Below, one piece after another: positions 1 to 64,000 of a DNA stretch of 64,000 bases. Location of the stretch: the NCBI GenBank assembly GCA_016841875.1, contig JAENYG010000009.1:1-64000 (forward strand), read 5' to 3'. Source of the DNA: Syntrophomonas sp. Its GTDB lineage: Bacteria; Bacillota; Syntrophomonadia; Syntrophomonadales; Syntrophomonadaceae. Every line of letters begins with the position of its first letter. Position 1 is the stretch's first letter. Made by a program: the position numbers and the translations under genes. Under the pieces are notes generated by a model, which saw only the letters and a program-made list of their open reading frames with translations, was not told the origin of the DNA and did not search any database.

Positions 1-60
1 TATAATTGGAAATTGATTAACAAGATGCTTACAAAAATTATTATACGAGGAGGAAAAACT

Positions 61-1554
61 ATGAAGAAAAAACTTGCTATGATTACCCTATGCCTGTTTC
101 TCGTTGGGATTTTAGCCGAACCCGTTATGGCGAATGTTAATGCCAGTGCTGGCAATGATACTGTGCAGCTGGTCAGGTTGCAGGATATTAATGACGATTG
201 GGCCAGGCAAGATATTGAAGCAGTTGTTGCCAAAGGATTTATCAAGGGATATGAAGACAATACTTACCGGCCCAATCAAGCAGTTACCTGTCTGGAAGTT
301 ATCGTAATGCTGGTCCGGGCAGCCAACCTGGAGGATCAGGCAGATAATTATATCTTAAGCGGTGATGAGGCATTGCTTCTGAGTCAGGTTCCCAATTGGG
401 GAAAGGCTTATGCTGCAGTGGCATTGGAAGCAGGTATTTTAAGTCCGGCTGATATCAGCACTTTTCACCCCCAAGAGGGCGCAATGAGATATCAGGTCTG
501 TTTATATATGCAGAATGCCCTCAAACTATGCAGCCTTCAGGAGGAGGATTCTGCGGACAACAATTCCGACAGCTTTACAGATGACGACTTAATACCAACT
601 CAAGCCAGAAGCGCAGTATATCTAATGAACAAATACGGCGTTATTAATGGCTATCCAGATGGGAGCTTTGGACCAAACCGGGTAGTTAAGAGAAACGAAA
701 TGGCTAAAATGTTAAATAGATTTTATGTAAATTGCCTTCAGAATGCCCAGGAGCCTGAAGAGGCCGGAAAAGAGCTTACTTTGAATGGGGTCCTGGATAA
801 TCTATATTATAACAGTGCGGAAGAGACACTAACCCTGGATATAATGGATGACAGCAGTAATAGATGGCGGTTTAGCATAGCGGCCGGGGATGATGTGGAT
901 GTGTACTACGAAGGCAGTAAAATGCGCTTGAATAGTGATTTAACTCGAATTATTAAGACCGGGGGGCCCAGCTTTGTGCTCCTGAATGAAGAGCAAGAGG
1001 CCGTATGGGTAAAGATCTATGAAGTAGTAGCAGATGGGCAGACGATATTAGCAGGGACCCTGGAGGAGATTAAATACGACAATGAAAATAATAGCCTCTC
1101 TCTGAATGTCATAGATGAAAACGGATCTGAGCGGGCATTTGATTTAGAAAGAAGATCAGGAATTAAAGTCTATTATAATAATAGATTTGTGGAATTTGAT
1201 GAAGATCTTGATACCATAATACCTGGCGGATTGATCACGGTAGTGCTGGATGAAGATGAGAGCCCGGTGTTGCTCAGGATCTACGTGCCAGATGACATGG
1301 AAGGTTATGAGGTATTAGCTGGAAGTCTGGATAAAATCAGTTTTGTGGGCGATAATCTGAATATCAGAATGACCGATAATGACGAGGATGAGTGGAGCTT
1401 TGTGATACACCAAAGCGATAACGTAGATATATACTATGATGGCAGCAGTATGGAGTTCAGCAGAGCTCTTAATAACATAGAAGCAGATGAAGATATCAAA
1501 ATACTCCTGGACGAAAATGAAAAACCCGTGTGGATAAGGATCTATCCTGATTAG
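61..1554 (+). CDS. SLH-domain envelope protein with three C-terminal tandem repeats
   Basis: The first 25 or so residues form a typical signal peptide (MKKK, hydrophobic core, then PVMA), so the protein is exported. Three S-layer homology modules follow at about residues 42-88, 110-160 and 180-228; the first contains GYEDNTYRPN and the third GYPDGSFGPN. Such modules hold proteins to pyruvylated wall polymer. The remaining part, about 240-497, is three related units of about 80 residues, each starting LxGxLxxI or similar and ending in a W/L-[VLI]-[KR]-IY motif. I do not recognise these units. The ATG at 61 is preferred to an upstream in-frame codon because AGGAGG lies just before it. The gene is followed by a terminator and stands alone. 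Confidence 0.85.
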   Translation: MKKKLAMITLCLFLVGILAEPVMANVNASAGNDTVQLVRLQDINDDWARQDIEAVVAKGFIKGYEDNTYRPNQAVTCLEVIVMLVRAANLEDQADNYILSGDEALLLSQVPNWGKAYAAVALEAGILSPADISTFHPQEGAMRYQVCLYMQNALKLCSLQEEDSADNNSDSFTDDDLIPTQARSAVYLMNKYGVINGYPDGSFGPNRVVKRNEMAKMLNRFYVNCLQNAQEPEEAGKELTLNGVLDNLYYNSAEETLTLDIMDDSSNRWRFSIAAGDDVDVYYEGSKMRLNSDLTRIIKTGGPSFVLLNEEQEAVWVKIYEVVADGQTILAGTLEEIKYDNENNSLSLNVIDENGSERAFDLERRSGIKVYYNNRFVEFDEDLDTIIPGGLITVVLDEDESPVLLRIYVPDDMEGYEVLAGSLDKISFVGDNLNIRMTDNDEDEWSFVIHQSDNVDIYYDGSSMEFSRALNNIEADEDIKILLDENEKPVWIRIYPD

Positions 1555-1617
1555 CAACTCGTAGTGAAGATCCGGACTGGCTCGAATATAGTTTAACCGT
1601 GCATCATGTTTAACAAG

Positions 1618-1646
1618 AAGAAGGTTTGTTCAAAAACCTTCTTTTT
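1618..1646 (+). terminator. Rho-independent terminator after the SLH gene
   Basis: A perfect 10-bp stem (AAGAAGGTTT with AAACCTTCTT) has a 6-nt loop and ends in a run of T. Confidence 0.85.
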
Positions 1647-1800
1647 GCATAATAACGGATTTAGTACTAAGATAATATCTATCTATATTTCTATTACTAA
1701 AATCATAATAATTTTAGCCGTAGATAATAAGCATAGTTTTTTCAGGATGAGAGAGACCATGGGATAATTATAATTCTGTTCGTACAGCATTTGGGGAGGA

Positions 1801-2439
1801 ATGAGATTGGAACAGTTGGATATTTGTTTACAACCGACTCCAAGTATTGACAGCGATCATCCGGTGATAGTCAAGCAAGCAAGAGAGCTAAGCCAGGGCT
1901 GCGCAAACGACACTGATAAAGCAGTCCGCTTGTTTTATTATGTGCGCGATAACTGCCATTATAACATGTACGACTTGAGCACTGATCCTGATGCCTACCG
2001 CTCATCACGGATTCTGGAAAAGGGCCAGGGGTGGTGTATGCCCAAGGCTATCCTGCTCACCTCTCTCTGCAGAGCAGCAGGGATACCCAGCAGGCTTATT
2101 CTGACTTCGATCCGCAATCACAAGTCTCCCCCGGAAGCGGTGGAGATGATGGGTACCAATGTGTTTTTCCCCCATGTATATAATCATATCTATATAAACG
2201 GACATTGGATCAAGGCGGCTCCCACCTTTGACTATGATATCTGTGAACGTATCGGAGTACCGGCAGTGGAGTTTGATGGGGTACATGATGCGGTATTGCC
2301 CCAGCGGGATCTGGGAGGCGGTCATTACATTGAATACCTGAATGATTATGGAGTATTTGCTGATGTTCCCTGGAAGCTGATATCTGAAATTGGCTATAAA
2401 ATATATGGAGATAGTATGAGGAGTTGGTTTGCGAGGTAA
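1801..2439 (+). CDS. transglutaminase-like (papain-fold) domain protein
   Basis: The protein is about 212 aa and has no signal peptide. It carries the transglutaminase-core triad in the expected order: Cys79 in GQGWC, a His in FPHVYNHIY (125 or 129) and Asp144 in PTFDYD. Proteins of this type cleave or cross-link peptides, but the substrate here is unknown. The start is uncertain. ATG 1801 directly abuts GGGGAGG, whereas TTG 1807, in the same frame, sits 8 nt from it at ideal spacing and may be the true start. The neighbours, an SLH gene and the trp operon, give no functional hint. Confidence 0.75.
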   Translation: MRLEQLDICLQPTPSIDSDHPVIVKQARELSQGCANDTDKAVRLFYYVRDNCHYNMYDLSTDPDAYRSSRILEKGQGWCMPKAILLTSLCRAAGIPSRLILTSIRNHKSPPEAVEMMGTNVFFPHVYNHIYINGHWIKAAPTFDYDICERIGVPAVEFDGVHDAVLPQRDLGGGHYIEYLNDYGVFADVPWKLISEIGYKIYGDSMRSWFAR

Positions 2440-2490
2440 GTTATTACCTGACTCCAAACTTTAAAACTCTTGAAAAAATATAATATCAAA

Positions 2491-2563
2491 GTGGGACACG
2501 GGGACAGGTCCCTTGTCCCAGTTAATAATCTAGTGGGACAAGGGACCTGTCCCCGTGTCCCAC
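2491..2563. repeat. REPIN-like perfect inverted repeat, family C (GGGGACAGGTCCC core)
   Basis: Two perfect 30-nt arms (2491-2520 and 2534-2563) are separated by 13 nt. The element lies in the gap before the trp promoter. The 13-nt sequence just to its right (CACCGCGCCTATG, 2568-2580) recurs beside the unrelated family B element near 8408. Confidence 0.85.
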
Positions 2564-2603
2564 TAGACACCGCGCCTATGCCGGACGCCATACTATTAAG
2601 CTA

Positions 2604-2632
2604 TTGACAAAAGCACGATATAAGTGTAAATT
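2604..2632 (+). promoter_or_regulatory. candidate promoter of the trp operon
   Basis: A perfect TTGACA (2604-2609) is followed after 17 nt by TAAATT, a weak -10. This would start a leader of roughly 75 nt before trpE. Confidence 0.5.
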
Positions 2633-2672
2633 AACAATAATAATGCTGTTAAGGCATACAATTTAATATTAT

Positions 2673-2729
2673 TAGATGAGACGAGACGAGATGAGAAGAG
2701 GAGAGAACGACGAGATGAGCAGGTATGAG
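2673..2729 (+). promoter_or_regulatory. TRAP-like (G/U)AG triplet array over the trpE translation start
   Basis: Triplets TAG, GAG, GAG, GAG, GAG, GAG and GAG begin at 2673, 2678, 2683, 2688, 2693, 2698 and 2703, an exact 5-nt period. Three more GAG lie at 2712, 2717 and 2727. This (G/U)AG-N2 pattern is what the 11-subunit tryptophan-activated protein TRAP (MtrB) binds in Bacillus trp leaders. The array includes the trpE Shine-Dalgarno sequence (AGAGGAGAG, 2697-2705) and the ATG at 2715, so bound protein would block initiation. The pattern is seen directly; binding by TRAP is inferred, and no mtrB is in the window. Confidence 0.75.
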
Positions 2730-4220
2730 AATCGTACCAGCACATTTGAACGTGCTGGTTTTTATTTGCCTTTTTCCGGGGTTGAGGTTTTTCCTGACCG
2801 GGAAACATTTATCAATATGTCCGGGGTATATGATTATATCCCGATCTACAGCCAGATGAAACTTAATGATTTTGATATTGTTTCATTTTATGAAGCAATA
2901 AATATGGTAGAGAGCTCCTGTCTCCTGGAGAGCTTAACCGGTAATGATAATGGACGTTATTCTATAATTGCGTACAGCCCATTGTACGAAATTTTCTCTT
3001 CCCTTAATGATCCCCAGGGCATTTTACCCATGCAAAATTTAATAAATTCACTTCGTACTCCGAAACTTGATTTTCCCTTTTTTACTGGAGGTCTGGTTGG
3101 TTACTGGAGCTACGAGACCAGTTTGTTTTACCAGGGTTTGCTGAATGAACCTAGTTCTTTTGAAGAACAGTATTTCTTTATGCCTGGTAAGATAATCGTC
3201 TATGACCGGCATACTGGCGAACTCAGTATTTTCCTGTGGGTAAAAAGCTCTGAAGCAGATCAGGCTGTTTATAATTCGCTCTGCCAGCAGATGGATGATG
3301 TCATAAAAAATATTGAATTATACTGCGGAGAAAATACTGCTCCTGAACCTTTACGGGGTTATGGGCCAAAAGATGGTAATATCGACGAGGAATTTCAGGT
3401 AAATATATCCCGTGAAAAATACGGTGATATGGTCAGGAAGGCCAAAGAACATATAAGGCAGGGGGATATTTTCCAGGTAGTTTTATCCAGACGATGGGAG
3501 AAAAAAAGTACCGCTGATCCCTGGCAGGTATACAGCCGGCTTCGCAGCTTAAATCCATCTCCATATATGTTTTATTTTAAACTGCCTGAGGCTACATTGA
3601 TGGGTGCTTCACCGGAAATGCAGGTTAAAGTAAGAGAGGGCAAACTAAGAAGTCGGCCTATAGCAGGAACCTGCAAAGTTACCGGGGATAAAGAATTAGA
3701 TGAATTACTGCAAAAAGAACTCTTACAGGATGAAAAAGAAAGAGCAGAACATCTAATGCTGGTTGATCTGAGCCGTAATGATGTGGGGAAAGTATGCAAG
3801 GCTGGAAGCGTGAAAGTATTGGAATTCATGGAATTAGAAAAGTACTCTCATGTTGTACATCTGGTATCTACGGTGGAAGGTGAACTTAAAGATGACGTCA
3901 CATCATTGGAAGCTTTTCAAGCCTGTTTCCCGGCTGGTACCTTGAGCGGAGCACCGAAGCGTAAAGCGATGGAAATAATTCTTGATTTGGAGACCGATGT
4001 GCGAGGACCATATGGAGGATCTGTGGGTTATATTTCCTTTGATGGAAGTCTGGATTCGTGTATAACTATACGAGCCATATTATATAAAAACAAAAAATAT
4101 TATCTCCAGAGTGGAGCAGGAATCGTTGCTGATTCTGTGCCTGAACTGGAAGCTGAAGAGACATTGAGCAAAGCCCGGGCACTGATGCTGGCAATCAAAA
4201 AAGCGGAGGAATTAGAATGA
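2715..4220 (+). CDS. trpE: anthranilate synthase component I
   Basis: This is the chorismate-binding subunit of anthranilate synthase, the first step of tryptophan synthesis, working with TrpG. The C-terminal two thirds carries the family signatures, including [22 protein letters not shown], the catalytic-region stretch [11 protein letters not shown] and the late [12 protein letters not shown] chose ATG 2715 (501 aa) because AGAGGAGAG precedes it by 9 nt; an in-frame ATG at 2676 has no such site. Family alignment would begin near FPDRETF, so the first 20 or so residues are extra and overlap a terminator-like hairpin. The stop overlaps trpG by 4 nt (ATGA), indicating coupled translation. Confidence 0.95.
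2736..2767 (+). terminator. attenuator-like hairpin inside the first codons of trpE
   Basis: A perfect 8-bp stem, ACCAGCAC (2736-2743) with GTGCTGGT (2752-2759), has an 8-nt loop and is followed by TTTTTATTT. It begins 7 nt after the last GAG triplet. An upstream segment, TGCTGTTA (2644-2651), could pair with 2735-2742 (7 of 8 positions) and act as an antiterminator. The position suggests that transcription stops when the ribosome is kept off the trpE start. Confidence 0.6.
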
Positions 4221-4852
4221 TATTGATGATCGATAACTATGATTCTTTTACTTACAACCTGGTACAGTATTTTGAGGAATTTGGGGAGGAAGTACAGGTA
4301 TATAAAAATGATGCCATCGGCATTAATGAAATAATGGAGCTGGAACCGGAAGCTATTGTTATCTCTCCTGGGCCCAGTAGTCCAAAGGAAGCTGGCATCT
4401 CGGTTGAGGTGATCAGGGAGTGTTATGACAAGATACCAATTTTGGGAGTATGCCTGGGTCATCAATCTATTGCTTATGCCTTTGGAGCCAGTATTGTTAT
4501 TAACGAACGGATGATGCATGGTAAGGTATCTAGAATATATCATGATCAACAGACTATCTATGAAGGAATCAGCGAACCTTTTGATGCGGCCCGGTATCAT
4601 TCTCTGGTGATAGAGAGAGACTCGATGCCGTACTGTTTGGAGATTAGTTCCTGCAGTGAAATAGGCGAAATTATGGGAATCAGGCACAAGTATTATCCGG
4701 TAGAGGGAGTACAGTTTCATCCCGAGTCGATAATGACTGCCGAAGGCAAAAAGTTGTTGGCAAACTTTCTGACCTGGATAAGGAGTTATCCATTCGGACA
4801 TACGCGGTTATCCTGTCCGGCTGTGGATAAGAGGATAAGGGCTATGGGATAA
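4217..4852 (+). CDS. trpG: anthranilate synthase component II (glutamine amidotransferase)
   Basis: The class I amidotransferase subunit supplies ammonia from glutamine to TrpE. The catalytic triad is visible: Cys79 in GVCLGHQ, and His168 and Glu170 in QFHPES. The oxyanion region is SPGPSSP. It starts inside the trpE stop (ATGA overlap). After the HPES motif and LANFL helix there is an extra basic tail of about 20 residues (YPFGHTRLSC onward) beyond the usual end. As is common in clostridia, the subunit could also serve PabB. A 122-nt gap then separates it from trpD and carries its own regulatory array. Confidence 0.95.
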   Translation: MILMIDNYDSFTYNLVQYFEEFGEEVQVYKNDAIGINEIMELEPEAIVISPGPSSPKEAGISVEVIRECYDKIPILGVCLGHQSIAYAFGASIVINERMMHGKVSRIYHDQQTIYEGISEPFDAARYHSLVIERDSMPYCLEISSCSEIGEIMGIRHKYYPVEGVQFHPESIMTAEGKKLLANFLTWIRSYPFGHTRLSCPAVDKRIRAMG

Positions 4853-4936
4853 GAAACAGTTCCTTTGTCTACAGTCCTATGGGCAGTTGAAAGGGATAAA
4901 ACCTGGCCGGGAGAAACTCCCCTTAGGGCAGGGGGC

Positions 4937-4964
4937 TAGACGAGATTAGACGAGAAGAGAGGAG
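4937..4964 (+). promoter_or_regulatory. second TRAP-like triplet array over the trpD ribosome-binding site
   Basis: Triplets TAG, GAG, TAG, GAG, GAG and GAG begin at 4937, 4942, 4947, 4952, 4957 and 4962, again exactly 5 nt apart. The last two form the Shine-Dalgarno sequence of trpD (ATG 4975). Just upstream, GGGAG/CTCCC (4909-4921) and CCCC/GGGG (4919-4935) are alternative, mutually exclusive hairpins. Six triplets is fewer than the usual 9-11, so binding may be weaker than at trpE. Confidence 0.65.
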
Positions 4965-4974
4965 AGTATTAATA

Positions 4975-5997
4975 ATGTTTAACCAATATTTGAAAACCGT
5001 AGTAGGAGGGGAATATCTCAATATTGAAGAGGCATACAGCAGTGCTAAAATGCTTTTGCATGATAATGTTCAGGCGGTGCAGGCGGCTGCCTTCCTATCC
5101 GCACTGCGGACCCGTAAAGAATGTGCCCAGGAATTAAGTGGTTTTGTGCAAGCTCTTTATGAAGAAGCGGTGACGATTGATGTTGATATGGAACTATTAG
5201 ATACCTGCGGTACCGGAGGGGACGGATTAGGAACTTTTAATATATCTACTCTGGCAGCCTTTGTAGTGGCTGCTGCTGGTATTCCGATAGCCAAACATGG
5301 AAATAAAGCGATGACAAGTAAGGTGGGGAGTGCTGACTTACTGGAGGCACTGGGGGTTAATATTATGCTGAGTCCGGATCAGGCTCGCAGGTTGCTGGAA
5401 AAGGTAGGTATTACCTTTTTATTTGCACCTCATTATCATCCTATCTTGAAAGAAGTGGGACCCCTGAGAAGGGAAATGGGAGTAGCTACTATTTTTAATT
5501 TTCTTGGCCCCCTGCTGAATCCATGTAATTTGAGCTACCAGGTGATGGGAATAGCAGATGGCAGTATGCAGGAATCAATAGCGCTTACCGTTAATAAACT
5601 GGGACGAAAACGGGCCCTGGTTATTAATGCGGAAAATGGAATGGATGAAGTTAGTCCCAGCGGCAAAACCCAGGTTTATGATATTCAAGCCGGGGAGATG
5701 GCTATGTATGACATAGACCCGGTAGACCTGGGGTTAGATCCGATAACTTTGGATTCTATTTTAGGCGGGGATATATCCGTCAATACCCGCATAGCAAGGG
5801 AAGTCCTGGACGGACACCCCGGATCTTTTAGAGATACAGTAGTCTTAAACGCTGCGGCAGCAATAATGACTGCAGGAAAGGCTCTGGATATGAAGGAAGG
5901 TATACAGCTGGCTGATGAACTAATAGATTCAGGAAAGGCCAAAGGTATCCTCCTGAAGATGATTCAATACAGCAGAGACGGGGTGGCTGCATGCTGA
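4975..5997 (+). CDS. trpD: anthranilate phosphoribosyltransferase
   Basis: The enzyme joins anthranilate to PRPP, the second committed step of tryptophan synthesis. The glycine-rich PRPP loop DTCGTGGDG is at residues 76-84, followed by FNIST, and later AKHGNKAMTS and the FNFLGPLLNP signature. Its 340 aa are full length for the family. Its start codon lies 8 nt after GAGGAGAG, which is part of the triplet array described at 4937. It overlaps trpC by 7 nt, so the two are probably translated together. Confidence 0.96.
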   Translation: MFNQYLKTVVGGEYLNIEEAYSSAKMLLHDNVQAVQAAAFLSALRTRKECAQELSGFVQALYEEAVTIDVDMELLDTCGTGGDGLGTFNISTLAAFVVAAAGIPIAKHGNKAMTSKVGSADLLEALGVNIMLSPDQARRLLEKVGITFLFAPHYHPILKEVGPLRREMGVATIFNFLGPLLNPCNLSYQVMGIADGSMQESIALTVNKLGRKRALVINAENGMDEVSPSGKTQVYDIQAGEMAMYDIDPVDLGLDPITLDSILGGDISVNTRIAREVLDGHPGSFRDTVVLNAAAAIMTAGKALDMKEGIQLADELIDSGKAKGILLKMIQYSRDGVAAC

Positions 5998-6782
5998 ACC
6001 GTATAGCTGCTGAAAAAATATTGGAAGTTCAAAGACTGAGAAGGACTATTGATATAGATAAACTCATCATAAAAACAAAAAGTTTTAATCCTTTTACGGT
6101 TTTTAAGAATGATACCGGCAGGATTGAAGTTATAGCTGAAGTAAAAAAGGCCTCTCCTATTAAAGGAGTGATTTGCAGCAGCTTTAATCATCTGGAAATA
6201 GCCAAAAAATATGAGTTAAAGGGTGCTGCAGCGGTATCAGTAATAAGTGACAGCAAGTTTTTTGATGGCAAAGCAGATTATTTGAGAGAAATACGGGAAG
6301 AAATAGATTTGCCGATCCTGCGCAAGGATTTTATCATTGATGAGATCCAGCTTTATGAAACTATGGAAATGGGAGCTGATATGGTTTTGCTTATTGCTGC
6401 AATGCATGATTATTCATCACTGCTTAACTTATGTGAAATAAGCAGGCAAATAGGGCTGGAGCCCCTGTTGGAAGTGCATGATGCTGATGAAATAGGCATA
6501 ATACCCGATTTGCCAATAAACATTATCGGGGTCAATAATAGAAATTTAAAGGATTTTACAGTTGATATAAATACTAGTATAAAATTGAGCTCATTGATTC
6601 CTGATGCATTTATCAAGATCAGTGAAAGTGGGATTAAAACTCAGCAGGACATGATATTACTGGAGCAAAATGGTTTTAATGCGGTGCTGATCGGGGAAAC
6701 CCTGGTATCTTCTCCTGACCCCGGGGCTAAGCTGGATGAACTGCTGAAATACAGGGAGATGAAAAGCTATGACCAGAGTTAA
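5991..6782 (+). CDS. trpC: indole-3-glycerol-phosphate synthase
   Basis: This TIM-barrel enzyme closes and decarboxylates CdRP to indoleglycerol phosphate. The family motifs EVKKASPIKG (50-59), LRKDFIIDEIQLYE, the GADMVLLI strand, NNRNLKDF and SESGI are all present in order, and the length of 263 aa is normal. The ATG lies within the last codons of trpD, and the 3' end overlaps trpF by 14 nt, so the operon is tightly packed here. Confidence 0.96.
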   Translation: MLNRIAAEKILEVQRLRRTIDIDKLIIKTKSFNPFTVFKNDTGRIEVIAEVKKASPIKGVICSSFNHLEIAKKYELKGAAAVSVISDSKFFDGKADYLREIREEIDLPILRKDFIIDEIQLYETMEMGADMVLLIAAMHDYSSLLNLCEISRQIGLEPLLEVHDADEIGIIPDLPINIIGVNNRNLKDFTVDINTSIKLSSLIPDAFIKISESGIKTQQDMILLEQNGFNAVLIGETLVSSPDPGAKLDELLKYREMKSYDQS

Positions 6783-7395
6783 AATCTGCGGAATAAGAAG
6801 CCTGGAAGAAGCCAGGATGGCAGTGAAATTTGGAGCCTGGGCTATGGGCGAGGTTTTTGCAGATTCACCTCGCAGAATATCAATAGAACAGGCTGAGCAG
6901 ATTAATCGGCAGCTGGGAGAAGACATTCTAAAAATTGGTGTATTTGTTAATGAGAAACTTGAATCTATTAAATCTATTATTAAAACCTGTTCGCTTGATG
7001 TGGTGCAGCTGCATGGAGAGGAGAAGCCCGAGTATGCAGCTGAGATAGATATACCGGTTATTAAGAGCTTTTCGCTGACTGGTCCGGTAGAACCGGATTA
7101 CATTAAGCAGTGGAAGGTATGGGCTTATCTTTTTGATACCTATTCTCCTGCAGTCAGGGGTGGAACTGGAAAAAGTTTTGACTGGCGATGGCTTGACGGA
7201 ATAAGGGCGGATAACAAAATAATACTGGCAGGTGGCCTTAAATCCAGTAATGTAGCCACAGCCATTAATGCGATCAGGCCTCTGGCAGTAGATGTTTCCA
7301 GTAGTGTGGAATTCCCGGGTGGGGGAAAGAGCTTGGAAAAAATCGAACAATTTATTATGGCAGTAAAAGAAGCTGATAAAAATAAGGTACATTGA
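6769..7395 (+). CDS. trpF: phosphoribosylanthranilate isomerase
   Basis: This small TIM barrel isomerises PRA to CdRP, the step before TrpC. The catalytic Cys sits in VKICGIRSLEEA near the N terminus and the catalytic Asp in LFDTYSP; VRGGTGKSFDW and the phosphate-binding LAGGL complete the signature. It is 208 aa, normal length. It begins inside trpC. No trpB or trpA follows: the next gene, after 74 nt, is aroF, so the last two steps of the pathway must be encoded elsewhere. Confidence 0.95.
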   Translation: MTRVKICGIRSLEEARMAVKFGAWAMGEVFADSPRRISIEQAEQINRQLGEDILKIGVFVNEKLESIKSIIKTCSLDVVQLHGEEKPEYAAEIDIPVIKSFSLTGPVEPDYIKQWKVWAYLFDTYSPAVRGGTGKSFDWRWLDGIRADNKIILAGGLKSSNVATAINAIRPLAVDVSSSVEFPGGGKSLEKIEQFIMAVKEADKNKVH

Positions 7396-7469
7396 TCTGG
7401 GTTTTAAGACATTTTACCTACGGTTTTGATATAGAAGCTGAGACGTAGTTAACGGAGGAGGATTAAATA

Positions 7470-8300
7470 ATGGATTACAAACTTGCAGTCAGGGATAATC
7501 ATCCTGAAGACACTGTAATAGATATACCAGGCAAATCTGGAGTTACTCGGATTGGGAAAGGATACTGCACTATCATAGCTGGACCATGTGCAGTGGAATC
7601 ACGGGATAAATATCTGGAGATTGCCATGCAGGTTAAAAATATGGGAGCCCATATACTGCGCGGAGGAGCTTTCAAGCCCCGGACTTCACCCTATTCATTT
7701 GCCGGGCTGGGTATCGAAGGCTTAAGAATTCTGGAGGAAGCCAGAGAAATAACCGGTTTACCAGTAATTACAGAGCTTATGGATATCAGGGATTTAGAAC
7801 AGGTCTGCAGATACAGTGATATTATTCAGGTAGGAAGCCGAAATATGCAGAATTTTTCCCTGCTGAGAGAAGTTGGAAGGGTGAACAAACCGGTTATGGT
7901 TAAACGAGGGCTAGCTGCAACTATAGAAGAATGGCTTTTAGCGGCTGAATATGTCCTTTGCGAGGGTAACGAAAAAGTCATATTATGTGAACGCGGCATC
8001 CGTACCTTTGAAGTCATGACCCGCAATACAGTTGATATCGGTGCGGTAGCTCTATTAAAAGACTTATCCCACTTGCCCATAATAGTTGATCCGAGCCATG
8101 CTACCGGGAAGCGGCATTTAGTCAAGCCGGTTGCCATGGCGGCTGTAGCAGCCGGGGCAGATGGTTTGATGATCGAGGTTCACCAGAATCCGGAAGAGGC
8201 TCTTTCCGATGGACCGCAGTCATTAACTCCTGAATTATTTATATCTGTATTAGACAATCTTAAGGGCATAGCAGCTTTAAATAATCGCATCTTTCAATAA
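7470..8300 (+). CDS. aroF: 3-deoxy-7-phosphoheptulonate (DAHP) synthase, type I-beta
   Basis: The enzyme condenses PEP and erythrose 4-phosphate, the entry to the shikimate pathway that feeds chorismate to TrpE. Motifs are AGPCAVES with the metal-binding Cys, LRGGAFKPRTSPY for phosphate contacts, VKRGL, and DPSHATGK. At 276 aa it has only a short N-terminal extension and no ACT or chorismate-mutase domain, so obvious feedback modules are absent. GGAGGAGG precedes its ATG. Its position after trpF suggests co-expression with tryptophan genes, perhaps as a tryptophan-linked isozyme. Confidence 0.95.
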   Translation: MDYKLAVRDNHPEDTVIDIPGKSGVTRIGKGYCTIIAGPCAVESRDKYLEIAMQVKNMGAHILRGGAFKPRTSPYSFAGLGIEGLRILEEAREITGLPVITELMDIRDLEQVCRYSDIIQVGSRNMQNFSLLREVGRVNKPVMVKRGLAATIEEWLLAAEYVLCEGNEKVILCERGIRTFEVMTRNTVDIGAVALLKDLSHLPIIVDPSHATGKRHLVKPVAMAAVAAGADGLMIEVHQNPEEALSDGPQSLTPELFISVLDNLKGIAALNNRIFQ

Positions 8301-8302
8301 AT

Positions 8303-8442
8303 GGGGTCAGGCACTAACTCATTAGTTTTTCTACGAGCGGTGCCAGGCACTAACTTACTAACTTATGCATTATAGATTGGGACATAAGTTAGTAAGTTAG
8401 TGCCTGGCACCGCGCCTATGTAGTAAGTTAGTGCCTGACCCC
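8303..8442. repeat. nested REPIN-like elements, family B (GGTGCCAGGCAC core)
   Basis: An outer pair (GGGGTCAGGCACTAACT near 8303 and its complement ending at 8442) encloses an inner perfect pair of 29-nt arms (8339-8367 and 8383-8411). The arrangement looks like one element inserted into, or duplicated inside, another. The inner right arm runs into CACCGCGCCTATG, also found beside the family C element at 2568. Confidence 0.85.
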
Positions 8443-8559
8443 AACCCATTGTAGTGTGTTATAATCTTTCCATAGATTTCCTTATTAATAGAGATGGCTG
8501 TACAGAATTACTTCCCGAAAATAAGGAATAATAAAGCTGATTCGAAAGGGAGTGTTTGC

Positions 8560-9156
8560 ATGGAACATAAGTTACCTGAATTACCTTATGATTATAATGC
8601 ATTAGAACCATACTATGATGAACAGACAGTAAAAATTCATCATGATTTGCACCACAAATCTTATGTTGATGGTTTGATCAAAGCGGAACAACAGTTGGCC
8701 CAGGCCAGGCAGCAGAATGATTATTCCCTGATTAAACATTGGGAGAAGGAGCTGGCTTTTCATGGTTCCGGTCATATACTGCATACTCTTTTCTGGGAAA
8801 ATATGGCACCGACAGGACAGGTTGGACCGGCTCATGAGCTTATGGATCAGATTCAGAATGATTTTGGCAGTTTCGATGCTTTCAAAAAGCAGTTCAGCGC
8901 GGCATCTGCTGCAGTAGAAGGTTCTGGTTGGGCTGTACTGGGATGGAACCCTATTTTCCAGCAGTTGGTAATACTGCAGGCGGAAAAGCACCAGAATCTC
9001 ACCCTATGGGGCATAGCTCCTCTTCTAGTCCTGGATGTATGGGAACATGCCTATTACCTGAAATATCAGAACCGGCGGGCCGAATTCATTTCAGCCTGGT
9101 GGAATATAGTCAACTGGCAGGAGGTTGATCAGCGCTTTATAAAGGCAGTCAAATAA
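8560..9156 (+). CDS. iron/manganese superoxide dismutase
   Basis: The enzyme converts superoxide to oxygen and peroxide and protects an anaerobe from stray oxygen. The four metal ligands are visible at His27, His75, Asp159 and His163; the last two lie in the DVWEHAYY signature. Start 8560 is chosen because AAAGGGAG precedes it and the protein then begins MEHKLPELPYDY, matching the usual SOD N terminus; this gives 198 aa. A TATAAT-like hexamer near 8464 may be its -10. The metal cannot be decided from sequence alone. It is a monocistronic gene. Confidence 0.93.
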   Translation: MEHKLPELPYDYNALEPYYDEQTVKIHHDLHHKSYVDGLIKAEQQLAQARQQNDYSLIKHWEKELAFHGSGHILHTLFWENMAPTGQVGPAHELMDQIQNDFGSFDAFKKQFSAASAAVEGSGWAVLGWNPIFQQLVILQAEKHQNLTLWGIAPLLVLDVWEHAYYLKYQNRRAEFISAWWNIVNWQEVDQRFIKAVK

Positions 9157-9195
9157 ATGCTGGCATGTTGATGAAGATTAACAGAAAAAATAATC

Positions 9196-9226
9196 AGCTG
9201 TATGGGTTTTTCAAACTCATACAGCT
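9196..9226 (+). terminator. hairpin after the SOD gene
   Basis: A perfect 9-bp stem AGCTGTATG/CATACAGCT encloses a second GTTT/AAAC pairing. The tail is only moderately T-rich, so termination is likely but not certain. Confidence 0.55.
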
Positions 9227-9240
9227 TGGTGTTTTGAAGA

Positions 9241-9438
9241 TTAATTAGTTAGTATTTGCTGCAATTTATGAATAATCAAAGGAAGTATATCCCAGCCATG
9301 AAAATCACAGTCGAAATCCCAAACATACTCCGAGATATCTCTGCGAAGTATGATAACATAGTGAGGCAAATACATACCAGAAGGTTATCCAAAAGGATGT
9401 ACAGGTACTTTTGTTTCTAATAAATGTGTTTCTTTCAT
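9241..9438 (-). pseudogene. small broken reading frame (possible remnant)
   Basis: On the minus strand a 65-codon frame runs from ATG 9438 to TAA 9241 with one internal TAA at codon 18. The part after the stop reads like a folded protein (HYVIILRRD, YVWDFDCDFHGWDILP) and could start alone at an internal ATG (45 aa). No homolog is recognised. It fills the 361-nt gap between the SOD gene and ridA. It may equally be chance. Confidence 0.3.
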
Positions 9439-9517
9439 CGGTTTCTATTTCGATGTTTCTTGCTGCTTAAACTATCTTTGGAACTAAAAGTCAGTACCCC
9501 GGAATAATTACCTTATA

Positions 9518-9895
9518 TTAAAGGCTGGCAATCATTTCTATTTCAACTTTTACATCTTTCGGTAGTCTGGCTGCCTGAATACAACTGCGAGCAGGATAAG
9601 GATCGCTAAAAAAGCTGGCATAGACTTCATTCATGGCTGTAAAGTTTGCCATATCATCCAAAAACACCGTAGTTTTAATGACTTTTTCCAGGCTGCTTCC
9701 GGCTGCTTCCAGAATATTACGAGCATTAACAAGACACTGAGTGGTCTGTTCCGCAATGTCTACTCCGACTAGATTACCTTTTGCGTCAAGAGGTATTTGG
9801 CCGCTGGTATATATGAGCTGATTAATTTTAATGGCCTGTGAATAGGGGCCTATGGCTGCGGGGGCGGAACTGGTAGTGATTAATTCCTTGGACAT
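9518..9895 (-). CDS. ridA: RidA family enamine/imine deaminase
   Basis: This 125-aa trimeric protein hydrolyses reactive 2-aminoacrylate-type enamines released by PLP enzymes. The family signature is complete: IGPYSQAI near the N terminus, YTSGQIP, the VFLDDMANF stretch, and the Arg of PARSCIQAARLP that binds the substrate carboxylate. GGAG lies upstream of the ATG. It stands alone, convergent with the SOD gene. Confidence 0.93.
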   Translation of the reverse strand: MSKELITTSSAPAAIGPYSQAIKINQLIYTSGQIPLDAKGNLVGVDIAEQTTQCLVNARNILEAAGSSLEKVIKTTVFLDDMANFTAMNEVYASFFSDPYPARSCIQAARLPKDVKVEIEMIASL

Positions 9896-10091
9896 GGACT
9901 AACAACTCCTTCATGTTCAGATTATCTCTTATTTTACAGCTTTTCGTCTGCTTGTATAATGATAATAATTTTCTAAAAGTTATTTGAACAATGAAGCCGC
10001 TAGGCTATTCTATCCTGGCGGCTAAGTGAAGATATAAACTATTTATATAATATGGAAAAACTACTGATATTAATCCCCGTTTTTAGTTTTG

Positions 10092-10286
10092 TCAATTATC
10101 ATATTCAAAAATTTCTTCAACAGGCGTTTTCAATAGTTTGGCAAGCTTCATAGCCAGCTCGAGAGTTGGATTGTATTTATTGTTTTCGATGGCATTAATT
10201 GTTTGACGACTAACGCCCAACTCCTTTGCCATGTCCTCCTGCCGCAATCCAAGCTGTTTACGAAGTTCTTTGATTTTATTTTTCAT
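10092..10286 (-). CDS. small XRE-family transcriptional regulator
   Basis: At 64 aa this is a bare Cro/CI helix-turn-helix: LRKQLGLRQEDMAKELGVSRQTINAIENNKYNPTLELA is the whole domain, followed by the LAKLLKTPVEEIF helix. It matches the stand-alone YozG-type regulators that control their own operon. It overlaps the upstream membrane-protein gene by 11 nt, so the two are co-translated. The long palindrome at 10592-10625 upstream of the operon is its probable operator. Confidence 0.9.
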   Translation of the reverse strand: MKNKIKELRKQLGLRQEDMAKELGVSRQTINAIENNKYNPTLELAMKLAKLLKTPVEEIFEYDN

Positions 10287-10494
10287 CTTTACTTAATTTC
10301 CATTTTAGGAATTGGTTGATTCCCAGGTAGATGAGATTTTGCGTTATAAGCAGAAAGAATGCAGGAGTATTAAAAACACCTTGTTGAAGATAATCATATA
10401 TTGTCCATGCGAATAAAAACATGACAATATAACACCACGCCCATTTTACCGCCTGTAAAGTGATAAACATTTCCATTTCATCCATCTTTCTCAT
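10276..10494 (-). CDS. small two-helix membrane protein paired with the XRE regulator
   Basis: The 72-aa protein has two hydrophobic segments (VKWAWCYIVMFLFAWTIY and FFLLITQNLIYLGINQF) separated by a short loop, with charged ends. Such proteins often accompany YozG-type regulators; their role is unknown. Its stop region overlaps the regulator gene, and its ATG overlaps the stop of a 29-codon upstream frame (ATGA). Confidence 0.75.
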   Translation of the reverse strand: MRKMDEMEMFITLQAVKWAWCYIVMFLFAWTIYDYLQQGVFNTPAFFLLITQNLIYLGINQFLKWKLSKDEK

Positions 10495-10580
10495 ACGTAT
10501 GCCTCCTTTAAATTATGGGCAGTTGGGCTATAAATACAGTCAACAGTACAACATGTGGTGCCAAATAAGAACATGTGCAT
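10491..10580 (-). CDS. 29-aa leader-like small protein
   Basis: This frame starts at ATG 10580 after a very strong GAGGAGGATATT and ends in a TGA that overlaps the ATG of the membrane protein. Its product begins MHMFLFGTTCCTVDC and contains three Cys. The strong ribosome site and coupling support translation; it may serve only to feed ribosomes to the next gene. Confidence 0.45.
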   Translation of the reverse strand: MHMFLFGTTCCTVDCIYSPTAHNLKEAYV

Positions 10581-10591
10581 AATATCCTCCT

Positions 10592-10652
10592 CTATAAAAT
10601 GTAAAACGCATTTTACATTTTATAGTATGGCGCTTCTTGTTAGCAATGTCAA
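10592..10652 (-). promoter_or_regulatory. promoter and palindromic operator of the HTH/membrane operon
   Basis: Two perfect 15-nt arms, CTATAAAATGTAAAA (10592-10606) and its complement (10611-10625), flank CGCA. On the minus strand a perfect TTGACA (10652-10647) and a TACTAT (10627-10622), 19 nt apart, place the palindrome over the transcription start. Another partial half-site (ACATTTTAT) lies at 10662-10670. The layout fits autorepression by the XRE protein. Confidence 0.7.
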
Positions 10653-10801
10653 GAATATTTGACATTTTATTATATATAGGACCACCTAATATGACAATAT
10701 CAGAAGATGAAATTATGGTGGAGGTATTTCTTTAATAACATAAATGAGTGTATTATTAAATACAATATAAATGTTTAATTCAATAATCGAGGTGTCTTTA
10801 A

Positions 10802-11374
10802 GTGTTTTTTACTACTGCTATACTGGATAAACCGTGGTATATAGACAAGCTTATTAAAACCTGGATAAATGAAATCAGCAGTCCCGGGTTGGATCTATTT
10901 TTTCAAGCACTAACCCATCTGGGATCACCTACAGCTCTCATACTGCTGGGGGTTCTTGCTTTCCTATGCCTTTGGATTCGGGGTCATATCAGGCAGGGGA
11001 TAATATTAGATGTCGGTTTGATAATGGCCTGGGCCGTTATGAAATTTCTTAAAAATCTGGTGGGGAGAGAACGTCCGCCAGGTGAACATTTAACTGCTGC
11101 TGCCGGGATGAGTTTCCCCAGCGGCCATGCTATGCTGTCCCTGGTATTTTATGGGTTTATAGCCTACCTGCTGCTGATATACTGTCCCTCCAAGTATGGA
11201 AAAATAACTGCTTATATTCTTTTTATAGTGATCGGACTGATTGGTTTCAGCAGAATATATTTGAATGTACATTATGCTACTGATGTAGCAGCCGGATTTA
11301 TTTTTGGTTCAGTAATTTTAGCCATAATGATCAAAGTATCACGGGGAGTTGTCAATGGGGACGGTTCTGTTTGA
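10802..11374 (+). CDS. PAP2-family membrane phosphatase
   Basis: The protein, with several membrane spans, has the three-part acid-phosphatase signature facing outside the membrane: KFLKNLVGRERPP, then PSGH, then SRIYLNVHYATD. Members dephosphorylate lipids such as undecaprenyl pyrophosphate or phosphatidylglycerophosphate. The GTG at 10802 is used, with GAGGTG upstream. The last seven codons (VNGDGSV) and the stop are provided by the palindrome at 11351-11422, so the native C terminus has probably been replaced. Confidence 0.88.
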   Translation: MFFTTAILDKPWYIDKLIKTWINEISSPGLDLFFQALTHLGSPTALILLGVLAFLCLWIRGHIRQGIILDVGLIMAWAVMKFLKNLVGRERPPGEHLTAAAGMSFPSGHAMLSLVFYGFIAYLLLIYCPSKYGKITAYILFIVIGLIGFSRIYLNVHYATDVAAGFIFGSVILAIMIKVSRGVVNGDGSV

Positions 11375-11422
11375 CAAACAAAATCAAGAATAAGTTTGTC
11401 AAACAGAACCGTCCCCATTGAC
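11351..11422. repeat. REPIN-like perfect inverted repeat, family D (GGGGACGGTTCTG core)
   Basis: Perfect 28-nt arms (11351-11378 and 11395-11422) are separated by 16 nt. The left arm encodes the C-terminal tail and stop of the PAP2 gene; the right arm ends 5 nt from the stop of the convergent 46-aa gene. Confidence 0.85.
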
Positions 11423-11426
11423 AAAT

Positions 11427-11567
11427 TTACTGTTTCTTAAGCTGTTTCTGATAAGCTTTCCAACCAGGACATATTTTGGTATGCCACCGCCAAAGCATAG
11501 CTTTGAAGCTGCGGGGATTTTTTTCCGCCGATTTGCGAAATGCGCAGGTCTCACATTTGATCTCCAT
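11427..11567 (-). CDS. 46-aa basic Cys-containing protein
   Basis: The frame starts at ATG 11567, 10 nt after AAGGAG, and directly follows the Smr gene. Its product begins MEIKCETCAF and ends KQLKKQ, with Cys5, Cys8 and Cys33 and a run of Trp (LWRWH, PGWKAY). The CxxC and basic content suggest a small zinc or nucleic-acid binding protein, but no family is recognised. Confidence 0.6.
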   Translation of the reverse strand: MEIKCETCAFRKSAEKNPRSFKAMLWRWHTKICPGWKAYQKQLKKQ

Positions 11568-11582
11568 AATCCGATTGCTCCT

Positions 11583-12002
11583 TCACCTTGGTTTTCTTCT
11601 TTTTTGAGCGTTGATGCCTTTTTGTTCTTTGCGTTGTTTTTTCCCTTCACTAGAAAAAATTTGTTGGTTTTTTTCCTGCTGTTTCTTACCGCCGATAAAT
11701 TGTTTTTCCAAACCGCGTTTGACCAGCAGGGTGTGGCCGTCATCAAATGTCAAAGCAATGGGCAGGTCCGATTCACCCGGAACTATCTTGTAGCCATTTT
11801 CTTGAACTTCCGGGAGGTCGCCCACCATTTTTCTGACTTCCTTTTTAATCACCGAAAAATTTCTGCTGCTGTGATGGCCTTTGCCATGAATGATATCCAG
11901 TACGTCTACTTCATTTTTTATGCACCAGTTCAGATTACCCCGGGTTTTTTCCAGGGCTTCTTCCAGTGCAAGACCATGGAGGTCTACTTTTTCCAGCTTC
12001 AC
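11583..12002 (-). CDS. Smr-domain protein with basic tail
   Basis: The N-terminal 85 residues form an Smr domain, with VDLHGLALEEAL and the nuclease-type HGKGHHS motif. The domain in MutS2 and stand-alone proteins nicks DNA or cleaves RNA; YqeI-like forms act on stalled ribosome mRNA. Residues 100-139 are very rich in Lys, Gln and Arg and probably unstructured. The start is GTG 12002 behind AAGGAAAGGG. It shares the minus strand with the DUF1287 gene upstream and the 46-aa gene downstream. Confidence 0.8.
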   Translation of the reverse strand: MKLEKVDLHGLALEEALEKTRGNLNWCIKNEVDVLDIIHGKGHHSSRNFSVIKKEVRKMVGDLPEVQENGYKIVPGESDLPIALTFDDGHTLLVKRGLEKQFIGGKKQQEKNQQIFSSEGKKQRKEQKGINAQKRRKPR

Positions 12003-12036
12003 ATTACATTACCCTTTCCTTAAACATACCTGCCTG

Positions 12037-12735
12037 TTATGATGGGTATCTATAGTGGCCTATGATTTCCCAGCGCAGGAGAGCATCTTCTTCTTTACAT
12101 ATCCCGGCATTATGTATTACCAGGGGGATGCCTTTTTTATTGATCCGATCGCTGATTATTCCGCAGTGCTCATCACCGTTAGGAAATTTCCAATATACCA
12201 CGTCACCCCAGTGCCAGTCATCCGGATGCTGTATAGGATCCAGGGATAAAGTATGCCCGTAGAGGTCCATGAAGGTCATTTGATTGGGTACTCGCCGGTG
12301 ATCTATATTGGAGTCAGCTGCATCTAATCCCCAGTTTTGTGGATACTTCTTGAAATCCCCAAGCATGTCTTCGTGGATCAGCTGCTGCAGATCAATTCCA
12401 GCATTTCTAAAAGCTCTTATAACCACATCAGTACAGGCTCCCCGATCAGCAGGAACGTCTCCTCCCGGGTAGTCGATCACTTGATAAGAGGCCTCGTAAA
12501 TCGTGCTCTTTTCTGCTTCTGCTCTAGCTCCCAGCAGAATAAGATCTGGCACAGTCAGCTGTTCAGGTGGTATACTTTCTACCGGGGAAGGGATACTCTG
12601 GACGCTGGTTTCAAAGAACCTGTTTAATAGTACGCTGCCGCTGCCGGACAGGGACAAGCCGCACATATTTCCTGCTGTAAATAGCAGTGCAATTATTATT
12701 AACAGTAGAAGCAACAGGTTTCGATTATATTTCAA
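12037..12735 (-). CDS. exported DUF1287 (papain/NlpC-like) protein
   Basis: A hydrophobic N-terminal segment (NLLLLLLIIIALLF) serves as signal or anchor. The DUF1287 domain follows from about residue 75, with YPGGDVPADRGACTDVV carrying the presumed catalytic Cys, the FRNAGIDLQ helix, DIDH-like HRRVPNQM, and the later HCGIIS His. The family belongs to the NlpC/P60-CHAP superfamily of wall peptidases or amidases. The substrate is not known. Confidence 0.85.
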   Translation of the reverse strand: MKYNRNLLLLLLIIIALLFTAGNMCGLSLSGSGSVLLNRFFETSVQSIPSPVESIPPEQLTVPDLILLGARAEAEKSTIYEASYQVIDYPGGDVPADRGACTDVVIRAFRNAGIDLQQLIHEDMLGDFKKYPQNWGLDAADSNIDHRRVPNQMTFMDLYGHTLSLDPIQHPDDWHWGDVVYWKFPNGDEHCGIISDRINKKGIPLVIHNAGICKEEDALLRWEIIGHYRYPS

Positions 12736-12969
12736 AAATAATCCTCCATCATTCTACTTCATGGACTCAAGACCTTGCTTTTACTGTACCATGCCATCAA
12801 CAAAAATTAAACTTTTATTCCACTATCCAAGTGTTATCCTGGACTTATTTAACAGATTGTTGGGCAAATTTACGGCTTGGTTTACAGAGCTGTGATACAA
12901 TAAAGAGGTTACAATAAGAAGGGTTAGTGTCATATTGTGAAATTTTAATTATTTTGAGGTGGTTAAATA

Positions 12970-17120
<4,151 letters not shown>

Positions 17121-17158
17121 GAACTTAAATGCTATAATTATAGAAAAAGGTGGTAATT

Positions 17159-18019
17159 ATGGCAAGAAAACCCAGAGTTGAACATGAGGATGCTTTGTAT
17201 CATGTAATTAATCGGGGTAATAATCGGGAAAATATATTTGGTCAGACGCAAGACAAAATATGTCTTATTAGTCTACTGGAAAAAGCGGTGAAAATTGATG
17301 GGGCCGAAATTTTTGCATATGTGGTGATGATTAATCATTACCATATTGCTTTGCGAACCACTATGGAACCGCTCAGTAAAATAATGCATCGGATTAATTT
17401 GCATTACAGTCGTTATTATAATGACAAATATGGACGTACAGGACATGTTTTCGAAGGAAGATATAAAGCCATTCCCATTCAAAATGACAACTATTTAATG
17501 GCAGTGATACGGTATATTCATAATAATCCAGTAAGAGCCGGACTTTGCTCCAGGGTGGAAGATTATACCTGGAGTAGTGATATTTATTACCGGCGGCAGA
17601 GTAAAGAATTTATCAATACCAACTTATTTTTAGGAGCATTATCTAATAACTACGAGAATTCTTTAAGTGAATACGATGCTTTTATGAAACAAGAAGATAG
17701 CATGAACTCTTCCAATATGGATTGTAGGCTAGAAAATGCTATTGATGAGAAAAGTATTGTCGGAACAAGAAATATTATTCATAAGCCGCTGCATGAAATA
17801 TTATCTGACACTGGGATTGATTCCCAGGGGCAAGATGAGATCGTCCAGGGCAATAGAAAACGCGAACTGATTCCCTATAAAATATGGTATGCCCGAGAAG
17901 CTTTAAAAGCCGGGTATTCCATGAAAGAGATTGGTAGATTCATTAATGTTTCAGATACCGCGATCCGCAAATATCTTAAAATAAGTTCGGTACCTGGTAC
18001 CAAACTTAATAATAAGTGA
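17159..18019 (+). CDS. REP-associated tyrosine transposase (RAYT, Y1_Tnp)
   Basis: The Y1 transposase domain covers about residues 1-125 (MARKPRVEHEDALYHVINRG, the HUH motif as NHYH, YGRTGHVFEGRYKA, YIHNNPVRAGL). RAYTs nick and move REP palindromes rather than their own terminal repeats. The C-terminal part ends in a helix-turn-helix (GYSMKEIGRFINVS, then AIRKYLK). ATG 17159 follows AAGGTGG, with TATAAT at 17133. Family A REP copies lie at both ends, and the right copy encodes the last residues SSVPGTKLNNK. This is strong evidence for a resident RAYT/REP pair. Confidence 0.9.
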   Translation: MARKPRVEHEDALYHVINRGNNRENIFGQTQDKICLISLLEKAVKIDGAEIFAYVVMINHYHIALRTTMEPLSKIMHRINLHYSRYYNDKYGRTGHVFEGRYKAIPIQNDNYLMAVIRYIHNNPVRAGLCSRVEDYTWSSDIYYRRQSKEFINTNLFLGALSNNYENSLSEYDAFMKQEDSMNSSNMDCRLENAIDEKSIVGTRNIIHKPLHEILSDTGIDSQGQDEIVQGNRKRELIPYKIWYAREALKAGYSMKEIGRFINVSDTAIRKYLKISSVPGTKLNNK

Positions 18020-18048
18020 ATAAGTTCGGTACCAGGTACCGAACTTAT
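17983..18048. repeat. two REP elements, family A, at the RAYT 3' end
   Basis: Copy one (17983-18007, GGTACCTGGTACC core, one mismatch) lies in the RAYT C-terminal codons. Copy two (18020-18048) is a perfect 29-nt palindrome around a central A, in the form ATAAGTTCGGTACC-A-complement. Confidence 0.9.
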
Positions 18049-18126
18049 GGTAAAATATTTATTTAAGCAAATAGCTTTTTGGTATAATATTGCACATGGG
18101 TTTTTTACAGACAGGGAGGTAATGAA

Positions 18127-18411
18127 ATGACTCTTAGTATACAGGAAGTGCAGCATGTAGCACTCCTTGCCCGGCTGAATTTGGGTGAGGAAGAAAAAGA
18201 AAAATATGCTGAACAATTGGGCTCCATTTTACAGTATGCAGACAAGCTAAACGAACTGGATACTGAGGGGGTAGAACCCCTGGATCATATACTGCCAGTA
18301 TTTAATGTGTTCCGGGAAGATAAAGTGATACCTGGTCCTGATCGGGAGGAAATACTTGCTAATGCTCCTCTAGTTGAAGAAGGACAATATAAGGTTCCAA
18401 AAATAATATAA
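18127..18411 (+). CDS. gatC: Asp-tRNA(Asn)/Glu-tRNA(Gln) amidotransferase subunit C
   Basis: The 94-aa subunit stabilises GatA against GatB. It shows the family pattern [16 protein letters not shown] near the start and the [11 protein letters not shown] turn, ending in FKVPKII-like YKVPKII. GGGAGG precedes the ATG, and a TATAAT is seen about 45 nt upstream. It heads gatCAB, which makes Gln-tRNA and/or Asn-tRNA by transamidation where the direct synthetase is missing. Confidence 0.95.
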
Positions 18412-18424
18412 GGGGTGCTTCCGG

Positions 18425-19879
18425 GTGGATTTATATGAATTAACGCTGCATGAACTGCAGGAAAAATTACATAATAAACAAGCTTCGTCAGAAGAGATAG
18501 TCAAGGCGGTATTTGGCCGTATCAAAGACGTCGAAGCTAAGATACAGGCTTTTATAACCCTGGATGAAGAGGGTGCTCTGGATAAGGCCCGGAAGTGTGA
18601 CGCCCGGGGCGATTTTTCCAGTATTGCTGGTATACCCTATGGCTTAAAAGATATTATCTGTTCGCAGGGGATGAAGACTACCTGTGCTTCGAAAATACTT
18701 GAAAATTTTGTGCCCTTTTATGATGCCACGGTTGCCTCCCGGCTCAAAGAAGCTGGAGGAGTCCTGGTAGGTAAATTGAATATGGACGAGTTTGCCATGG
18801 GTTCATCCACCGAGCAATCGGCATTTTTTCCAACCAGAAACCCCTGGGATTTAGACAGAGTTCCAGGTGGGTCATCAGGAGGGTCGGCGGCAGCGGTGGC
18901 TGCCTGTGAAATACCTTTTGCCCTGGGAACTGATACTGGAGGATCTATTCGGCAGCCAGCCTCATTTTGCGGAGTAGTAGGACTCAAACCAACCTATGGG
19001 AGAGTTTCCCGTTATGGCGTAGTGGCCTATGCGTCATCCCTGGATCAGGTGGGTGTCTTCAGCAGGGAAGTCAGAGACTGTGCCCTGGTTTTAAATATAA
19101 TAGCCGGAAGGGATCCCCTGGATTCTACCTGTGTTGATATAGAAAAACCTGATTATACAGAGTTCTTAAGAGATGATATCAAAGGTTTGAAAATTGGCTA
19201 CCCCCGGGAGTATTTCCAGGAGGGAATAGCAAAGGGGATAAAGGATACGGTTAAGAAAGCATTGCTAAAGTATGAAGAACTTGGTGCTCTAGTCGAGGAA
19301 GTATCCCTTCCCCACAGCGAATATGCTCTGCCCGCATACTATCTGGTGGCTCCTGCCGAGGCCAGTGCCAATCTGGCCAGGTTTGACGGAGTAAGATACG
19401 GCAGGCGTGATTTTGAGGCAGAAAATGTGATACAGATGTTTTCATCCACCCGGGCGGCGGGTTTTGGAGATGAAGTTAAAATGAGGATCATGCTGGGTAC
19501 GTACGCATTAAGTTCCGGCTATTATGATGCATATTATCTAAAAGCTTTGAAAGTAAGAAGGCTCATTAAAAATGATTTTGATAAAGTGTTCAATGATTTT
19601 GATCTGATTGTGTCTCCGACGACTCCAACCACGGCCTTTAAGCTGGGCGAGCAGACCGGAGATCCACTAACTCTGTATATGAATGATATATTAACGGTAC
19701 CTATAAATATGGCCGGACTGCCTGGTATGTCCATACCCTGTGGATTCGTCGACGCTCTGCCGGTAGGTATGCAGTTAATTGGCAAACCATTTGATGAGGG
19801 AACATTGATAAGAGCCGCCTATGCCTTTGAGCAGAATACTGACTATCATACTGCCAAACCGGATCCGGGGGTGATGTAA
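18425..19879 (+). CDS. gatA: Asp-tRNA(Asn)/Glu-tRNA(Gln) amidotransferase subunit A
   Basis: This amidase-signature subunit releases ammonia from glutamine. The Ser-cisSer-Lys triad is visible in GLKDII (Lys), [12 protein letters not shown] and [10 protein letters not shown]. At 484 aa it is full length. The start is GTG 18425, 13 nt after the gatC stop. It is followed by gatB one base after its stop. Confidence 0.96.
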
Positions 19880-19880
19880 G

Positions 19881-21326
19881 ATGAGTAAAGATTTTGAGAC
19901 AGTTATTGGCCTGGAAGTTCACGTGGAGCTGAAAACCAGGAGTAAAATATTCTGTTCCTGTACCAATGAATTTGGAGCGAAACCTAATACTAACGTCTGT
20001 CCCATCTGTTCAGGCTTTCCCGGAATGCTTCCAGTTCTTAACGAGCAGGTGGTGGACTATGCTATCAAGTCAGGACTGGCCTTAAACTGCGAGATAGCAG
20101 ATTATTGTAAATTTGATCGCAAAAATTATTTTTATCCTGATCTTCCCAAGGCCTATCAGATATCCCAATATGATCTGCCGGTATGTAAACAGGGTTATCT
20201 TGATATCGAGGTCAATGGAGAAAGGAAGCGGATTGGGATTACTCGCGCCCATTTAGAGGAAGATGCTGGGAAATTGGTGCATCAGGGAACGATTAGCTCT
20301 ACTACCTTTTCCCTGGTGGATTTGAATCGTTCTGGAGTACCATTACTGGAAATCGTATCCGAGCCTGACCTGCGTAGTTCCCAGGAAGCCCGGGCATATA
20401 TGGAGAAATTACGATCCCTGCTGCTGTTTGCGGGAGTTTCAGACTGCAAAATGGAAGAAGGGTCGTTGAGATGTGATGCTAATGTATCCGTTCGTCCTTA
20501 TGGTCAGGAAGAACTGGGTACCAGAGCAGAGGTAAAGAATTTAAACTCGTTTAAAGCAATGGAAAAGGCTATTGACTATGAAGTGCGCAGACAGATAGAA
20601 GCGATTGAAGATGGAGAGGAGATAATTCAGGAAACACGGACCTGGGAGGAAGAGCGGCAGATTACTCGCTCCATGCGCTCCAAAGAAGAAGCTCATGATT
20701 ATCGCTATTTTCCTGAACCTGATTTACCTCCCTTAAGGATTAGCCGGGAGTGGGTGGAAAGAATTCTGCAAAGTCTGCCTGAGATGCCAGAGAAGGCTAG
20801 AGAAAGGCTGATGGAAGAATATGATCTTTCAGAATATGATGCCCACCTGCTGACCCTGACCCCTGATTACCTGGCGTTTTTTGATGAATGCACCTTATAC
20901 TACCAGGATGGCAAAATAATATCCAACTGGATGATGGGAGAATTAAACAAGCTTTTGAATCAAAAGAACATGGATATAGCAGAATGCAGGATTAAGCCTG
21001 CTGCTCTGGCTGATATGCTGAAACTTATTGATGAGGGCAGGATAAGCGGCAAAATGGCCAAAGATGTTTTTGAAGAAATGTTCGAAACAGGAGCCAGTCC
21101 GGAGAAAATCATTAAGGAAAAGGGTATGGAACAGATTTCTGATGAAGCTGCCCTGGGAACGATAATTCAAGAGGTTATTGATAAGAATCCCGGAGTGGTT
21201 GATGATTACAGGAATGGCAAGAAAAAAGCGACCGGGTTTTTAGTGGGGCAGGTCATGCAGGCTACCAAAGGGCAGGCTAATCCGGCTCTGGTTAATAAAA
21301 TCCTGGCAGAAAAACTAAACAACTGA
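19881..21326 (+). CDS. gatB: Asp-tRNA(Asn)/Glu-tRNA(Gln) amidotransferase subunit B
   Basis: GatB activates the Glu/Asp on mischarged tRNA by phosphorylation and transfers ammonia to it. The N-terminal [10 protein letters not shown], the zinc-type CSC-CPIC pattern ([18 protein letters not shown]), HLEEDAGK and [20 protein letters not shown] are all present, and the C-terminal YqeY-like tail ends [15 protein letters not shown]. At 481 aa it is complete. A terminator hairpin overlaps its stop codon. Confidence 0.96.
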
Positions 21327-21356
21327 TAAACAAAGATTATCAGGCTGTTTTATTTT
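21323..21356 (+). terminator. terminator of gatCAB
   Basis: A perfect 7-bp stem CTGATAA/TTATCAG with a 7-nt loop is followed by GCTGTTTTATTTT. It overlaps the gatB stop. Confidence 0.6.
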
Positions 21357-21424
21357 CACCAAGCTGTGATAGAATTATAAGGTTAAAATCTTTCATTGCC
21401 CTTTAAGGGAAAGGAGTATGATAT

Positions 21425-22603
21425 ATGAAATATGATTGGTCAGCTAATGACTGGTTTAAACAAGAAGGAGCAAAAATACATATTGTCGATACAACTCTGC
21501 GGGATGGGGAGCAAACGGCAGGGGTAGTATTTGCCAATGCTGAAAAAACAAGAATAGCTAAATATCTTGATCAGATGGGTGTCGATCAGATAGAGGCCGG
21601 TATCCCGGTAATGGGTGGATTTGAAAAAGAATGCATTAAACAGATCGTAAATATGGGTCTCAAAGCCAGTATAATGGCCTGGAATAGAGCAGTCATATCC
21701 GATTTAAGAGAGTCAATTTGCTGTGGAGTTGATGCAGTAGCAATATCTATATCTACTTCAGATATTCATATCCAGCATAAATTGCAGACTACCCACCAGG
21801 ATGTTTTGAACCGGATGTCTGATGCAGTTAAATTTGCTAAAGATAACCAGCTATATGTTTCTGTTAATGCTGAGGATGCTTCACGTTCCAGCATAGAGTA
21901 TCTTACCGAGTTTGCCCTGGTAGCCAAACATGCCGGTGCTGATCGGCTGCGCTTTTGTGATACCGTAGGAACTCTTACTCCGGTAAATACTTACCGCTAT
22001 ATCAAAACTTTAAAAGAAGTGACCGGTCTGGATATTGAGATGCACACCCACAATGATTTCGGCATGGCTACTGCTAATGCTCTGGCCGGAATCTATGCGG
22101 GGGCTAATTATCTAGGGGTAACTATTAACGGTCTGGGTGAACGAGCTGGCAATACCTGTCTGCAGGAAATGATCATGGTAATAAAATACCTGCTTAATAT
22201 GGATGTACAATATGATACCACCCTGTTTAGAGAAGTTGCAGAATATGTAGCTGCCGCATCCGGCCGCGAACTGCCGGTTAATAAACCCATAGTGGGTCTT
22301 AATATCTTTGCCCATGAATCGGGAATTCATGGAGACGGAGTGCTTAAAAATCCTTTGACATATGAAGTGTTCACTCCCGAAGAAGTTGGCCTGGAGAGAC
22401 AAATTGTAATAGGTAAACACTCGGGCTCGGCGGCTATAAGGGCAAAATTTGTACATGAATATGGGGTGGAATTATCTAATAAGGATTCTGAGCAGATACT
22501 TGGTAAAGTTCGACAACTGGCTATAGACTTGAAAAGGTCTTTATTCGATAAAGAATTGGTATATATTTTTGAAGAGTACAAAAGAGAAAGAGGGGACAGC
22601 TAG
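21425..22603 (+). CDS. NifV-like synthase, probably Re-type citrate synthase
   Basis: This DRE-TIM metallolyase condenses acetyl-CoA with a 2-oxo acid. DTTLRDGEQTAG gives the DRE signature, MHTHNDFGMA the metal His pair, and the C-terminal HESGIHGDG the catalytic helix. Sequence type is homocitrate-synthase/NifV (IEAGIPVMGG, ASIMAWNRAV, VAISISTSDIH). Clostridium kluyveri and Syntrophus Re-citrate synthases come from this group. The next genes are an aconitase-like pair and a true isocitrate dehydrogenase, so citrate rather than homocitrate is the more likely product; this is inference. It is 392 aa and has its own promoter region and Shine-Dalgarno site. Confidence 0.8.
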   Translation: MKYDWSANDWFKQEGAKIHIVDTTLRDGEQTAGVVFANAEKTRIAKYLDQMGVDQIEAGIPVMGGFEKECIKQIVNMGLKASIMAWNRAVISDLRESICCGVDAVAISISTSDIHIQHKLQTTHQDVLNRMSDAVKFAKDNQLYVSVNAEDASRSSIEYLTEFALVAKHAGADRLRFCDTVGTLTPVNTYRYIKTLKEVTGLDIEMHTHNDFGMATANALAGIYAGANYLGVTINGLGERAGNTCLQEMIMVIKYLLNMDVQYDTTLFREVAEYVAAASGRELPVNKPIVGLNIFAHESGIHGDGVLKNPLTYEVFTPEEVGLERQIVIGKHSGSAAIRAKFVHEYGVELSNKDSEQILGKVRQLAIDLKRSLFDKELVYIFEEYKRERGDS

Positions 22604-23860
22604 GTGGGAAAGACGATTGCAGAAAAAATTCTATCAACTAAAAGCAAGCGGGATGCCAGAGCCAATGATATCGTGATTGCCGATCTGGATTTTACTATGG
22701 GACAGGATGGAACATCCGGGCTTGCCATAAGGGCCTTTAATGAAATGAACGCTGCCAGGGTTTTTGATCCTGCCCGGGTAGCTATGGTGATAGACCACAG
22801 TGCTCCCAGTCCGCTGGAGGGTGTTTCAGCCCTTCATCAGCAGATGAGAAATTTTGCCAGTAATCAAGGGATAAATTTTTACGATATTGGAGATGGGGTA
22901 TGCCATCAACTGGTTCCGGAACAGGGTCATGTAGTTCCTGGAGATCTGGTTATTGGAGCTGATTCTCATACCTGCACCTATGGTGCTATCAATGTTTTTT
23001 CTACTGGAGTAGGTTCAACCGACCTGGCGGCTGGAATCATCTCAGGTAAGCTGTGGTTTAAAGTGCCGGAAACCATAAAATTCGTATTAAACGGTACGCT
23101 GCCCAGAGGAGTTTATTCAAAAGACCTTATATTATATTTGATAGGTGATATCACTGCAGATGGAGCAACTTACATGGCAGCTGAATATACTGGCCAGGCC
23201 ATAGCAGATTTATCCATCGAAGCCAGGTTCACCATCAGCAATATGGCTATCGAAATGGGCGCCAAGTGCGGACTCATGGAAGCTGACGATAAAACCATAG
23301 CCTGGGTCAAAGAGCACAGCAAGAAGGCATTTGAACCTGTTAAAGCTGATGCGGATGCAGTATACGCTCAGGTTCTGGAATATGACGTATCCAGCCTTGA
23401 GCCTCAGGTGGCCAAGCCTCATACGGTAGATAATGTTGCTCCTATCAGCGCGGTAGCTGGTACTCCGATACAGCAGGGTTTCATCGGTACTTGTACCAAC
23501 GGCAGAATAGAAGACCTGCGAATTGGAGCTGAAATATTAAAAGGGAAAAAAATAGCTGAGAATACCCGGCTGATTGTTGCACCTTCATCTCGACAGGTCA
23601 TGTTGCAGGCATTGCGGGAAGGGCTGATCGAGATATTCGTAGAATCGGGTGCTGCGGTGGTGACTCCTGGTTGCGGACCATGTGTAGGCACCCATAATGG
23701 GGTACCGTCAGATGGAGAAAACGTAATTTCAACTGCCAACCGTAATTTCAAAGGAAGAATGGGTAATAATAAGGCTTTTGTATACCTGGGATCACCCGCT
23801 ACAGTCGCTGCGTCAGTATTAACCGGGAAGCTAACCGATCCCCGGGAATTCATCAAATAG
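22604..23860 (+). CDS. aconitase-family large subunit (LeuC/HacA type), probable aconitase
   Basis: The 418-aa protein is the 4Fe-4S large subunit of the two-subunit dehydratase family. Cluster cysteines lie in IGTCTNGR and in CGPCVGTHNG, and GADSHTCTYGAINVFSTGVGSTD is the conserved substrate region (shown here as motif pieces). The family includes isopropylmalate isomerase, homoaconitase and archaeal-type aconitases. Its place between the Re-citrate synthase candidate and isocitrate dehydrogenase argues for citrate/isocitrate isomerisation. Start GTG 22604 directly follows the upstream stop, so the two are coupled. Confidence 0.85.
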   Translation: MGKTIAEKILSTKSKRDARANDIVIADLDFTMGQDGTSGLAIRAFNEMNAARVFDPARVAMVIDHSAPSPLEGVSALHQQMRNFASNQGINFYDIGDGVCHQLVPEQGHVVPGDLVIGADSHTCTYGAINVFSTGVGSTDLAAGIISGKLWFKVPETIKFVLNGTLPRGVYSKDLILYLIGDITADGATYMAAEYTGQAIADLSIEARFTISNMAIEMGAKCGLMEADDKTIAWVKEHSKKAFEPVKADADAVYAQVLEYDVSSLEPQVAKPHTVDNVAPISAVAGTPIQQGFIGTCTNGRIEDLRIGAEILKGKKIAENTRLIVAPSSRQVMLQALREGLIEIFVESGAAVVTPGCGPCVGTHNGVPSDGENVISTANRNFKGRMGNNKAFVYLGSPATVAASVLTGKLTDPREFIK

Positions 23861-23875
23861 ATTAGGAGGAGCAAT

Positions 23876-24376
23876 ATGAGCTTGACAGGTAAGGTTCACA
23901 AGTTTGGTGACGATGTAAATACCGATTATATAATTTCCGGCCGTTATAAATTTAAAACGCTGGACATGAGAGAACTGGCCAAACATGTAATGGAAGATTT
24001 AGATCCAGAGTTTTATTCCCATGTAAATAAAGGCGATTTCATAGTAGCCGGGAAAAATTTTGGCTGCGGGTCTTCCCGTGAGCAGGCCCCATTGGCCATA
24101 ATTAACGCAGATGTCAGTGCAGTTATAGCCAAATCATTTGCCAGGATATTTTATCGCAATTGTATCAATACCGGTCTGCCTCTGGTAGAATGTGATACTG
24201 ATCAGATAGATCCCGGAGACGAACTGGAAGTAAATCTCAAAGAGGGGATTCTTTATAATAAGACCAAAGGATTGGAGATACCTATAACTCCACTTCCGCC
24301 GGTAATGCTCAAAATATTGTCCGAAGGCGGTTTAGTGGAGCATTTCAAAAAGTATGGAACTTTTAATCTTGATTAA
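23876..24376 (+). CDS. aconitase-family small subunit (LeuD type)
   Basis: The swivelling small subunit (166 aa) completes the active site of the preceding large subunit. It has the GDDVNTDYIISGRYK start, the conserved GKNFGCGSSREQAP loop, which contacts substrate, and the AKSFARIFYRNCINTGLP strand. TAGGAGG precedes its ATG 15 nt after the large-subunit gene. The loop YKFKTLD after IISGRY differs from LeuD-type isopropylmalate enzymes and may set specificity. Confidence 0.88.
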   Translation: MSLTGKVHKFGDDVNTDYIISGRYKFKTLDMRELAKHVMEDLDPEFYSHVNKGDFIVAGKNFGCGSSREQAPLAIINADVSAVIAKSFARIFYRNCINTGLPLVECDTDQIDPGDELEVNLKEGILYNKTKGLEIPITPLPPVMLKILSEGGLVEHFKKYGTFNLD

Positions 24377-24439
24377 GTACACTGCTGTCAAAATTTTAGA
24401 AGCAGACCTACTGCTTTAATTCAAAAAGGAGATTTGCTA

Positions 24440-25723
24440 ATGACTAAGACTAGCGCCCCGCAGGGAGAAAAAATTACAGTCAATAATGGTATTTTAAACG
24501 TACCGGATCATCCTATAATACCTTTCATAGAAGGCGATGGAACCGGACCTGATATCTGGGCTGCCGCATATCGAGTACTGGATGCTGCAGTAGAGAAAGC
24601 CTATGAGGGAAAGAAATCTATAGTGTGGCACGAGGTGCTAGCTGGAGAAAAGGCATTTAATCTTACGGGAGAGTGGCTGCCGACTGAGACCTTGGATGCA
24701 ATCAGGGAATATATCATTGCTATTAAGGGACCCTTGACTACACCTATTGGCGGTGGTATACGTTCCTTGAATGTGGCCTTAAGACAGGAACTGGACCTTT
24801 ACACCTGCCTCAGACCAGTGCGGTATTTTGCAGGAGTACCTTCTCCTATAAAAAGACCAGAAGATGTCAATATCGTTATTTTCCGTGAGAATACTGAAGA
24901 TATATACGCAGGTATTGAATACGCCTATGATTCCCCGGAAGCCAAAGAACTGATATCATTTTTGCAGGATAAACTGGGTGTAAGTAAAATAAGGTTCCCA
25001 GAGACTTCCGGGATTGGGATAAAACCTGTATCCGAGGAAGGCAGTAAGCGCCTCGTTAGAGCTGCTATCAACTATGCAATCAATGAAGGAAGGAAAAGTG
25101 TTACCCTGGTCCATAAGGGAAACATCATGAAATATACCGAAGGCGCTTTTAAACAGTGGGGTTATGACCTGGCTGAATCGGAATTCGCGGATAAAACATT
25201 CACCTGGGATCAATATGACCGGATCAAAGAAAAAGAAGGGGCGAAAGCTGCAGACGCTGCTCAAGCACAGGCAGAGGCAGAAGGCAAAATTATTATTAAA
25301 GATGCTATTGCCGATATTTTCCTGCAGCAGATTCTTACTCGGCCCACGGAATTTGAAGTTGTAGCCACCCTGAACTTAAATGGGGACTATGCCTCCGATG
25401 CTCTAGCTGCCCAGGTGGGAGGAATAGGTATTGCTCCTGGTGCTAATATAAATTATATTACCGGACATGCCATATTTGAAGCTACCCATGGTACCGCCCC
25501 CAAATATGCAGGCTTGGACAAGGTTAATCCTTCTTCGGTAATACTCTCTGGAGAAATGATGTTAAGACATCTCCAATGGCATGAAGCAGCCGACTTAATA
25601 ATATCATCTATGGAAAAAACTATAGCCAGTAAAGTAGTTACCTATGATTTTGCCCGGCTCATGGAAGGCGCTGCCGAAGTCAAGTGTTCAGAATTTGCAG
25701 ATAATCTGATAATGAACATGTAG
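24440..25723 (+). CDS. icd: isocitrate dehydrogenase, NADP type
   Basis: This enzyme oxidatively decarboxylates isocitrate to 2-oxoglutarate. It matches the E. coli-type enzyme: [34 protein letters not shown] with the Ser that is phosphorylated in E. coli, CLRPVRYF, and [24 protein letters not shown] is the coenzyme loop typical of NADP preference. ATG 24440 with AAAAAGGAG upstream gives 427 aa. It ends the three-step route from citrate to the glutamate precursor. Confidence 0.95.
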
Positions 25724-25793
25724 TAACAACTACTGGCATAAAGTATATTATTATGGCTGCAGGAATAAGGTGGGGGGGGAAAACAGGGTATTT

Positions 25794-26660
25794 ATGAAAA
25801 TAATAGAATTTTATAAGCTTTTAAAAAAACCAGTGCTATCTCTGGAAATCTTTCCACCCCAGGCGAATTATCCAGTTGAGTCTTTGTTCAGTACCATCGA
25901 AGAGCTTAGAGATCTGGAACCGGATTTTATAAGTGTTACCTATGGGGCAGGAGGCAGTACCAGAGATCGAACGGCGGAAATAGCCTCCAGTATAAAAAGG
26001 GACTTTGGAATAGAGACCTTAGCTCATTTAACCTGTATGGCACACAGCAAGCAGGAAGTAGATTTAATATTGGAAACCCTATGGACACAAGGCATAAGAA
26101 ACATAATGGCCCTAAGAGGTGATCCTCCGTCAGATACGGAAAGTCTGGATCTAGTACTTCGAGAATACCACTATGCCCGGGAACTGATAGAGGATGCAAG
26201 AAGAAAGGCTGACTTTGGCATAGCAGCGGCCGCTTATCCAGAAGGGCACCCTGAATGTCAGAAGCTCGGTGATGATATATTACATCTTAAGCAAAAGGTT
26301 GATGCAGGAGTAGATGTTCTGATAAGCCAGCTCTTTTTTGATAACAGAAAATTCTACGACTTCATAGACCGAAGCCTTCAGATTGGAATTAACTGCCCTA
26401 TAGTTCCGGGTATTATGCCGGTGCTGAATGCCAACCAAATTAAAAGGATGATTTTTCTATCCGGCGCCTCAGTACCTTCCGACCTGTTACGATTGCTGGA
26501 TAAATATGACGGCCGTCCGGAGGAAATGGAAAAAGCCGGGATAGAGTATGCCAGCAAGCAGGTAGAAGATCTATTGGCTAACCGGGTACCAGGAATTCAC
26601 ATGTACACCATGAATAAATCCAGGCAAATAAAAGAGATAGTTGAAAACGCTGGACTATAA
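25794..26660 (+). CDS. metF: methylenetetrahydrofolate reductase (MetF family)
   Basis: The flavin TIM barrel reduces methylene-H4folate to methyl-H4folate. It shows SLEIFPPQ at the start with the catalytic Glu, SVTYGAGGSTRD, ALRGDPP, ISQLFFDN and VPGIMPV. ATG 25794 is used (288 aa); a GTG at 25770 is also in frame but lies within a G run with no clear ribosome site. No partner such as MetV is adjacent. The family E palindrome begins directly after its stop. Confidence 0.93.
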   Translation: MKIIEFYKLLKKPVLSLEIFPPQANYPVESLFSTIEELRDLEPDFISVTYGAGGSTRDRTAEIASSIKRDFGIETLAHLTCMAHSKQEVDLILETLWTQGIRNIMALRGDPPSDTESLDLVLREYHYARELIEDARRKADFGIAAAAYPEGHPECQKLGDDILHLKQKVDAGVDVLISQLFFDNRKFYDFIDRSLQIGINCPIVPGIMPVLNANQIKRMIFLSGASVPSDLLRLLDKYDGRPEEMEKAGIEYASKQVEDLLANRVPGIHMYTMNKSRQIKEIVENAGL

Positions 26661-26661
26661 A

Positions 26662-26787
26662 TGCGACAGGGGACGGTTCTCAATCTGTCGCATTTTCAGC
26701 ACAAATATTCCGGATACCACGAACCCAGCAGGAAAATAATATTCAAAGCAAAAAAATGCGACAGATTGAGAACCGTCCCCTGTCGCA
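26662..26787. repeat. REPIN-like perfect inverted repeat, family E (GGGGACGGTTCTC core)
   Basis: Perfect 35-nt arms (26662-26696 and 26753-26787) are separated by 56 nt. Each arm itself holds an inner GCGACAG/CTGTCGC palindrome. It lies between convergent metF and the histidine kinase gene, 13 nt from the kinase stop. Confidence 0.88.
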
Positions 26788-26799
26788 CTCTGATAATCG

Positions 26800-28845
<2,046 letters not shown>

Positions 28846-29264
28846 GGTCTTACACCTCCCCGAAACGTAAAATATAATGGAAATAATTGTTATGTATAAA
28901 TAAGATACACCAAATAACTGGAAAATCTTGTCTTCTTATGAGACGAAAATAACGATATTTTTATGTTTTGTGGCCGAATTGTGTAAAAACAAGCATATTT
29001 TTACGTCCTTATGTAAATTATGGCATCGACAAAATAATCAGGTCCCTGGTTGGGGGGATATTAGTGCCTCATTTGATCCGCCGGAGATGATTATTTTATA
29101 TTTTCTCCAATTTCTTGAAGACTGGTAAGACAGAGCCCAAATTGGGGATGTATACCCTGGAAAGGAACAGATTTGTACTGGTCCAACATATTGCAGCAGG
29201 ATTTTGCGCTGCAGGGGGTGAATTTATATATACTTATAGGTTACTAAAACTGGAGGTGCAGCAA
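28846..29264. other. intergenic region with a long-range inverted repeat
   Basis: This 419-nt gap between divergent genes holds the AT-rich kinase promoter region and a perfect 10-bp inverted repeat, AAAATAATCA (29031-29040) with TGATTATTTT (29088-29097), enclosing 47 nt of more GC-rich sequence. It could fold as a leader RNA for the glucosaminidase gene. I recognise no known riboswitch here. Confidence 0.4.
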
Positions 29265-30236
29265 TTGACAAGGATAAGGTGTGCTACAACAGGTTTGATT
29301 ATTGCAGCGGGGATAATAGTATTTACGGCGCTCAGTTTTATAGGTCCCATATCAGCAGATGCCCAGCAGGTCATCAGGATATTCATTAATGGCAGCGAAA
29401 TAAATTCAGATGTTCAACCAGTGATCATAAATAGTCGTACTATGGTACCCATAAGAGCCATTAGTGAAGGACTGGGTATGAACGTGGAATGGGATGGAGT
29501 AAACCGCCAGGTTCTTATATCTAATCCTGCATTGGATCTTATCGAGGATAATAGTGGAGAAGATATTATTCCAACCGACGGGGATCTAACCATAATGGGT
29601 ATGTCTACAGTAAGTGCCGAGGCCCTTAAACAGATTATGCTGGCCAATAACCCTCAGGCTCCGGCAGACCTGCCAGAATTATACCTGCAGATCGCTAAGG
29701 ACTATGGTATAAGGGGAGATGTTGCTTTCTGTCAGGCCGCTAAAGAGACTGGATGGTGGAGATATGGAGGACTGGTACAGGCTTATCAGAATAATTATTG
29801 TGGATTAGGTGCTACAGGCAGCCCGGCTACTGGTAATGAAGACCTGCGCGGGGCTGATTCATCCCGGGTATGGTTTGCTGAGGGAGTACATGGGGCTATA
29901 TTTAAAACCCGCGCCGATGGTGTTGAGGCCCATATACAGCACCTCTATGCATATACCAGCAAATCAGCACTTCCTGCGGGCAAAACCTTAGTTGATCCCA
30001 GGTTTATCCTGGTGAGTCGGGGTATTGCCAGTACCTGGAGCGATTTGGATGGCAGGTGGGCCGTACCGGGTGTCGGTTATGGGCAGAGTATATTAAACGA
30101 CTATTATGCCCAGGCGGGGCAGAGCAGCAGCAGTGAGACAGAAACAATGACTCAGGCTGAAAAAATTGAACAGCTGGAAAAAGAAAATCAGTTATTAAAA
30201 TTGGAAGTCCTGCGCTTACAAAAACTGGTCCAATAA
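29265..30236 (+). CDS. exported glucosaminidase (GH73-like) with copper-amine-oxidase-N domain
   Basis: TTG 29265 is chosen because GGAGG lies 8 nt upstream and a classical signal peptide (CATTGLIIAAGIIVFTAL, cut after ADA) then begins the protein; the frame is open upstream but does not look coding. A Cu_amine_oxidN1-type domain follows (MVPIRAISEGLGM), then a mannosyl-glycoprotein endo-beta-N-acetylglucosaminidase domain with the catalytic Glu in AKETGWW and NNYCGLGATG. The end is a short coiled coil (KIEQLEKENQLLKLEV). It should cut peptidoglycan glycans during growth or division. Confidence 0.85.
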   Translation: MTRIRCATTGLIIAAGIIVFTALSFIGPISADAQQVIRIFINGSEINSDVQPVIINSRTMVPIRAISEGLGMNVEWDGVNRQVLISNPALDLIEDNSGEDIIPTDGDLTIMGMSTVSAEALKQIMLANNPQAPADLPELYLQIAKDYGIRGDVAFCQAAKETGWWRYGGLVQAYQNNYCGLGATGSPATGNEDLRGADSSRVWFAEGVHGAIFKTRADGVEAHIQHLYAYTSKSALPAGKTLVDPRFILVSRGIASTWSDLDGRWAVPGVGYGQSILNDYYAQAGQSSSSETETMTQAEKIEQLEKENQLLKLEVLRLQKLVQ

Positions 30237-30271
30237 AAATAAATGCAGGTGCCTTGAAACTAACTTAATAA

Positions 30272-30300
30272 AAGAGCAGGCTGTAAAGCCTGCTCTTATT
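30272..30300. terminator. bidirectional terminator
   Basis: A perfect 10-bp stem AAGAGCAGGC/GCCTGCTCTT with loop TGTAAA lies between convergent genes, with A-rich and T-rich flanks on the two sides. Confidence 0.85.
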
Positions 30301-30319
30301 ATTTAATTATATCTGTTTA

Positions 30320-30967
30320 TTATTTTAAGGCGGCTGCCTTTTTGTGCCATGGTCCGAAAGGAGCTCCGACTGGCAGAACTGTATATCCATAGTGAGTATT
30401 TAAAACTGTGGCAGCAGAACCATAAAAAGACATCATAGCAATACCAAATTCGGAATAAGCAGCCAGCTCATGCCAGGCTTCTCCACCCCAGCCCAGGGTA
30501 CTCATAAAGAGGCCCAGGAACAGTAAATCGATTAAGAAGAAAATAATAAAAAGAACCTTATTTGCCCCCATCGCCCCCACTGTCATAAACATGGTGAAGA
30601 TAAAGTAACCCAGAAATGCAAACCCGAGTTGATGCGCATCAGCGGTTATGCCTTCAGCTGTGCCGATAACGCCATTGGAAAACATCCAGGTCATAGCCAC
30701 TGCAAACCAGAAAAAGCCATAACCACAAAAAGCGGTTGCACCGAAAGTGTTATTGTGTTTAAAGTCAAATAGACCTGCAACAAATTGTGCAGAGGCACCT
30801 AAAAACAAGGCCCAGGGTATAATGTATAGAGTACCGTCGGTTATTCCTAATTTTTGAGACGAAGCTACCAGGGTAACCAGTGCAAGGCCCAATAATCCCA
30901 GCGGAGATGGATTTGCGACAGTTTCCTGTATGTGTCCGGATATTTTTACTTCATTTAAATCAGCCAT
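30320..30967 (-). CDS. acetate/succinate-type permease (GPR1/FUN34/SatP family)
   Basis: Six hydrophobic helices and the family signature NPSPLGLLGLAL near the N terminus identify an AceTr-family transporter, which moves acetate (and in some cases succinate) across the cell membrane. Further conserved pieces are QFVAGLFDFKHNNTFGATAF and GYGFFWF. ATG 30967 follows GGGGGAGG; 215 aa. In a beta-oxidising syntroph it would fit export of acetate, which is the main product. It is divergent from the acyl-CoA dehydrogenase gene. Confidence 0.9.
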   Translation of the reverse strand: MADLNEVKISGHIQETVANPSPLGLLGLALVTLVASSQKLGITDGTLYIIPWALFLGASAQFVAGLFDFKHNNTFGATAFCGYGFFWFAVAMTWMFSNGVIGTAEGITADAHQLGFAFLGYFIFTMFMTVGAMGANKVLFIIFFLIDLLFLGLFMSTLGWGGEAWHELAAYSEFGIAMMSFYGSAATVLNTHYGYTVLPVGAPFGPWHKKAAALK

Positions 30968-31626
30968 AATTTCCTCCCCCAAATACTATATTCCCCCATA
31001 TTTAAATAAACTAATTATTCACTCCCTTCTAGTGAATTTATGAGAGTTAAAAACAATAGTGAATAATATTCAACATAGTCTTCAAAAATCCTGTCTGTTT
31101 TGTGATTATTTTCATAAAGAAACTCTAGCTTTTCTGAGATAACACTAAATTATCTTGCTGAAATTTTATCAGTAAGACCGGAAATGATAAATAATAAAAA
31201 CAATATAGGATCTCAAGGGACATTATTATGATAGCATTGCCGTTTTAATAAAATAATTAGACTATTTAGAAAATTTAAACTTTTATAGGCATAAAGGATA
31301 AACGCTAGTAGCCTTAGAATATACAAAATATCCAGAATTATGTTGTTTTGCTGGCTGTAATGACGTATTTCTAAAACAGCATAATAATAAACGAAGTCTT
31401 TTAACAGGTATGATGGGATAAAGATATAAAACATTCATATCTGTTAGCAGAGAGGCTTGCTGATATAGGGGGTGGTTGGGGAACTGGTATGTTATTTAGT
31501 ATTACAGGGGGAAATTTCTTATCACGCTGTCAAACAAGAGGGTCGTCCTTATATGCCTTTTGTATTAATTAAGGGGTAATACAAAATGTTGAAGGATCAC
31601 CTTTATATTAGAGGGGGTATAATAGA
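30968..31626. other. long divergent control region with palindromic operator
   Basis: This AT-rich stretch of about 660 nt separates the permease and acyl-CoA dehydrogenase genes. It holds TTTTGTATTA (31558-31567) and its perfect complement (31577-31586) 9 nt apart, about 40 nt before the dehydrogenase start. Such a palindrome suits a TetR- or GntR-type fatty-acid regulator. A 73-codon minus-strand frame within it has no ribosome site and is not called. Confidence 0.45.
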
Positions 31627-33465
31627 ATGGCTGCTAATTTTGCGTATCTAAACACCAGAGACTTGGAATTTATTCTTCAAGAATGGCTTCCTACCGAGGA
31701 AGTATTTGCTTATCCAAAGTTTGCCGATTATTATTCTAAAGATGATGTAAAATCTGTTCTAGCTCCAATTCTAAAAATGTGTAAAGAGGTTATCGAATCT
31801 ACTAACACTGATGGTGAAGAAAATCCGGTAAAATTTGAGAACGGAAAAGTAACCTGTTCACCGTCTTTTGGACCTTTATTCCATCAGCTACAGGAAGAGG
31901 GCTGGGGAACCAGCAACATAGACCACTCTGAAGATGCTATGGTTCTTCCTCATATCTTACATTCCACCGTATGGGAACTTATCGGTGCTGCCAATCCAAC
32001 CTTTTGTCCCACTATCATATTGACCAGTGGAGCGGCTGGACTAATCCAGAGCTATGGTGATGATCACTTAAAGAAGATGTTCCTGCCCAATATGATGGAT
32101 GGAACCTGGTCTGGTACCATGTGCCTGACCGAACCAAGTGCTGGTTCTGACGTAGGAGATATTTTATCCAAAGCCACACCCACCGATGATCCCAGGATTT
32201 TTAAGATTAAGGGACAGAAAATATTTATTACCTTTGGAGACAATGATTTTACGGAAAATGTTATCCACCTCTACCTGGCTAGAGTAGAAGGTGCCAAACA
32301 GGGAACCGGAGGTATTTCCTTGTTCGTAGTTCCCAAGTACTGGGTGAACGAGGACGGCAGTTTTGAACCCAATGATGTGGAGACTACCGGTATTGAACAT
32401 AAGATGGGCCAGCATGGTTCCTGTACTGCAGCTTTGAGCTTCGGCGATACCAACAGCTGCCGCGGCTGGCTGCTGGGGAAGAGCCCGTTAGAGAACGAAG
32501 GCCGAGGCGAAGGTATGGGGCAAATGTTCCAGATGATGAATGAAGCCCGCATGGAAACCGGTCATATGGCCTTATCATGTATTGCCAATGCCATGTATAA
32601 TGCCCGTGATTACGCCAAGGATAGAATACAGGGCCGATTGCTGACCAATCCTAAGGCTGGCCGTACTGCGATAATCAATCACGAAGATATCCGCCGGACT
32701 CTACTTTTGGGTAAAGCTCATGCCGAAGCGATCAGGGCTATGTTTTATAAGACCTATATGGCCTTTGATATTCGTGAACACGATCCCAATCCCGAAAGAA
32801 AGAAAGCTGCCAATGACTTGATAGAAATTACTACTCCATTGTGCAAAGCCTACCCCACCGATGAAGGCTGGTGGCTGTGCGCTGAAGCGATCCAGGCTTA
32901 TGGTGGATATGGATACTGTGAGGAATATCCTGTAGCCCAGATTGCCAGAGATATTAAGATTTATTCTATTTGGGAAGGTACCAACTTTATTCAGTCCCTG
33001 GATCTTTGTGGACGCAAGATGACCATGGGTAAAGGGGTTCCATTCCAGAATTTCATGAAGGAAATGTATGATTTTTATGAAGCCAACAAAGATAACGAAA
33101 CGCTGAAAAAGGAATTTGAAGTGTTTATAAAAGCTTTTAAGGCTATGAACAAAACCCTGCAGATTATGCAAGGATATCTGGGCAAAGGGGATTTCAGCAT
33201 GATGCCGCTGTATTCCCGCCGGATTCTAACTGCTTTGTCTCAGCTTTATGCAGGAAGATGCATACTGGATCAGGCTGTACTGGCTGCCCAGAAAGCCAAT
33301 GAAATTGGACCTGATCACTATGATTACAATTTCTATACCGGCAAAGTGCTGTCAGCCAAGTATTATCTCCTGAATGTAGTACCCAATGTTTGGTTATTAA
33401 CTGACATTGTTGAATTGGGAGACAGATCTGCCCTGGAAATTCCACTAGAATCATTTGATTACTAA
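31627..33465 (+). CDS. acyl-CoA dehydrogenase, long (AidB/DmdC-like) type
   Basis: The FAD enzyme introduces the 2,3 double bond in acyl-CoA and passes electrons to ETF. At 612 aa it exceeds the usual 380 aa because of an N-terminal extension and an extra C-terminal domain, as in DmdC-type members. Visible motifs are MCLTEPSAGSDVGD for flavin binding, YGGYGYCEEYPVAQIARD, and the catalytic Glu in YSIWEGTN. The substrate chain length cannot be told. Shine-Dalgarno GAGGGGG precedes the ATG. A strong terminator follows, so the gene is monocistronic. Confidence 0.93.
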   Translation: MAANFAYLNTRDLEFILQEWLPTEEVFAYPKFADYYSKDDVKSVLAPILKMCKEVIESTNTDGEENPVKFENGKVTCSPSFGPLFHQLQEEGWGTSNIDHSEDAMVLPHILHSTVWELIGAANPTFCPTIILTSGAAGLIQSYGDDHLKKMFLPNMMDGTWSGTMCLTEPSAGSDVGDILSKATPTDDPRIFKIKGQKIFITFGDNDFTENVIHLYLARVEGAKQGTGGISLFVVPKYWVNEDGSFEPNDVETTGIEHKMGQHGSCTAALSFGDTNSCRGWLLGKSPLENEGRGEGMGQMFQMMNEARMETGHMALSCIANAMYNARDYAKDRIQGRLLTNPKAGRTAIINHEDIRRTLLLGKAHAEAIRAMFYKTYMAFDIREHDPNPERKKAANDLIEITTPLCKAYPTDEGWWLCAEAIQAYGGYGYCEEYPVAQIARDIKIYSIWEGTNFIQSLDLCGRKMTMGKGVPFQNFMKEMYDFYEANKDNETLKKEFEVFIKAFKAMNKTLQIMQGYLGKGDFSMMPLYSRRILTALSQLYAGRCILDQAVLAAQKANEIGPDHYDYNFYTGKVLSAKYYLLNVVPNVWLLTDIVELGDRSALEIPLESFDY

Positions 33466-33480
33466 TATCACCTGAGCTGA

Positions 33481-33511
33481 AAGACCCTCTGAGAACAGGG
33501 GGTCTTTTTTT
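33481..33511 (+). terminator. terminator of the acyl-CoA dehydrogenase gene
   Basis: An 11-bp stem AAGACCCTCTG/CAGGGGGTCTT (one G-T pair) with loop AGAA is followed by TTTTTT. Confidence 0.9.
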
Positions 33512-33521
33512 ATATCCAATA

Positions 33522-33550
33522 ATAAGTTCGGTACCAGGTACCGAACTTAT
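33522..33550. repeat. solo REP element, family A
   Basis: This perfect 29-nt palindrome (ATAAGTTCGGTACC-A-complement) is identical to the one at 18020-18048 beside the RAYT gene, about 15.5 kb away. It is a stand-alone copy just after a terminator. Confidence 0.92.
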
Positions 33551-33815
33551 TTATAGGCAAAAAAAAAGCCGGCCGGTGGGCGGCTTTGCTCATTATTTAT
33601 AATAATAATATAAATGCGAGCATATAGATTTGGAAGGGAAAGTCACAGGTGAACAATAAAGTTAATTGTTAAATTAATTGTGAACTTAAAAATGTTGGTT
33701 GAAAATTTAGTACCTGATAAAAGATTCTCAGGTTATAAATTTGAAATTACCGGGTTTTTAACTTTATTTATTTACCTGTTAACAATTTATGAAATGAAAG
33801 CAGGAAAGGTTACAA
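33551..33815. other. intergenic region before the MerR gene
   Basis: A second hairpin (AAAGCCG/CGGCTTT, 33570-33588) lies just after the REP copy. Beyond it are several overlapping AT-rich dyads built from GTTAATTGTTAA and CTGTTAACAATT, which may be regulator sites. No gene is seen. Confidence 0.35.
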
Positions 33816-34319
33816 GTGAACGAAATATTTTATAAAATCGGCGAGGTATCTGAAATGCTGGATATTGAACAGCATACTCTCAGGTATCTGGAAAATACTC
33901 TCAGGTTAAAAATAAAACGGGATGAACGCGGTGATCGGCTTTATAGTGAGAGAGATATCGATACCCTGCGTCTAGTTTTGCAGCTTAAAGACAAGGGATT
34001 GAATACTACCGCTATTAAAATGGCACTGGAGAATACGGAAGATAAGAGTATCTCTGGTGAGACTGCTATGCAAACTGCCCGACCTCAATCAAACCTGGAA
34101 CTAGCAGAGATATTGTCCATAACCGCTAAAATCATCGAACAAAATGAAACACTTTTTGAGCAAAATAAGAAAATGGAACAAAGAATGGAAAGGATGGAAA
34201 AGAAACTCGACCAGCGTAATGAGGAAAGGGAAAAAACTATTACCGAGTTCTTAAGTTTATGGAAAGCCGAACAGGAAGGAAGACCGAAATCATGGTTTTC
34301 CCGCTTCAGGGGTAAATAG
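33816..34319 (+). CDS. MerR-family regulator with coiled-coil tail
   Basis: A MerR-type winged helix occupies residues 1-75 (YKIGEVSEMLDIEQHTLRYLE, then YSERDIDTLRLVLQLKDKGLNT). The rest is a long charged coiled coil (about 100-150, EQNKKMEQRMERMEKKLDQRNEE) without metal-binding Cys. It resembles the RacA/YfmP-like clostridial group with no known ligand. Start is GTG 33816 behind AGGAAAGG. The dyads just upstream may be its own sites. Confidence 0.82.
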   Translation: MNEIFYKIGEVSEMLDIEQHTLRYLENTLRLKIKRDERGDRLYSERDIDTLRLVLQLKDKGLNTTAIKMALENTEDKSISGETAMQTARPQSNLELAEILSITAKIIEQNETLFEQNKKMEQRMERMEKKLDQRNEEREKTITEFLSLWKAEQEGRPKSWFSRFRGK

Positions 34320-34374
34320 CCAGCTGTTAATTAACTTCACAAGTATTGTCAGGCTAATAATATGTTGATAAGAA

Positions 34375-34512
34375 GGTCAGGTGCCAGGCACTAACTTACC
34401 AAATTACTAACTCATTAATCTGAGATATCTAGTAATAAGTTAGTAAGTTAGTGCCTGACACCAGGATTCTATAATAAGTTTAGTAAGTTAGTGCCTGACA
34501 CCAGGATTCTAT
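34375..34512. repeat. REPIN-like cluster, family B, with a 32-bp direct repeat
   Basis: A left arm GGTGCCAGGCACTAACTTAC (34387 region) faces AAGTTAGTGCCTGACACC. The segment 34441-34472 is repeated exactly at 34481-34512. The second copy contains the stop codon of the cupin gene. Confidence 0.8.
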
Positions 34513-34859
34513 TTATCGCCTTCTTCGGGAACGATGCAGATAAAAGTAAAGTCCTCGGTACTGTTGTTTTTGAACTGGTGCTCAGCATGATCAGGAATAT
34601 AAGCAACAGATCCAGCCTGCACCTCATAATCCTGTCCGTCAAGAAACAGAGTCCCTTTCCCGCTGATAACATAGTTTATATGGGGCCAGGGGTGAGTATG
34701 ACGGGGAGAATAACCCTCAGCTGTTATGGTGAAGGCGCGCATCGTCCATCCCTGCCAGCCTTGTGCTGGCCCCACTAGTACCTGTTTAACAACATTTAAA
34801 GCTGCTCCTGGATTATTAACTTCCTGACCTGGTATCTCTTTGATATGGCTTACGTACAT
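34509..34859 (-). CDS. small single-domain cupin
   Basis: The 116-aa protein has a double-stranded beta-helix metal site: His54, His56 and His60 in RHTHPWPH, and His94 in DHAEHQF, with VISGKGTLFLDGQ between. Such cupins bind Fe, Mn or Zn and act as small dioxygenases, isomerases or sensors; the role here is unknown. Family B palindromes stand on both sides (34375-34512 and 34897-34971), so the gene is effectively bracketed by a mobile repeat. Confidence 0.85.
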   Translation of the reverse strand: MYVSHIKEIPGQEVNNPGAALNVVKQVLVGPAQGWQGWTMRAFTITAEGYSPRHTHPWPHINYVISGKGTLFLDGQDYEVQAGSVAYIPDHAEHQFKNNSTEDFTFICIVPEEGDK

Positions 34860-34896
34860 CTTTATTCCTCCAATATATACAAATAGTATTTGTTAT

Positions 34897-34971
34897 GGGG
34901 TCAGGCACTAACTTACTAACTTATTAATCTGAGACATCTAGTAATAAGTTAGTAAGTTAGTGCCTGACCCC
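34897..34971. repeat. REPIN-like inverted repeat, family B
   Basis: GGGGTCAGGCACTAACTTACTAACTTATTA and its complement ending at 34971 flank a short centre. It lies between the cupin gene and the next gene upstream. Confidence 0.85.
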
Positions 34972-34980
34972 AGGCCACCC

Positions 34981-35784
34981 TTATTTATCAATAAAATAAC
35001 ACGGATGATCACAGCTGCTGCATTTCTTTTTGTTGATTTTTAAGCGAGGAGTTCGATTAGCCTCTTTAACCATCTGCAAAAGTTCGAGTGCAGTTTCATC
35101 ATTTTTATATCTGGCTGCTAGTACCACTGACCCTTCCATACCACCAACTCCTCCGGCAGCCACTTGCACCGCATCGATATCCAGCAGTATTTTGAGGCTC
35201 TCTATCTCGGTGATTACGGTAGCATTGGACAAACACATGTATCCGGTTTTCATGCCTATACATTGAGCGGTCTCACCGATTCCCATTACTTTCTCTGCTG
35301 CCAGGCAGGAGGGGATCAATTTTTCCAGACCTGCTGGTACAATGATCTGTATACCCCTGGCCTTCAAGATGCCGATAGATTTGCCGATGGTTCCTCCCTG
35401 TGGGTCGCCCAGTAAAATTCCGGCATTACCATACGGATCTACCGCATTAGCGCCTTTAATAAATATATCGCCGACGGTAAAACAGTTTAGAAATTCAAGC
35501 CAGTCCACTTCTACCATACGACCTTTTTCAATACACCAGGGGGCACAGCGCAATTGACTGTCGGTGGCACAGGAAGCCTGCTGAGTAATTACTCCGGATA
35601 CATGAGAATCCGGGCTTTCTATTTTTAGATTTAGCAGGTGTTGAGCTACGGCCAGGTTGGTAGTTCCATGACCGATAAAGATCCGGCCCTTTTCATAAGC
35701 GGATTTTACCTCTGGCAAGGCACATACTGCCCGGGCAATTAAGTATTTTGATGCCGCCGGGTGAATGGCAAAGGTGTTGAACAT
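34981..35784 (-). CDS. uncharacterised protein with C-terminal Cys motif
   Basis: I do not recognise this 267-aa soluble protein. It has a Gly-rich segment IGHGTTNLAVAQ near residue 38, DPYGNAGILLGDPQGGTIG in the middle and VAAGGVGGMEGSVV later, which suggest an alpha/beta nucleotide- or CoA-binding fold. A C-terminal CSSCDHPC could hold metal. AAAGGAG precedes the ATG. It lies 30 nt after the Hsp70-like gene on the same strand and may be the last member of that operon. Confidence 0.65.
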   Translation of the reverse strand: MFNTFAIHPAASKYLIARAVCALPEVKSAYEKGRIFIGHGTTNLAVAQHLLNLKIESPDSHVSGVITQQASCATDSQLRCAPWCIEKGRMVEVDWLEFLNCFTVGDIFIKGANAVDPYGNAGILLGDPQGGTIGKSIGILKARGIQIIVPAGLEKLIPSCLAAEKVMGIGETAQCIGMKTGYMCLSNATVITEIESLKILLDIDAVQVAAGGVGGMEGSVVLAARYKNDETALELLQMVKEANRTPRLKINKKKCSSCDHPCYFIDK

Positions 35785-35814
35785 TCCAGCTTCACTCCTT
35801 TGGATTAATTTGAT

Positions 35815-37524
35815 TTATTTACTATCAAGAATCTGCAGCTGGCACAGAAGCTTATAGATCACGGTTTGAGCATGATTATCATAAGGAGCATGCGCATGAT
35901 GCTTCTGTTTCTCAAGATGAATGGCAAAATCTTTAATAAGATCAGGATTAATATGCTTATAATTCTCTATCAACTTGAGCGATTCCAGCTGTCGGGAGAA
36001 TAGATCACGAAACATCGGTATTGTTTTTTCAGGCCAGATCGGTCCTGCTGCCTGGGTATCAGTTTCCAAGCTGCAATTATACATATTCAAATATACATTT
36101 ATATCTACAGGGATTTCCTTTTCAGACCATATAACCTCCAGAACTGGTTCCATTCCCAGGAAACGTTCCTGGGTAATGACGGCTTCACCCTGTGCTACTT
36201 CATATATCTTCAGGGAGAGTTCGTTTTCAGGTGTAACATCCCCATTGATTTCAGGAGAAAAAGTTAGTATTTTATACCTGCCTAATATGTCCAGTTCAAG
36301 ATTAGCCGTATCAAAAGGGATTTTTTCCAGCTTGGTCTGATTATCAAGACCGTCATATATTTCCCGGTAGAAATCGAAGGGGTATATGGTTTTAAGGCTG
36401 GTGTGGCTATCAAGGTAATGGGCATTCCAGCAGCATAACCCCCTGGCCACCAGATCTGGGGAATCGGATATAATCACCGGGATACCCGGAAAGCACTCGG
36501 CAATAATCTGCTTTACTCCCGGAGCCAGTGAACCTCCACCCTGAAGCAGAATGTAGTCTAAATGCCAGTCATCGCCGGCGACCAGACCTAGTAAGGCAGC
36601 CCGATCTCTAAGGAAGCTCCGGCAGTATACTTGGAGTTTGCTATATACTGGCTCCAGGTATTTAAGAAACAAATTCTGATTAATATACGAAGAAATTGAC
36701 CCACCTTTATAGAAGTCGCTCAAATACCAGGCAGCGTAACCGTTTCTGCTTATTTTCAGTTTTAGTTTTTCAGCCTCCACCAGCCAAAAGTTATATAGCT
36801 GACGGTCTGCTGCCAGAAGTGATTTGCCAGTAATATATTTTTCGGGGATCCTTTGTCCGGTTTCCATTTGGTACAGGGGTACAAATATGTTTCTTATAAT
36901 ACCATGGTCAAGTTCTGAACCGGAAAAAGCATCATAGCCAATCTGGAATTGGCTTTCCAAAATAAGCTCCTGCATATCGCTGGCAGCATCTAAAAAACTA
37001 AAATCTGTGGTTCCTCCTCCTATGTCTATACTGAGAATAGTACCATCTAACGGCTGCCTAACATTTAGAGTGTTGTAAGCAATCAGCGCAGCCAGAGGTT
37101 CCGGTACTAGATAGATATCAGTAAGACCGAAAACTGTCCGGGCGGCATCCAGCAGTATCTGCCTGGACTTCAGGCCAAAGTAGTTGGGCACCGATAGGGC
37201 CAAGGATTTGATATGGGGAACCTTAACCTTAATATATTGTGAATATAAAAACGATAAGAAGCCTTCTACAACTTCCCTTAGTTGATAAGGACCGAGTTGA
37301 AAATCCACATATCGTTTTAAATCGAGTTTAAAAAAGAAGACTCTATCTGCCCCTGGCTCATCCAGGCGCAGGGCCAGGTTCCCGAAATAGAGCTGGTCAG
37401 TTGAGGGTAAATAAGCTGCTGCGGTTGGAATAAGCATTTCCTCAGGACTGATATCCACCCACTTTCCCTCTAACAGACCGGCGATCTTGGTGTATGAAGT
37501 TCCAATATCTATGCCCAGGTACAT
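35815..37524 (-). CDS. divergent Hsp70/DnaK-like chaperone ATPase
   Basis: The actin-fold ATPase motifs are clear: phosphate-1 GIDIGTSYTK (4-13), VPEPLAALIAY (140-150), phosphate-2 DIGGGTTDF (167-175) and the adenosine loop LQGGGSLAPGV (327-337) with DLVARGLC after it. Residues about 375-500 look like a reduced beta-sandwich substrate domain (KIYEVAQGEAVI, FLGMEP). At 569 aa it lacks most of the DnaK lid. It is the fourth gene of an operon with three unknown proteins and no DnaJ or GrpE, so it probably works with them rather than as the general chaperone. Confidence 0.82.
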   Translation of the reverse strand: MYLGIDIGTSYTKIAGLLEGKWVDISPEEMLIPTAAAYLPSTDQLYFGNLALRLDEPGADRVFFFKLDLKRYVDFQLGPYQLREVVEGFLSFLYSQYIKVKVPHIKSLALSVPNYFGLKSRQILLDAARTVFGLTDIYLVPEPLAALIAYNTLNVRQPLDGTILSIDIGGGTTDFSFLDAASDMQELILESQFQIGYDAFSGSELDHGIIRNIFVPLYQMETGQRIPEKYITGKSLLAADRQLYNFWLVEAEKLKLKISRNGYAAWYLSDFYKGGSISSYINQNLFLKYLEPVYSKLQVYCRSFLRDRAALLGLVAGDDWHLDYILLQGGGSLAPGVKQIIAECFPGIPVIISDSPDLVARGLCCWNAHYLDSHTSLKTIYPFDFYREIYDGLDNQTKLEKIPFDTANLELDILGRYKILTFSPEINGDVTPENELSLKIYEVAQGEAVITQERFLGMEPVLEVIWSEKEIPVDINVYLNMYNCSLETDTQAAGPIWPEKTIPMFRDLFSRQLESLKLIENYKHINPDLIKDFAIHLEKQKHHAHAPYDNHAQTVIYKLLCQLQILDSK

Positions 37525-37529
37525 CTGAA

Positions 37530-39098
37530 CTAACCTTTCTTTCCGATGATCATATAAGGTATTTCTTCACTGCTTTCATCCTCTACCCGGATAATAAAAA
37601 TGTCGCCTTCTTCATGTAGGATGGTATTATCAGTTCCCCCGGCAATACGAGTATTGATATGGTATTTATCCAAAAGGTAGAGATATTCATCTGCCAGGGG
37701 CAGTCCCCTGATCAAAGGTATGTGGGTGATCCGTATATCTAAATCCTTCCATACTCTGGCTATATTGCGGGGGGCCAGGAGTCTTTCCAGATCGTTCTTG
37801 ATATTGCTGAGCAATTCGATTTCTGAATCCAGCCGGGTTAATAAGTCTTCACAATGAGCAATAATACTCGACATATGCCTATATTCTTCAATTAAAATTT
37901 TTAATCTGCTGTCCATTATAGAAAAGGCACAGCTGACCTGCTGGAAACGAGCTGTTAAAAGGGTTATTTCTGTGACTGGACTCTCATGGGCTATGGTTTT
38001 ATAAAGGGGAGCAGAGAATTCCAGAATGTTTTGCATCTGACTGCTGAAATAAATAAAATCAATATCCTGGGTATTATCCATATCTTCTCCAACTTGTTCA
38101 ATATGCTTACGGGTAGAAGACACATCATAGTACAATTCTTTCAGGTATCCTGGATTTTTCAGGTTAAGCTGATATAATTCCGGTATCAGATGAAAACCAG
38201 GTCGGGATATATAAGATATGATAAGATCCAGAAAATCCAGCCAGATTTCAAAGAATTCAGAGAATTCCAAAATAATTTCTTTCAGCCGCGGGTAATCCTG
38301 TACCTGTAAGTTCAACATCATAAGTTCAGTATAATGCAAAGAAGCTGATCGGATTTGAACTTCATAAAAATCGCGAAATTCTTCCCCTGGCCAATCGATG
38401 GTGCTGCTTAACAGCAGGCTGCGAATTTTTGAGATACGTTCTGGTATAATACTTTCATCTGATGCACATTTTTGTATTAGCTTAAAAATTTGGCCTTGCT
38501 GTTTGAGCAGTTGATAATAAGAAGGGTCTTCTGAATTCACAGAACATAATGAGTTGGCACCCATTATTAACATCTGTGAACGGGCCTGCCCCTGAAAACT
38601 TGCCAGTCCAGATGATATCTCACTGAGGCAGTTCATGAAATCATCCAGTTCCAAAAACTTGGATCTTATTTCTTTAAAACCATAAATCAATTCAAGTACC
38701 TGACGGTCTATTTCATCGGTAAAGGATAATCTTTGTTCCATAATTTGCTGTTTTAAATCTTGCAGCCGGGCGGAAACGTTTTTAACCTGATTGAATAAAT
38801 TGGCATTACGTTTAATGATGGCAGCGATATGCTTTTTTAACAGATCCTCCTGTACTTTCAGACTCAGCAGTTGGTTGATCTCTTCCTTTACGTCCTTTTT
38901 GTACACTGGCCAAAAGGTTTCATGAAAGCTGCGATAATAAAAGGAGTTTACTGTCAGCAGATAACGATCTAGATTCTCTAGGGAACCAGGGTCTGATTCA
39001 AACTGCCGGCTTATTTCCTCCACCTCACTGCGCAGCAGGAGAAGAAAGTGTTGCATATTTTGACCATAAGTCTCCAGGTTCAAGTCATTAATGTTCAT
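37530..39098 (-). CDS. uncharacterised helical protein of the Hsp70 operon
   Basis: The 522-aa protein is not recognised. It is almost wholly alpha-helical by composition, with coiled-coil stretches such as LLKKHIAAIIKRNANLFNQV and a C-terminal beta-like tail (EEGDIFIIRVEDESSEEIPYMIIGKK). No signal peptide or membrane segment is seen. Its ATG overlaps the stop of the gene before (ATGA) and its stop is 5 nt from the Hsp70 start, so it is made together with both. A partner or client-loading role is inferred only from this coupling. Confidence 0.75.
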   Translation of the reverse strand: MNINDLNLETYGQNMQHFLLLLRSEVEEISRQFESDPGSLENLDRYLLTVNSFYYRSFHETFWPVYKKDVKEEINQLLSLKVQEDLLKKHIAAIIKRNANLFNQVKNVSARLQDLKQQIMEQRLSFTDEIDRQVLELIYGFKEIRSKFLELDDFMNCLSEISSGLASFQGQARSQMLIMGANSLCSVNSEDPSYYQLLKQQGQIFKLIQKCASDESIIPERISKIRSLLLSSTIDWPGEEFRDFYEVQIRSASLHYTELMMLNLQVQDYPRLKEIILEFSEFFEIWLDFLDLIISYISRPGFHLIPELYQLNLKNPGYLKELYYDVSSTRKHIEQVGEDMDNTQDIDFIYFSSQMQNILEFSAPLYKTIAHESPVTEITLLTARFQQVSCAFSIMDSRLKILIEEYRHMSSIIAHCEDLLTRLDSEIELLSNIKNDLERLLAPRNIARVWKDLDIRITHIPLIRGLPLADEYLYLLDKYHINTRIAGGTDNTILHEEGDIFIIRVEDESSEEIPYMIIGKKG

Positions 39099-40570
39099 TT
39101 CAATACCCCCAGAAAATGAGCACCTAATATTTGTCGCTTTAACAGTGCATCTTTTATCCTGAATAAGTCAGGCCGGGATGAGATTTCGTCAGACAGGTTG
39201 AGGCGGCTATTTTCTGTCACCGCATCACATATTTGCCGGGCCTGGTATCTGCATCGTTCCCCGGCCAGCGGAGCCAGCTGCGAGTATATAGTCTCATTCA
39301 TAAACATGCTGCAGGGCAGCCAGTTCCACAAACTGATATAATGATCGAGCAGTTGGGCAGCCATTTGTTTATTCAAGGAAATCATCTCCATCATACTGCA
39401 CATACGGAGATATTCCATAAGAACAAAAGATTCATGCGGTAGGGCAGCTATTTTTTGATTAATATTATCGATAAAACCATTCAAACGTGCAGCATCGATA
39501 CCTTTATTCAATTCATCGGTTTCGATCAGGTGACTATCAAAAGGTCGATAATTATTAAGCTTGTTGCTTCTTATATAAATTTCATACATGATGTTGGGGT
39601 TTTGCTTATAAAAAGCTGTGACAATGCTCTCGTACACAGCCAGATACTGCAAGCTGGCTGGATCACGGTTAATAAGGGGAAAATAATCGGTGTAAATTCT
39701 ATCCGCTAATTCATACGGAGTTAAAGGTTGGCTTAACAATGCATGTACAGGAATTACCTGACGCAGCAAGCGGTAGAAAGTACGATAAATTTTCTCATCA
39801 TCTAGAAGGCTTACCAGTCGGTTTTTTCTTTTATAATCCTCATAAATATCAACCAGTACCGCCAGGCAATCTTCAACCATACCGCTATGAAAGATTACTT
39901 CGCCTGCTGCTAACAGCCGGGTAAAACGCTCTATACAGTAAGGGTCGTGGTAATTATGAATACTGCCTTCTTCCAATAAATCCAGCGCTTTAAGGATATT
40001 TTCTATTTTATCTCCGTAGAGGCCTGAATAAGTTTCGGTTCTTTGAGATTTTTCAAAACCATAAAGGGTTTGTTTCCTGTTACTGAAAAGTTCAGATTCA
40101 CGGTCTTTAAAAAGCTTGCGTAGTTCTGGATTGGCCGTTCTTGATAGCAAATACTGGCAGGATTCAAGATTAAGGGCATTTACCACCTGTATCATCGCTG
40201 CATGGTATTCTGAGTTATAGAGATTAACTATAAATTGGAGCTTTTCTGGATGAGGCTGCCGGAGAACAATATGCCAGGGAAGAAAAGACCAGAAGTCCTG
40301 CAGCAAAAAAACCGGCCCATCCCCCAGCCATTTTAGCACCTGTATATTTTGGAGATTGTCCAGCAGCAGGTTAATAAAGTCCAATTTTTTGTTCGAGAAA
40401 TACCAGGAACGGAAAAAAAACTCTAACTCATTGACTTTAGATATAGGTACGGTATGGACATCATTAACAGCTGCCCGGGCTGATGCTCTCAGGCTAAGTT
40501 CACTCTGCCACATATTAAACAGATCACTATTATCCAGAGTATGGTCTAATTCGAGTAGTATGCTTTGCAT
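39095..40570 (-). CDS. uncharacterised protein of the Hsp70 operon
   Basis: This 491-aa protein is not recognised. It is rich in Leu, Tyr and charged residues with repeated amphipathic helices (for example LLLDNLQNIQVLKWL and LAVYESIVTAFYKQNP), resembling alpha-helical repeat proteins. ATG 40570 is chosen because TGAGGAG, which includes the stop of the upstream gene, precedes it by 6 nt; an ATG at 40597 has no such site. The 3' end overlaps the next gene by 4 nt. Confidence 0.72.
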   Translation of the reverse strand: MQSILLELDHTLDNSDLFNMWQSELSLRASARAAVNDVHTVPISKVNELEFFFRSWYFSNKKLDFINLLLDNLQNIQVLKWLGDGPVFLLQDFWSFLPWHIVLRQPHPEKLQFIVNLYNSEYHAAMIQVVNALNLESCQYLLSRTANPELRKLFKDRESELFSNRKQTLYGFEKSQRTETYSGLYGDKIENILKALDLLEEGSIHNYHDPYCIERFTRLLAAGEVIFHSGMVEDCLAVLVDIYEDYKRKNRLVSLLDDEKIYRTFYRLLRQVIPVHALLSQPLTPYELADRIYTDYFPLINRDPASLQYLAVYESIVTAFYKQNPNIMYEIYIRSNKLNNYRPFDSHLIETDELNKGIDAARLNGFIDNINQKIAALPHESFVLMEYLRMCSMMEMISLNKQMAAQLLDHYISLWNWLPCSMFMNETIYSQLAPLAGERCRYQARQICDAVTENSRLNLSDEISSRPDLFRIKDALLKRQILGAHFLGVLK

Positions 40571-40580
40571 TTTTTTCTCC

Positions 40581-41276
40581 TCAAGTGGATCTTCCATACA
40601 GTGCTATATTTAAAACAGAACAGGCATTTTCAGCCTTAATAATATCTCTTTCATTCAAAAATATGTAATAATAAATAGATTTTTCTTTATTGGTATATAT
40701 CCCGCCCAGCTTATCAGCTTCCAGAACATCTATTCTATCCTGACTGGCCTTGCTGCCTTTCAGGTAGCGGTATGACTGGAGACGAGTAATGAATTGGTAT
40801 TTGACTAATCTTTCGAAATGCGATTTTAAACCTATTTCTTTGTAAGGATTGGCTTCTTCATATTTAATAACCGCACTTCCTGATCTGGCCGATGGTAATT
40901 GCTGCGGGTTGGAAGCAGGTTCAGCCAGAGAACGGGTTAGCTGTTTTAGAAGATAATGATTTTCCTGCTTAAGTATGTACGCAATATAAGGATGCAATTC
41001 CACCGGGAATAGCTCGAGCATATCAGGTGTCTTAGCTATTAGGTCAAATAGCTCCGGATTATATATCATGTGGTTAATCAGATCATCTATATCATATTTG
41101 AAATGGGGGATGTATACTGAATAATCCAACCATAAAACTGATGAATATCTATCATAAAATAAATCATAGGACTCTACCGAACTGTTGAGAAGAACATCAA
41201 TATATTTTAAGAGTTCTTCATATTCCTTATCAGTTAATGTTTCCCTTTTATCAAGTTTTCTAAGTATACCTCTCAT
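40581..41276 (-). CDS. uncharacterised first gene of the Hsp70 operon
   Basis: The 231-aa product is not recognised. It begins with a charged helical segment (LRKLDKRETLTDKEYEELLKYI), is rich in Tyr and Leu, and ends with a small alpha/beta part (KLGGIYTNKEKSIYYYIFL). It heads the operon, divergent from the YiiX-like gene, and its stop forms part of the ribosome site of the next gene. Its own ribosome site is weak. Confidence 0.68.
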   Translation of the reverse strand: MRGILRKLDKRETLTDKEYEELLKYIDVLLNSSVESYDLFYDRYSSVLWLDYSVYIPHFKYDIDDLINHMIYNPELFDLIAKTPDMLELFPVELHPYIAYILKQENHYLLKQLTRSLAEPASNPQQLPSARSGSAVIKYEEANPYKEIGLKSHFERLVKYQFITRLQSYRYLKGSKASQDRIDVLEADKLGGIYTNKEKSIYYYIFLNERDIIKAENACSVLNIALYGRST

Positions 41277-41354
41277 TTATCTTACCGCACCAGTTTTTTT
41301 ATATTTTAACCCAATACAAAGACAGTAGGAAGGTTTGTCTGAAAGAAAAAGTGG

Positions 41355-41378
41355 TAATATAGTTTAAATACTATATTA
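41355..41378. promoter_or_regulatory. palindrome in the divergent promoter region
   Basis: TAATATAG and CTATATTA, perfect complements 8 nt apart, lie 18 nt before the YiiX-like start codon and about 80 nt from the divergent operon. They may be an operator, or simply overlapping -10 elements. Confidence 0.4.
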
Positions 41379-41395
41379 TCGACAGAGGTTATAAC

Positions 41396-42019
41396 ATGAA
41401 ATTAAACACCAAATGGTGGAACAAATTCAGTCTAATAGTGTTCCCTTTGTTAATTCTGGTGAATTCAGCACTGCTGGTCAGCGATAACCGCCAGATTTTT
41501 CAGGATAAGGAAGCTGTTATGTATGCCTATATAGATAGTGCATCCCAGGGTAAATTTGGCTATGGGTTTAATGTTCAATACTATAATGATATTTCCTTTG
41601 CTGGACTTGAAGTAGGCGATATCATACTGGGAGGATATCCTGACTGTGCCTACGGGCGGTTTTCTCATGTTGGGATATACAACGGCAATGGACAGGTTAT
41701 AGAAGCTTTTGTGGATTATGGAGTGCACATACGCGCTATCGACCATTTCCGTAACTATACAGAGGTCTGCCTGCTCCGGGTTGAAGCGGATCCAGAGGTA
41801 AAAAAGAAGGCCGCAGAATATGCCGCTGATTTCCAGGGTAAGATGTTTTATCCCCTGGCGTTTAAACCCGGGGACAGGATATGGAATTGCAGTAAGGTTA
41901 TATGGAAAGCATATATGGAGCAAGGAATTGAATTGGATGATCACAGGGATTTATGGATTTCTCCGGATGCTTTCTATTACAGTCCGCATGTTAGTATTAT
42001 TCGGGAGAAAGGAAATTAA
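41396..42019 (+). CDS. YiiX-like exported cysteine peptidase (permuted NlpC/P60 fold)
   Basis: A hydrophobic N-terminal segment (FSLIVFPLLILVNSALLV) anchors or exports the protein. The domain has the permuted papain arrangement: His91 in FSHVGIY, followed by an acidic residue in VIEAFVD, and the nucleophile Cys165 in WNCSKVIWKAYMEQGI. The family cuts amide or lipid-amide bonds in the envelope. At 207 aa it is of normal length. It ends exactly where the next gene starts, so the two are coupled. Confidence 0.85.
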   Translation: MKLNTKWWNKFSLIVFPLLILVNSALLVSDNRQIFQDKEAVMYAYIDSASQGKFGYGFNVQYYNDISFAGLEVGDIILGGYPDCAYGRFSHVGIYNGNGQVIEAFVDYGVHIRAIDHFRNYTEVCLLRVEADPEVKKKAAEYAADFQGKMFYPLAFKPGDRIWNCSKVIWKAYMEQGIELDDHRDLWISPDAFYYSPHVSIIREKGN

Positions 42020-42457
42020 ATGCTGGCGAATGTATTAAGATTATATGTTATTAATATCAGTGCTTTTGGGGCTGGTGTTTTAAGTATCTATTTCCCGGGG
42101 CTGGATATTATCGTTTCGTTTATTTACCTGCTGGTTATTGCCATGGAAGCACGCCGAGCATATGAACTGCCCTTAAACCAAAAGATTATAACGGTCTTAA
42201 TCTGGCAGGCTCCGGCCATCTTTTTTGCCGGAATCTGTATAACTGCTTATAATTTTATGGGCCTTTATGAATATGCTATCTTTATGCTGCAATTCTGGTA
42301 TACTCCCCTGGTAGGTCTGCTGTCCCTGGCCGGCATAACAGTTTATTCTGATAAACCCTTATATTACTATCTTCTGATTTATTTACCTTTTATCAGCTGT
42401 TTTTATTATACTGTCCTGGCATCGATAAATTATAGAAAGTTATTCCACTGTTCATAA
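42020..42457 (+). CDS. small four-helix membrane protein
   Basis: The 145-aa protein is mostly hydrophobic, with about four spans (for example LYVINISAFGAGVLSIYF and LDIIVSFIYLLVIAME). No family is recognised. Its ATG lies directly after the stop of the YiiX-like gene with GGAAATTAA as ribosome site, so it may act with that enzyme. Confidence 0.7.
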   Translation: MLANVLRLYVINISAFGAGVLSIYFPGLDIIVSFIYLLVIAMEARRAYELPLNQKIITVLIWQAPAIFFAGICITAYNFMGLYEYAIFMLQFWYTPLVGLLSLAGITVYSDKPLYYYLLIYLPFISCFYYTVLASINYRKLFHCS

Positions 42458-42474
42458 GATTGCTGACAATAAAA

Positions 42475-42585
42475 AGTCAGTGATACCGTTTCATGTGCTG
42501 CGTATGCAGCGCCTGTCTTTCAAAGAAATTAGATTACCTTAATTAAAAGGAACCGAATCTTTAAAATGTTGCAGTATCACTGACT
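42475..42585. other. folded 111-nt element with 12-bp closing stem
   Basis: AGTCAGTGATAC (42475-42486) and its perfect complement (42574-42585) close a region holding two further hairpins: GCTGC/GCAGC (42497-42510) and AGATT/AATCT (42530-42560). This may be a structured RNA, a miniature inverted-repeat element, or an elaborate terminator. It matches no RNA family I know. Confidence 0.45.
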
Positions 42586-42725
42586 GTAACTTTATTATAT
42601 GCAGGATTCGAAACTCTATCCTGGCAAATAACGGCATTTTTAGAAAGCGGATTTTATTTATTAAGGAAATGAACGGTGTTAGAATATAGTTTAGCGGTTG
42701 AAGCAGTTTGAAGGAGGCACTATGA

Positions 42726-43199
42726 ATGATAAAAATTTCTATACCGGGCCGGCAAATCACTCTAATCTTAGAAAATCTTCTGCTTGATTTAAATGGTACT
42801 CTAGCCGTTGATGGAATATTACTTGATGGCGTTAAAGAGAGGATAGAGATACTTAAAGATAAGCTCAGGATATACATTATTACTGCTGATACTTTTGGAG
42901 CTGGCAGGGATATTGCAAGAGAACTTGGGGTGGAGCTGTTAAAGGTAAGCCCTGAAAATGGAGCGCAGGATAAGCTGGATATTCTTAACACTCTGCAGGC
43001 AGATACTAGTATAGCTGTGGGTAATGGCTATAACGACCGTTTTATGCTTGCTAATGCCGGACTATCCATACTGGTAATAGAAGCCGAAGGGTGTTCAATA
43101 GAGGCTATGCAAGCAGCGGACATTGCAGTTAAGAGTATAATTGATGCCCTGGATCTGCTTATCAATCCTATGCGTATAATAGCTACCCTCAGATCTTAG
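42726..43199 (+). CDS. HAD-family protein of the soluble P-type-ATPase-like group
   Basis: The 157-aa protein begins MIKISIPGR and has HAD motif I as DLNGTLAVDG, where the second acidic residue is Asn23 rather than Asp or Glu; the nucleophile Asp21 is kept. Motif II is ITADTFG, and motif III/IV is VGNGYNDRFML. This matches the small HAD proteins that resemble the P domain of metal ATPases. ATG 42726 is 9 nt from GGAGG; an ATG four bases earlier opens only a short frame. The substrate is unknown. Confidence 0.82.
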   Translation: MIKISIPGRQITLILENLLLDLNGTLAVDGILLDGVKERIEILKDKLRIYIITADTFGAGRDIARELGVELLKVSPENGAQDKLDILNTLQADTSIAVGNGYNDRFMLANAGLSILVIEAEGCSIEAMQAADIAVKSIIDALDLLINPMRIIATLRS

Positions 43200-43262
43200 C
43201 GCTTGGAACAGCGAGATTTATATCTGCCTACGCTATTAAGATCCAAAACATGATACCGGATA

Positions 43263-43322
43263 CAGTATTGGACACAATATTGGACACAATAGTGTATACA
43301 GTAGTGTATACTATTTCAGTTA
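43263..43322. promoter_or_regulatory. array of 12-nt repeats upstream of the hdr-flx operon
   Basis: Four consecutive 12-mers, CAGTATTGGACA, CAATATTGGACA, CAATAGTGTATA and CAGTAGTGTATA, run from 43263 to 43310, followed by a degenerate fifth. The consensus is CARTAKTGKAYA. Perfect TATTG-N4-CAATA dyads are embedded. A TATAAT lies 52 nt downstream at 43374. One-turn spacing suggests cooperative binding of a regulator. Confidence 0.55.
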
Positions 43323-43545
43323 AAAGTACAAATATTAACAAACTCTTAACATTAATATGCGTCATATTTGTATTATAATTTAATAACATGGCATCAAATA
43401 TGGCTGATCCATTAAATATGAATCATTAATAATAGATTATAAGTCAGCGACTGAACAGTAAATTTAAGGCGAGCATTATAAGACGATGCCGTTTTATATA
43501 TAAAAAGAAATACGAAGGATTACAAAGGAAAGGAGAGAAAAGAGC

Positions 43546-44115
43546 ATGAAACAAAATATCACTCTGGCTCCCCCCAGTGCAGAAGATAAGGAATTTATCT
43601 CCCGTATCGAGAGAGAAGCAGACACCAGCATAAGACTGTGTTACCAGTGTGGAAAATGTACCGCCGGATGTCCGGTTGCATTTGCCATGGACAGCCCTCC
43701 CCGGCAGATAATCAGATATTTACAGCTGGGTTTAGTGGAAGAAGTAATGGCAGCAGACAGCATATGGATCTGTGCTACCTGTGAAACATGCTCGGCCCGC
43801 TGTCCAAGGGGAGTAGATATAGCATCATTAATGGATGCATGCAGAAGAGAAGCATTAGCAGCGGGAAGAATAACCGACAAAAAAGTAGCCGTATTTAATG
43901 AAGCTTTTTTGAGTGGGGTCAAGAACTTTGGGAGGACCTATGAAGCAGGCCTATTGCTGCAACATAACCTCAAGACCATGCAGCTCTTAAAAGATGCAGA
44001 ACTTGGTCTGCCCATGATAAAAAGAGGCAAAGTATCGATACTCCCTGAAACGATCAAAGGCAGAGATCAGGTAAAGAAAATATTCCAGCGAATTGAGACA
44101 ATGGGGAGGGAATAA
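43546..44115 (+). CDS. hdrC: heterodisulfide reductase-like iron-sulfur subunit C
   Basis: This electron carrier holds two 4Fe-4S clusters and links HdrA to HdrB. Ligands are Cys32, 35, 38 and 42 (CYQCGKCTAGCP) and Cys76, 79, 82 and 86 (CATCETCSARCPRGVD). At 189 aa it is normal for HdrC. AAAGGAGAG precedes the ATG. It opens the seven-gene hdrCBA-flxDCBA operon, in which all genes touch or overlap. Confidence 0.92.
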   Translation: MKQNITLAPPSAEDKEFISRIEREADTSIRLCYQCGKCTAGCPVAFAMDSPPRQIIRYLQLGLVEEVMAADSIWICATCETCSARCPRGVDIASLMDACRREALAAGRITDKKVAVFNEAFLSGVKNFGRTYEAGLLLQHNLKTMQLLKDAELGLPMIKRGKVSILPETIKGRDQVKKIFQRIETMGRE

Positions 44116-44116
44116 G

Positions 44117-45316
44117 ATGCCTTTAGGGTATTATCCTGGATGTTCAGGAGAAGGAAGCGGAATAGAATATAAAATGTCAACCGAAAAAACTGCAGAGATG
44201 CTGGGGATTGAGCTGCAGGAACTGGAAGACTGGAACTGCTGCGGAGCCACCTCAGCCCATAACACCAACAAATTGCTGTCATTAGCCCTGCCAGCCCGCA
44301 ATCTGGCCATCGCCGAGCGGATGAATTTGGATAGCATTCTGGCACCCTGCGCCGCTTGTTACAGCCGCCATCGGGCCACCGAAGTGCAGGCTCGGGAAGA
44401 TGATGAAATGCGCTTAAAAATTCAGGAAATAATAGATATGGAATTCAAGGCTAAGAGCCGCACCATTTCAGTCTTGGAATGGCTGGTAAATGATATTGGC
44501 ATCGAGAAGATCAAAGAAAAAGTCACCAAGCCTTTAAAAGGCATGAAAGCAGCCTGTTATTATGGATGCTTACTAGTCCGGCCCGAAGAATATACCGGTT
44601 TTGATGACAACGAAGATCCCCAGACCATGGACCAGATAGTAAAAGCCACCGGAGCCCAAGCAGTTGACTGGGCGTATAAAACCGAATGCTGCGGAGCCGC
44701 CCTGGCCACCTCCAGGCCAGAAATCGGAGCCAAAATGATCTACGAAGTGATCCAAAATGCCCGGCAAGCCGGAGCAGAATGTATAGTCACCGCCTGCCCA
44801 TTGTGCATGCTCAATCTGGACATGCGTCAAGCCGGAGCAGGAAAACAATATAGCGTAAACCTGGACATGCCCATCTATTATGTGACCGAACTGGTAGCCC
44901 TGGCCGGAGGATATAGCAACAAAGAAGTAGGGATACCCAAGCACTTTGTAGAAGCAGAGAGCTACCTGGAATCACTGCCGCAGAAAGCGGCCGAGATAGA
45001 AGCAGCCGAAGCAGCCAAACAGGCTAAACCGGGTAAAAAAGCAGCAGCAGCCTCTTCAGGAGCAGACGAGGCTCAGGATGAGGAAGCCAATCAGAAAAAA
45101 ATAGCTGCCATGAAAAAAGGATTTGAGAAGAATCCAGATAAGATGGCCGCCAGAATCATCGAAGATGAAGAACGGGCTAAGATCCTGGCTGAAATAGTAG
45201 CCGGAGATGAAAAGAAGATCAGTAAATTAGCAGAGTTAATGGTCACCGATCCGGAAAAGGCCTTCAAAGTAGCTGATGCCTTTGTTACCGGCGAACTAAA
45301 GAAACGGGAAAAATAG
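44117..45316 (+). CDS. hdrB: heterodisulfide reductase-like subunit B with unusual C-terminal extension
   Basis: HdrB carries the two CCG domains that bind noncubane 4Fe-4S clusters and reduce disulfides: the first ends in DWNCCGATSAH, the second in TECCGAALATS, each with its downstream CxxC-type partner (CAACY, CPLC). Homologs are about 290-300 aa, but this protein is 399 aa. The extra part from about residue 290 is an Ala/Lys-rich linker (AAKQAKPGKKAAAAS) followed by a charged helical module of about 75 residues. ATG 44117 follows GGGAGG 1 nt after hdrC ends. Confidence 0.92.
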   Translation: MPLGYYPGCSGEGSGIEYKMSTEKTAEMLGIELQELEDWNCCGATSAHNTNKLLSLALPARNLAIAERMNLDSILAPCAACYSRHRATEVQAREDDEMRLKIQEIIDMEFKAKSRTISVLEWLVNDIGIEKIKEKVTKPLKGMKAACYYGCLLVRPEEYTGFDDNEDPQTMDQIVKATGAQAVDWAYKTECCGAALATSRPEIGAKMIYEVIQNARQAGAECIVTACPLCMLNLDMRQAGAGKQYSVNLDMPIYYVTELVALAGGYSNKEVGIPKHFVEAESYLESLPQKAAEIEAAEAAKQAKPGKKAAAASSGADEAQDEEANQKKIAAMKKGFEKNPDKMAARIIEDEERAKILAEIVAGDEKKISKLAELMVTDPEKAFKVADAFVTGELKKREK

Positions 45317-45346
45317 ATCAATAGTTGGAAAAGGAGGGAATAGGAG

Positions 45347-47338
45347 ATGAAGAAACGAGCAGGCGTATTTGTTTGCCAGTGCGGAACCAACATCGAAGCC
45401 ACCATTGATACAGAAAAAGTGGCAGAATACGCCAGAACATTACCAGGCGTAGCCTATGCTACCACCTATAAATATATGTGCTCAGATCCCGGCCAGGAAT
45501 TGATAAGAACTGCCATAGAAGAGCATCAGCTGGAACAGATCGTGATTGCATCCTGTTCACCGCGCATGCATGAAAACACCTTCCGCAAGGCAGTAGTGGG
45601 CGGAGGATTGAACGGATATATGTTTGAGATGGTCAATATTCGGGAACAGGATTCCTGGGTACACCATGACCGAGACGCAGCCACCAAAAAAGCTGAAGAT
45701 CTGATAAGAATGGGAGTCAGCAAGGTCTTAAAGAACAAACCGTTACAGGTTTCTACCATACCTATCACCAAGAAAGCCCTGGTCATAGGCGGTGGAATAG
45801 CTGGAATGCAAGCCGCCCTGGATATAGCCGAAGCCGGGCATCAGGTAGTACTAGTAGAGAGAGAAGCCTCCATCGGCGGGAAGATGACCCAACTGGACAA
45901 GACCTTTCCCACCATGGACTGCGCCGCCTGAATAGGCACCCCCAAGATGGTTGCTGTGGCGCAGCATCCTAACATTGAACTGATGACCTATACCGAAGTG
46001 AGCAAAATCTCAGGATATATCGGAAACTTCAACGTGCAGGTAAAAAAGAAAGCTAAATATGTAGACTGGGATCTATGCACCGGCTGTGGTCTGTGCACTG
46101 AAAAATGTCCCACCAAAAAACTGAAAGACGAATTCGATCTGAACATGGGCTTAAGACCCGCGATTCACAAAGTATTCCCCCAGGCGGTACCCGGCAAACC
46201 ATATATAGATCCAGACAACTGCCGGAAGTTGACCGAAGATAAATGTGGGGTCTGTGAAAAGATATGCCCCACCAAAGCGATAAAATTCGATGATAAAGAT
46301 GAATATATAGATCTGGAAATTGGAGCCATCGTTATGGCCACCGGCTATGATCTATTCAACTGGGAAGCAGCTTATGGCGAATATGGATATGGTAAATACC
46401 CGGATGTTATCTCCGGTCTGCATTTCGAAAGACTGGTCAGCGCTGGCGGTCCAACCTCAGGTCACATAAAAAGACCATCGGATGGAAAAGAACCCAAAAG
46501 CGTAGCCTTTATCAAATGTGTAGGTTCCAGAGATGACACCAAGGGCAAGAGCTACTGTTCCAGAGCCTGCTGTATGTATACTGCCAAGCATGCCTACCAG
46601 GTCAAGACCAAGATAGAAGACAGCGAAGCCTATGTATTTTACATGGATGTACGTACGGGCGGAAAGAATTACGAAGAATTCTACCAGCGCTCCCTAAATG
46701 CAGGTGCCACCTATATCCGGGGCCGGGTGAGCAAAATATATCCTAGAGGAGATAAACTGGTATTGAAATCTGAAGATACCCTGATCGGCAGGCCTATCGA
46801 AGTAGAAGCTGATCTGGTAGTCCTGGCAACAGCCATGGTACCTTCAGCAGGATCATTAGATCTGGCTAAAACCATAGGATTTTCCACCGACAAAGATGGA
46901 TGGTATCAGGAAGCTCATCCCAAACTACAGCCGGTAGAAACATTTTCCGCCGGAGTATATCTGGCTGGAGCATGCCAGGGGCCGAAGGATATTCCCGACA
47001 GTGTAGCCCAGGCCAGTGCAGCAGCAGTCAAAGTATGCGGATTGTTCTCCAAGACCGAGTTAGCTACCGAGCCCATGACATCAGAAGTAGATATCAGCAA
47101 GTGCTCGGGATGTGCTCTATGTGTACCTATTTGTCCATATAATGCGATCTCATTAAAAGAAATAAATGAAAGAGGCGGTCATGGTCATGGACCGTTTACC
47201 AGAACGGTAGCTGAGGTGAACAGCAGTTTGTGCCAGGGATGCGGAGCCTGTATTCCTGCCTGCCGGACTGCAGCCTTAAACCTTAAAGGCTATACCGACG
47301 AACAACTTGTATCGGAGGTGGATGCACTGTGTCTATAG
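45347..47338 (+). CDS. hdrA: heterodisulfide reductase-like subunit A, selenocysteine-containing
   Basis: The frame is interrupted once by TGA (45929-45931) and continues in phase to TAG 47338, giving 663 residues with selenocysteine at 195. The surrounding motif is MDCAA-U-IGTPKM; other HdrA proteins have Cys at that place. Before it lies the FAD loop VIGGGIAGM (146-154); after it are ferredoxin motifs CTGCGLCTEKCP, CGVCEKICP, and a C-terminal pair CSGCALCVPICP and CQGCGACIPAC. HdrA is the flavin-based electron-bifurcating centre. Sec-HdrA is known in Methanococcales. It is not a pseudogene: coding continues strongly on both sides. Confidence 0.9.
45949..45969 (+). promoter_or_regulatory. 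SECIS-like hairpin of hdrA
   Basis: 17 nt after the TGA, GGTTGCTG and CAGCATCC pair (one T-T mismatch) around the loop TGGCG. Bacterial SECIS elements sit in this position within the coding sequence and show G residues in the apical loop. Confidence 0.6.
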
Positions 47339-47760
47339 ACAATGAAAAGTGGGAACCCAAAGTGATAGTTTTTGCCTGCAACTGGTGCAGCTATGCAGCC
47401 GCAGACTTAGCCGGCTTAAACCATTTAGAGTATCCTGCTGATGTGCGTATAATCAGAACACCGTGTTCAGGACGCATGGACCCCATGCTGGTTTTAAGAG
47501 CATTTAACCGGGGGGCAGATGGCGTTCTGCTATCCGGGTGACACCCGGGTGACTGCCACTATGGTAGTGGCAATTATTATAACCGCCGTCGGCATACGAT
47601 GATAAAGAGCCTGATGGAATATATCGGCATGGAACCGGAGAGATACCAGACCGCCTGGATATCCGGGGCGGAAGGACCCAAGTTCCAGGAGACCATGATA
47701 AAAGTGGTAGAAGACGTAAAGAAACTGGGACCGAACAGAAAGCTGAGGGATGCGCGATGA
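47329..47760 (+). CDS. mvhD: MvhD/FlxD-type electron-transfer subunit, selenocysteine-containing
   Basis: This 143-residue 2Fe-2S protein passes electrons from the Flx module to HdrA. An in-frame TGA at 47539-47541 encodes selenocysteine 71 in GVLLSG-U-HPGDCHY, exactly where VhuD of Methanococcales has Sec and other MvhD proteins have Cys. Other cysteines are Cys17, Cys20 (FACNWC), Cys46 and Cys76. GTG 47329, 8 nt after GGAGGTG, overlaps the hdrA stop; the TGA stop at 47758 overlaps the next ATG. Simple gene calling would give only a 70-aa fragment. Confidence 0.92.
47554..47572 (+). promoter_or_regulatory. SECIS-like hairpin of mvhD
   Basis: A perfect 7-bp stem TGCCACT/AGTGGCA with the loop ATGGT begins 12 nt after the TGA. 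Size, spacing and the GGU in the loop fit the minimal bacterial SECIS upper stem-loop, which in E. coli fdhF lies about 11 nt after UGA. Confidence 0.78.
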
Positions 47761-48665
47761 AAGAGATCAGTACTAAGATAAAAGAGATTGCGAGCCGGCT
47801 TCTGGCAGACGGTCAAGTTAACGTATTTCTGGCCTGGGAGAAAGGTCCAGAGGATCATCTGACCCATCCGTTAGCGGCCCGGTCGGCTGAAGACGCCCAA
47901 AAAATAGTATTTGATGAATATTCGATTCATAACCTGTCCAATTACCTGCTCAAATTCCGGGACGGGCATGAAAAAATCGGTCTGGTAGTCAAAGGCTGTG
48001 ATTCCCGGGGCATAATCCGTCTCCTGGAAGATAATCAGTTCACCCGTGACCGCCTGTATATCGTGGGAGTTTGCTGCCCGGGCATGAAGGACCCGTTAAA
48101 AGCGATGAAAATCAATTCCGGGCTGCTGCAGGATATAGCTCTTGATGATAAAGCAGACAAGTGCAGTAATTGTGCCTATCCCAATCCAGTCATATATGAC
48201 GAATTATTAGGCAGTGAACAGCAGCCGCATGTGAGTGGTGAACGCAAGGCCCAGGTTGAAGAAATCGAAAACATGAGCCCTGACCAGCGCTATGGATTCT
48301 TCCAAGAGACATTTTCGAAATGTATCCGCTGTTATGCCTGCCGTCAGGCCTGCGTGGCCTGCAACTGCCGCACCTGCATCTTTGATGAGATGAGACCGCA
48401 GTGGGTAGGCCGGGAGAACAACGAAACTGACAACCTGATGTATCACCTGGTCCGTGCTTATCATATGGCCGGTCGGTGTGTGGAATGCGGAGAATGTGAG
48501 CGGGTGTGCCCGGTAGATATCCCCTTGATGCTCATAAACTCCAAATTAGCCAAAGACGTCAACGAATTCTTCGGACCTTATGAAGCCGGCATCAAGTACG
48601 AACAAGACGGAAAGCCAGCTCTAAGCGTATACAGTCTGGAAGATTCGGATGAAGGATTCATATAA
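47757..48665 (+). CDS. FlxC-like iron-sulfur protein (FrhB/FdhB-related)
   Basis: The 302-aa protein resembles the beta subunits of formate dehydrogenases and F420 hydrogenases. It has an N-terminal alpha/beta part with VVKGCDSRGIIRL, a Cys pair in CSNCAYPNP, then a Cys-rich block CIRCYACRQACVACNCRTC and a final CVECGECERVCPVDIP. It would carry two or three 4Fe-4S clusters between FlxA and FlxD. Its ATG overlaps the mvhD stop. The FlxC label follows gene order in hdr-flx clusters and is less sure than the fold. Confidence 0.82.
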   Translation: MKEISTKIKEIASRLLADGQVNVFLAWEKGPEDHLTHPLAARSAEDAQKIVFDEYSIHNLSNYLLKFRDGHEKIGLVVKGCDSRGIIRLLEDNQFTRDRLYIVGVCCPGMKDPLKAMKINSGLLQDIALDDKADKCSNCAYPNPVIYDELLGSEQQPHVSGERKAQVEEIENMSPDQRYGFFQETFSKCIRCYACRQACVACNCRTCIFDEMRPQWVGRENNETDNLMYHLVRAYHMAGRCVECGECERVCPVDIPLMLINSKLAKDVNEFFGPYEAGIKYEQDGKPALSVYSLEDSDEGFI

Positions 48666-48679
48666 AGGGGGGAAGAAGC

Positions 48680-49696
48680 ATGAAAATATTAAACAAGAAC
48701 CAGTTGGAAACGATTTTAAACAAACTGGCTGAAGAGGCAGAAGTATTCGTACCCATGTCCAAAGGAAACAGCAGCGGCTTCTACTCCTGGAAAACCCGGA
48801 ATCCGGAAACAGAACGCCTGATGCTGGATGCTTTGAATGTTTATTTATCGCCCAAGAACATAGGGTTTCCCCAGACTGAGAAGATGTACAGCATCAAACA
48901 GTCCGGGCCGGACGTGGAAATCAAAGAAACCTTTGAAGATAGTGATCCGCGCATAATTTTCGGCATACGGGCCTGTGATGCCCGGGCTATTACCTGCATG
49001 GATGATGTGTTCTTGACTCGTGGTTATGAAGACAGCTTTTACAAAGCCCGCCGGGATAACACTACCATCATAGCCAATGCCTGCTATAATCCCGGACCTA
49101 ACTGTTTTTGCGCCGGTATGGGCATCGATCCTACTGAACCTAACGCAGATATCATTATCCGTGATACGGGAGATACCGGCTACATCTGGGAAACAAAAAC
49201 CACCCAGGGTGAACAGCTGAGTGCCCGGATAGCAGACCTGCTGGAAGAAAAAGAGCTTAAAGCGCCAGAATTAAAACCCTTTAAAACCAATGTAGAATAC
49301 GCCGGGGTAGCAGAAAAATTAAAGAGTATGTTTGAACATCCCATCTGGGAAGAGCTATCCCAGACCTGTCAGAACTGCGGCATATGTACCTATGTTTGCC
49401 CCAGCTGCCACTGTTTTGATATACAGGTCAAGATGTGGGGAGACGAAGGTTATCGTTTCCGCTGTTGGGATTCCTGTATGTATACCGAATATTCAGCCGA
49501 AGCAGGGGGAGGTAATCCCCGCCCCACTACCAAGGAGAGATTTCGCAATCGTTTCCTGCACAAATTAGAATTCTTTACGGAAAGGTATGGATACCCGCTG
49601 TGTACTGGCTGCGGACGCTGTATAGTAGCCTGCCCTACCGGGATCAACATCGTGAATATTATAGATCAAGTAAAGGAGGCGAATGTTGATGTCTGA
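48680..49696 (+). CDS. FlxB-like dicluster iron-sulfur protein
   Basis: The 338-aa protein matches the sulfhydrogenase beta / anaerobic sulfite reductase A type. Conserved pieces are FGIRACDARAI, NACYNPGPNCFCAGMG, then two ferredoxin motifs, CQNCGICTYVCPSCHCF and CTGCGRCIVACPTGIN. It conducts electrons from the FlxA flavin. AAAGGGGGG precedes its ATG 14 nt after the previous gene, and its end overlaps flxA. Confidence 0.85.
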   Translation: MKILNKNQLETILNKLAEEAEVFVPMSKGNSSGFYSWKTRNPETERLMLDALNVYLSPKNIGFPQTEKMYSIKQSGPDVEIKETFEDSDPRIIFGIRACDARAITCMDDVFLTRGYEDSFYKARRDNTTIIANACYNPGPNCFCAGMGIDPTEPNADIIIRDTGDTGYIWETKTTQGEQLSARIADLLEEKELKAPELKPFKTNVEYAGVAEKLKSMFEHPIWEELSQTCQNCGICTYVCPSCHCFDIQVKMWGDEGYRFRCWDSCMYTEYSAEAGGGNPRPTTKERFRNRFLHKLEFFTERYGYPLCTGCGRCIVACPTGINIVNIIDQVKEANVDV

Positions 49697-50528
49697 TAAA
49701 TGCAGCTGTGAACAGCCCCTGGTTCCAGTGATGGTTGAAGTTATAGATATTAAAGATGAAACCCCGGATGTCAAAAGCTTTTACTGCCGCAAGACCGAAG
49801 GCGGTGTACCTTTTGACGTAAAGCCCGGGCAGTGTGCTATGGTTTCCCAGGTAGCCATCGGTGAAGGTATGTTCTCCTGCACCTGGCAGGAAGAACAGGA
49901 GTACCTGCAATTTGCCATAAAAAAAGTGGGCCTTTTAACCGATGAACTGCATGCTATCGAAGTAGGACAGAAACTGGGAGTACGTGGACCTTATGGCAAT
50001 GGCTTCCCGGTGGAAGAATGCCAGGGCAAGGATATGCTTTTTATCGCTGGTGGAATAGGATTAGCGCCCCTGCGCTCCTTTATCAAATACTGCTTCAAGC
50101 ATCGGGAAGATTACGGCAAAATAACAATAATATATGGCAGCCGCAGTTATGCTGATCTCTGTTTCAAAGAGGAGTTATTCAATGAATGGCCGGCCATAAA
50201 AGATACCCAGGTCTATGTCACCATTGATAATCCTGAAGAAGCATGGGATGGTCATGTAGGCTTTGTCCCGGCCTATGTGGAAGAGATCAACCCTGACCCG
50301 GCCGGGATGATCGCGGTAACCTGCGGACCGCCGATAATGATCAAGTTTGTGCTGCAGTCCCTGGAAAAGATGGGATATACCGATGACCAGGTAATAACTA
50401 CCCTGGAAATGCGTATGAAATGCGGCATAGGAAAATGCGGCCGCTGCAATATAGGCAGTGAATATATATGCCTGGATGGCCCGGTATTTAATCTGGCTCA
50501 GTTAAGATTGCTGCCTCAAGAATGGTAA
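49689..50528 (+). CDS. FlxA-like NAD(P)H-binding flavoprotein
   Basis: The protein belongs to the ferredoxin-NADP reductase superfamily (hydrogenase gamma / sulfite reductase B type). An FAD domain with GQCAMVSQ-like PGQCAM is followed by the NAD domain (AGGIGLAPLRSF, IIYGSR, TCGPPIM) and a C-terminal 2Fe-2S motif CGIGKCGRCNIG. It is the NADH entry or exit point of the Flx-Hdr complex. ATG 49689 is preferred (279 aa): AGGAGG lies 9 nt upstream, while ATG 49683 is too close. It ends the operon and is followed by a palindromic repeat. Confidence 0.9.
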   Translation: MSDKCSCEQPLVPVMVEVIDIKDETPDVKSFYCRKTEGGVPFDVKPGQCAMVSQVAIGEGMFSCTWQEEQEYLQFAIKKVGLLTDELHAIEVGQKLGVRGPYGNGFPVEECQGKDMLFIAGGIGLAPLRSFIKYCFKHREDYGKITIIYGSRSYADLCFKEELFNEWPAIKDTQVYVTIDNPEEAWDGHVGFVPAYVEEINPDPAGMIAVTCGPPIMIKFVLQSLEKMGYTDDQVITTLEMRMKCGIGKCGRCNIGSEYICLDGPVFNLAQLRLLPQEW

Positions 50529-50547
50529 TAAATTAAACTTAGGAAAC

Positions 50548-50609
50548 GGTGCCAGGCACTAACTTACTAACTTATGCAAGCATAAGTTAGTAAGTTAGTG
50601 CCTGGCACC
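50548..50609. repeat. REPIN-like perfect inverted repeat, family B, compact
   Basis: Perfect 30-nt arms (50548-50577 and 50580-50609) are only 2 nt apart, so the transcript would form a very long hairpin just after the hdr-flx operon. A partial outer arm, AACTTAGTACCTGACCCC, follows at 50614-50631. Confidence 0.9.
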
Positions 50610-50659
50610 GAAATAACTTAGTACCTGACCCCCATTTGTAGGTAGAGAGGTGAGCTTCA

Positions 50660-51490
50660 ATGGCCGCACGGATAGTATCTCAATCCCCTCGGAGCCGCTC
50701 CAAAATCCGCCTTTCACTGGGTAAGTTGTACTTCACATGGAAACGTACCTTCTTATGGACAAAAAACCATCATAAATATGCCCGAGAAAGAAAAGCCGAT
50801 GTCTTGCTGCCTTATTTAGTATTCTCTCACCAAACCCCCTTGATCAGGCAATTGCAGAGGGCAGACATGTGCCTGCAGTATAATAAAGTAATAAATCTAA
50901 AGCTTGCACTAGCTAAAGTGAATGGCCTTATCCTGCATCCGGGAGAAACCTTTTCTTTCTGGTACTTGATTGGAAAGCCTACCAGCAGAAAAGGTTATCA
51001 GAAGGGTATTGTTTTATGTAACGGCTCATTTGTCCCGGGTACAGGTGGAGGATTGTGTCAGTTATCCAATTTGATATACTGGATGACCTTGCATAGTGCT
51101 CTTACTATAGGCGAACGCTGGAGACACAATTATGATGTTTTTCCTGATGCGGATAGAACTCAACCTTTTGGCAGCGGTGCTACAGTTGTATATAATTATG
51201 TAGATTTACAGGTTCGTAACGACACCAACAGCGATTTTCAGCTGCGTTTATGGCTGGATGAACATTATCTATATGGTGAATGGCGTTCCCAGAACCTTCC
51301 ATTACACACTTATCAGGTCTACGAGAAGGAACACTTCATAACTCAGGAGTGGTGGGGTGGCTATGTGCGACACAATACTATTTTCAGGAAGGTTATGGAT
51401 CAAGGAATAGAGATGGATGATGTTTTTATTACTGAAAACCATGCTGTGATGATGTATGAGCCTATGCTGCCATCTGAAATAAAAGGATAG
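50660..51490 (+). CDS. VanW-family protein
   Basis: The 276-aa protein carries the VanW domain with NLKLALAKVNGLILHPGETFSFW and the hallmark VPGTGGGLCQLSNLIYW (given as pieces). VanW occurs in vancomycin-resistance operons and in many clostridial envelope proteins, but its activity is not established. There is no signal peptide; the N terminus is strongly basic. ATG 50660 follows AGAGAGGTG. Confidence 0.85.
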   Translation: MAARIVSQSPRSRSKIRLSLGKLYFTWKRTFLWTKNHHKYARERKADVLLPYLVFSHQTPLIRQLQRADMCLQYNKVINLKLALAKVNGLILHPGETFSFWYLIGKPTSRKGYQKGIVLCNGSFVPGTGGGLCQLSNLIYWMTLHSALTIGERWRHNYDVFPDADRTQPFGSGATVVYNYVDLQVRNDTNSDFQLRLWLDEHYLYGEWRSQNLPLHTYQVYEKEHFITQEWWGGYVRHNTIFRKVMDQGIEMDDVFITENHAVMMYEPMLPSEIKG

Positions 51491-51583
51491 AAGTTTGATA
51501 TCATTTATTAGCAAATACGATAATGCAATAAGGAACTTCAGATGCGGTTGTCTTTAGCTTATAAAAATACACAAATTAATAAG

Positions 51584-51606
51584 AAAAAGGGGAGATTATT
51601 CTCCCC
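51584..51606 (-). terminator. terminator of the minus-strand small membrane gene
   Basis: GGGGAG/CTCCCC with loop ATTATT lies after the gene; on the minus strand it is followed by a T-rich run. Confidence 0.7.
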
Positions 51607-51650
51607 ACCAGCTTTACCAAGTAAATTTATTGAAATATGTTAGATTGGGA

Positions 51651-51851
51651 TTAGAAAATAGATCCACCAAATATATACCCTAGATAAAAAACACCTGCGA
51701 TTGCGATTATGTGCCATACCCACCATCCGGCTTTCAGAAAATGAAAGGTGCCGATATCATATCCGTCTTCGGTTGCCATCTGGCTGCTGCTATCGTTGCG
51801 TTCCTGGTTCTTTGCCCATAAACTATCATTGTTTTTGCTTTTCTCTTCCAT
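51651..51851 (-). CDS. small single-span membrane protein
   Basis: The 66-aa product has a polar, charged N-terminal half (KNNDSLWAKNQERNDSSSQM) and one C-terminal membrane segment (WWVWHIIAIAGVFYLGYIFG). GAGGAGG precedes the ATG, and a terminator follows, so it is likely real. Its function is unknown. Confidence 0.7.
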   Translation of the reverse strand: MEEKSKNNDSLWAKNQERNDSSSQMATEDGYDIGTFHFLKAGWWVWHIIAIAGVFYLGYIFGGSIF

Positions 51852-51999
51852 TGACCATACCTCCTCATGTTTGCATTATTTTATAATACTATTACCCTAA
51901 AATACGATAATTATGTAACATCGGTGGAAAAAGTAAAGAATGCAATATTAAATGACCATCCATATAATGAAAAAAACCAAATTAATGTTCGAGTTCTAG

Positions 52000-52177
52000 T
52001 CAAGCTGCTATATCGTTAGCCGTTTTGTAACCCAGTATTTTTCTTGGGATAATTGTTCATACAGTTTTCTATTCTGCTTATGGCAACCTTACTTATTTTC
52101 CCGATATCTGTACCCAGCTGCAGCTCTCGTTCTGTGGTTCGTTGGTTCCTTCCTGATCGAATGGCAATTGCCTTGAC
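52000..52177 (-). pseudogene. C-terminal remnant of an IS30-family transposase
   Basis: Reading the minus strand gives GTDIGKISKVAISRIENCMNNYPKK and, after a one-base shift, ILGYKTANDIAA and a stop. This matches the conserved end of IS30 transposases (GTD..KIS.., NNYPRK.LGYKT). The catalytic core and inverted repeats are gone. It occupies part of the 541-nt gap before the aminotransferase-reductase gene. Confidence 0.65.
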
Positions 52178-52312
52178 TCATGAGTTAAAACCTACGTGTT
52201 CATATGTTTTGTTTCGTCACTTAACATTGTGCATTGGTTTCTACAATGGGTCTTATCATTGTGGTCATTTTATTTTACAATTTACCATCGGTGGGAAAAA
52301 GTCCAATAAAAT

Positions 52313-52374
52313 TTGACAGGTCAGATATAATCTATAAAATGTATATAGTTGCGTATATTGCACAGTGATGTGCA
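52313..52374 (+). promoter_or_regulatory. candidate promoter and palindrome of the fusion gene
   Basis: TTGACA (52313-52318) precedes TATAAA (52333-52338) at a short 14-nt spacing. The perfect dyad TGCACA-GTGA-TGTGCA (52359-52374) lies between this and the ribosome site GGAGG, a position suited to an operator. Confidence 0.45.
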
Positions 52375-52392
52375 CATAAAGGAGGAATACTT

Positions 52393-55077
52393 TTGTCCGC
52401 TTTACAGAGGGACTTACTGAACCCAACATTAAAGGACGTTTTGGAAACTTTCAGGCTGGATAAGAATTATACTTATGGTCAGGGAAGTTATCTAGTTGAT
52501 GAAGAAGGCGTAGAGTATCTTGATTTTATTGCTCAGTATGGTGCGGTGCCTTTTGGATATAATCCTGATTTTATCTGGGATCGACTGGAAGAAGTTAGAA
52601 AAAGAAGTCTTCCCAGTCTGGTGCAGCCATCTATACCCGGAGAGGCATTGAAACTGGCTAATATACTGGCAGAATGTACACCTGGGGATTTGTGTTACTG
52701 TACCTTTTGCCAGAGTGGAACAGAAGCGGTTGAAGCAGCTATTAAACTGGCGCGCTCTGCTACTGGCAAGGAAATGATAATATCCACGTTAAACAGTTTT
52801 CATGGAAAAACTCTGGGTGCTTTATCTGCTACCGGGAAAGATTCTTACCAACTGCCGTTCAGAGCACCAGCTCCGGGGTTTGCAAGAATACCCTATAATG
52901 ACCTGCAGGCACTGGAACGGGTACTTCAGGAACAGGTTGATAATACTGCTGCATTTATCGTCGAACCGGTACAGGGTGAGGGGGGTATTGTGACCGCCCA
53001 ACCCGGTTATCTAAAAGGCGCTCAGGAACTATGTAAAGAATATGGTGTAGTATTCATAGTAGATGAGATACAAACCGGACTTGGTCGAACCGGGCGATTA
53101 TTTGCCTGTGAACATGAGGGAATCGAACCGGATATAATGCTGCTGGCCAAAGCCCTGGGAGGAGGAATTCTGCCTATGGGCGTTTGTATAAGTTCACCTC
53201 GGGTCTGGAATGATGATTTTGGTATGCTGCACAGCTCTACATTTGCCAACAATCAGGTTACTTGTGCCGTGGGAATTGCTGTATTGGAGAGGTTGGAGCA
53301 AAATAATCGGGAGTTGATTCAAGAAGTAGAAGAAAAAGGTAAGTACCTGTTAAAAAAACTGCAGGAAATAGACGTCCAATATCCCGGTGTGGTTAAGGAA
53401 ATCCGGGGCAGCGGGTTAATGGTAGGAGTTGAAATCAATGAACTGACTGACTGTGGTTCTTTTGATATGACCTATCTGGCTGACTGTGAAGGGTTTACTG
53501 CACTTATAGCAGGATTTTTACTCAATATTTATAATATTCGCCTGGCGCCTTATCTGAACAGTTCTATGACCCTTAGACTGGAGCCTACTCTTACCATTAC
53601 TTATGAAGAAATCGATCGGGTGATAGATGCTCTGGGTATAGTATTTAAGATTCTGTATTATCAGGATTACTCCAAACTATATCGTCATTTGATTGGAGAT
53701 TATAGAAAGCCGGAAAACTTAATTGACTATCGTACTGGCAGCAGAAGCATTAAGTCTTCTAAGCTAAGCCAGGGAGAAACAGCCGAGGAAAAATTTGCAT
53801 TTATCATTCATTATGCAGCTCCTGAAGATGTAGTTTTGAATAATCCATCGTTCGCAACTTATAGTAGAGATGAAATATACCAGTTGATGGAATGGCAGAG
53901 CCAAACCAAAGAAGCCGGAATAGTGTGTCATATGCCTGCCATCAGGTCCAAAGCTGGTACCCTGGTTGAAGGTTGGCTTATCGGGGTTCCTTTTGGGGCT
54001 CGGGAAATCATGGCCCTGCCCAGAGAAGAAACCAGTGAAGTTATTAAACAGGCGGTAGATATGGGCAGAGATCTGGGGGCCAAGATTGTTGGGTTAGGGG
54101 CACTGAGTTCGGTAGTGACCCGGGGTGGCAGAGCAGTACAGGGGCGCGGGACTTCAATAACCAGCGGTAATAGTTTTACTGTACTTATGGCCATGGAAGC
54201 TATGGTTCTGGGAGCCCAGAAAATGCATATTGAGTTGGAATCAGCTCAAGGTGCAGTGGTGGGAGCTACCGGTTCTATTGGACGCGCATGTGCCCTGTTA
54301 TTATCGGAAAAAATATATAATATTGTAGTGCTGGGCAATCCTGAGCATGTAAACAGCAGTAAAAACCGACTGGCTTCTCTAATTCGGGATATGTACAAAA
54401 AGGCCGTTAAGAGATGGAATAATGGAGAGTTGGGAGGCTTGAGTATATGGCTGGATCAAACCGTCCAGGCTCTGAAGGCCATGGATTCAAAACAGGCTGT
54501 GGAATATCTGGATAAGCTAAAAGATGAGAAGAATATAAACGTAGAGATAATAGAAGAAATATGCAATTATCTGGATATTGTTCAACCCATCAGCGGCAGT
54601 CTCAACATTGAAGAAACCCTGCCGCAGTGCAGCATGATAATTGCTGCCAGTAATTCTCCGGAGTTTCTGGTCTATCCGGAAAACCTGCGTCCTGGGGCCG
54701 TGGTCTGTGATGTAGCTCGGCCGGCCGATGTGGCTCCCGAGTGCTATGAAGATAGAAACGATGTACTGATCCTGGAAGGAGGTCTGGTACAGTATCCAGA
54801 TGCTATATCATTCGGACCTAACCTTGGTTATCGTGATGGAGTGAATGTGGCCTGCCTTACGGAGACTGTTCTCCTGGCCATGGAAGGTGATTATCAGGAC
54901 TACAGCATAGGCAGCAAAATGCCTTTGGAAACTATAGAATACATGAGATATCTTGGTCAGAAGCATGGGTTCGGCTTGGCAGGACTAAAGATGGGCAGCA
55001 AAGAGATAAGTGATAGCGAAATTGAAGAAATATATAAGAACTCCCAGGAGAAATTGGCAGCAGCAGGAGTGAAGTAA
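52393..55077 (+). CDS. class III aminotransferase fused to acyl-ACP/CoA reductase-like domain
   Basis: Residues 1-430 are a PLP-dependent class III (ornithine/omega-) transaminase: CQSGTEAVEAAIKLAR, HGKTLGALSATG, VDEIQTGLGRTG with Asp224, and the PLP lysine Lys253 in LLAKALGGG. Residues about 470-894 resemble cyanobacterial acyl-ACP reductase (AAR): VGLGALSSVVTRGG, TSGNSFT, the NADPH loop VVGATGSIG (622-630), and VACLTETVLLAMEG with Cys821 at the position of the catalytic Cys294 of AAR, then MRYLGQKHGFGLAGL. Together they could reduce an acyl thioester to an aldehyde and aminate it. The start is TTG 52393 after AAAGGAGG. The product is inferred, not known. Confidence 0.85.
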   Translation: MSALQRDLLNPTLKDVLETFRLDKNYTYGQGSYLVDEEGVEYLDFIAQYGAVPFGYNPDFIWDRLEEVRKRSLPSLVQPSIPGEALKLANILAECTPGDLCYCTFCQSGTEAVEAAIKLARSATGKEMIISTLNSFHGKTLGALSATGKDSYQLPFRAPAPGFARIPYNDLQALERVLQEQVDNTAAFIVEPVQGEGGIVTAQPGYLKGAQELCKEYGVVFIVDEIQTGLGRTGRLFACEHEGIEPDIMLLAKALGGGILPMGVCISSPRVWNDDFGMLHSSTFANNQVTCAVGIAVLERLEQNNRELIQEVEEKGKYLLKKLQEIDVQYPGVVKEIRGSGLMVGVEINELTDCGSFDMTYLADCEGFTALIAGFLLNIYNIRLAPYLNSSMTLRLEPTLTITYEEIDRVIDALGIVFKILYYQDYSKLYRHLIGDYRKPENLIDYRTGSRSIKSSKLSQGETAEEKFAFIIHYAAPEDVVLNNPSFATYSRDEIYQLMEWQSQTKEAGIVCHMPAIRSKAGTLVEGWLIGVPFGAREIMALPREETSEVIKQAVDMGRDLGAKIVGLGALSSVVTRGGRAVQGRGTSITSGNSFTVLMAMEAMVLGAQKMHIELESAQGAVVGATGSIGRACALLLSEKIYNIVVLGNPEHVNSSKNRLASLIRDMYKKAVKRWNNGELGGLSIWLDQTVQALKAMDSKQAVEYLDKLKDEKNINVEIIEEICNYLDIVQPISGSLNIEETLPQCSMIIAASNSPEFLVYPENLRPGAVVCDVARPADVAPECYEDRNDVLILEGGLVQYPDAISFGPNLGYRDGVNVACLTETVLLAMEGDYQDYSIGSKMPLETIEYMRYLGQKHGFGLAGLKMGSKEISDSEIEEIYKNSQEKLAAAGVK

Positions 55078-55387
55078 GTAAAAGTTATGCGGCCAGGCGG
55101 CTCGCAATTCTGTTTTTGTCTGTGGATAAAAAACCCTTCCAATTTTGCACTTAACTTGCATTTGAGGACGGTTATTAATAAAATATACAGGTACAGGTAG
55201 TGTTGGAATATCCTGTTACCCGAGCTCTCTTGTACCGACACGCAGGCACCAGTGGGGCGGCGTTTTGCTTATTTTTTATACAGGATCACCATGAAGAGCG
55301 GTTAGCCAGGTACAAAAGGACTGGAAAGCAAACAAGAGAACCTTCCCCAGGTTTGGTTCTTTGGAGATTAATTAGGGGGGAGCAGAC
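55078..55387. other. 310-nt gap after the fusion gene
   Basis: I see no terminator. A 63-codon frame (55200-55391) ends in a GTGA overlap with the next gene but has weak coding character, so I leave it uncalled. TACAGGTACAGGTAG at 55185-55199 is a short direct repeat. Confidence 0.3.
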
Positions 55388-55810
55388 GTGAACTTAACAG
55401 AAATAATTATAAGTAAAAGTGGCAAATGGTATTTTGGAAATGCTGAAATGTTTCGCCGAAATATACTTAACATACTAGCGGCACATATCGAGAGAAGTGA
55501 TGATGGGAGCTACTGCATTAAACTGGGTGAGGACGTTAACCCCATAACCGTAGAAGATGTCCCTTTCCTGGCCAGCGGTTATGTGCAGGAAGATAATGGT
55601 GCAATAAAGCTAGTTTTTCATGATTTACAGGAACTGATCCTGGAAAGAGAACAGAAGATTCATTTTAAAGGTGATATACCCTATATAAGTTTCCGTTGGG
55701 AAGCAGATACCAGGCTGAGCAGGGGAGTATATTGGAAATTAAGCGATTTCTTTGATTTCCGCGGAGAAGAAGTATACATAGTACCTCCTGCCTGTCAGGG
55801 AGTAAATTGA
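55388..55810 (+). CDS. DUF1285-like small protein
   Basis: The 140-aa soluble protein opens with ISKSGKWYFGNAEMFRRNIL, contains the HIERSDDGSYCIKLGEDVNPITVEDVPF stretch (as pieces) and resembles DUF1285, a beta-rich family of unknown function whose members share a W-Y/H-x(n)-VEDVPF pattern. GTG 55388 follows GGGGGGAG. It is followed by degV, whose ribosome site lies just after its stop, so the two form an operon. Confidence 0.65.
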   Translation: MNLTEIIISKSGKWYFGNAEMFRRNILNILAAHIERSDDGSYCIKLGEDVNPITVEDVPFLASGYVQEDNGAIKLVFHDLQELILEREQKIHFKGDIPYISFRWEADTRLSRGVYWKLSDFFDFRGEEVYIVPPACQGVN

Positions 55811-55842
55811 TTGTATTTGATGTTCTACGGGGAGGAAAAAAG

Positions 55843-56685
55843 GTGGCAATAAAGATAATAACTGATACATCCTGCGATTTACCAGATGAAGAACTGGAGA
55901 AAAATGGCATAGAGATGATACCGTTAAAAGTTACTTTCGAAAATGGAGAAACCTTCCTGGATCGTTATGAAATTAATCCATCCTACTTTGTAAAGCGAAT
56001 GGCAGACAGTAAAAAGCTTCCTAAAACAGCTGCACCTGATCCAGCAACATTTTTAGACTATTTTGAGAGAGGATTAAAAGAATGTGGCGAGGTATTATTT
56101 ATTAGTCTTTCATCAGGGTTAAGCAGCACCTACCATACTGCCCAACTAGCATGCAGCATGCTAGCAAACCAAAAAATAAAGGTTGTGGATTCTTTAACTG
56201 CTTCACTGGGTACCGGTATAATGGCAATTAATGCTGCACAAATGGCAGCCGCAGGTATGTCGATGGAACTTATCATAAGTGAACTTATAAAAGTAAGATC
56301 TAATAGAGAAGTGATCTTTGTTTTAGATACTCTGGACAATGTTGTGAAGGGCTGTAGATTATCCAGGGTTGAAGGTGCGGCTGGAACCCTCTTAAACATC
56401 AAACCGATCTTACGAGGGGATGAAAATGGAGTCCCATATGTTATAGAAAAAGTGCGCGGAAACAAAAAAGCAGTTCAGCGCCTTCTTGATATGATGGGGG
56501 AATTAGGTGGAGATACACTATCCAAAAGGATAGTAGGGATAAGCCATGTTGAGTGTATTAAGGAGGCTAGAGCCCTGGCAGAAAAGGTGAATGAACGGTA
56601 TAATCCGGTTAAAGTGTTAGTTGCCAACATGGGAGCAACTATTGGTACCTATGCTGGTGCAGGGGCTATTATGATAAATTTTTAG
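55843..56685 (+). CDS. DegV-family fatty-acid-binding protein
   Basis: DegV/FakB-type proteins hold a fatty acid for phosphorylation by FakA. The start IITDTSCDLPDE, FISLSSGLSSTYHTA and the late LDNVVKGCRLSR are typical. GTG 55843 is preferred because GGGGAGG lies 7 nt upstream and the protein then begins MAIKIITD as usual, giving 280 aa; the frame is open further up without support. A fatty-acid carrier near an acyl-thioester reductase fusion is suggestive. A terminator follows. Confidence 0.9.
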   Translation: MAIKIITDTSCDLPDEELEKNGIEMIPLKVTFENGETFLDRYEINPSYFVKRMADSKKLPKTAAPDPATFLDYFERGLKECGEVLFISLSSGLSSTYHTAQLACSMLANQKIKVVDSLTASLGTGIMAINAAQMAAAGMSMELIISELIKVRSNREVIFVLDTLDNVVKGCRLSRVEGAAGTLLNIKPILRGDENGVPYVIEKVRGNKKAVQRLLDMMGELGGDTLSKRIVGISHVECIKEARALAEKVNERYNPVKVLVANMGATIGTYAGAGAIMINF

Positions 56686-56695
56686 CAGAAATAAA

Positions 56696-56730
56696 AAAAT
56701 CTCGAAAACGGGACCGCTTTCGAGATTTTT
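56696..56730. terminator. bidirectional terminator between degV and the radical SAM gene
   Basis: A perfect 12-bp stem AAAATCTCGAAA/TTTCGAGATTTT with an 11-nt loop is flanked by A and T runs. Confidence 0.9.
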
Positions 56731-56734
56731 GAAT

Positions 56735-57610
56735 CTATAGTCTGGAAATATGAGGCTGGCGAAAACAATCTGCTGAATAAGTCAGCAGTTGATCTAGTTC
56801 CTTTAACATTACTGCTTTGTCTCGAGGGAGAAGTCCATTAATATTAGCGTAGTTAGCCATGTGATCGCTCAACAGCATGCTATTCTCACATTCCAAGTTT
56901 TCTATCAGCAGTCTGACTTCCTGCAGAGCCTGATGGGCAGTTAGAAGCTGGAAGGACCCATTCTGATAATCTTCATATAAGGGAGTGCCCGGGTATGGAA
57001 CCAGGGTTCTTATACGAATAAAATCCGGGCTGAATTGACTCAGGGTTATAGCACTATTGATGGCATGTTCCCTGGTCCTTGCTAAGCCGCCGATGCCAGT
57101 AAGGTAATACTCGCTGACCTGGATCCCTGCTTCTTTAAGCTTGTTACCTGCTGCAATTATTTCCTGGGAAGTAGTTCCCTTGCATACCCGGGCCAGAGTG
57201 ATATCGTCTCCGCTTTCCATACCGGTGTGAACCCGGCGTAACCCGGCCTGATAAAGCCGCGTTAGATCTTCCAGACTCTTCTTGTTTACAAACCTGGAAG
57301 AACCATATACAGTTATACGGCTGAGATGGGGAAATAATTCCCCCGCATACTCAAATATCTCCACTAACTGGTTGGTTCTCATAAGAATAGTATTCCCGTC
57401 GGGAAAGAAAAGCGATTCTATATATTCTCCATAATAGTTGCGAGCTGCCAGAAGATCTTCTTTTATCTCTTCTACCGGTCTTATGCGGAATTTCACATCT
57501 TTATACATCTGACAAAATGTGCATTTATTATGAGGGCATCCTATTGTGGCCTGAATCAATAGACTGCCTGCTTCACTGGGCGGACGGTATATAGTACCTT
57601 CATATCGCAT
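56735..57610 (-). CDS. radical SAM protein (Elp3/HemN-like)
   Basis: The cluster cysteines are Cys25, Cys30 and Cys33 in GCPHNKCTFCQMY, that is CX4CX2C, a spacing different from the common CX3CX2C. FFPDGNTILM, the VYGSSRFV strand, RVHTGMESGDD and the TGIGGLARTREHA region follow the B12-binding/HemN-like radical SAM group. Many clostridial homologs of this length have no assigned substrate. It stands alone between a terminator and a divergent regulator gene. Confidence 0.87.
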   Translation of the reverse strand: MRYEGTIYRPPSEAGSLLIQATIGCPHNKCTFCQMYKDVKFRIRPVEEIKEDLLAARNYYGEYIESLFFPDGNTILMRTNQLVEIFEYAGELFPHLSRITVYGSSRFVNKKSLEDLTRLYQAGLRRVHTGMESGDDITLARVCKGTTSQEIIAAGNKLKEAGIQVSEYYLTGIGGLARTREHAINSAITLSQFSPDFIRIRTLVPYPGTPLYEDYQNGSFQLLTAHQALQEVRLLIENLECENSMLLSDHMANYANINGLLPRDKAVMLKELDQLLTYSADCFRQPHISRL

Positions 57611-57754
57611 AAACTGACCTCCTTTAACAATAAGATTAACAAATATGCCTGGTTTTTGAAAGATAAAGAGCTAGAAACATCAAAAATTGGTAGTTGTATT
57701 CTAGTTGAGGAGAAGGTATATTTTAAACTAGGGTATTGGTGGGGGGAGAAGAAT

Positions 57755-58540
57755 ATGCCGGTTAGAGCGTTAATAGTAGATGATGATAATAAAGAAAGAA
57801 TTGTATTAAGGTACCTGCTGGAACAACTTAAAGACGTAAAAATTGTCGGAGAGGCAGTACACGGTTTGGAAGCCCTGATGCTGTGTCAGGAGAAAAAAGT
57901 AGATATCGTTTTTCTGGATATTACTATGCCAGAAATGGATGGACTGGAAACTGCGGCTAAACTTATGGAAATGAAAGCCCCGCCTTTGATAGCTTTTGTA
58001 ACTGCCCAAACGGGTATGGCAGTCAACGCTTTTGAGTTGGGGGCACTCGATTACATTGTGAAACCTATTGAACAGAGCCGTATAGAAAAGACAATTCGCA
58101 AGGTGAAAGAGAGGATAGCTCACCAGGATTATTTAGAAGACCTGGTACAGCAAAGATTGAAAAGCCGTATTGATTATATAATGGAAAAATATACTGAGAA
58201 TGAAGTGCTGTTTAAGAGACTGCCCATAAGAGAAAAAGGCAAAATTACCCTTATTAAACATGAGGATATTATTGTTTGTGAAAGTCAGGGTAAAAAAGTC
58301 TATATATGTACCCGAAAAGGAGGGTACCTTACCAATTATACGCTTAATCAACTAGAAAAAAGTCTTGATGATGCATGTTTCTTTCGGGCTCATCAAGCTT
58401 ATCTGGTTAACTTGAATTATATTCAGGAAATAAGGAACTTTGGCGAAGGATCTTACATACTTAGATTGGATGCCAGTGAAAGGGAAATCACTCTAAGCCG
58501 ATCCAAACTCCGATTATTGAGAGAAAAGATGGGTATATGA
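57755..58540 (+). CDS. LytTR-family response regulator
   Basis: A receiver domain spans residues 1-120 with the acidic pair at LIVDDD, the phospho-acceptor Asp55 in VFLDITMPEMDG and Lys in YIVKPI. A LytTR DNA-binding domain follows (about 165-260; IVCESQGKKVYI, FFRAHQAYLVNLNYI). ATG 57755 is chosen because GGGGGGAG precedes it; the longer frame has a poor N terminus. No LytS-type kinase is adjacent. Targets are unknown; the AAA+/VWA operon downstream is the nearest candidate. Confidence 0.92.
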   Translation: MPVRALIVDDDNKERIVLRYLLEQLKDVKIVGEAVHGLEALMLCQEKKVDIVFLDITMPEMDGLETAAKLMEMKAPPLIAFVTAQTGMAVNAFELGALDYIVKPIEQSRIEKTIRKVKERIAHQDYLEDLVQQRLKSRIDYIMEKYTENEVLFKRLPIREKGKITLIKHEDIIVCESQGKKVYICTRKGGYLTNYTLNQLEKSLDDACFFRAHQAYLVNLNYIQEIRNFGEGSYILRLDASEREITLSRSKLRLLREKMGI

Positions 58541-59020
58541 CGTAATAACCCCAAAAATAGACGGAATATACCAAAAATGATACAGAATGCAGGTGGCTAA
58601 AAAGAGTTGGGTATTGAACAGGTTGCTTGAGAATACACTTGCAGGCGCAAGAGGGACAGGGTTGGCAGATACTCGCCCTTGTTTTTTTACCCTAAATTCC
58701 TGTAAACCGCAAAACGGCTATAGATTGTTATTTTTGCAACAAAGTATCCGGTATATAAAACGAAGTACTTCTAAACTAGAGAAAAAAATCACAAAATGAT
58801 TTATAGTTAGAGTAACACTAGGGGGGACGTTGAAATTTTAACTGAAAGGAGGAGAAACTACTACATTGCAGTCGGGATATTGAACGGATAATTTTTGCCG
58901 ACTATTATTAAATTAGCAAAGTAATATATGGACAATAATATAGATGGGTGCAATGTATCATAGTTCGGAAGCTCTGTTTTTAGAATGTTGTACGGCTAAG
59001 AAAAGATCGGAGTGATGCTA
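58541..59020. other. 480-nt gap with terminator-like hairpin
   Basis: CTTGC/GCAAG (58638-58651) and then AGGG...CCCTT with seven T (about 58652-58688) suggest a terminator or structured leader. A strong AAAGGAGGAG at 58848 serves no visible gene: the only nearby frame is a five-codon TTG start. Nothing else is recognised. Confidence 0.4.
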
Positions 59021-60232
59021 ATGATACCGTTTTATATGCTTGAGCGTTACGAAGGGAATGAGCCCTTGTTTGAGCTGGTTACAATGTCAATGGTATCGAC
59101 TTATGCTGGTGAGCCGTTACATGTCCATGCAGAAGGATTAAGGGGAACGGGGAAGACCACCATAATGAGGAGTGCCCGCGGTATTTTACCCAATATTACA
59201 CGAATCAAGGGCTGTATCTATAACTGCGACCCGGAAAATCCGCATTGTCCTAAGCATAGGGATATGACCCCAGAAGAGATCGAGTCTCTGGGAACGGAAG
59301 ATATCCCCATGCCGTTTTTAGAAATATCTCATTCAGCCAAGGTGGGTACGGTAGCAGGCAGTATTGACTTGGCCCGGCTGACTGATGCAGCAAATCCAGC
59401 AGCTCAGTTGCTGCCGGGGTTAATACCACAAGCACATCGAGGAATTATATTTATAGATGAAATAAACCGATTGGCGGATACTTCCCCGGAAATTACGGAT
59501 ATACTTTTGGACGTTATGGGTAATAAGCCAGGACACCTACAGATAGAAGAGGCCGGATTGCCTACAGTAGATATTTCAGTAAGTGTTTCCATATGGGCGG
59601 CTTCTAACCCTGACGAGGATCCAGGGCCATTGGAGGAAATAAGAAGACAGTTATCGGACCGTTTTGATCTGGTATGTTACATGGGAAGACCCGATTCGGT
59701 AGATATTCTATCTCATATGCTGGAAGAGAACTCTCATCAGCATAAGATACGCAATGCTAACAAACGGGGCAGCAATGTTTATGATGAAACTAAAAATGAT
59801 AAATATCGCGATGAAATAATAAAATGGTCTGAACAGTATGGCAGTACTGATTTACCAGATTTCCTCAGGAACTTTATAGCCCGGCTATATATCAAACATA
59901 ATCTGGAGAGTATAAGAGCCATAGAAGCTATGCAGCAGGGAGCGATATTGCACAGCTTGATCAAAAACCGGGATAAAGTAATGATTGCCGATGTAACCAG
60001 GATACTGCCACTGGCACTCAAGCATCGTGTGGATGGCGATACGCTGGTTAAACTGATCAATGACGTGGAAAGCAGAGGATCGAGAGAAGGTATACTGAGC
60101 TTTAAGAACAAAAAGAACAAGCGAGAAGAAGAAGAGGAAGAATATTTTCAGCATAACGCACGTGCGTTAAAAGATATGAGCCGGAGCGAGTTGGTTAATA
60201 CTGAAAAAGATTTAACTCCAACTCATGGATAA
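59021..60232 (+). CDS. magnesium-chelatase-like AAA+ ATPase (ChlI/BchI type)
   Basis: Walker A is GLRGTGKT (39-46), Walker B IIFIDEINRL, followed by sensor-1 WAASNPDED and an arginine-finger region RRQLSDRFDL. A Cys-rich insert, CIYNCDPENPHC, lies between Walker A and B. The C-terminal 45 residues are highly charged. ATG 59021 is 8 nt from GGAG and is preferred to GTG 59012 (403 aa). It is paired with the VWA protein directly after it, as ChlI is with ChlD, but no ChlH/CobN subunit is present, so metal insertion is doubtful. Confidence 0.87.
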   Translation: MIPFYMLERYEGNEPLFELVTMSMVSTYAGEPLHVHAEGLRGTGKTTIMRSARGILPNITRIKGCIYNCDPENPHCPKHRDMTPEEIESLGTEDIPMPFLEISHSAKVGTVAGSIDLARLTDAANPAAQLLPGLIPQAHRGIIFIDEINRLADTSPEITDILLDVMGNKPGHLQIEEAGLPTVDISVSVSIWAASNPDEDPGPLEEIRRQLSDRFDLVCYMGRPDSVDILSHMLEENSHQHKIRNANKRGSNVYDETKNDKYRDEIIKWSEQYGSTDLPDFLRNFIARLYIKHNLESIRAIEAMQQGAILHSLIKNRDKVMIADVTRILPLALKHRVDGDTLVKLINDVESRGSREGILSFKNKKNKREEEEEEYFQHNARALKDMSRSELVNTEKDLTPTHG

Positions 60233-60246
60233 AGGTGGTGGACTAA

Positions 60247-62022
60247 ATGCTAGGTGAACGGACTAACGTAGATAAGGCTGCTTCAGTTGGCAATTATCTT
60301 AACCTATATTTTGGTCAGAGTCAGGGCGTGAGGCTTGGTGAAAGTACGGTGGCTAGTTGTAAGGCTCATGCCCGCATGCCTGAAAAACGGGTAAAAGGGC
60401 AATTAAAGATACTTGTTAATCGTGATGCCGGCAAAGTTTTTTTAGATTTCGTAGAAGAAGGCAGAGTAGTCCATATAGACGTATATCATCGACCGGGTAA
60501 GATTGATCCAAGGGTTATTGCCAGAGCTGTATATAACGCCATAGATGAACATTTTCTGGAAAAAGATCCCCAACTCCAGTACGCGGAAGATGAAAGATTT
60601 AACATGGTTATCGCTTATGCCAGCAAGATATTTATTACTACCAATCAGGGCAAAGGTACTCTTTATAATCTGCTGCAGGATGAAGTTGAACCCTTTTCTG
60701 AATATACTGAAGGATGGGACCATGTGCACATTTTGGCGCAGCTGGATCGTGAGGATTACTATCTGGTATATATTATTGCCGAAGTAGTGGAAGAGGTTAT
60801 ATTACTTAACGGAATCAAGCTTTCTAAAGTGCGTAACATTATTCATGGCAATGAGAAACAGGCTCAGGATAGTTATGCTGGTTACCTTAAACTCCCCTGG
60901 AAGCATTTTAAGGGGCAGCAGGCCCGGCACCTGCCGGAAAAAGAGAATGTCAACCAACTGATTATCAAACTGGCAGAAAAACTTGGTGGGGTAGAAGAAA
61001 TCCAGGAATTTATGGAAAACTATTCCACCAATGTGTTCAAGCGCAAAGGGATACAACAGCAGAAGAAAAAATGGGGAGATATTGAGCACGATGTTAAACA
61101 GCTTGAAGAGCTGGGAATACTAAAGGATACACCCTTTGGGAAAATAATGACTGGTAAAGGTATTAAGCTTAAAGAATTCGTGATCAACCACAAGTGTGAA
61201 CTGGAAACCGAGATTCGTCGCAACACCAGAAGACTGCCGTCAGGCGGTGGGGGACGATTTAAGAAGCTCGGTCAGGTGGACCGCAAAACCTCAAAAGTTG
61301 AGTACACTAATCGCAATAAGACGATAAATAATCCAGATCAAAACTGGTCGGGGGACTTGGCAGTTCCAGAAACTGTTATACAGGCATTGAAGAATAGCTA
61401 CCTGAGAGGTGACGATCATTTAACTATAAAGAAGCAGGATCTTCATTATTACGAGAAAAAGAGTTATGTGCCGGTAGATATTTGCCTGTTGATTGATGCC
61501 AGCGGCAGTATGGCCGGGGATAAAAGGCAGGCGGCTTGTTTTTTAGCAGAACATCTTTTATTGACCGGCAAAGAAAAAGTGGCTGTAGTTACTTTTCAGG
61601 AAAGAGGAAGCAACATAGTAGTACCTTTTACTCGTAAGCAGATGGTATTAAAACAGGGTTTGGCTACCATAAATCCAGCCGGGCTTACTCCCATGGCAGA
61701 CGGGATCGTAAATGCGGTCAATCTTATTAAGAATAGTAAGGTCCGTAACCCCATGCTGGTTTTGATTACTGATGGTATTCCTAATATCCCTCTCTGGACC
61801 TTGGATGCCAAAACCGATGCGCTGGATGCTGCAGCCCTTATTGCCAAGGAAAAAATTCGCTTTGTTTGTATTGGAGTTGAAGCACATCGCTTCTACCTGG
61901 AAAAACTTTCGCATAAAGCGGAAGGAGTAGTTTACCTGGTAGATGATTTAAATAAAGATAATCTTATCAATATAGTGAGAATGGAAAAGCAAACATCATC
62001 ATCAGATAATAAACTTGCATGA
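60247..62022 (+). CDS. VWA-domain protein (ChlD-like partner)
   Basis: The C-terminal 190 residues are a von Willebrand A domain with an intact metal site: DASGS (417-421), the Thr of LTPMADG, and the Asp of ITDGIPN. The first about 300 residues are unrecognised and charged, with a helical region that may contact the ATPase. AAGGTGG lies before the ATG, 14 nt after the AAA+ gene. MoxR/ChlI-VWA pairs act as metal- or protein-remodelling machines; the client here is unknown. Confidence 0.85.
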   Translation: MLGERTNVDKAASVGNYLNLYFGQSQGVRLGESTVASCKAHARMPEKRVKGQLKILVNRDAGKVFLDFVEEGRVVHIDVYHRPGKIDPRVIARAVYNAIDEHFLEKDPQLQYAEDERFNMVIAYASKIFITTNQGKGTLYNLLQDEVEPFSEYTEGWDHVHILAQLDREDYYLVYIIAEVVEEVILLNGIKLSKVRNIIHGNEKQAQDSYAGYLKLPWKHFKGQQARHLPEKENVNQLIIKLAEKLGGVEEIQEFMENYSTNVFKRKGIQQQKKKWGDIEHDVKQLEELGILKDTPFGKIMTGKGIKLKEFVINHKCELETEIRRNTRRLPSGGGGRFKKLGQVDRKTSKVEYTNRNKTINNPDQNWSGDLAVPETVIQALKNSYLRGDDHLTIKKQDLHYYEKKSYVPVDICLLIDASGSMAGDKRQAACFLAEHLLLTGKEKVAVVTFQERGSNIVVPFTRKQMVLKQGLATINPAGLTPMADGIVNAVNLIKNSKVRNPMLVLITDGIPNIPLWTLDAKTDALDAAALIAKEKIRFVCIGVEAHRFYLEKLSHKAEGVVYLVDDLNKDNLINIVRMEKQTSSSDNKLA

Positions 62023-62150
62023 TTGTCGACTTATTATATTTGACATTATTCGTGGTTTTCGGCTAAAATTTTAGTAGAGTTAGAGCGGTTACAATATTTG
62101 CAGAAATCTTCGTAGTAATATTCTTTGTTTTAATAACTCCTCCTTCATGT

Positions 62151-62183
62151 TGAGCACCTTAACCGGTGCTCACTTTCTTTTTA
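62151..62183 (+). terminator. terminator after the AAA+/VWA pair
   Basis: A perfect 8-bp stem TGAGCACC/GGTGCTCA with a 6-nt loop precedes CTTTCTTTTT. Confidence 0.85.
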
Positions 62184-62259
62184 TTTGAGCATATGAGTCA
62201 TAAAATTAAGACTAGCTTCGTATCTTAGTAAAGAAACTGAGAAAGGAGGCTGGGAATAT

Positions 62260-62874
62260 ATGGATAAAAGAATTATGATTATGGTCGCTGTTATAGTAAC
62301 TGCTATCTGTCTTATCAGCGGAGGTTGTTCTACTTTTGCAGGCGATAACAGTTTGAAAGCCTGGAAGGAATTACTGAGTTTGACACCAGAATCTGGTACA
62401 GTCAGCGATAATAGTGGTACAAGTCTGGAAGATCTGCTGCTGGATGAGCAGGTTGACCAGCAGGATACAGCTGAATATGTGGTAGTTTCATTATATTATG
62501 CGGATGCCACCGGCAGCAGCCTGGTATCTGAGGAAAGGAAGATTGTAAAGACTGAAGGAATTGCGCGTCAAACCCTGCAGGAACTGTTTAAGGGACCGGA
62601 AAATACTGAGTATTCAAGTGTATTTCCGGAGGGGACCAAACTGCTGGACATTAATATTAAAGAAGACGGGCTGTGTATTGTTGATCTCAGTTCTGAGGTA
62701 CGGCAGGTCAAAACTGAGCAGCAGGAGAGACTCCTGGTTTATGCTATTGCTAACACCCTGGGTGAGTTTCCCACGATTCGCAGCGTTACTTTTATGATTG
62801 ATGGTCAGCCAGTTGATTACATAGGAGGTTATATGGATCTGTCATATCCTCTGGAACCAGATTATACAAAATAG
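62260..62874 (+). CDS. GerMN-domain lipoprotein
   Basis: The N-terminal signal ends in the lipobox LISGGC with Cys23 as the lipid-carrying residue, so the protein is anchored outside the membrane. A GerMN (spore germination/sporulation) domain covers about residues 70-195: VSLYYADATG, RQTLQELFKGPE, VFPEGTKLLDINIKEDG and VTFMIDGQPVDY. In GerM it helps build the SpoIIQ-SpoIIIA channel; other members are envelope lipoproteins. AAAGGAGG precedes the ATG. Confidence 0.88.
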   Translation: MDKRIMIMVAVIVTAICLISGGCSTFAGDNSLKAWKELLSLTPESGTVSDNSGTSLEDLLLDEQVDQQDTAEYVVVSLYYADATGSSLVSEERKIVKTEGIARQTLQELFKGPENTEYSSVFPEGTKLLDINIKEDGLCIVDLSSEVRQVKTEQQERLLVYAIANTLGEFPTIRSVTFMIDGQPVDYIGGYMDLSYPLEPDYTK

Positions 62875-63403
62875 AAAAGATGCCGATCAGGATTGAAAAC
62901 CAGAAGAGGCTGTCCCGAGAGTCAGAGGATAAAAGGGCACCTCTTCTTTAGTTTCAGGGAACTCCCAGGGGGTATATGTCATAGGATGCCGTATTTTTCA
63001 ATATAACCAGTCTGCCGGTTCCCGTAGCAGCTCGTTATGCTCGGATAGCTTTTGTTTTGGAGATACCAGTAACTCAGGAGGCCACGTCGACCTGGATGAT
63101 GTCTCCCGGATGGACCTATAAAGTACTATCTTGTTCCCGCTAGCGGAAAAAGTAAAGAGGTTGACCCGAAAGTTTAAAATGGACAGAGGGCAGCCTCTTT
63201 TGTGCTTAAATCAGGGCTAAAACATTTTCGAGCATAGTTGAGTCCAACTTTAAGTAGAATATATCTAACAAAAGTGTTAAATTATTTATTGGGTTATTTT
63301 TGAATTCTTAAGTCTATAATTCTTTTTATCTGCTTAAAATATCATTTTATAATAAATTATTATTTGCACTTAATTAGTGTGATTACTAAAAGAGGTGTTG
63401 GAA
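62875..63403. other. 529-nt gap with two related hairpins
   Basis: Two hairpins share the design AAGAGG(c/t)TG-CCCGA...AGGGCA-CCTCTT: 62902-62947 and 63154-63200. The second ends in TTTT. They may be terminators of one repeat type. Between them I see no intact gene. The AT-rich part after 63220 should hold the murI promoter. Confidence 0.45.
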
Positions 63404-64000
63404 TTGGGAAAAGAGAGCCCCATTGGAATTTTTGATTCTGGGGTTGGAGGACTTACTGTAGTGAAGTCTTTGCTGGAACGTTTACCCGGGGAAAGTTTTA
63501 TATATTTTGGAGATACTGCTCATGTTCCTTATGGCAATAAAACTGAAGAACAGCTTATGTCTTATGCCAGAAACATCTTGAGTTTCCTCATAGATAAAGG
63601 AGTTAAAGCAGTTGTGGTAGCATGTGGAACGCACTCTTCGGTCACCCTTCCCAGGCTTGAGGGGCAATATAGTTTCCCCATGCTGGGTGTAGTCAAGGCA
63701 GGTGCACGTTCTGCTAACCGCTTGAGCAGAAATTTAAGAATAGGCGTGATAGCAACTCAAGCTACCGTTAACAGCCATGCCTATACCAGGGAGATACAGA
63801 CCATTAATCCTGAATGTCAGGTTTTTGAAGCGGCCTGCCATAAATTTGTACCTCTAATTGAAAGCGGTATACTTGATGGGGAGGAGATTCAGGGATCGAT
63901 CAGGGAGTATATTGCTCCGCTGCTGGAGAATAGAGTAGACAGCCTGGTTCTGGGCTGTACCCATTATCCCTTTTTATCCTCTGCTATTAAGAAATTTGCT
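63404..64000 (+). CDS. murI: glutamate racemase, 5' part (runs off the window)
   Basis: The enzyme makes D-glutamate for peptidoglycan. The start is TTG 63404 behind AGAGGTG; the product begins with IGIFDSGVGGLTVV, then DTAHVPYG, the first catalytic Cys in VVACGTHSS and the second in VLGCTHYPF. Most racemases have CNTA at the first Cys; here it reads CGTH, so the usual Asn is replaced by Gly. About 199 residues are visible. Confidence 0.88.
   Translation, partial: MGKESPIGIFDSGVGGLTVVKSLLERLPGESFIYFGDTAHVPYGNKTEEQLMSYARNILSFLIDKGVKAVVVACGTHSSVTLPRLEGQYSFPMLGVVKAGARSANRLSRNLRIGVIATQATVNSHAYTREIQTINPECQVFEAACHKFVPLIESGILDGEEIQGSIREYIAPLLENRVDSLVLGCTHYPFLSSAIKKFA

Follow-up and report, generated by a model that had tools for sequence, protein, structure and literature searches.

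A conserved four-gene operon of the Syntrophomonadaceae combines three lineage-specific proteins with a divergent Hsp70 whose ATPase is lost in several relatives

The window analyzed here, a stretch of 64,000 nucleotides of a Syntrophomonas sp. contig (JAENYG010000009.1), harbors four genes, designated S231, A500, CC522 and the divergent Hsp70 gene, which an ORF check of the window shows to lie head to tail on the minus strand in one tightly packed operon (Table 1). S231 and A500 are joined by TGAGGAGAAAAAAATG, in which stop, ribosome-binding site and start follow one another; the overlap between A500 and CC522 amounts to 0 to 7 nt in nearly all loci of the cross-species comparison, while a gap of 5 nt separates CC522 from the Hsp70 gene. 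A previous reading of this DNA, made from its letters alone (the sequence-only reading), had described a four-gene operon at this location, and all four ORFs are indeed present there on the minus strand, with the gene lengths (231, 491 and 522 aa) and junctions that it gave. The mechanically called A500 ORF is 500 aa long and reaches 40597; the 491-aa start, located past the S231 stop, suits the homologues better than the 500-aa ORF.

Table 1. Positions, in window coordinates, of the operon genes, their junctions, protein regions and adjacent genes.
Feature	Position	Strand	Description
P7	34981..35784	(-)	267 aa, downstream, same strand; no Pfam match
Divergent Hsp70	35815..37524	(-)	569 aa, fourth gene
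Hsp70 C-terminal tail, residues 496-569	35818..36039	(-)	only segment matching the 78-aa ORF present instead of Hsp70 in two species
Hsp70 lobe IIB, residues about 205-296	36637..36912	(-)	stretch deleted in most degenerate relatives
CC522	37530..39098	(-)	522 aa, third gene
CC522 beta domain, residues ~441-522	37778-37533		weak GrpE-like pattern
A500/CC522 junction	39095..39098	(-)	ATGA, 4-nt overlap of A500 stop with CC522 start
A500	39095..40570	(-)	491 aa from ATG at 40570, second gene
S231/A500 junction	40571..40583	(-)	S231 stop and A500 ribosome-binding site, TGAGGAGAAAAAA preceding ATG
S231	40581..41276	(-)	231 aa, first gene
S231 C-terminal domain, residues ~127-228	40898-40593		highly conserved
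C92/NlpC-like permuted papain amidase	41396-42019	(+)	divergent neighbor
Small protein with membrane-like segments	42020-42457	(+)	divergent neighbor

P7 is often, though not always, encoded next after Hsp70 (about 14 loci) and is probably a neighbor and not an operon member. The divergent gene pair on the other side is conserved beside the operon in the family and has an independent distribution; the C92 amidase was rejected as a member of the system because it is present in genomes, and in a family, without the operon. A gene for a PdaA-like deacetylase is located upstream in about ten loci, which prompted the idea of a link to sporulation. The sporulation marker SpoIVA is found in nearly all genomes, whether the operon is present or absent, and sporulation therefore fails to explain the distribution of the operon.

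The gene order S231-A500-CC522-Hsp70 is constant in more than 30 loci of the Syntrophomonadaceae and a sister family, in the latter at another genomic position and in different surroundings. S231 was detected in 48 of the 63 genomes of the order, i.e., in 44 of 54 of its own family, in all four of one sister family and in none of five of another, and when 398 genomes were sampled evenly across the phylum, it turned up in its own family and the first of these sister families alone. When approximately 85,000 genomes of prokaryote species were scanned, 42 loci came up; almost all bear the title Syntrophomonas or Syntrophomonadaceae, with S. wolfei, S. palmitatica and S. zehnderi among them. Most genomes in the analysis are metagenome assemblies, and contig ends truncate some of the loci. 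The operon is accordingly not a peculiarity of the window species: the four genes form a unit conserved across the family and a sister family, and in one relative (L167), which has the flanking genes, all four are missing together at the syntenic site. For the S. wolfei locus, whose tags by synteny should be about Swol_0385-0399, the main texts searched in the open literature yielded nothing on the operon genes.

None of the first three proteins could be assigned to a known family, as the sequence-only reading had anticipated for these ORFs. The window proteins S231, A500 and CC522 match no Pfam or NCBIfam family at cut-off, a Pfam search of every member of their alignments gave just chance-level coiled-coil or unrelated matches, PADLOC returned no meaningful match for the operon, and PDB sequence profile searches identified no credible solved chain, so that no profile puts a name to any of the three. 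S231 is predicted to consist of a helical N-terminal half and an alpha/beta C-terminal half (AlphaFold monomer, pLDDT 88, pTM 0.85), its alignment contains 22 invariant columns, and a Foldseek search of the model against the PDB produced no significant fold match (best no better than E=0.17). The CC522 model (AlphaFold monomer, pLDDT 87) exhibits a 129-residue helix (residues 40-168), further bundles of helices and, at the C terminus, a small beta domain.

The fourth protein comprises a nucleotide-binding domain (NBD; residues 1-371), a C-terminal domain in the position of SBD-beta (residues 372-495) and a short tail (residues 496-569). It matches PF00012 at E=2e-11 in Pfam and DnaK at 99.6% in hhalign, while its profile matches BiP/DnaK in the PDB at E of about 1e-27, the best 60 matches listed all being Hsp70. 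In a phylogenetic tree the clade of the window protein is separate from DnaK, with a branch about 3 changes per site long, and by these profile comparisons the protein is a true but remote Hsp70. The ATPase motifs of the superfamily (phosphate-1, connect, phosphate-2 and adenosine, with the catalytic D, K, E, D and T) are present in the window protein and in every intact homologue. All eight positions checked, corresponding to DnaK D8, T/S13, K70, E171, D194, T199, D201 and the adenosine-site G, are kept, and the motor of the window species thus looks functional by motif; the earlier statement that all ATPase motifs are retained holds for this protein, while relatives differ.

The remainder of the Hsp70 is less readily placed. 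Full-length hhalign continues through the TPLSLG region of DnaK; taken alone, the C-terminal domain scores 0.2% in hhalign, which is below significance as a match to a DnaK SBD-beta. No hhalign alignment to the DnaK lid (SBD-alpha) was obtained past approximately residue 456 of 569. The description of the protein as lidless is correct in that no match to a DnaK lid was found, but a C-terminal tail of about 75 residues does exist (compared to about 100 in DnaK), and it is the longest-kept part in degenerate relatives. It had also been noted that neither DnaJ nor GrpE is encoded nearby: no J-protein or GrpE gene was recognizable in the operon neighborhood in about 33 loci, the canonical grpE is carried by a different contig, and the contig of the operon itself has a DnaK-DnaJ-ClpB cluster at a distance of about 50 kb. 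DnaK often works with partners encoded elsewhere, and for that reason an operon without J-protein or GrpE genes weighs little against a DnaK-type chaperone.

Every intact relative keeps all eight catalytic positions. ATPase residues have, however, been lost in 14 of about 38 typed loci, in the same orthologous gene at the same place, and each of these members (referred to below as dead) has lost several. Lobe IIB (residues ~205-296) is deleted in all but one of the 14. Locus L209 is full length and catalytically altered (K70 to W, E171 to G and T199 to A), and in three loci of one genus (L061, L062 and L216) the N-terminal third is missing as well. In two species of another genus, CC522 is followed by a 78-aa ORF in place of Hsp70; the two ORFs are 61.5% identical to each other, and one of them matches the tail of the Hsp70 profile with modest scores (18-21 bits, E=1.2e-4 over the ORF set). 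S231, A500 and CC522 are present in the dead and tail-only loci, contig ends apart.

On trees of the concatenated partner genes, the state must have changed about five times; well-supported branches force two to three of these changes. A single loss, with all dead and tail-only loci in one clade, was rejected on trees built from S231, A500 and CC522 at a p-AU of 0.039, a moderate value with long branches in play. For the genus comprising L057, L064 and L209, holding the two IIB-deleted members together was rejected at a p-AU of 0.0008; judged from these trees, catalytic death in this genus preceded the loss of lobe IIB, which happened at least twice, and the full-length L209 stands as an intermediate. 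Since the Hsp70 ATPase has been repeatedly killed, trimmed or nearly deleted while the other three genes were kept, the trio and not the motor seems to be the core of the system. The former proposal of an undescribed chaperone-like or assembly ATPase system consequently survives as to a conserved unit with three proteins that no profile search names, but not as to the ATPase as its engine, which is dead, IIB-less or tail-only in several independent lineages that retain the trio.

It is conceivable, though we consider it unlikely, that the operon encodes a full private Hsp70 machine, in which the SBD-beta-like domain would bind a specific client, CC522 would be a highly divergent GrpE-like nucleotide exchange factor, and S231 or A500 would assume the J-protein role. 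A parallel operon encoding TPR, J, GrpE and Hsp70 proteins exists elsewhere in the phylum (locus L165), and CC522 presents its long helix and C-terminal beta domain in GrpE order, with a pattern, G-x-x-F-x-P ... N-T-I-x-x-E ... G, that aligns with GrpE by eye; when the GrpE columns were shuffled, only 1 of 100 trials reached an equal score, which makes the pattern suggestive only. Against this, hhalign gave the C-terminal end of CC522 a GrpE probability of about 6-12%, a full-length comparison with the GrpE profile found nothing, PF01025 (GrpE) is absent among the Pfam families listed for 31 CC522 members, and Foldseek of the CC522 model against the PDB found generic coiled coils only; GrpE identity of this end was thus rejected as suggestive and below significance. 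The conservation of the CC522 C domain is relaxed where the ATPase is dead. A possible GrpE-like role of its beta domain suits this relaxation and the layout of CC522, alongside a weak sequence resemblance. No HPD-type J motif was seen by eye in S231. Furthermore, the trio persists without the ATPase and lobe IIB, and therefore an exchange-factor or J-protein role cannot be its whole job.

The degenerate Hsp70s might alternatively be decaying relics of an operon whose function is fading, and as such uninformative on the intact system. In line with this, NBD conservation halves from 46% in intact to 23% in dead lineages, all core genes have longer branches in several of the dead clades, and some family members have lost the whole operon, as L167 exemplifies. 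The dead Hsp70 ORFs nevertheless remain open at 343-563 aa across many divergent species. Although dS is near saturation for most pairs, the close dead pair L070/L208 has a dN of 0.219 and a dS of 0.83 (dN/dS near 0.26), and the tail-only pair, which keeps its length of 78 aa, a dN of 0.22 and a dS of 0.57 (about 0.39); the corresponding values for the intact Hsp70s of the window and L041 are 0.071 and 0.373. From the ratio of the dead pair, the dead Hsp70s are probably functional and not junk. The C domain of S231, moreover, is conserved to nearly the same degree in dead (63%) as in intact (65%) lineages. We therefore regard the relic explanation as improbable.

There is little to recommend an actin-like filament or positioning system of the MreB or ParM type, in which the actin-fold protein would polymerize or position and CC522 would act as its coiled-coil adaptor. 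The coiled-coil partner and a weaker Pfam match to MreB (31 bits) are compatible with such a system, but Hsp70 models outscore MreB in Pfam, NCBIfam and PDB profiles, the best profile matches listed are all Hsp70, DnaK or BiP, an extra domain of about 120 aa and a tail extend beyond the actin core, and the repeated loss of lobe IIB should do away with an actin-type filament in the lineages concerned. A defense function of the CoCoNuT type, i.e., a coiled-coil protein working with an Hsp70-like subunit of weak ATPase, is scarcely credible: an McrB-like GTPase and McrC are absent from the operon and its conserved neighborhood (Pfam, PADLOC), as are HEPN or other nucleases from the operon, PADLOC gave no meaningful match, no copy was found in viral contigs, and inheritance is single-copy, family-wide and mostly syntenic, not a patchy transfer.

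The reading that we favor, and to which we would give an even chance, is that S231, A500 and CC522 constitute the core of a lineage-specific cytoplasmic complex, to which Hsp70 would belong as an ATP-driven subunit that is attached by its tail and dispensable as a motor. The physical complex, the docking by the tail and the part played by the ATP cycle are inferences. In this complex, S231 would carry the most constrained domain of the core and CC522 would serve as a long coiled scaffold, while Hsp70 would attach to the core most likely via its C-terminal tail, which is the best candidate for the docking element. In dead lineages the conservation of A500 and of the CC522 C domain drops to about 0.7 of the intact value, which suggests that both contact Hsp70, although a longer divergence time among part of the dead set could also account for the drop. 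The ATP cycle of Hsp70 may then open, close or reload the complex or its client. The motor would be an accessory, its catalytic residues being lost first and lobe IIB thereafter in several lineages, and all but the tail in one genus, with the core staying under selection as the motor is lost. Somewhat more tentatively, this may represent a new kind of bacterial complex, with three lineage-specific proteins as the working core and Hsp70 as a removable regulatory subunit that has repeatedly ceased to be a motor and become a dead scaffold, and in one genus has shrunk to a docking tail alone.

Hsp70 is usually regarded as nothing without its ATP cycle. If the proposed model is correct, the operon would offer a natural deletion series that reveals which part of Hsp70 is truly required by a partner complex. 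Within a single conserved operon of free-living bacteria, one orthologous gene is found at every stage between the full ATPase and the bare tail, including a full-length but catalytically altered form and the lobe-IIB deletion, with the partners kept, and these natural variants make a role of the Hsp70 partner beyond ATP-driven client cycling directly testable. The operon would also point to three protein families, as yet unannotated, as a core function conserved among syntrophic fatty-acid oxidizers, bacteria of the Syntrophomonas type being butyrate degraders, including the model organism Syntrophomonas wolfei.

Among known systems, DnaK/Hsp70 (PF00012) shares with the window protein an actin-type ATPase with all catalytic residues and a further domain at the SBD-beta position; the window protein differs in its very long branch, a C-terminal domain that is not recognizable alone as SBD-beta, the lack of a DnaK-type lid, an operon without a J or GrpE gene, and the repeated loss of the ATPase. 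HscA, an Hsp70 dedicated to one client, is the best NCBIfam model for the window NBD, yet its 52 bits are far under the family cut-off of 708 bits, and the window operon contains neither Fe-S assembly genes nor HscB. Like GrpE (PF01025), CC522 combines a long helix with a small beta domain at the C terminus and is encoded directly upstream of Hsp70, whereas it is 522 aa long compared to about 190 aa for GrpE, has no significant profile or fold match to it, and occurs in a genome with a canonical GrpE elsewhere. The L165 operon, from another lineage of the phylum, has a similar four-gene layout of helical repeat protein, small protein, coiled-coil protein and Hsp70; there, a J domain, a GrpE signature and a DnaK-type Hsp70 can be read directly from the sequence, whereas in the window operon the ATPase alone is recognizable. 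Finally, type III CoCoNuT systems encode CnuD, an Hsp70-like protein with degenerate ATPase motifs, in an operon beside coiled-coil partners (PMC11090510), a setting that resembles the present one; the window operon, in contrast, is vertically inherited, and its Hsp70 keeps the full ATPase motifs.

The operon of the divergent Hsp70 has heterodisulfide-reductase-like genes near it on one side and an acyl-CoA dehydrogenase gene on the other, and this synteny is kept across the family, the conserved region seeming to match Swol_0384 to Swol_0400 of S. wolfei. The paired inverted repeats carrying GGGGTCAGGCACTAAC, which occurs in 12 copies genome-wide versus none for its reversed control, constitute a REP-like element that adjoins P7 (the 267-aa gene downstream of the operon) and is also present at other sites.

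In about 10 relatives (L046, L054, L058, L059, L061, L062, L063, L070 and others), S231, the first gene of the operon, is immediately preceded on the same strand by a gene for a secreted PdaA-like polysaccharide deacetylase; no such gene lies directly upstream of S231 in the window.

Locations of the features described
Feature	Location	Remark
PdaA-like deacetylase gene	L046 5511-6470; L054 12156-13025	same strand as S231
HdrC, HdrB, HdrA (heterodisulfide-reductase-like)	window 43546-47338	near operon
Acyl-CoA dehydrogenase	window 31627-33465	opposite side from Hdr genes
Inverted repeats with GGGGTCAGGCACTAAC	window 34897-34971 and 8303-8442	paired
TPR, J-protein, GrpE, Hsp70 operon	L165 4622-9891	
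DnaK-DnaJ-ClpB cluster	G000 contig C52, about 90.5-96.3 kb (L169)	
Second unusual Hsp70 (about 497 aa)	L159 (7591-9084)	also L160-L164, L166, L170

A second DnaK-DnaJ-ClpB cluster is located ~50 kb from the operon. A different lineage of the same phylum possesses a clear four-gene operon combining Hsp70 with TPR, J-protein and GrpE genes. Another unusual Hsp70, of about 497 aa, is found in the order of the window species within a chemosensory operon, whose genes, named by eye from their sequences, run CheR, CheY, CheA, ParA, small protein, Hsp70, MCP-like receptor, CheW and CheB; an Hsp70 within a chemotaxis-ParA operon merits separate study.
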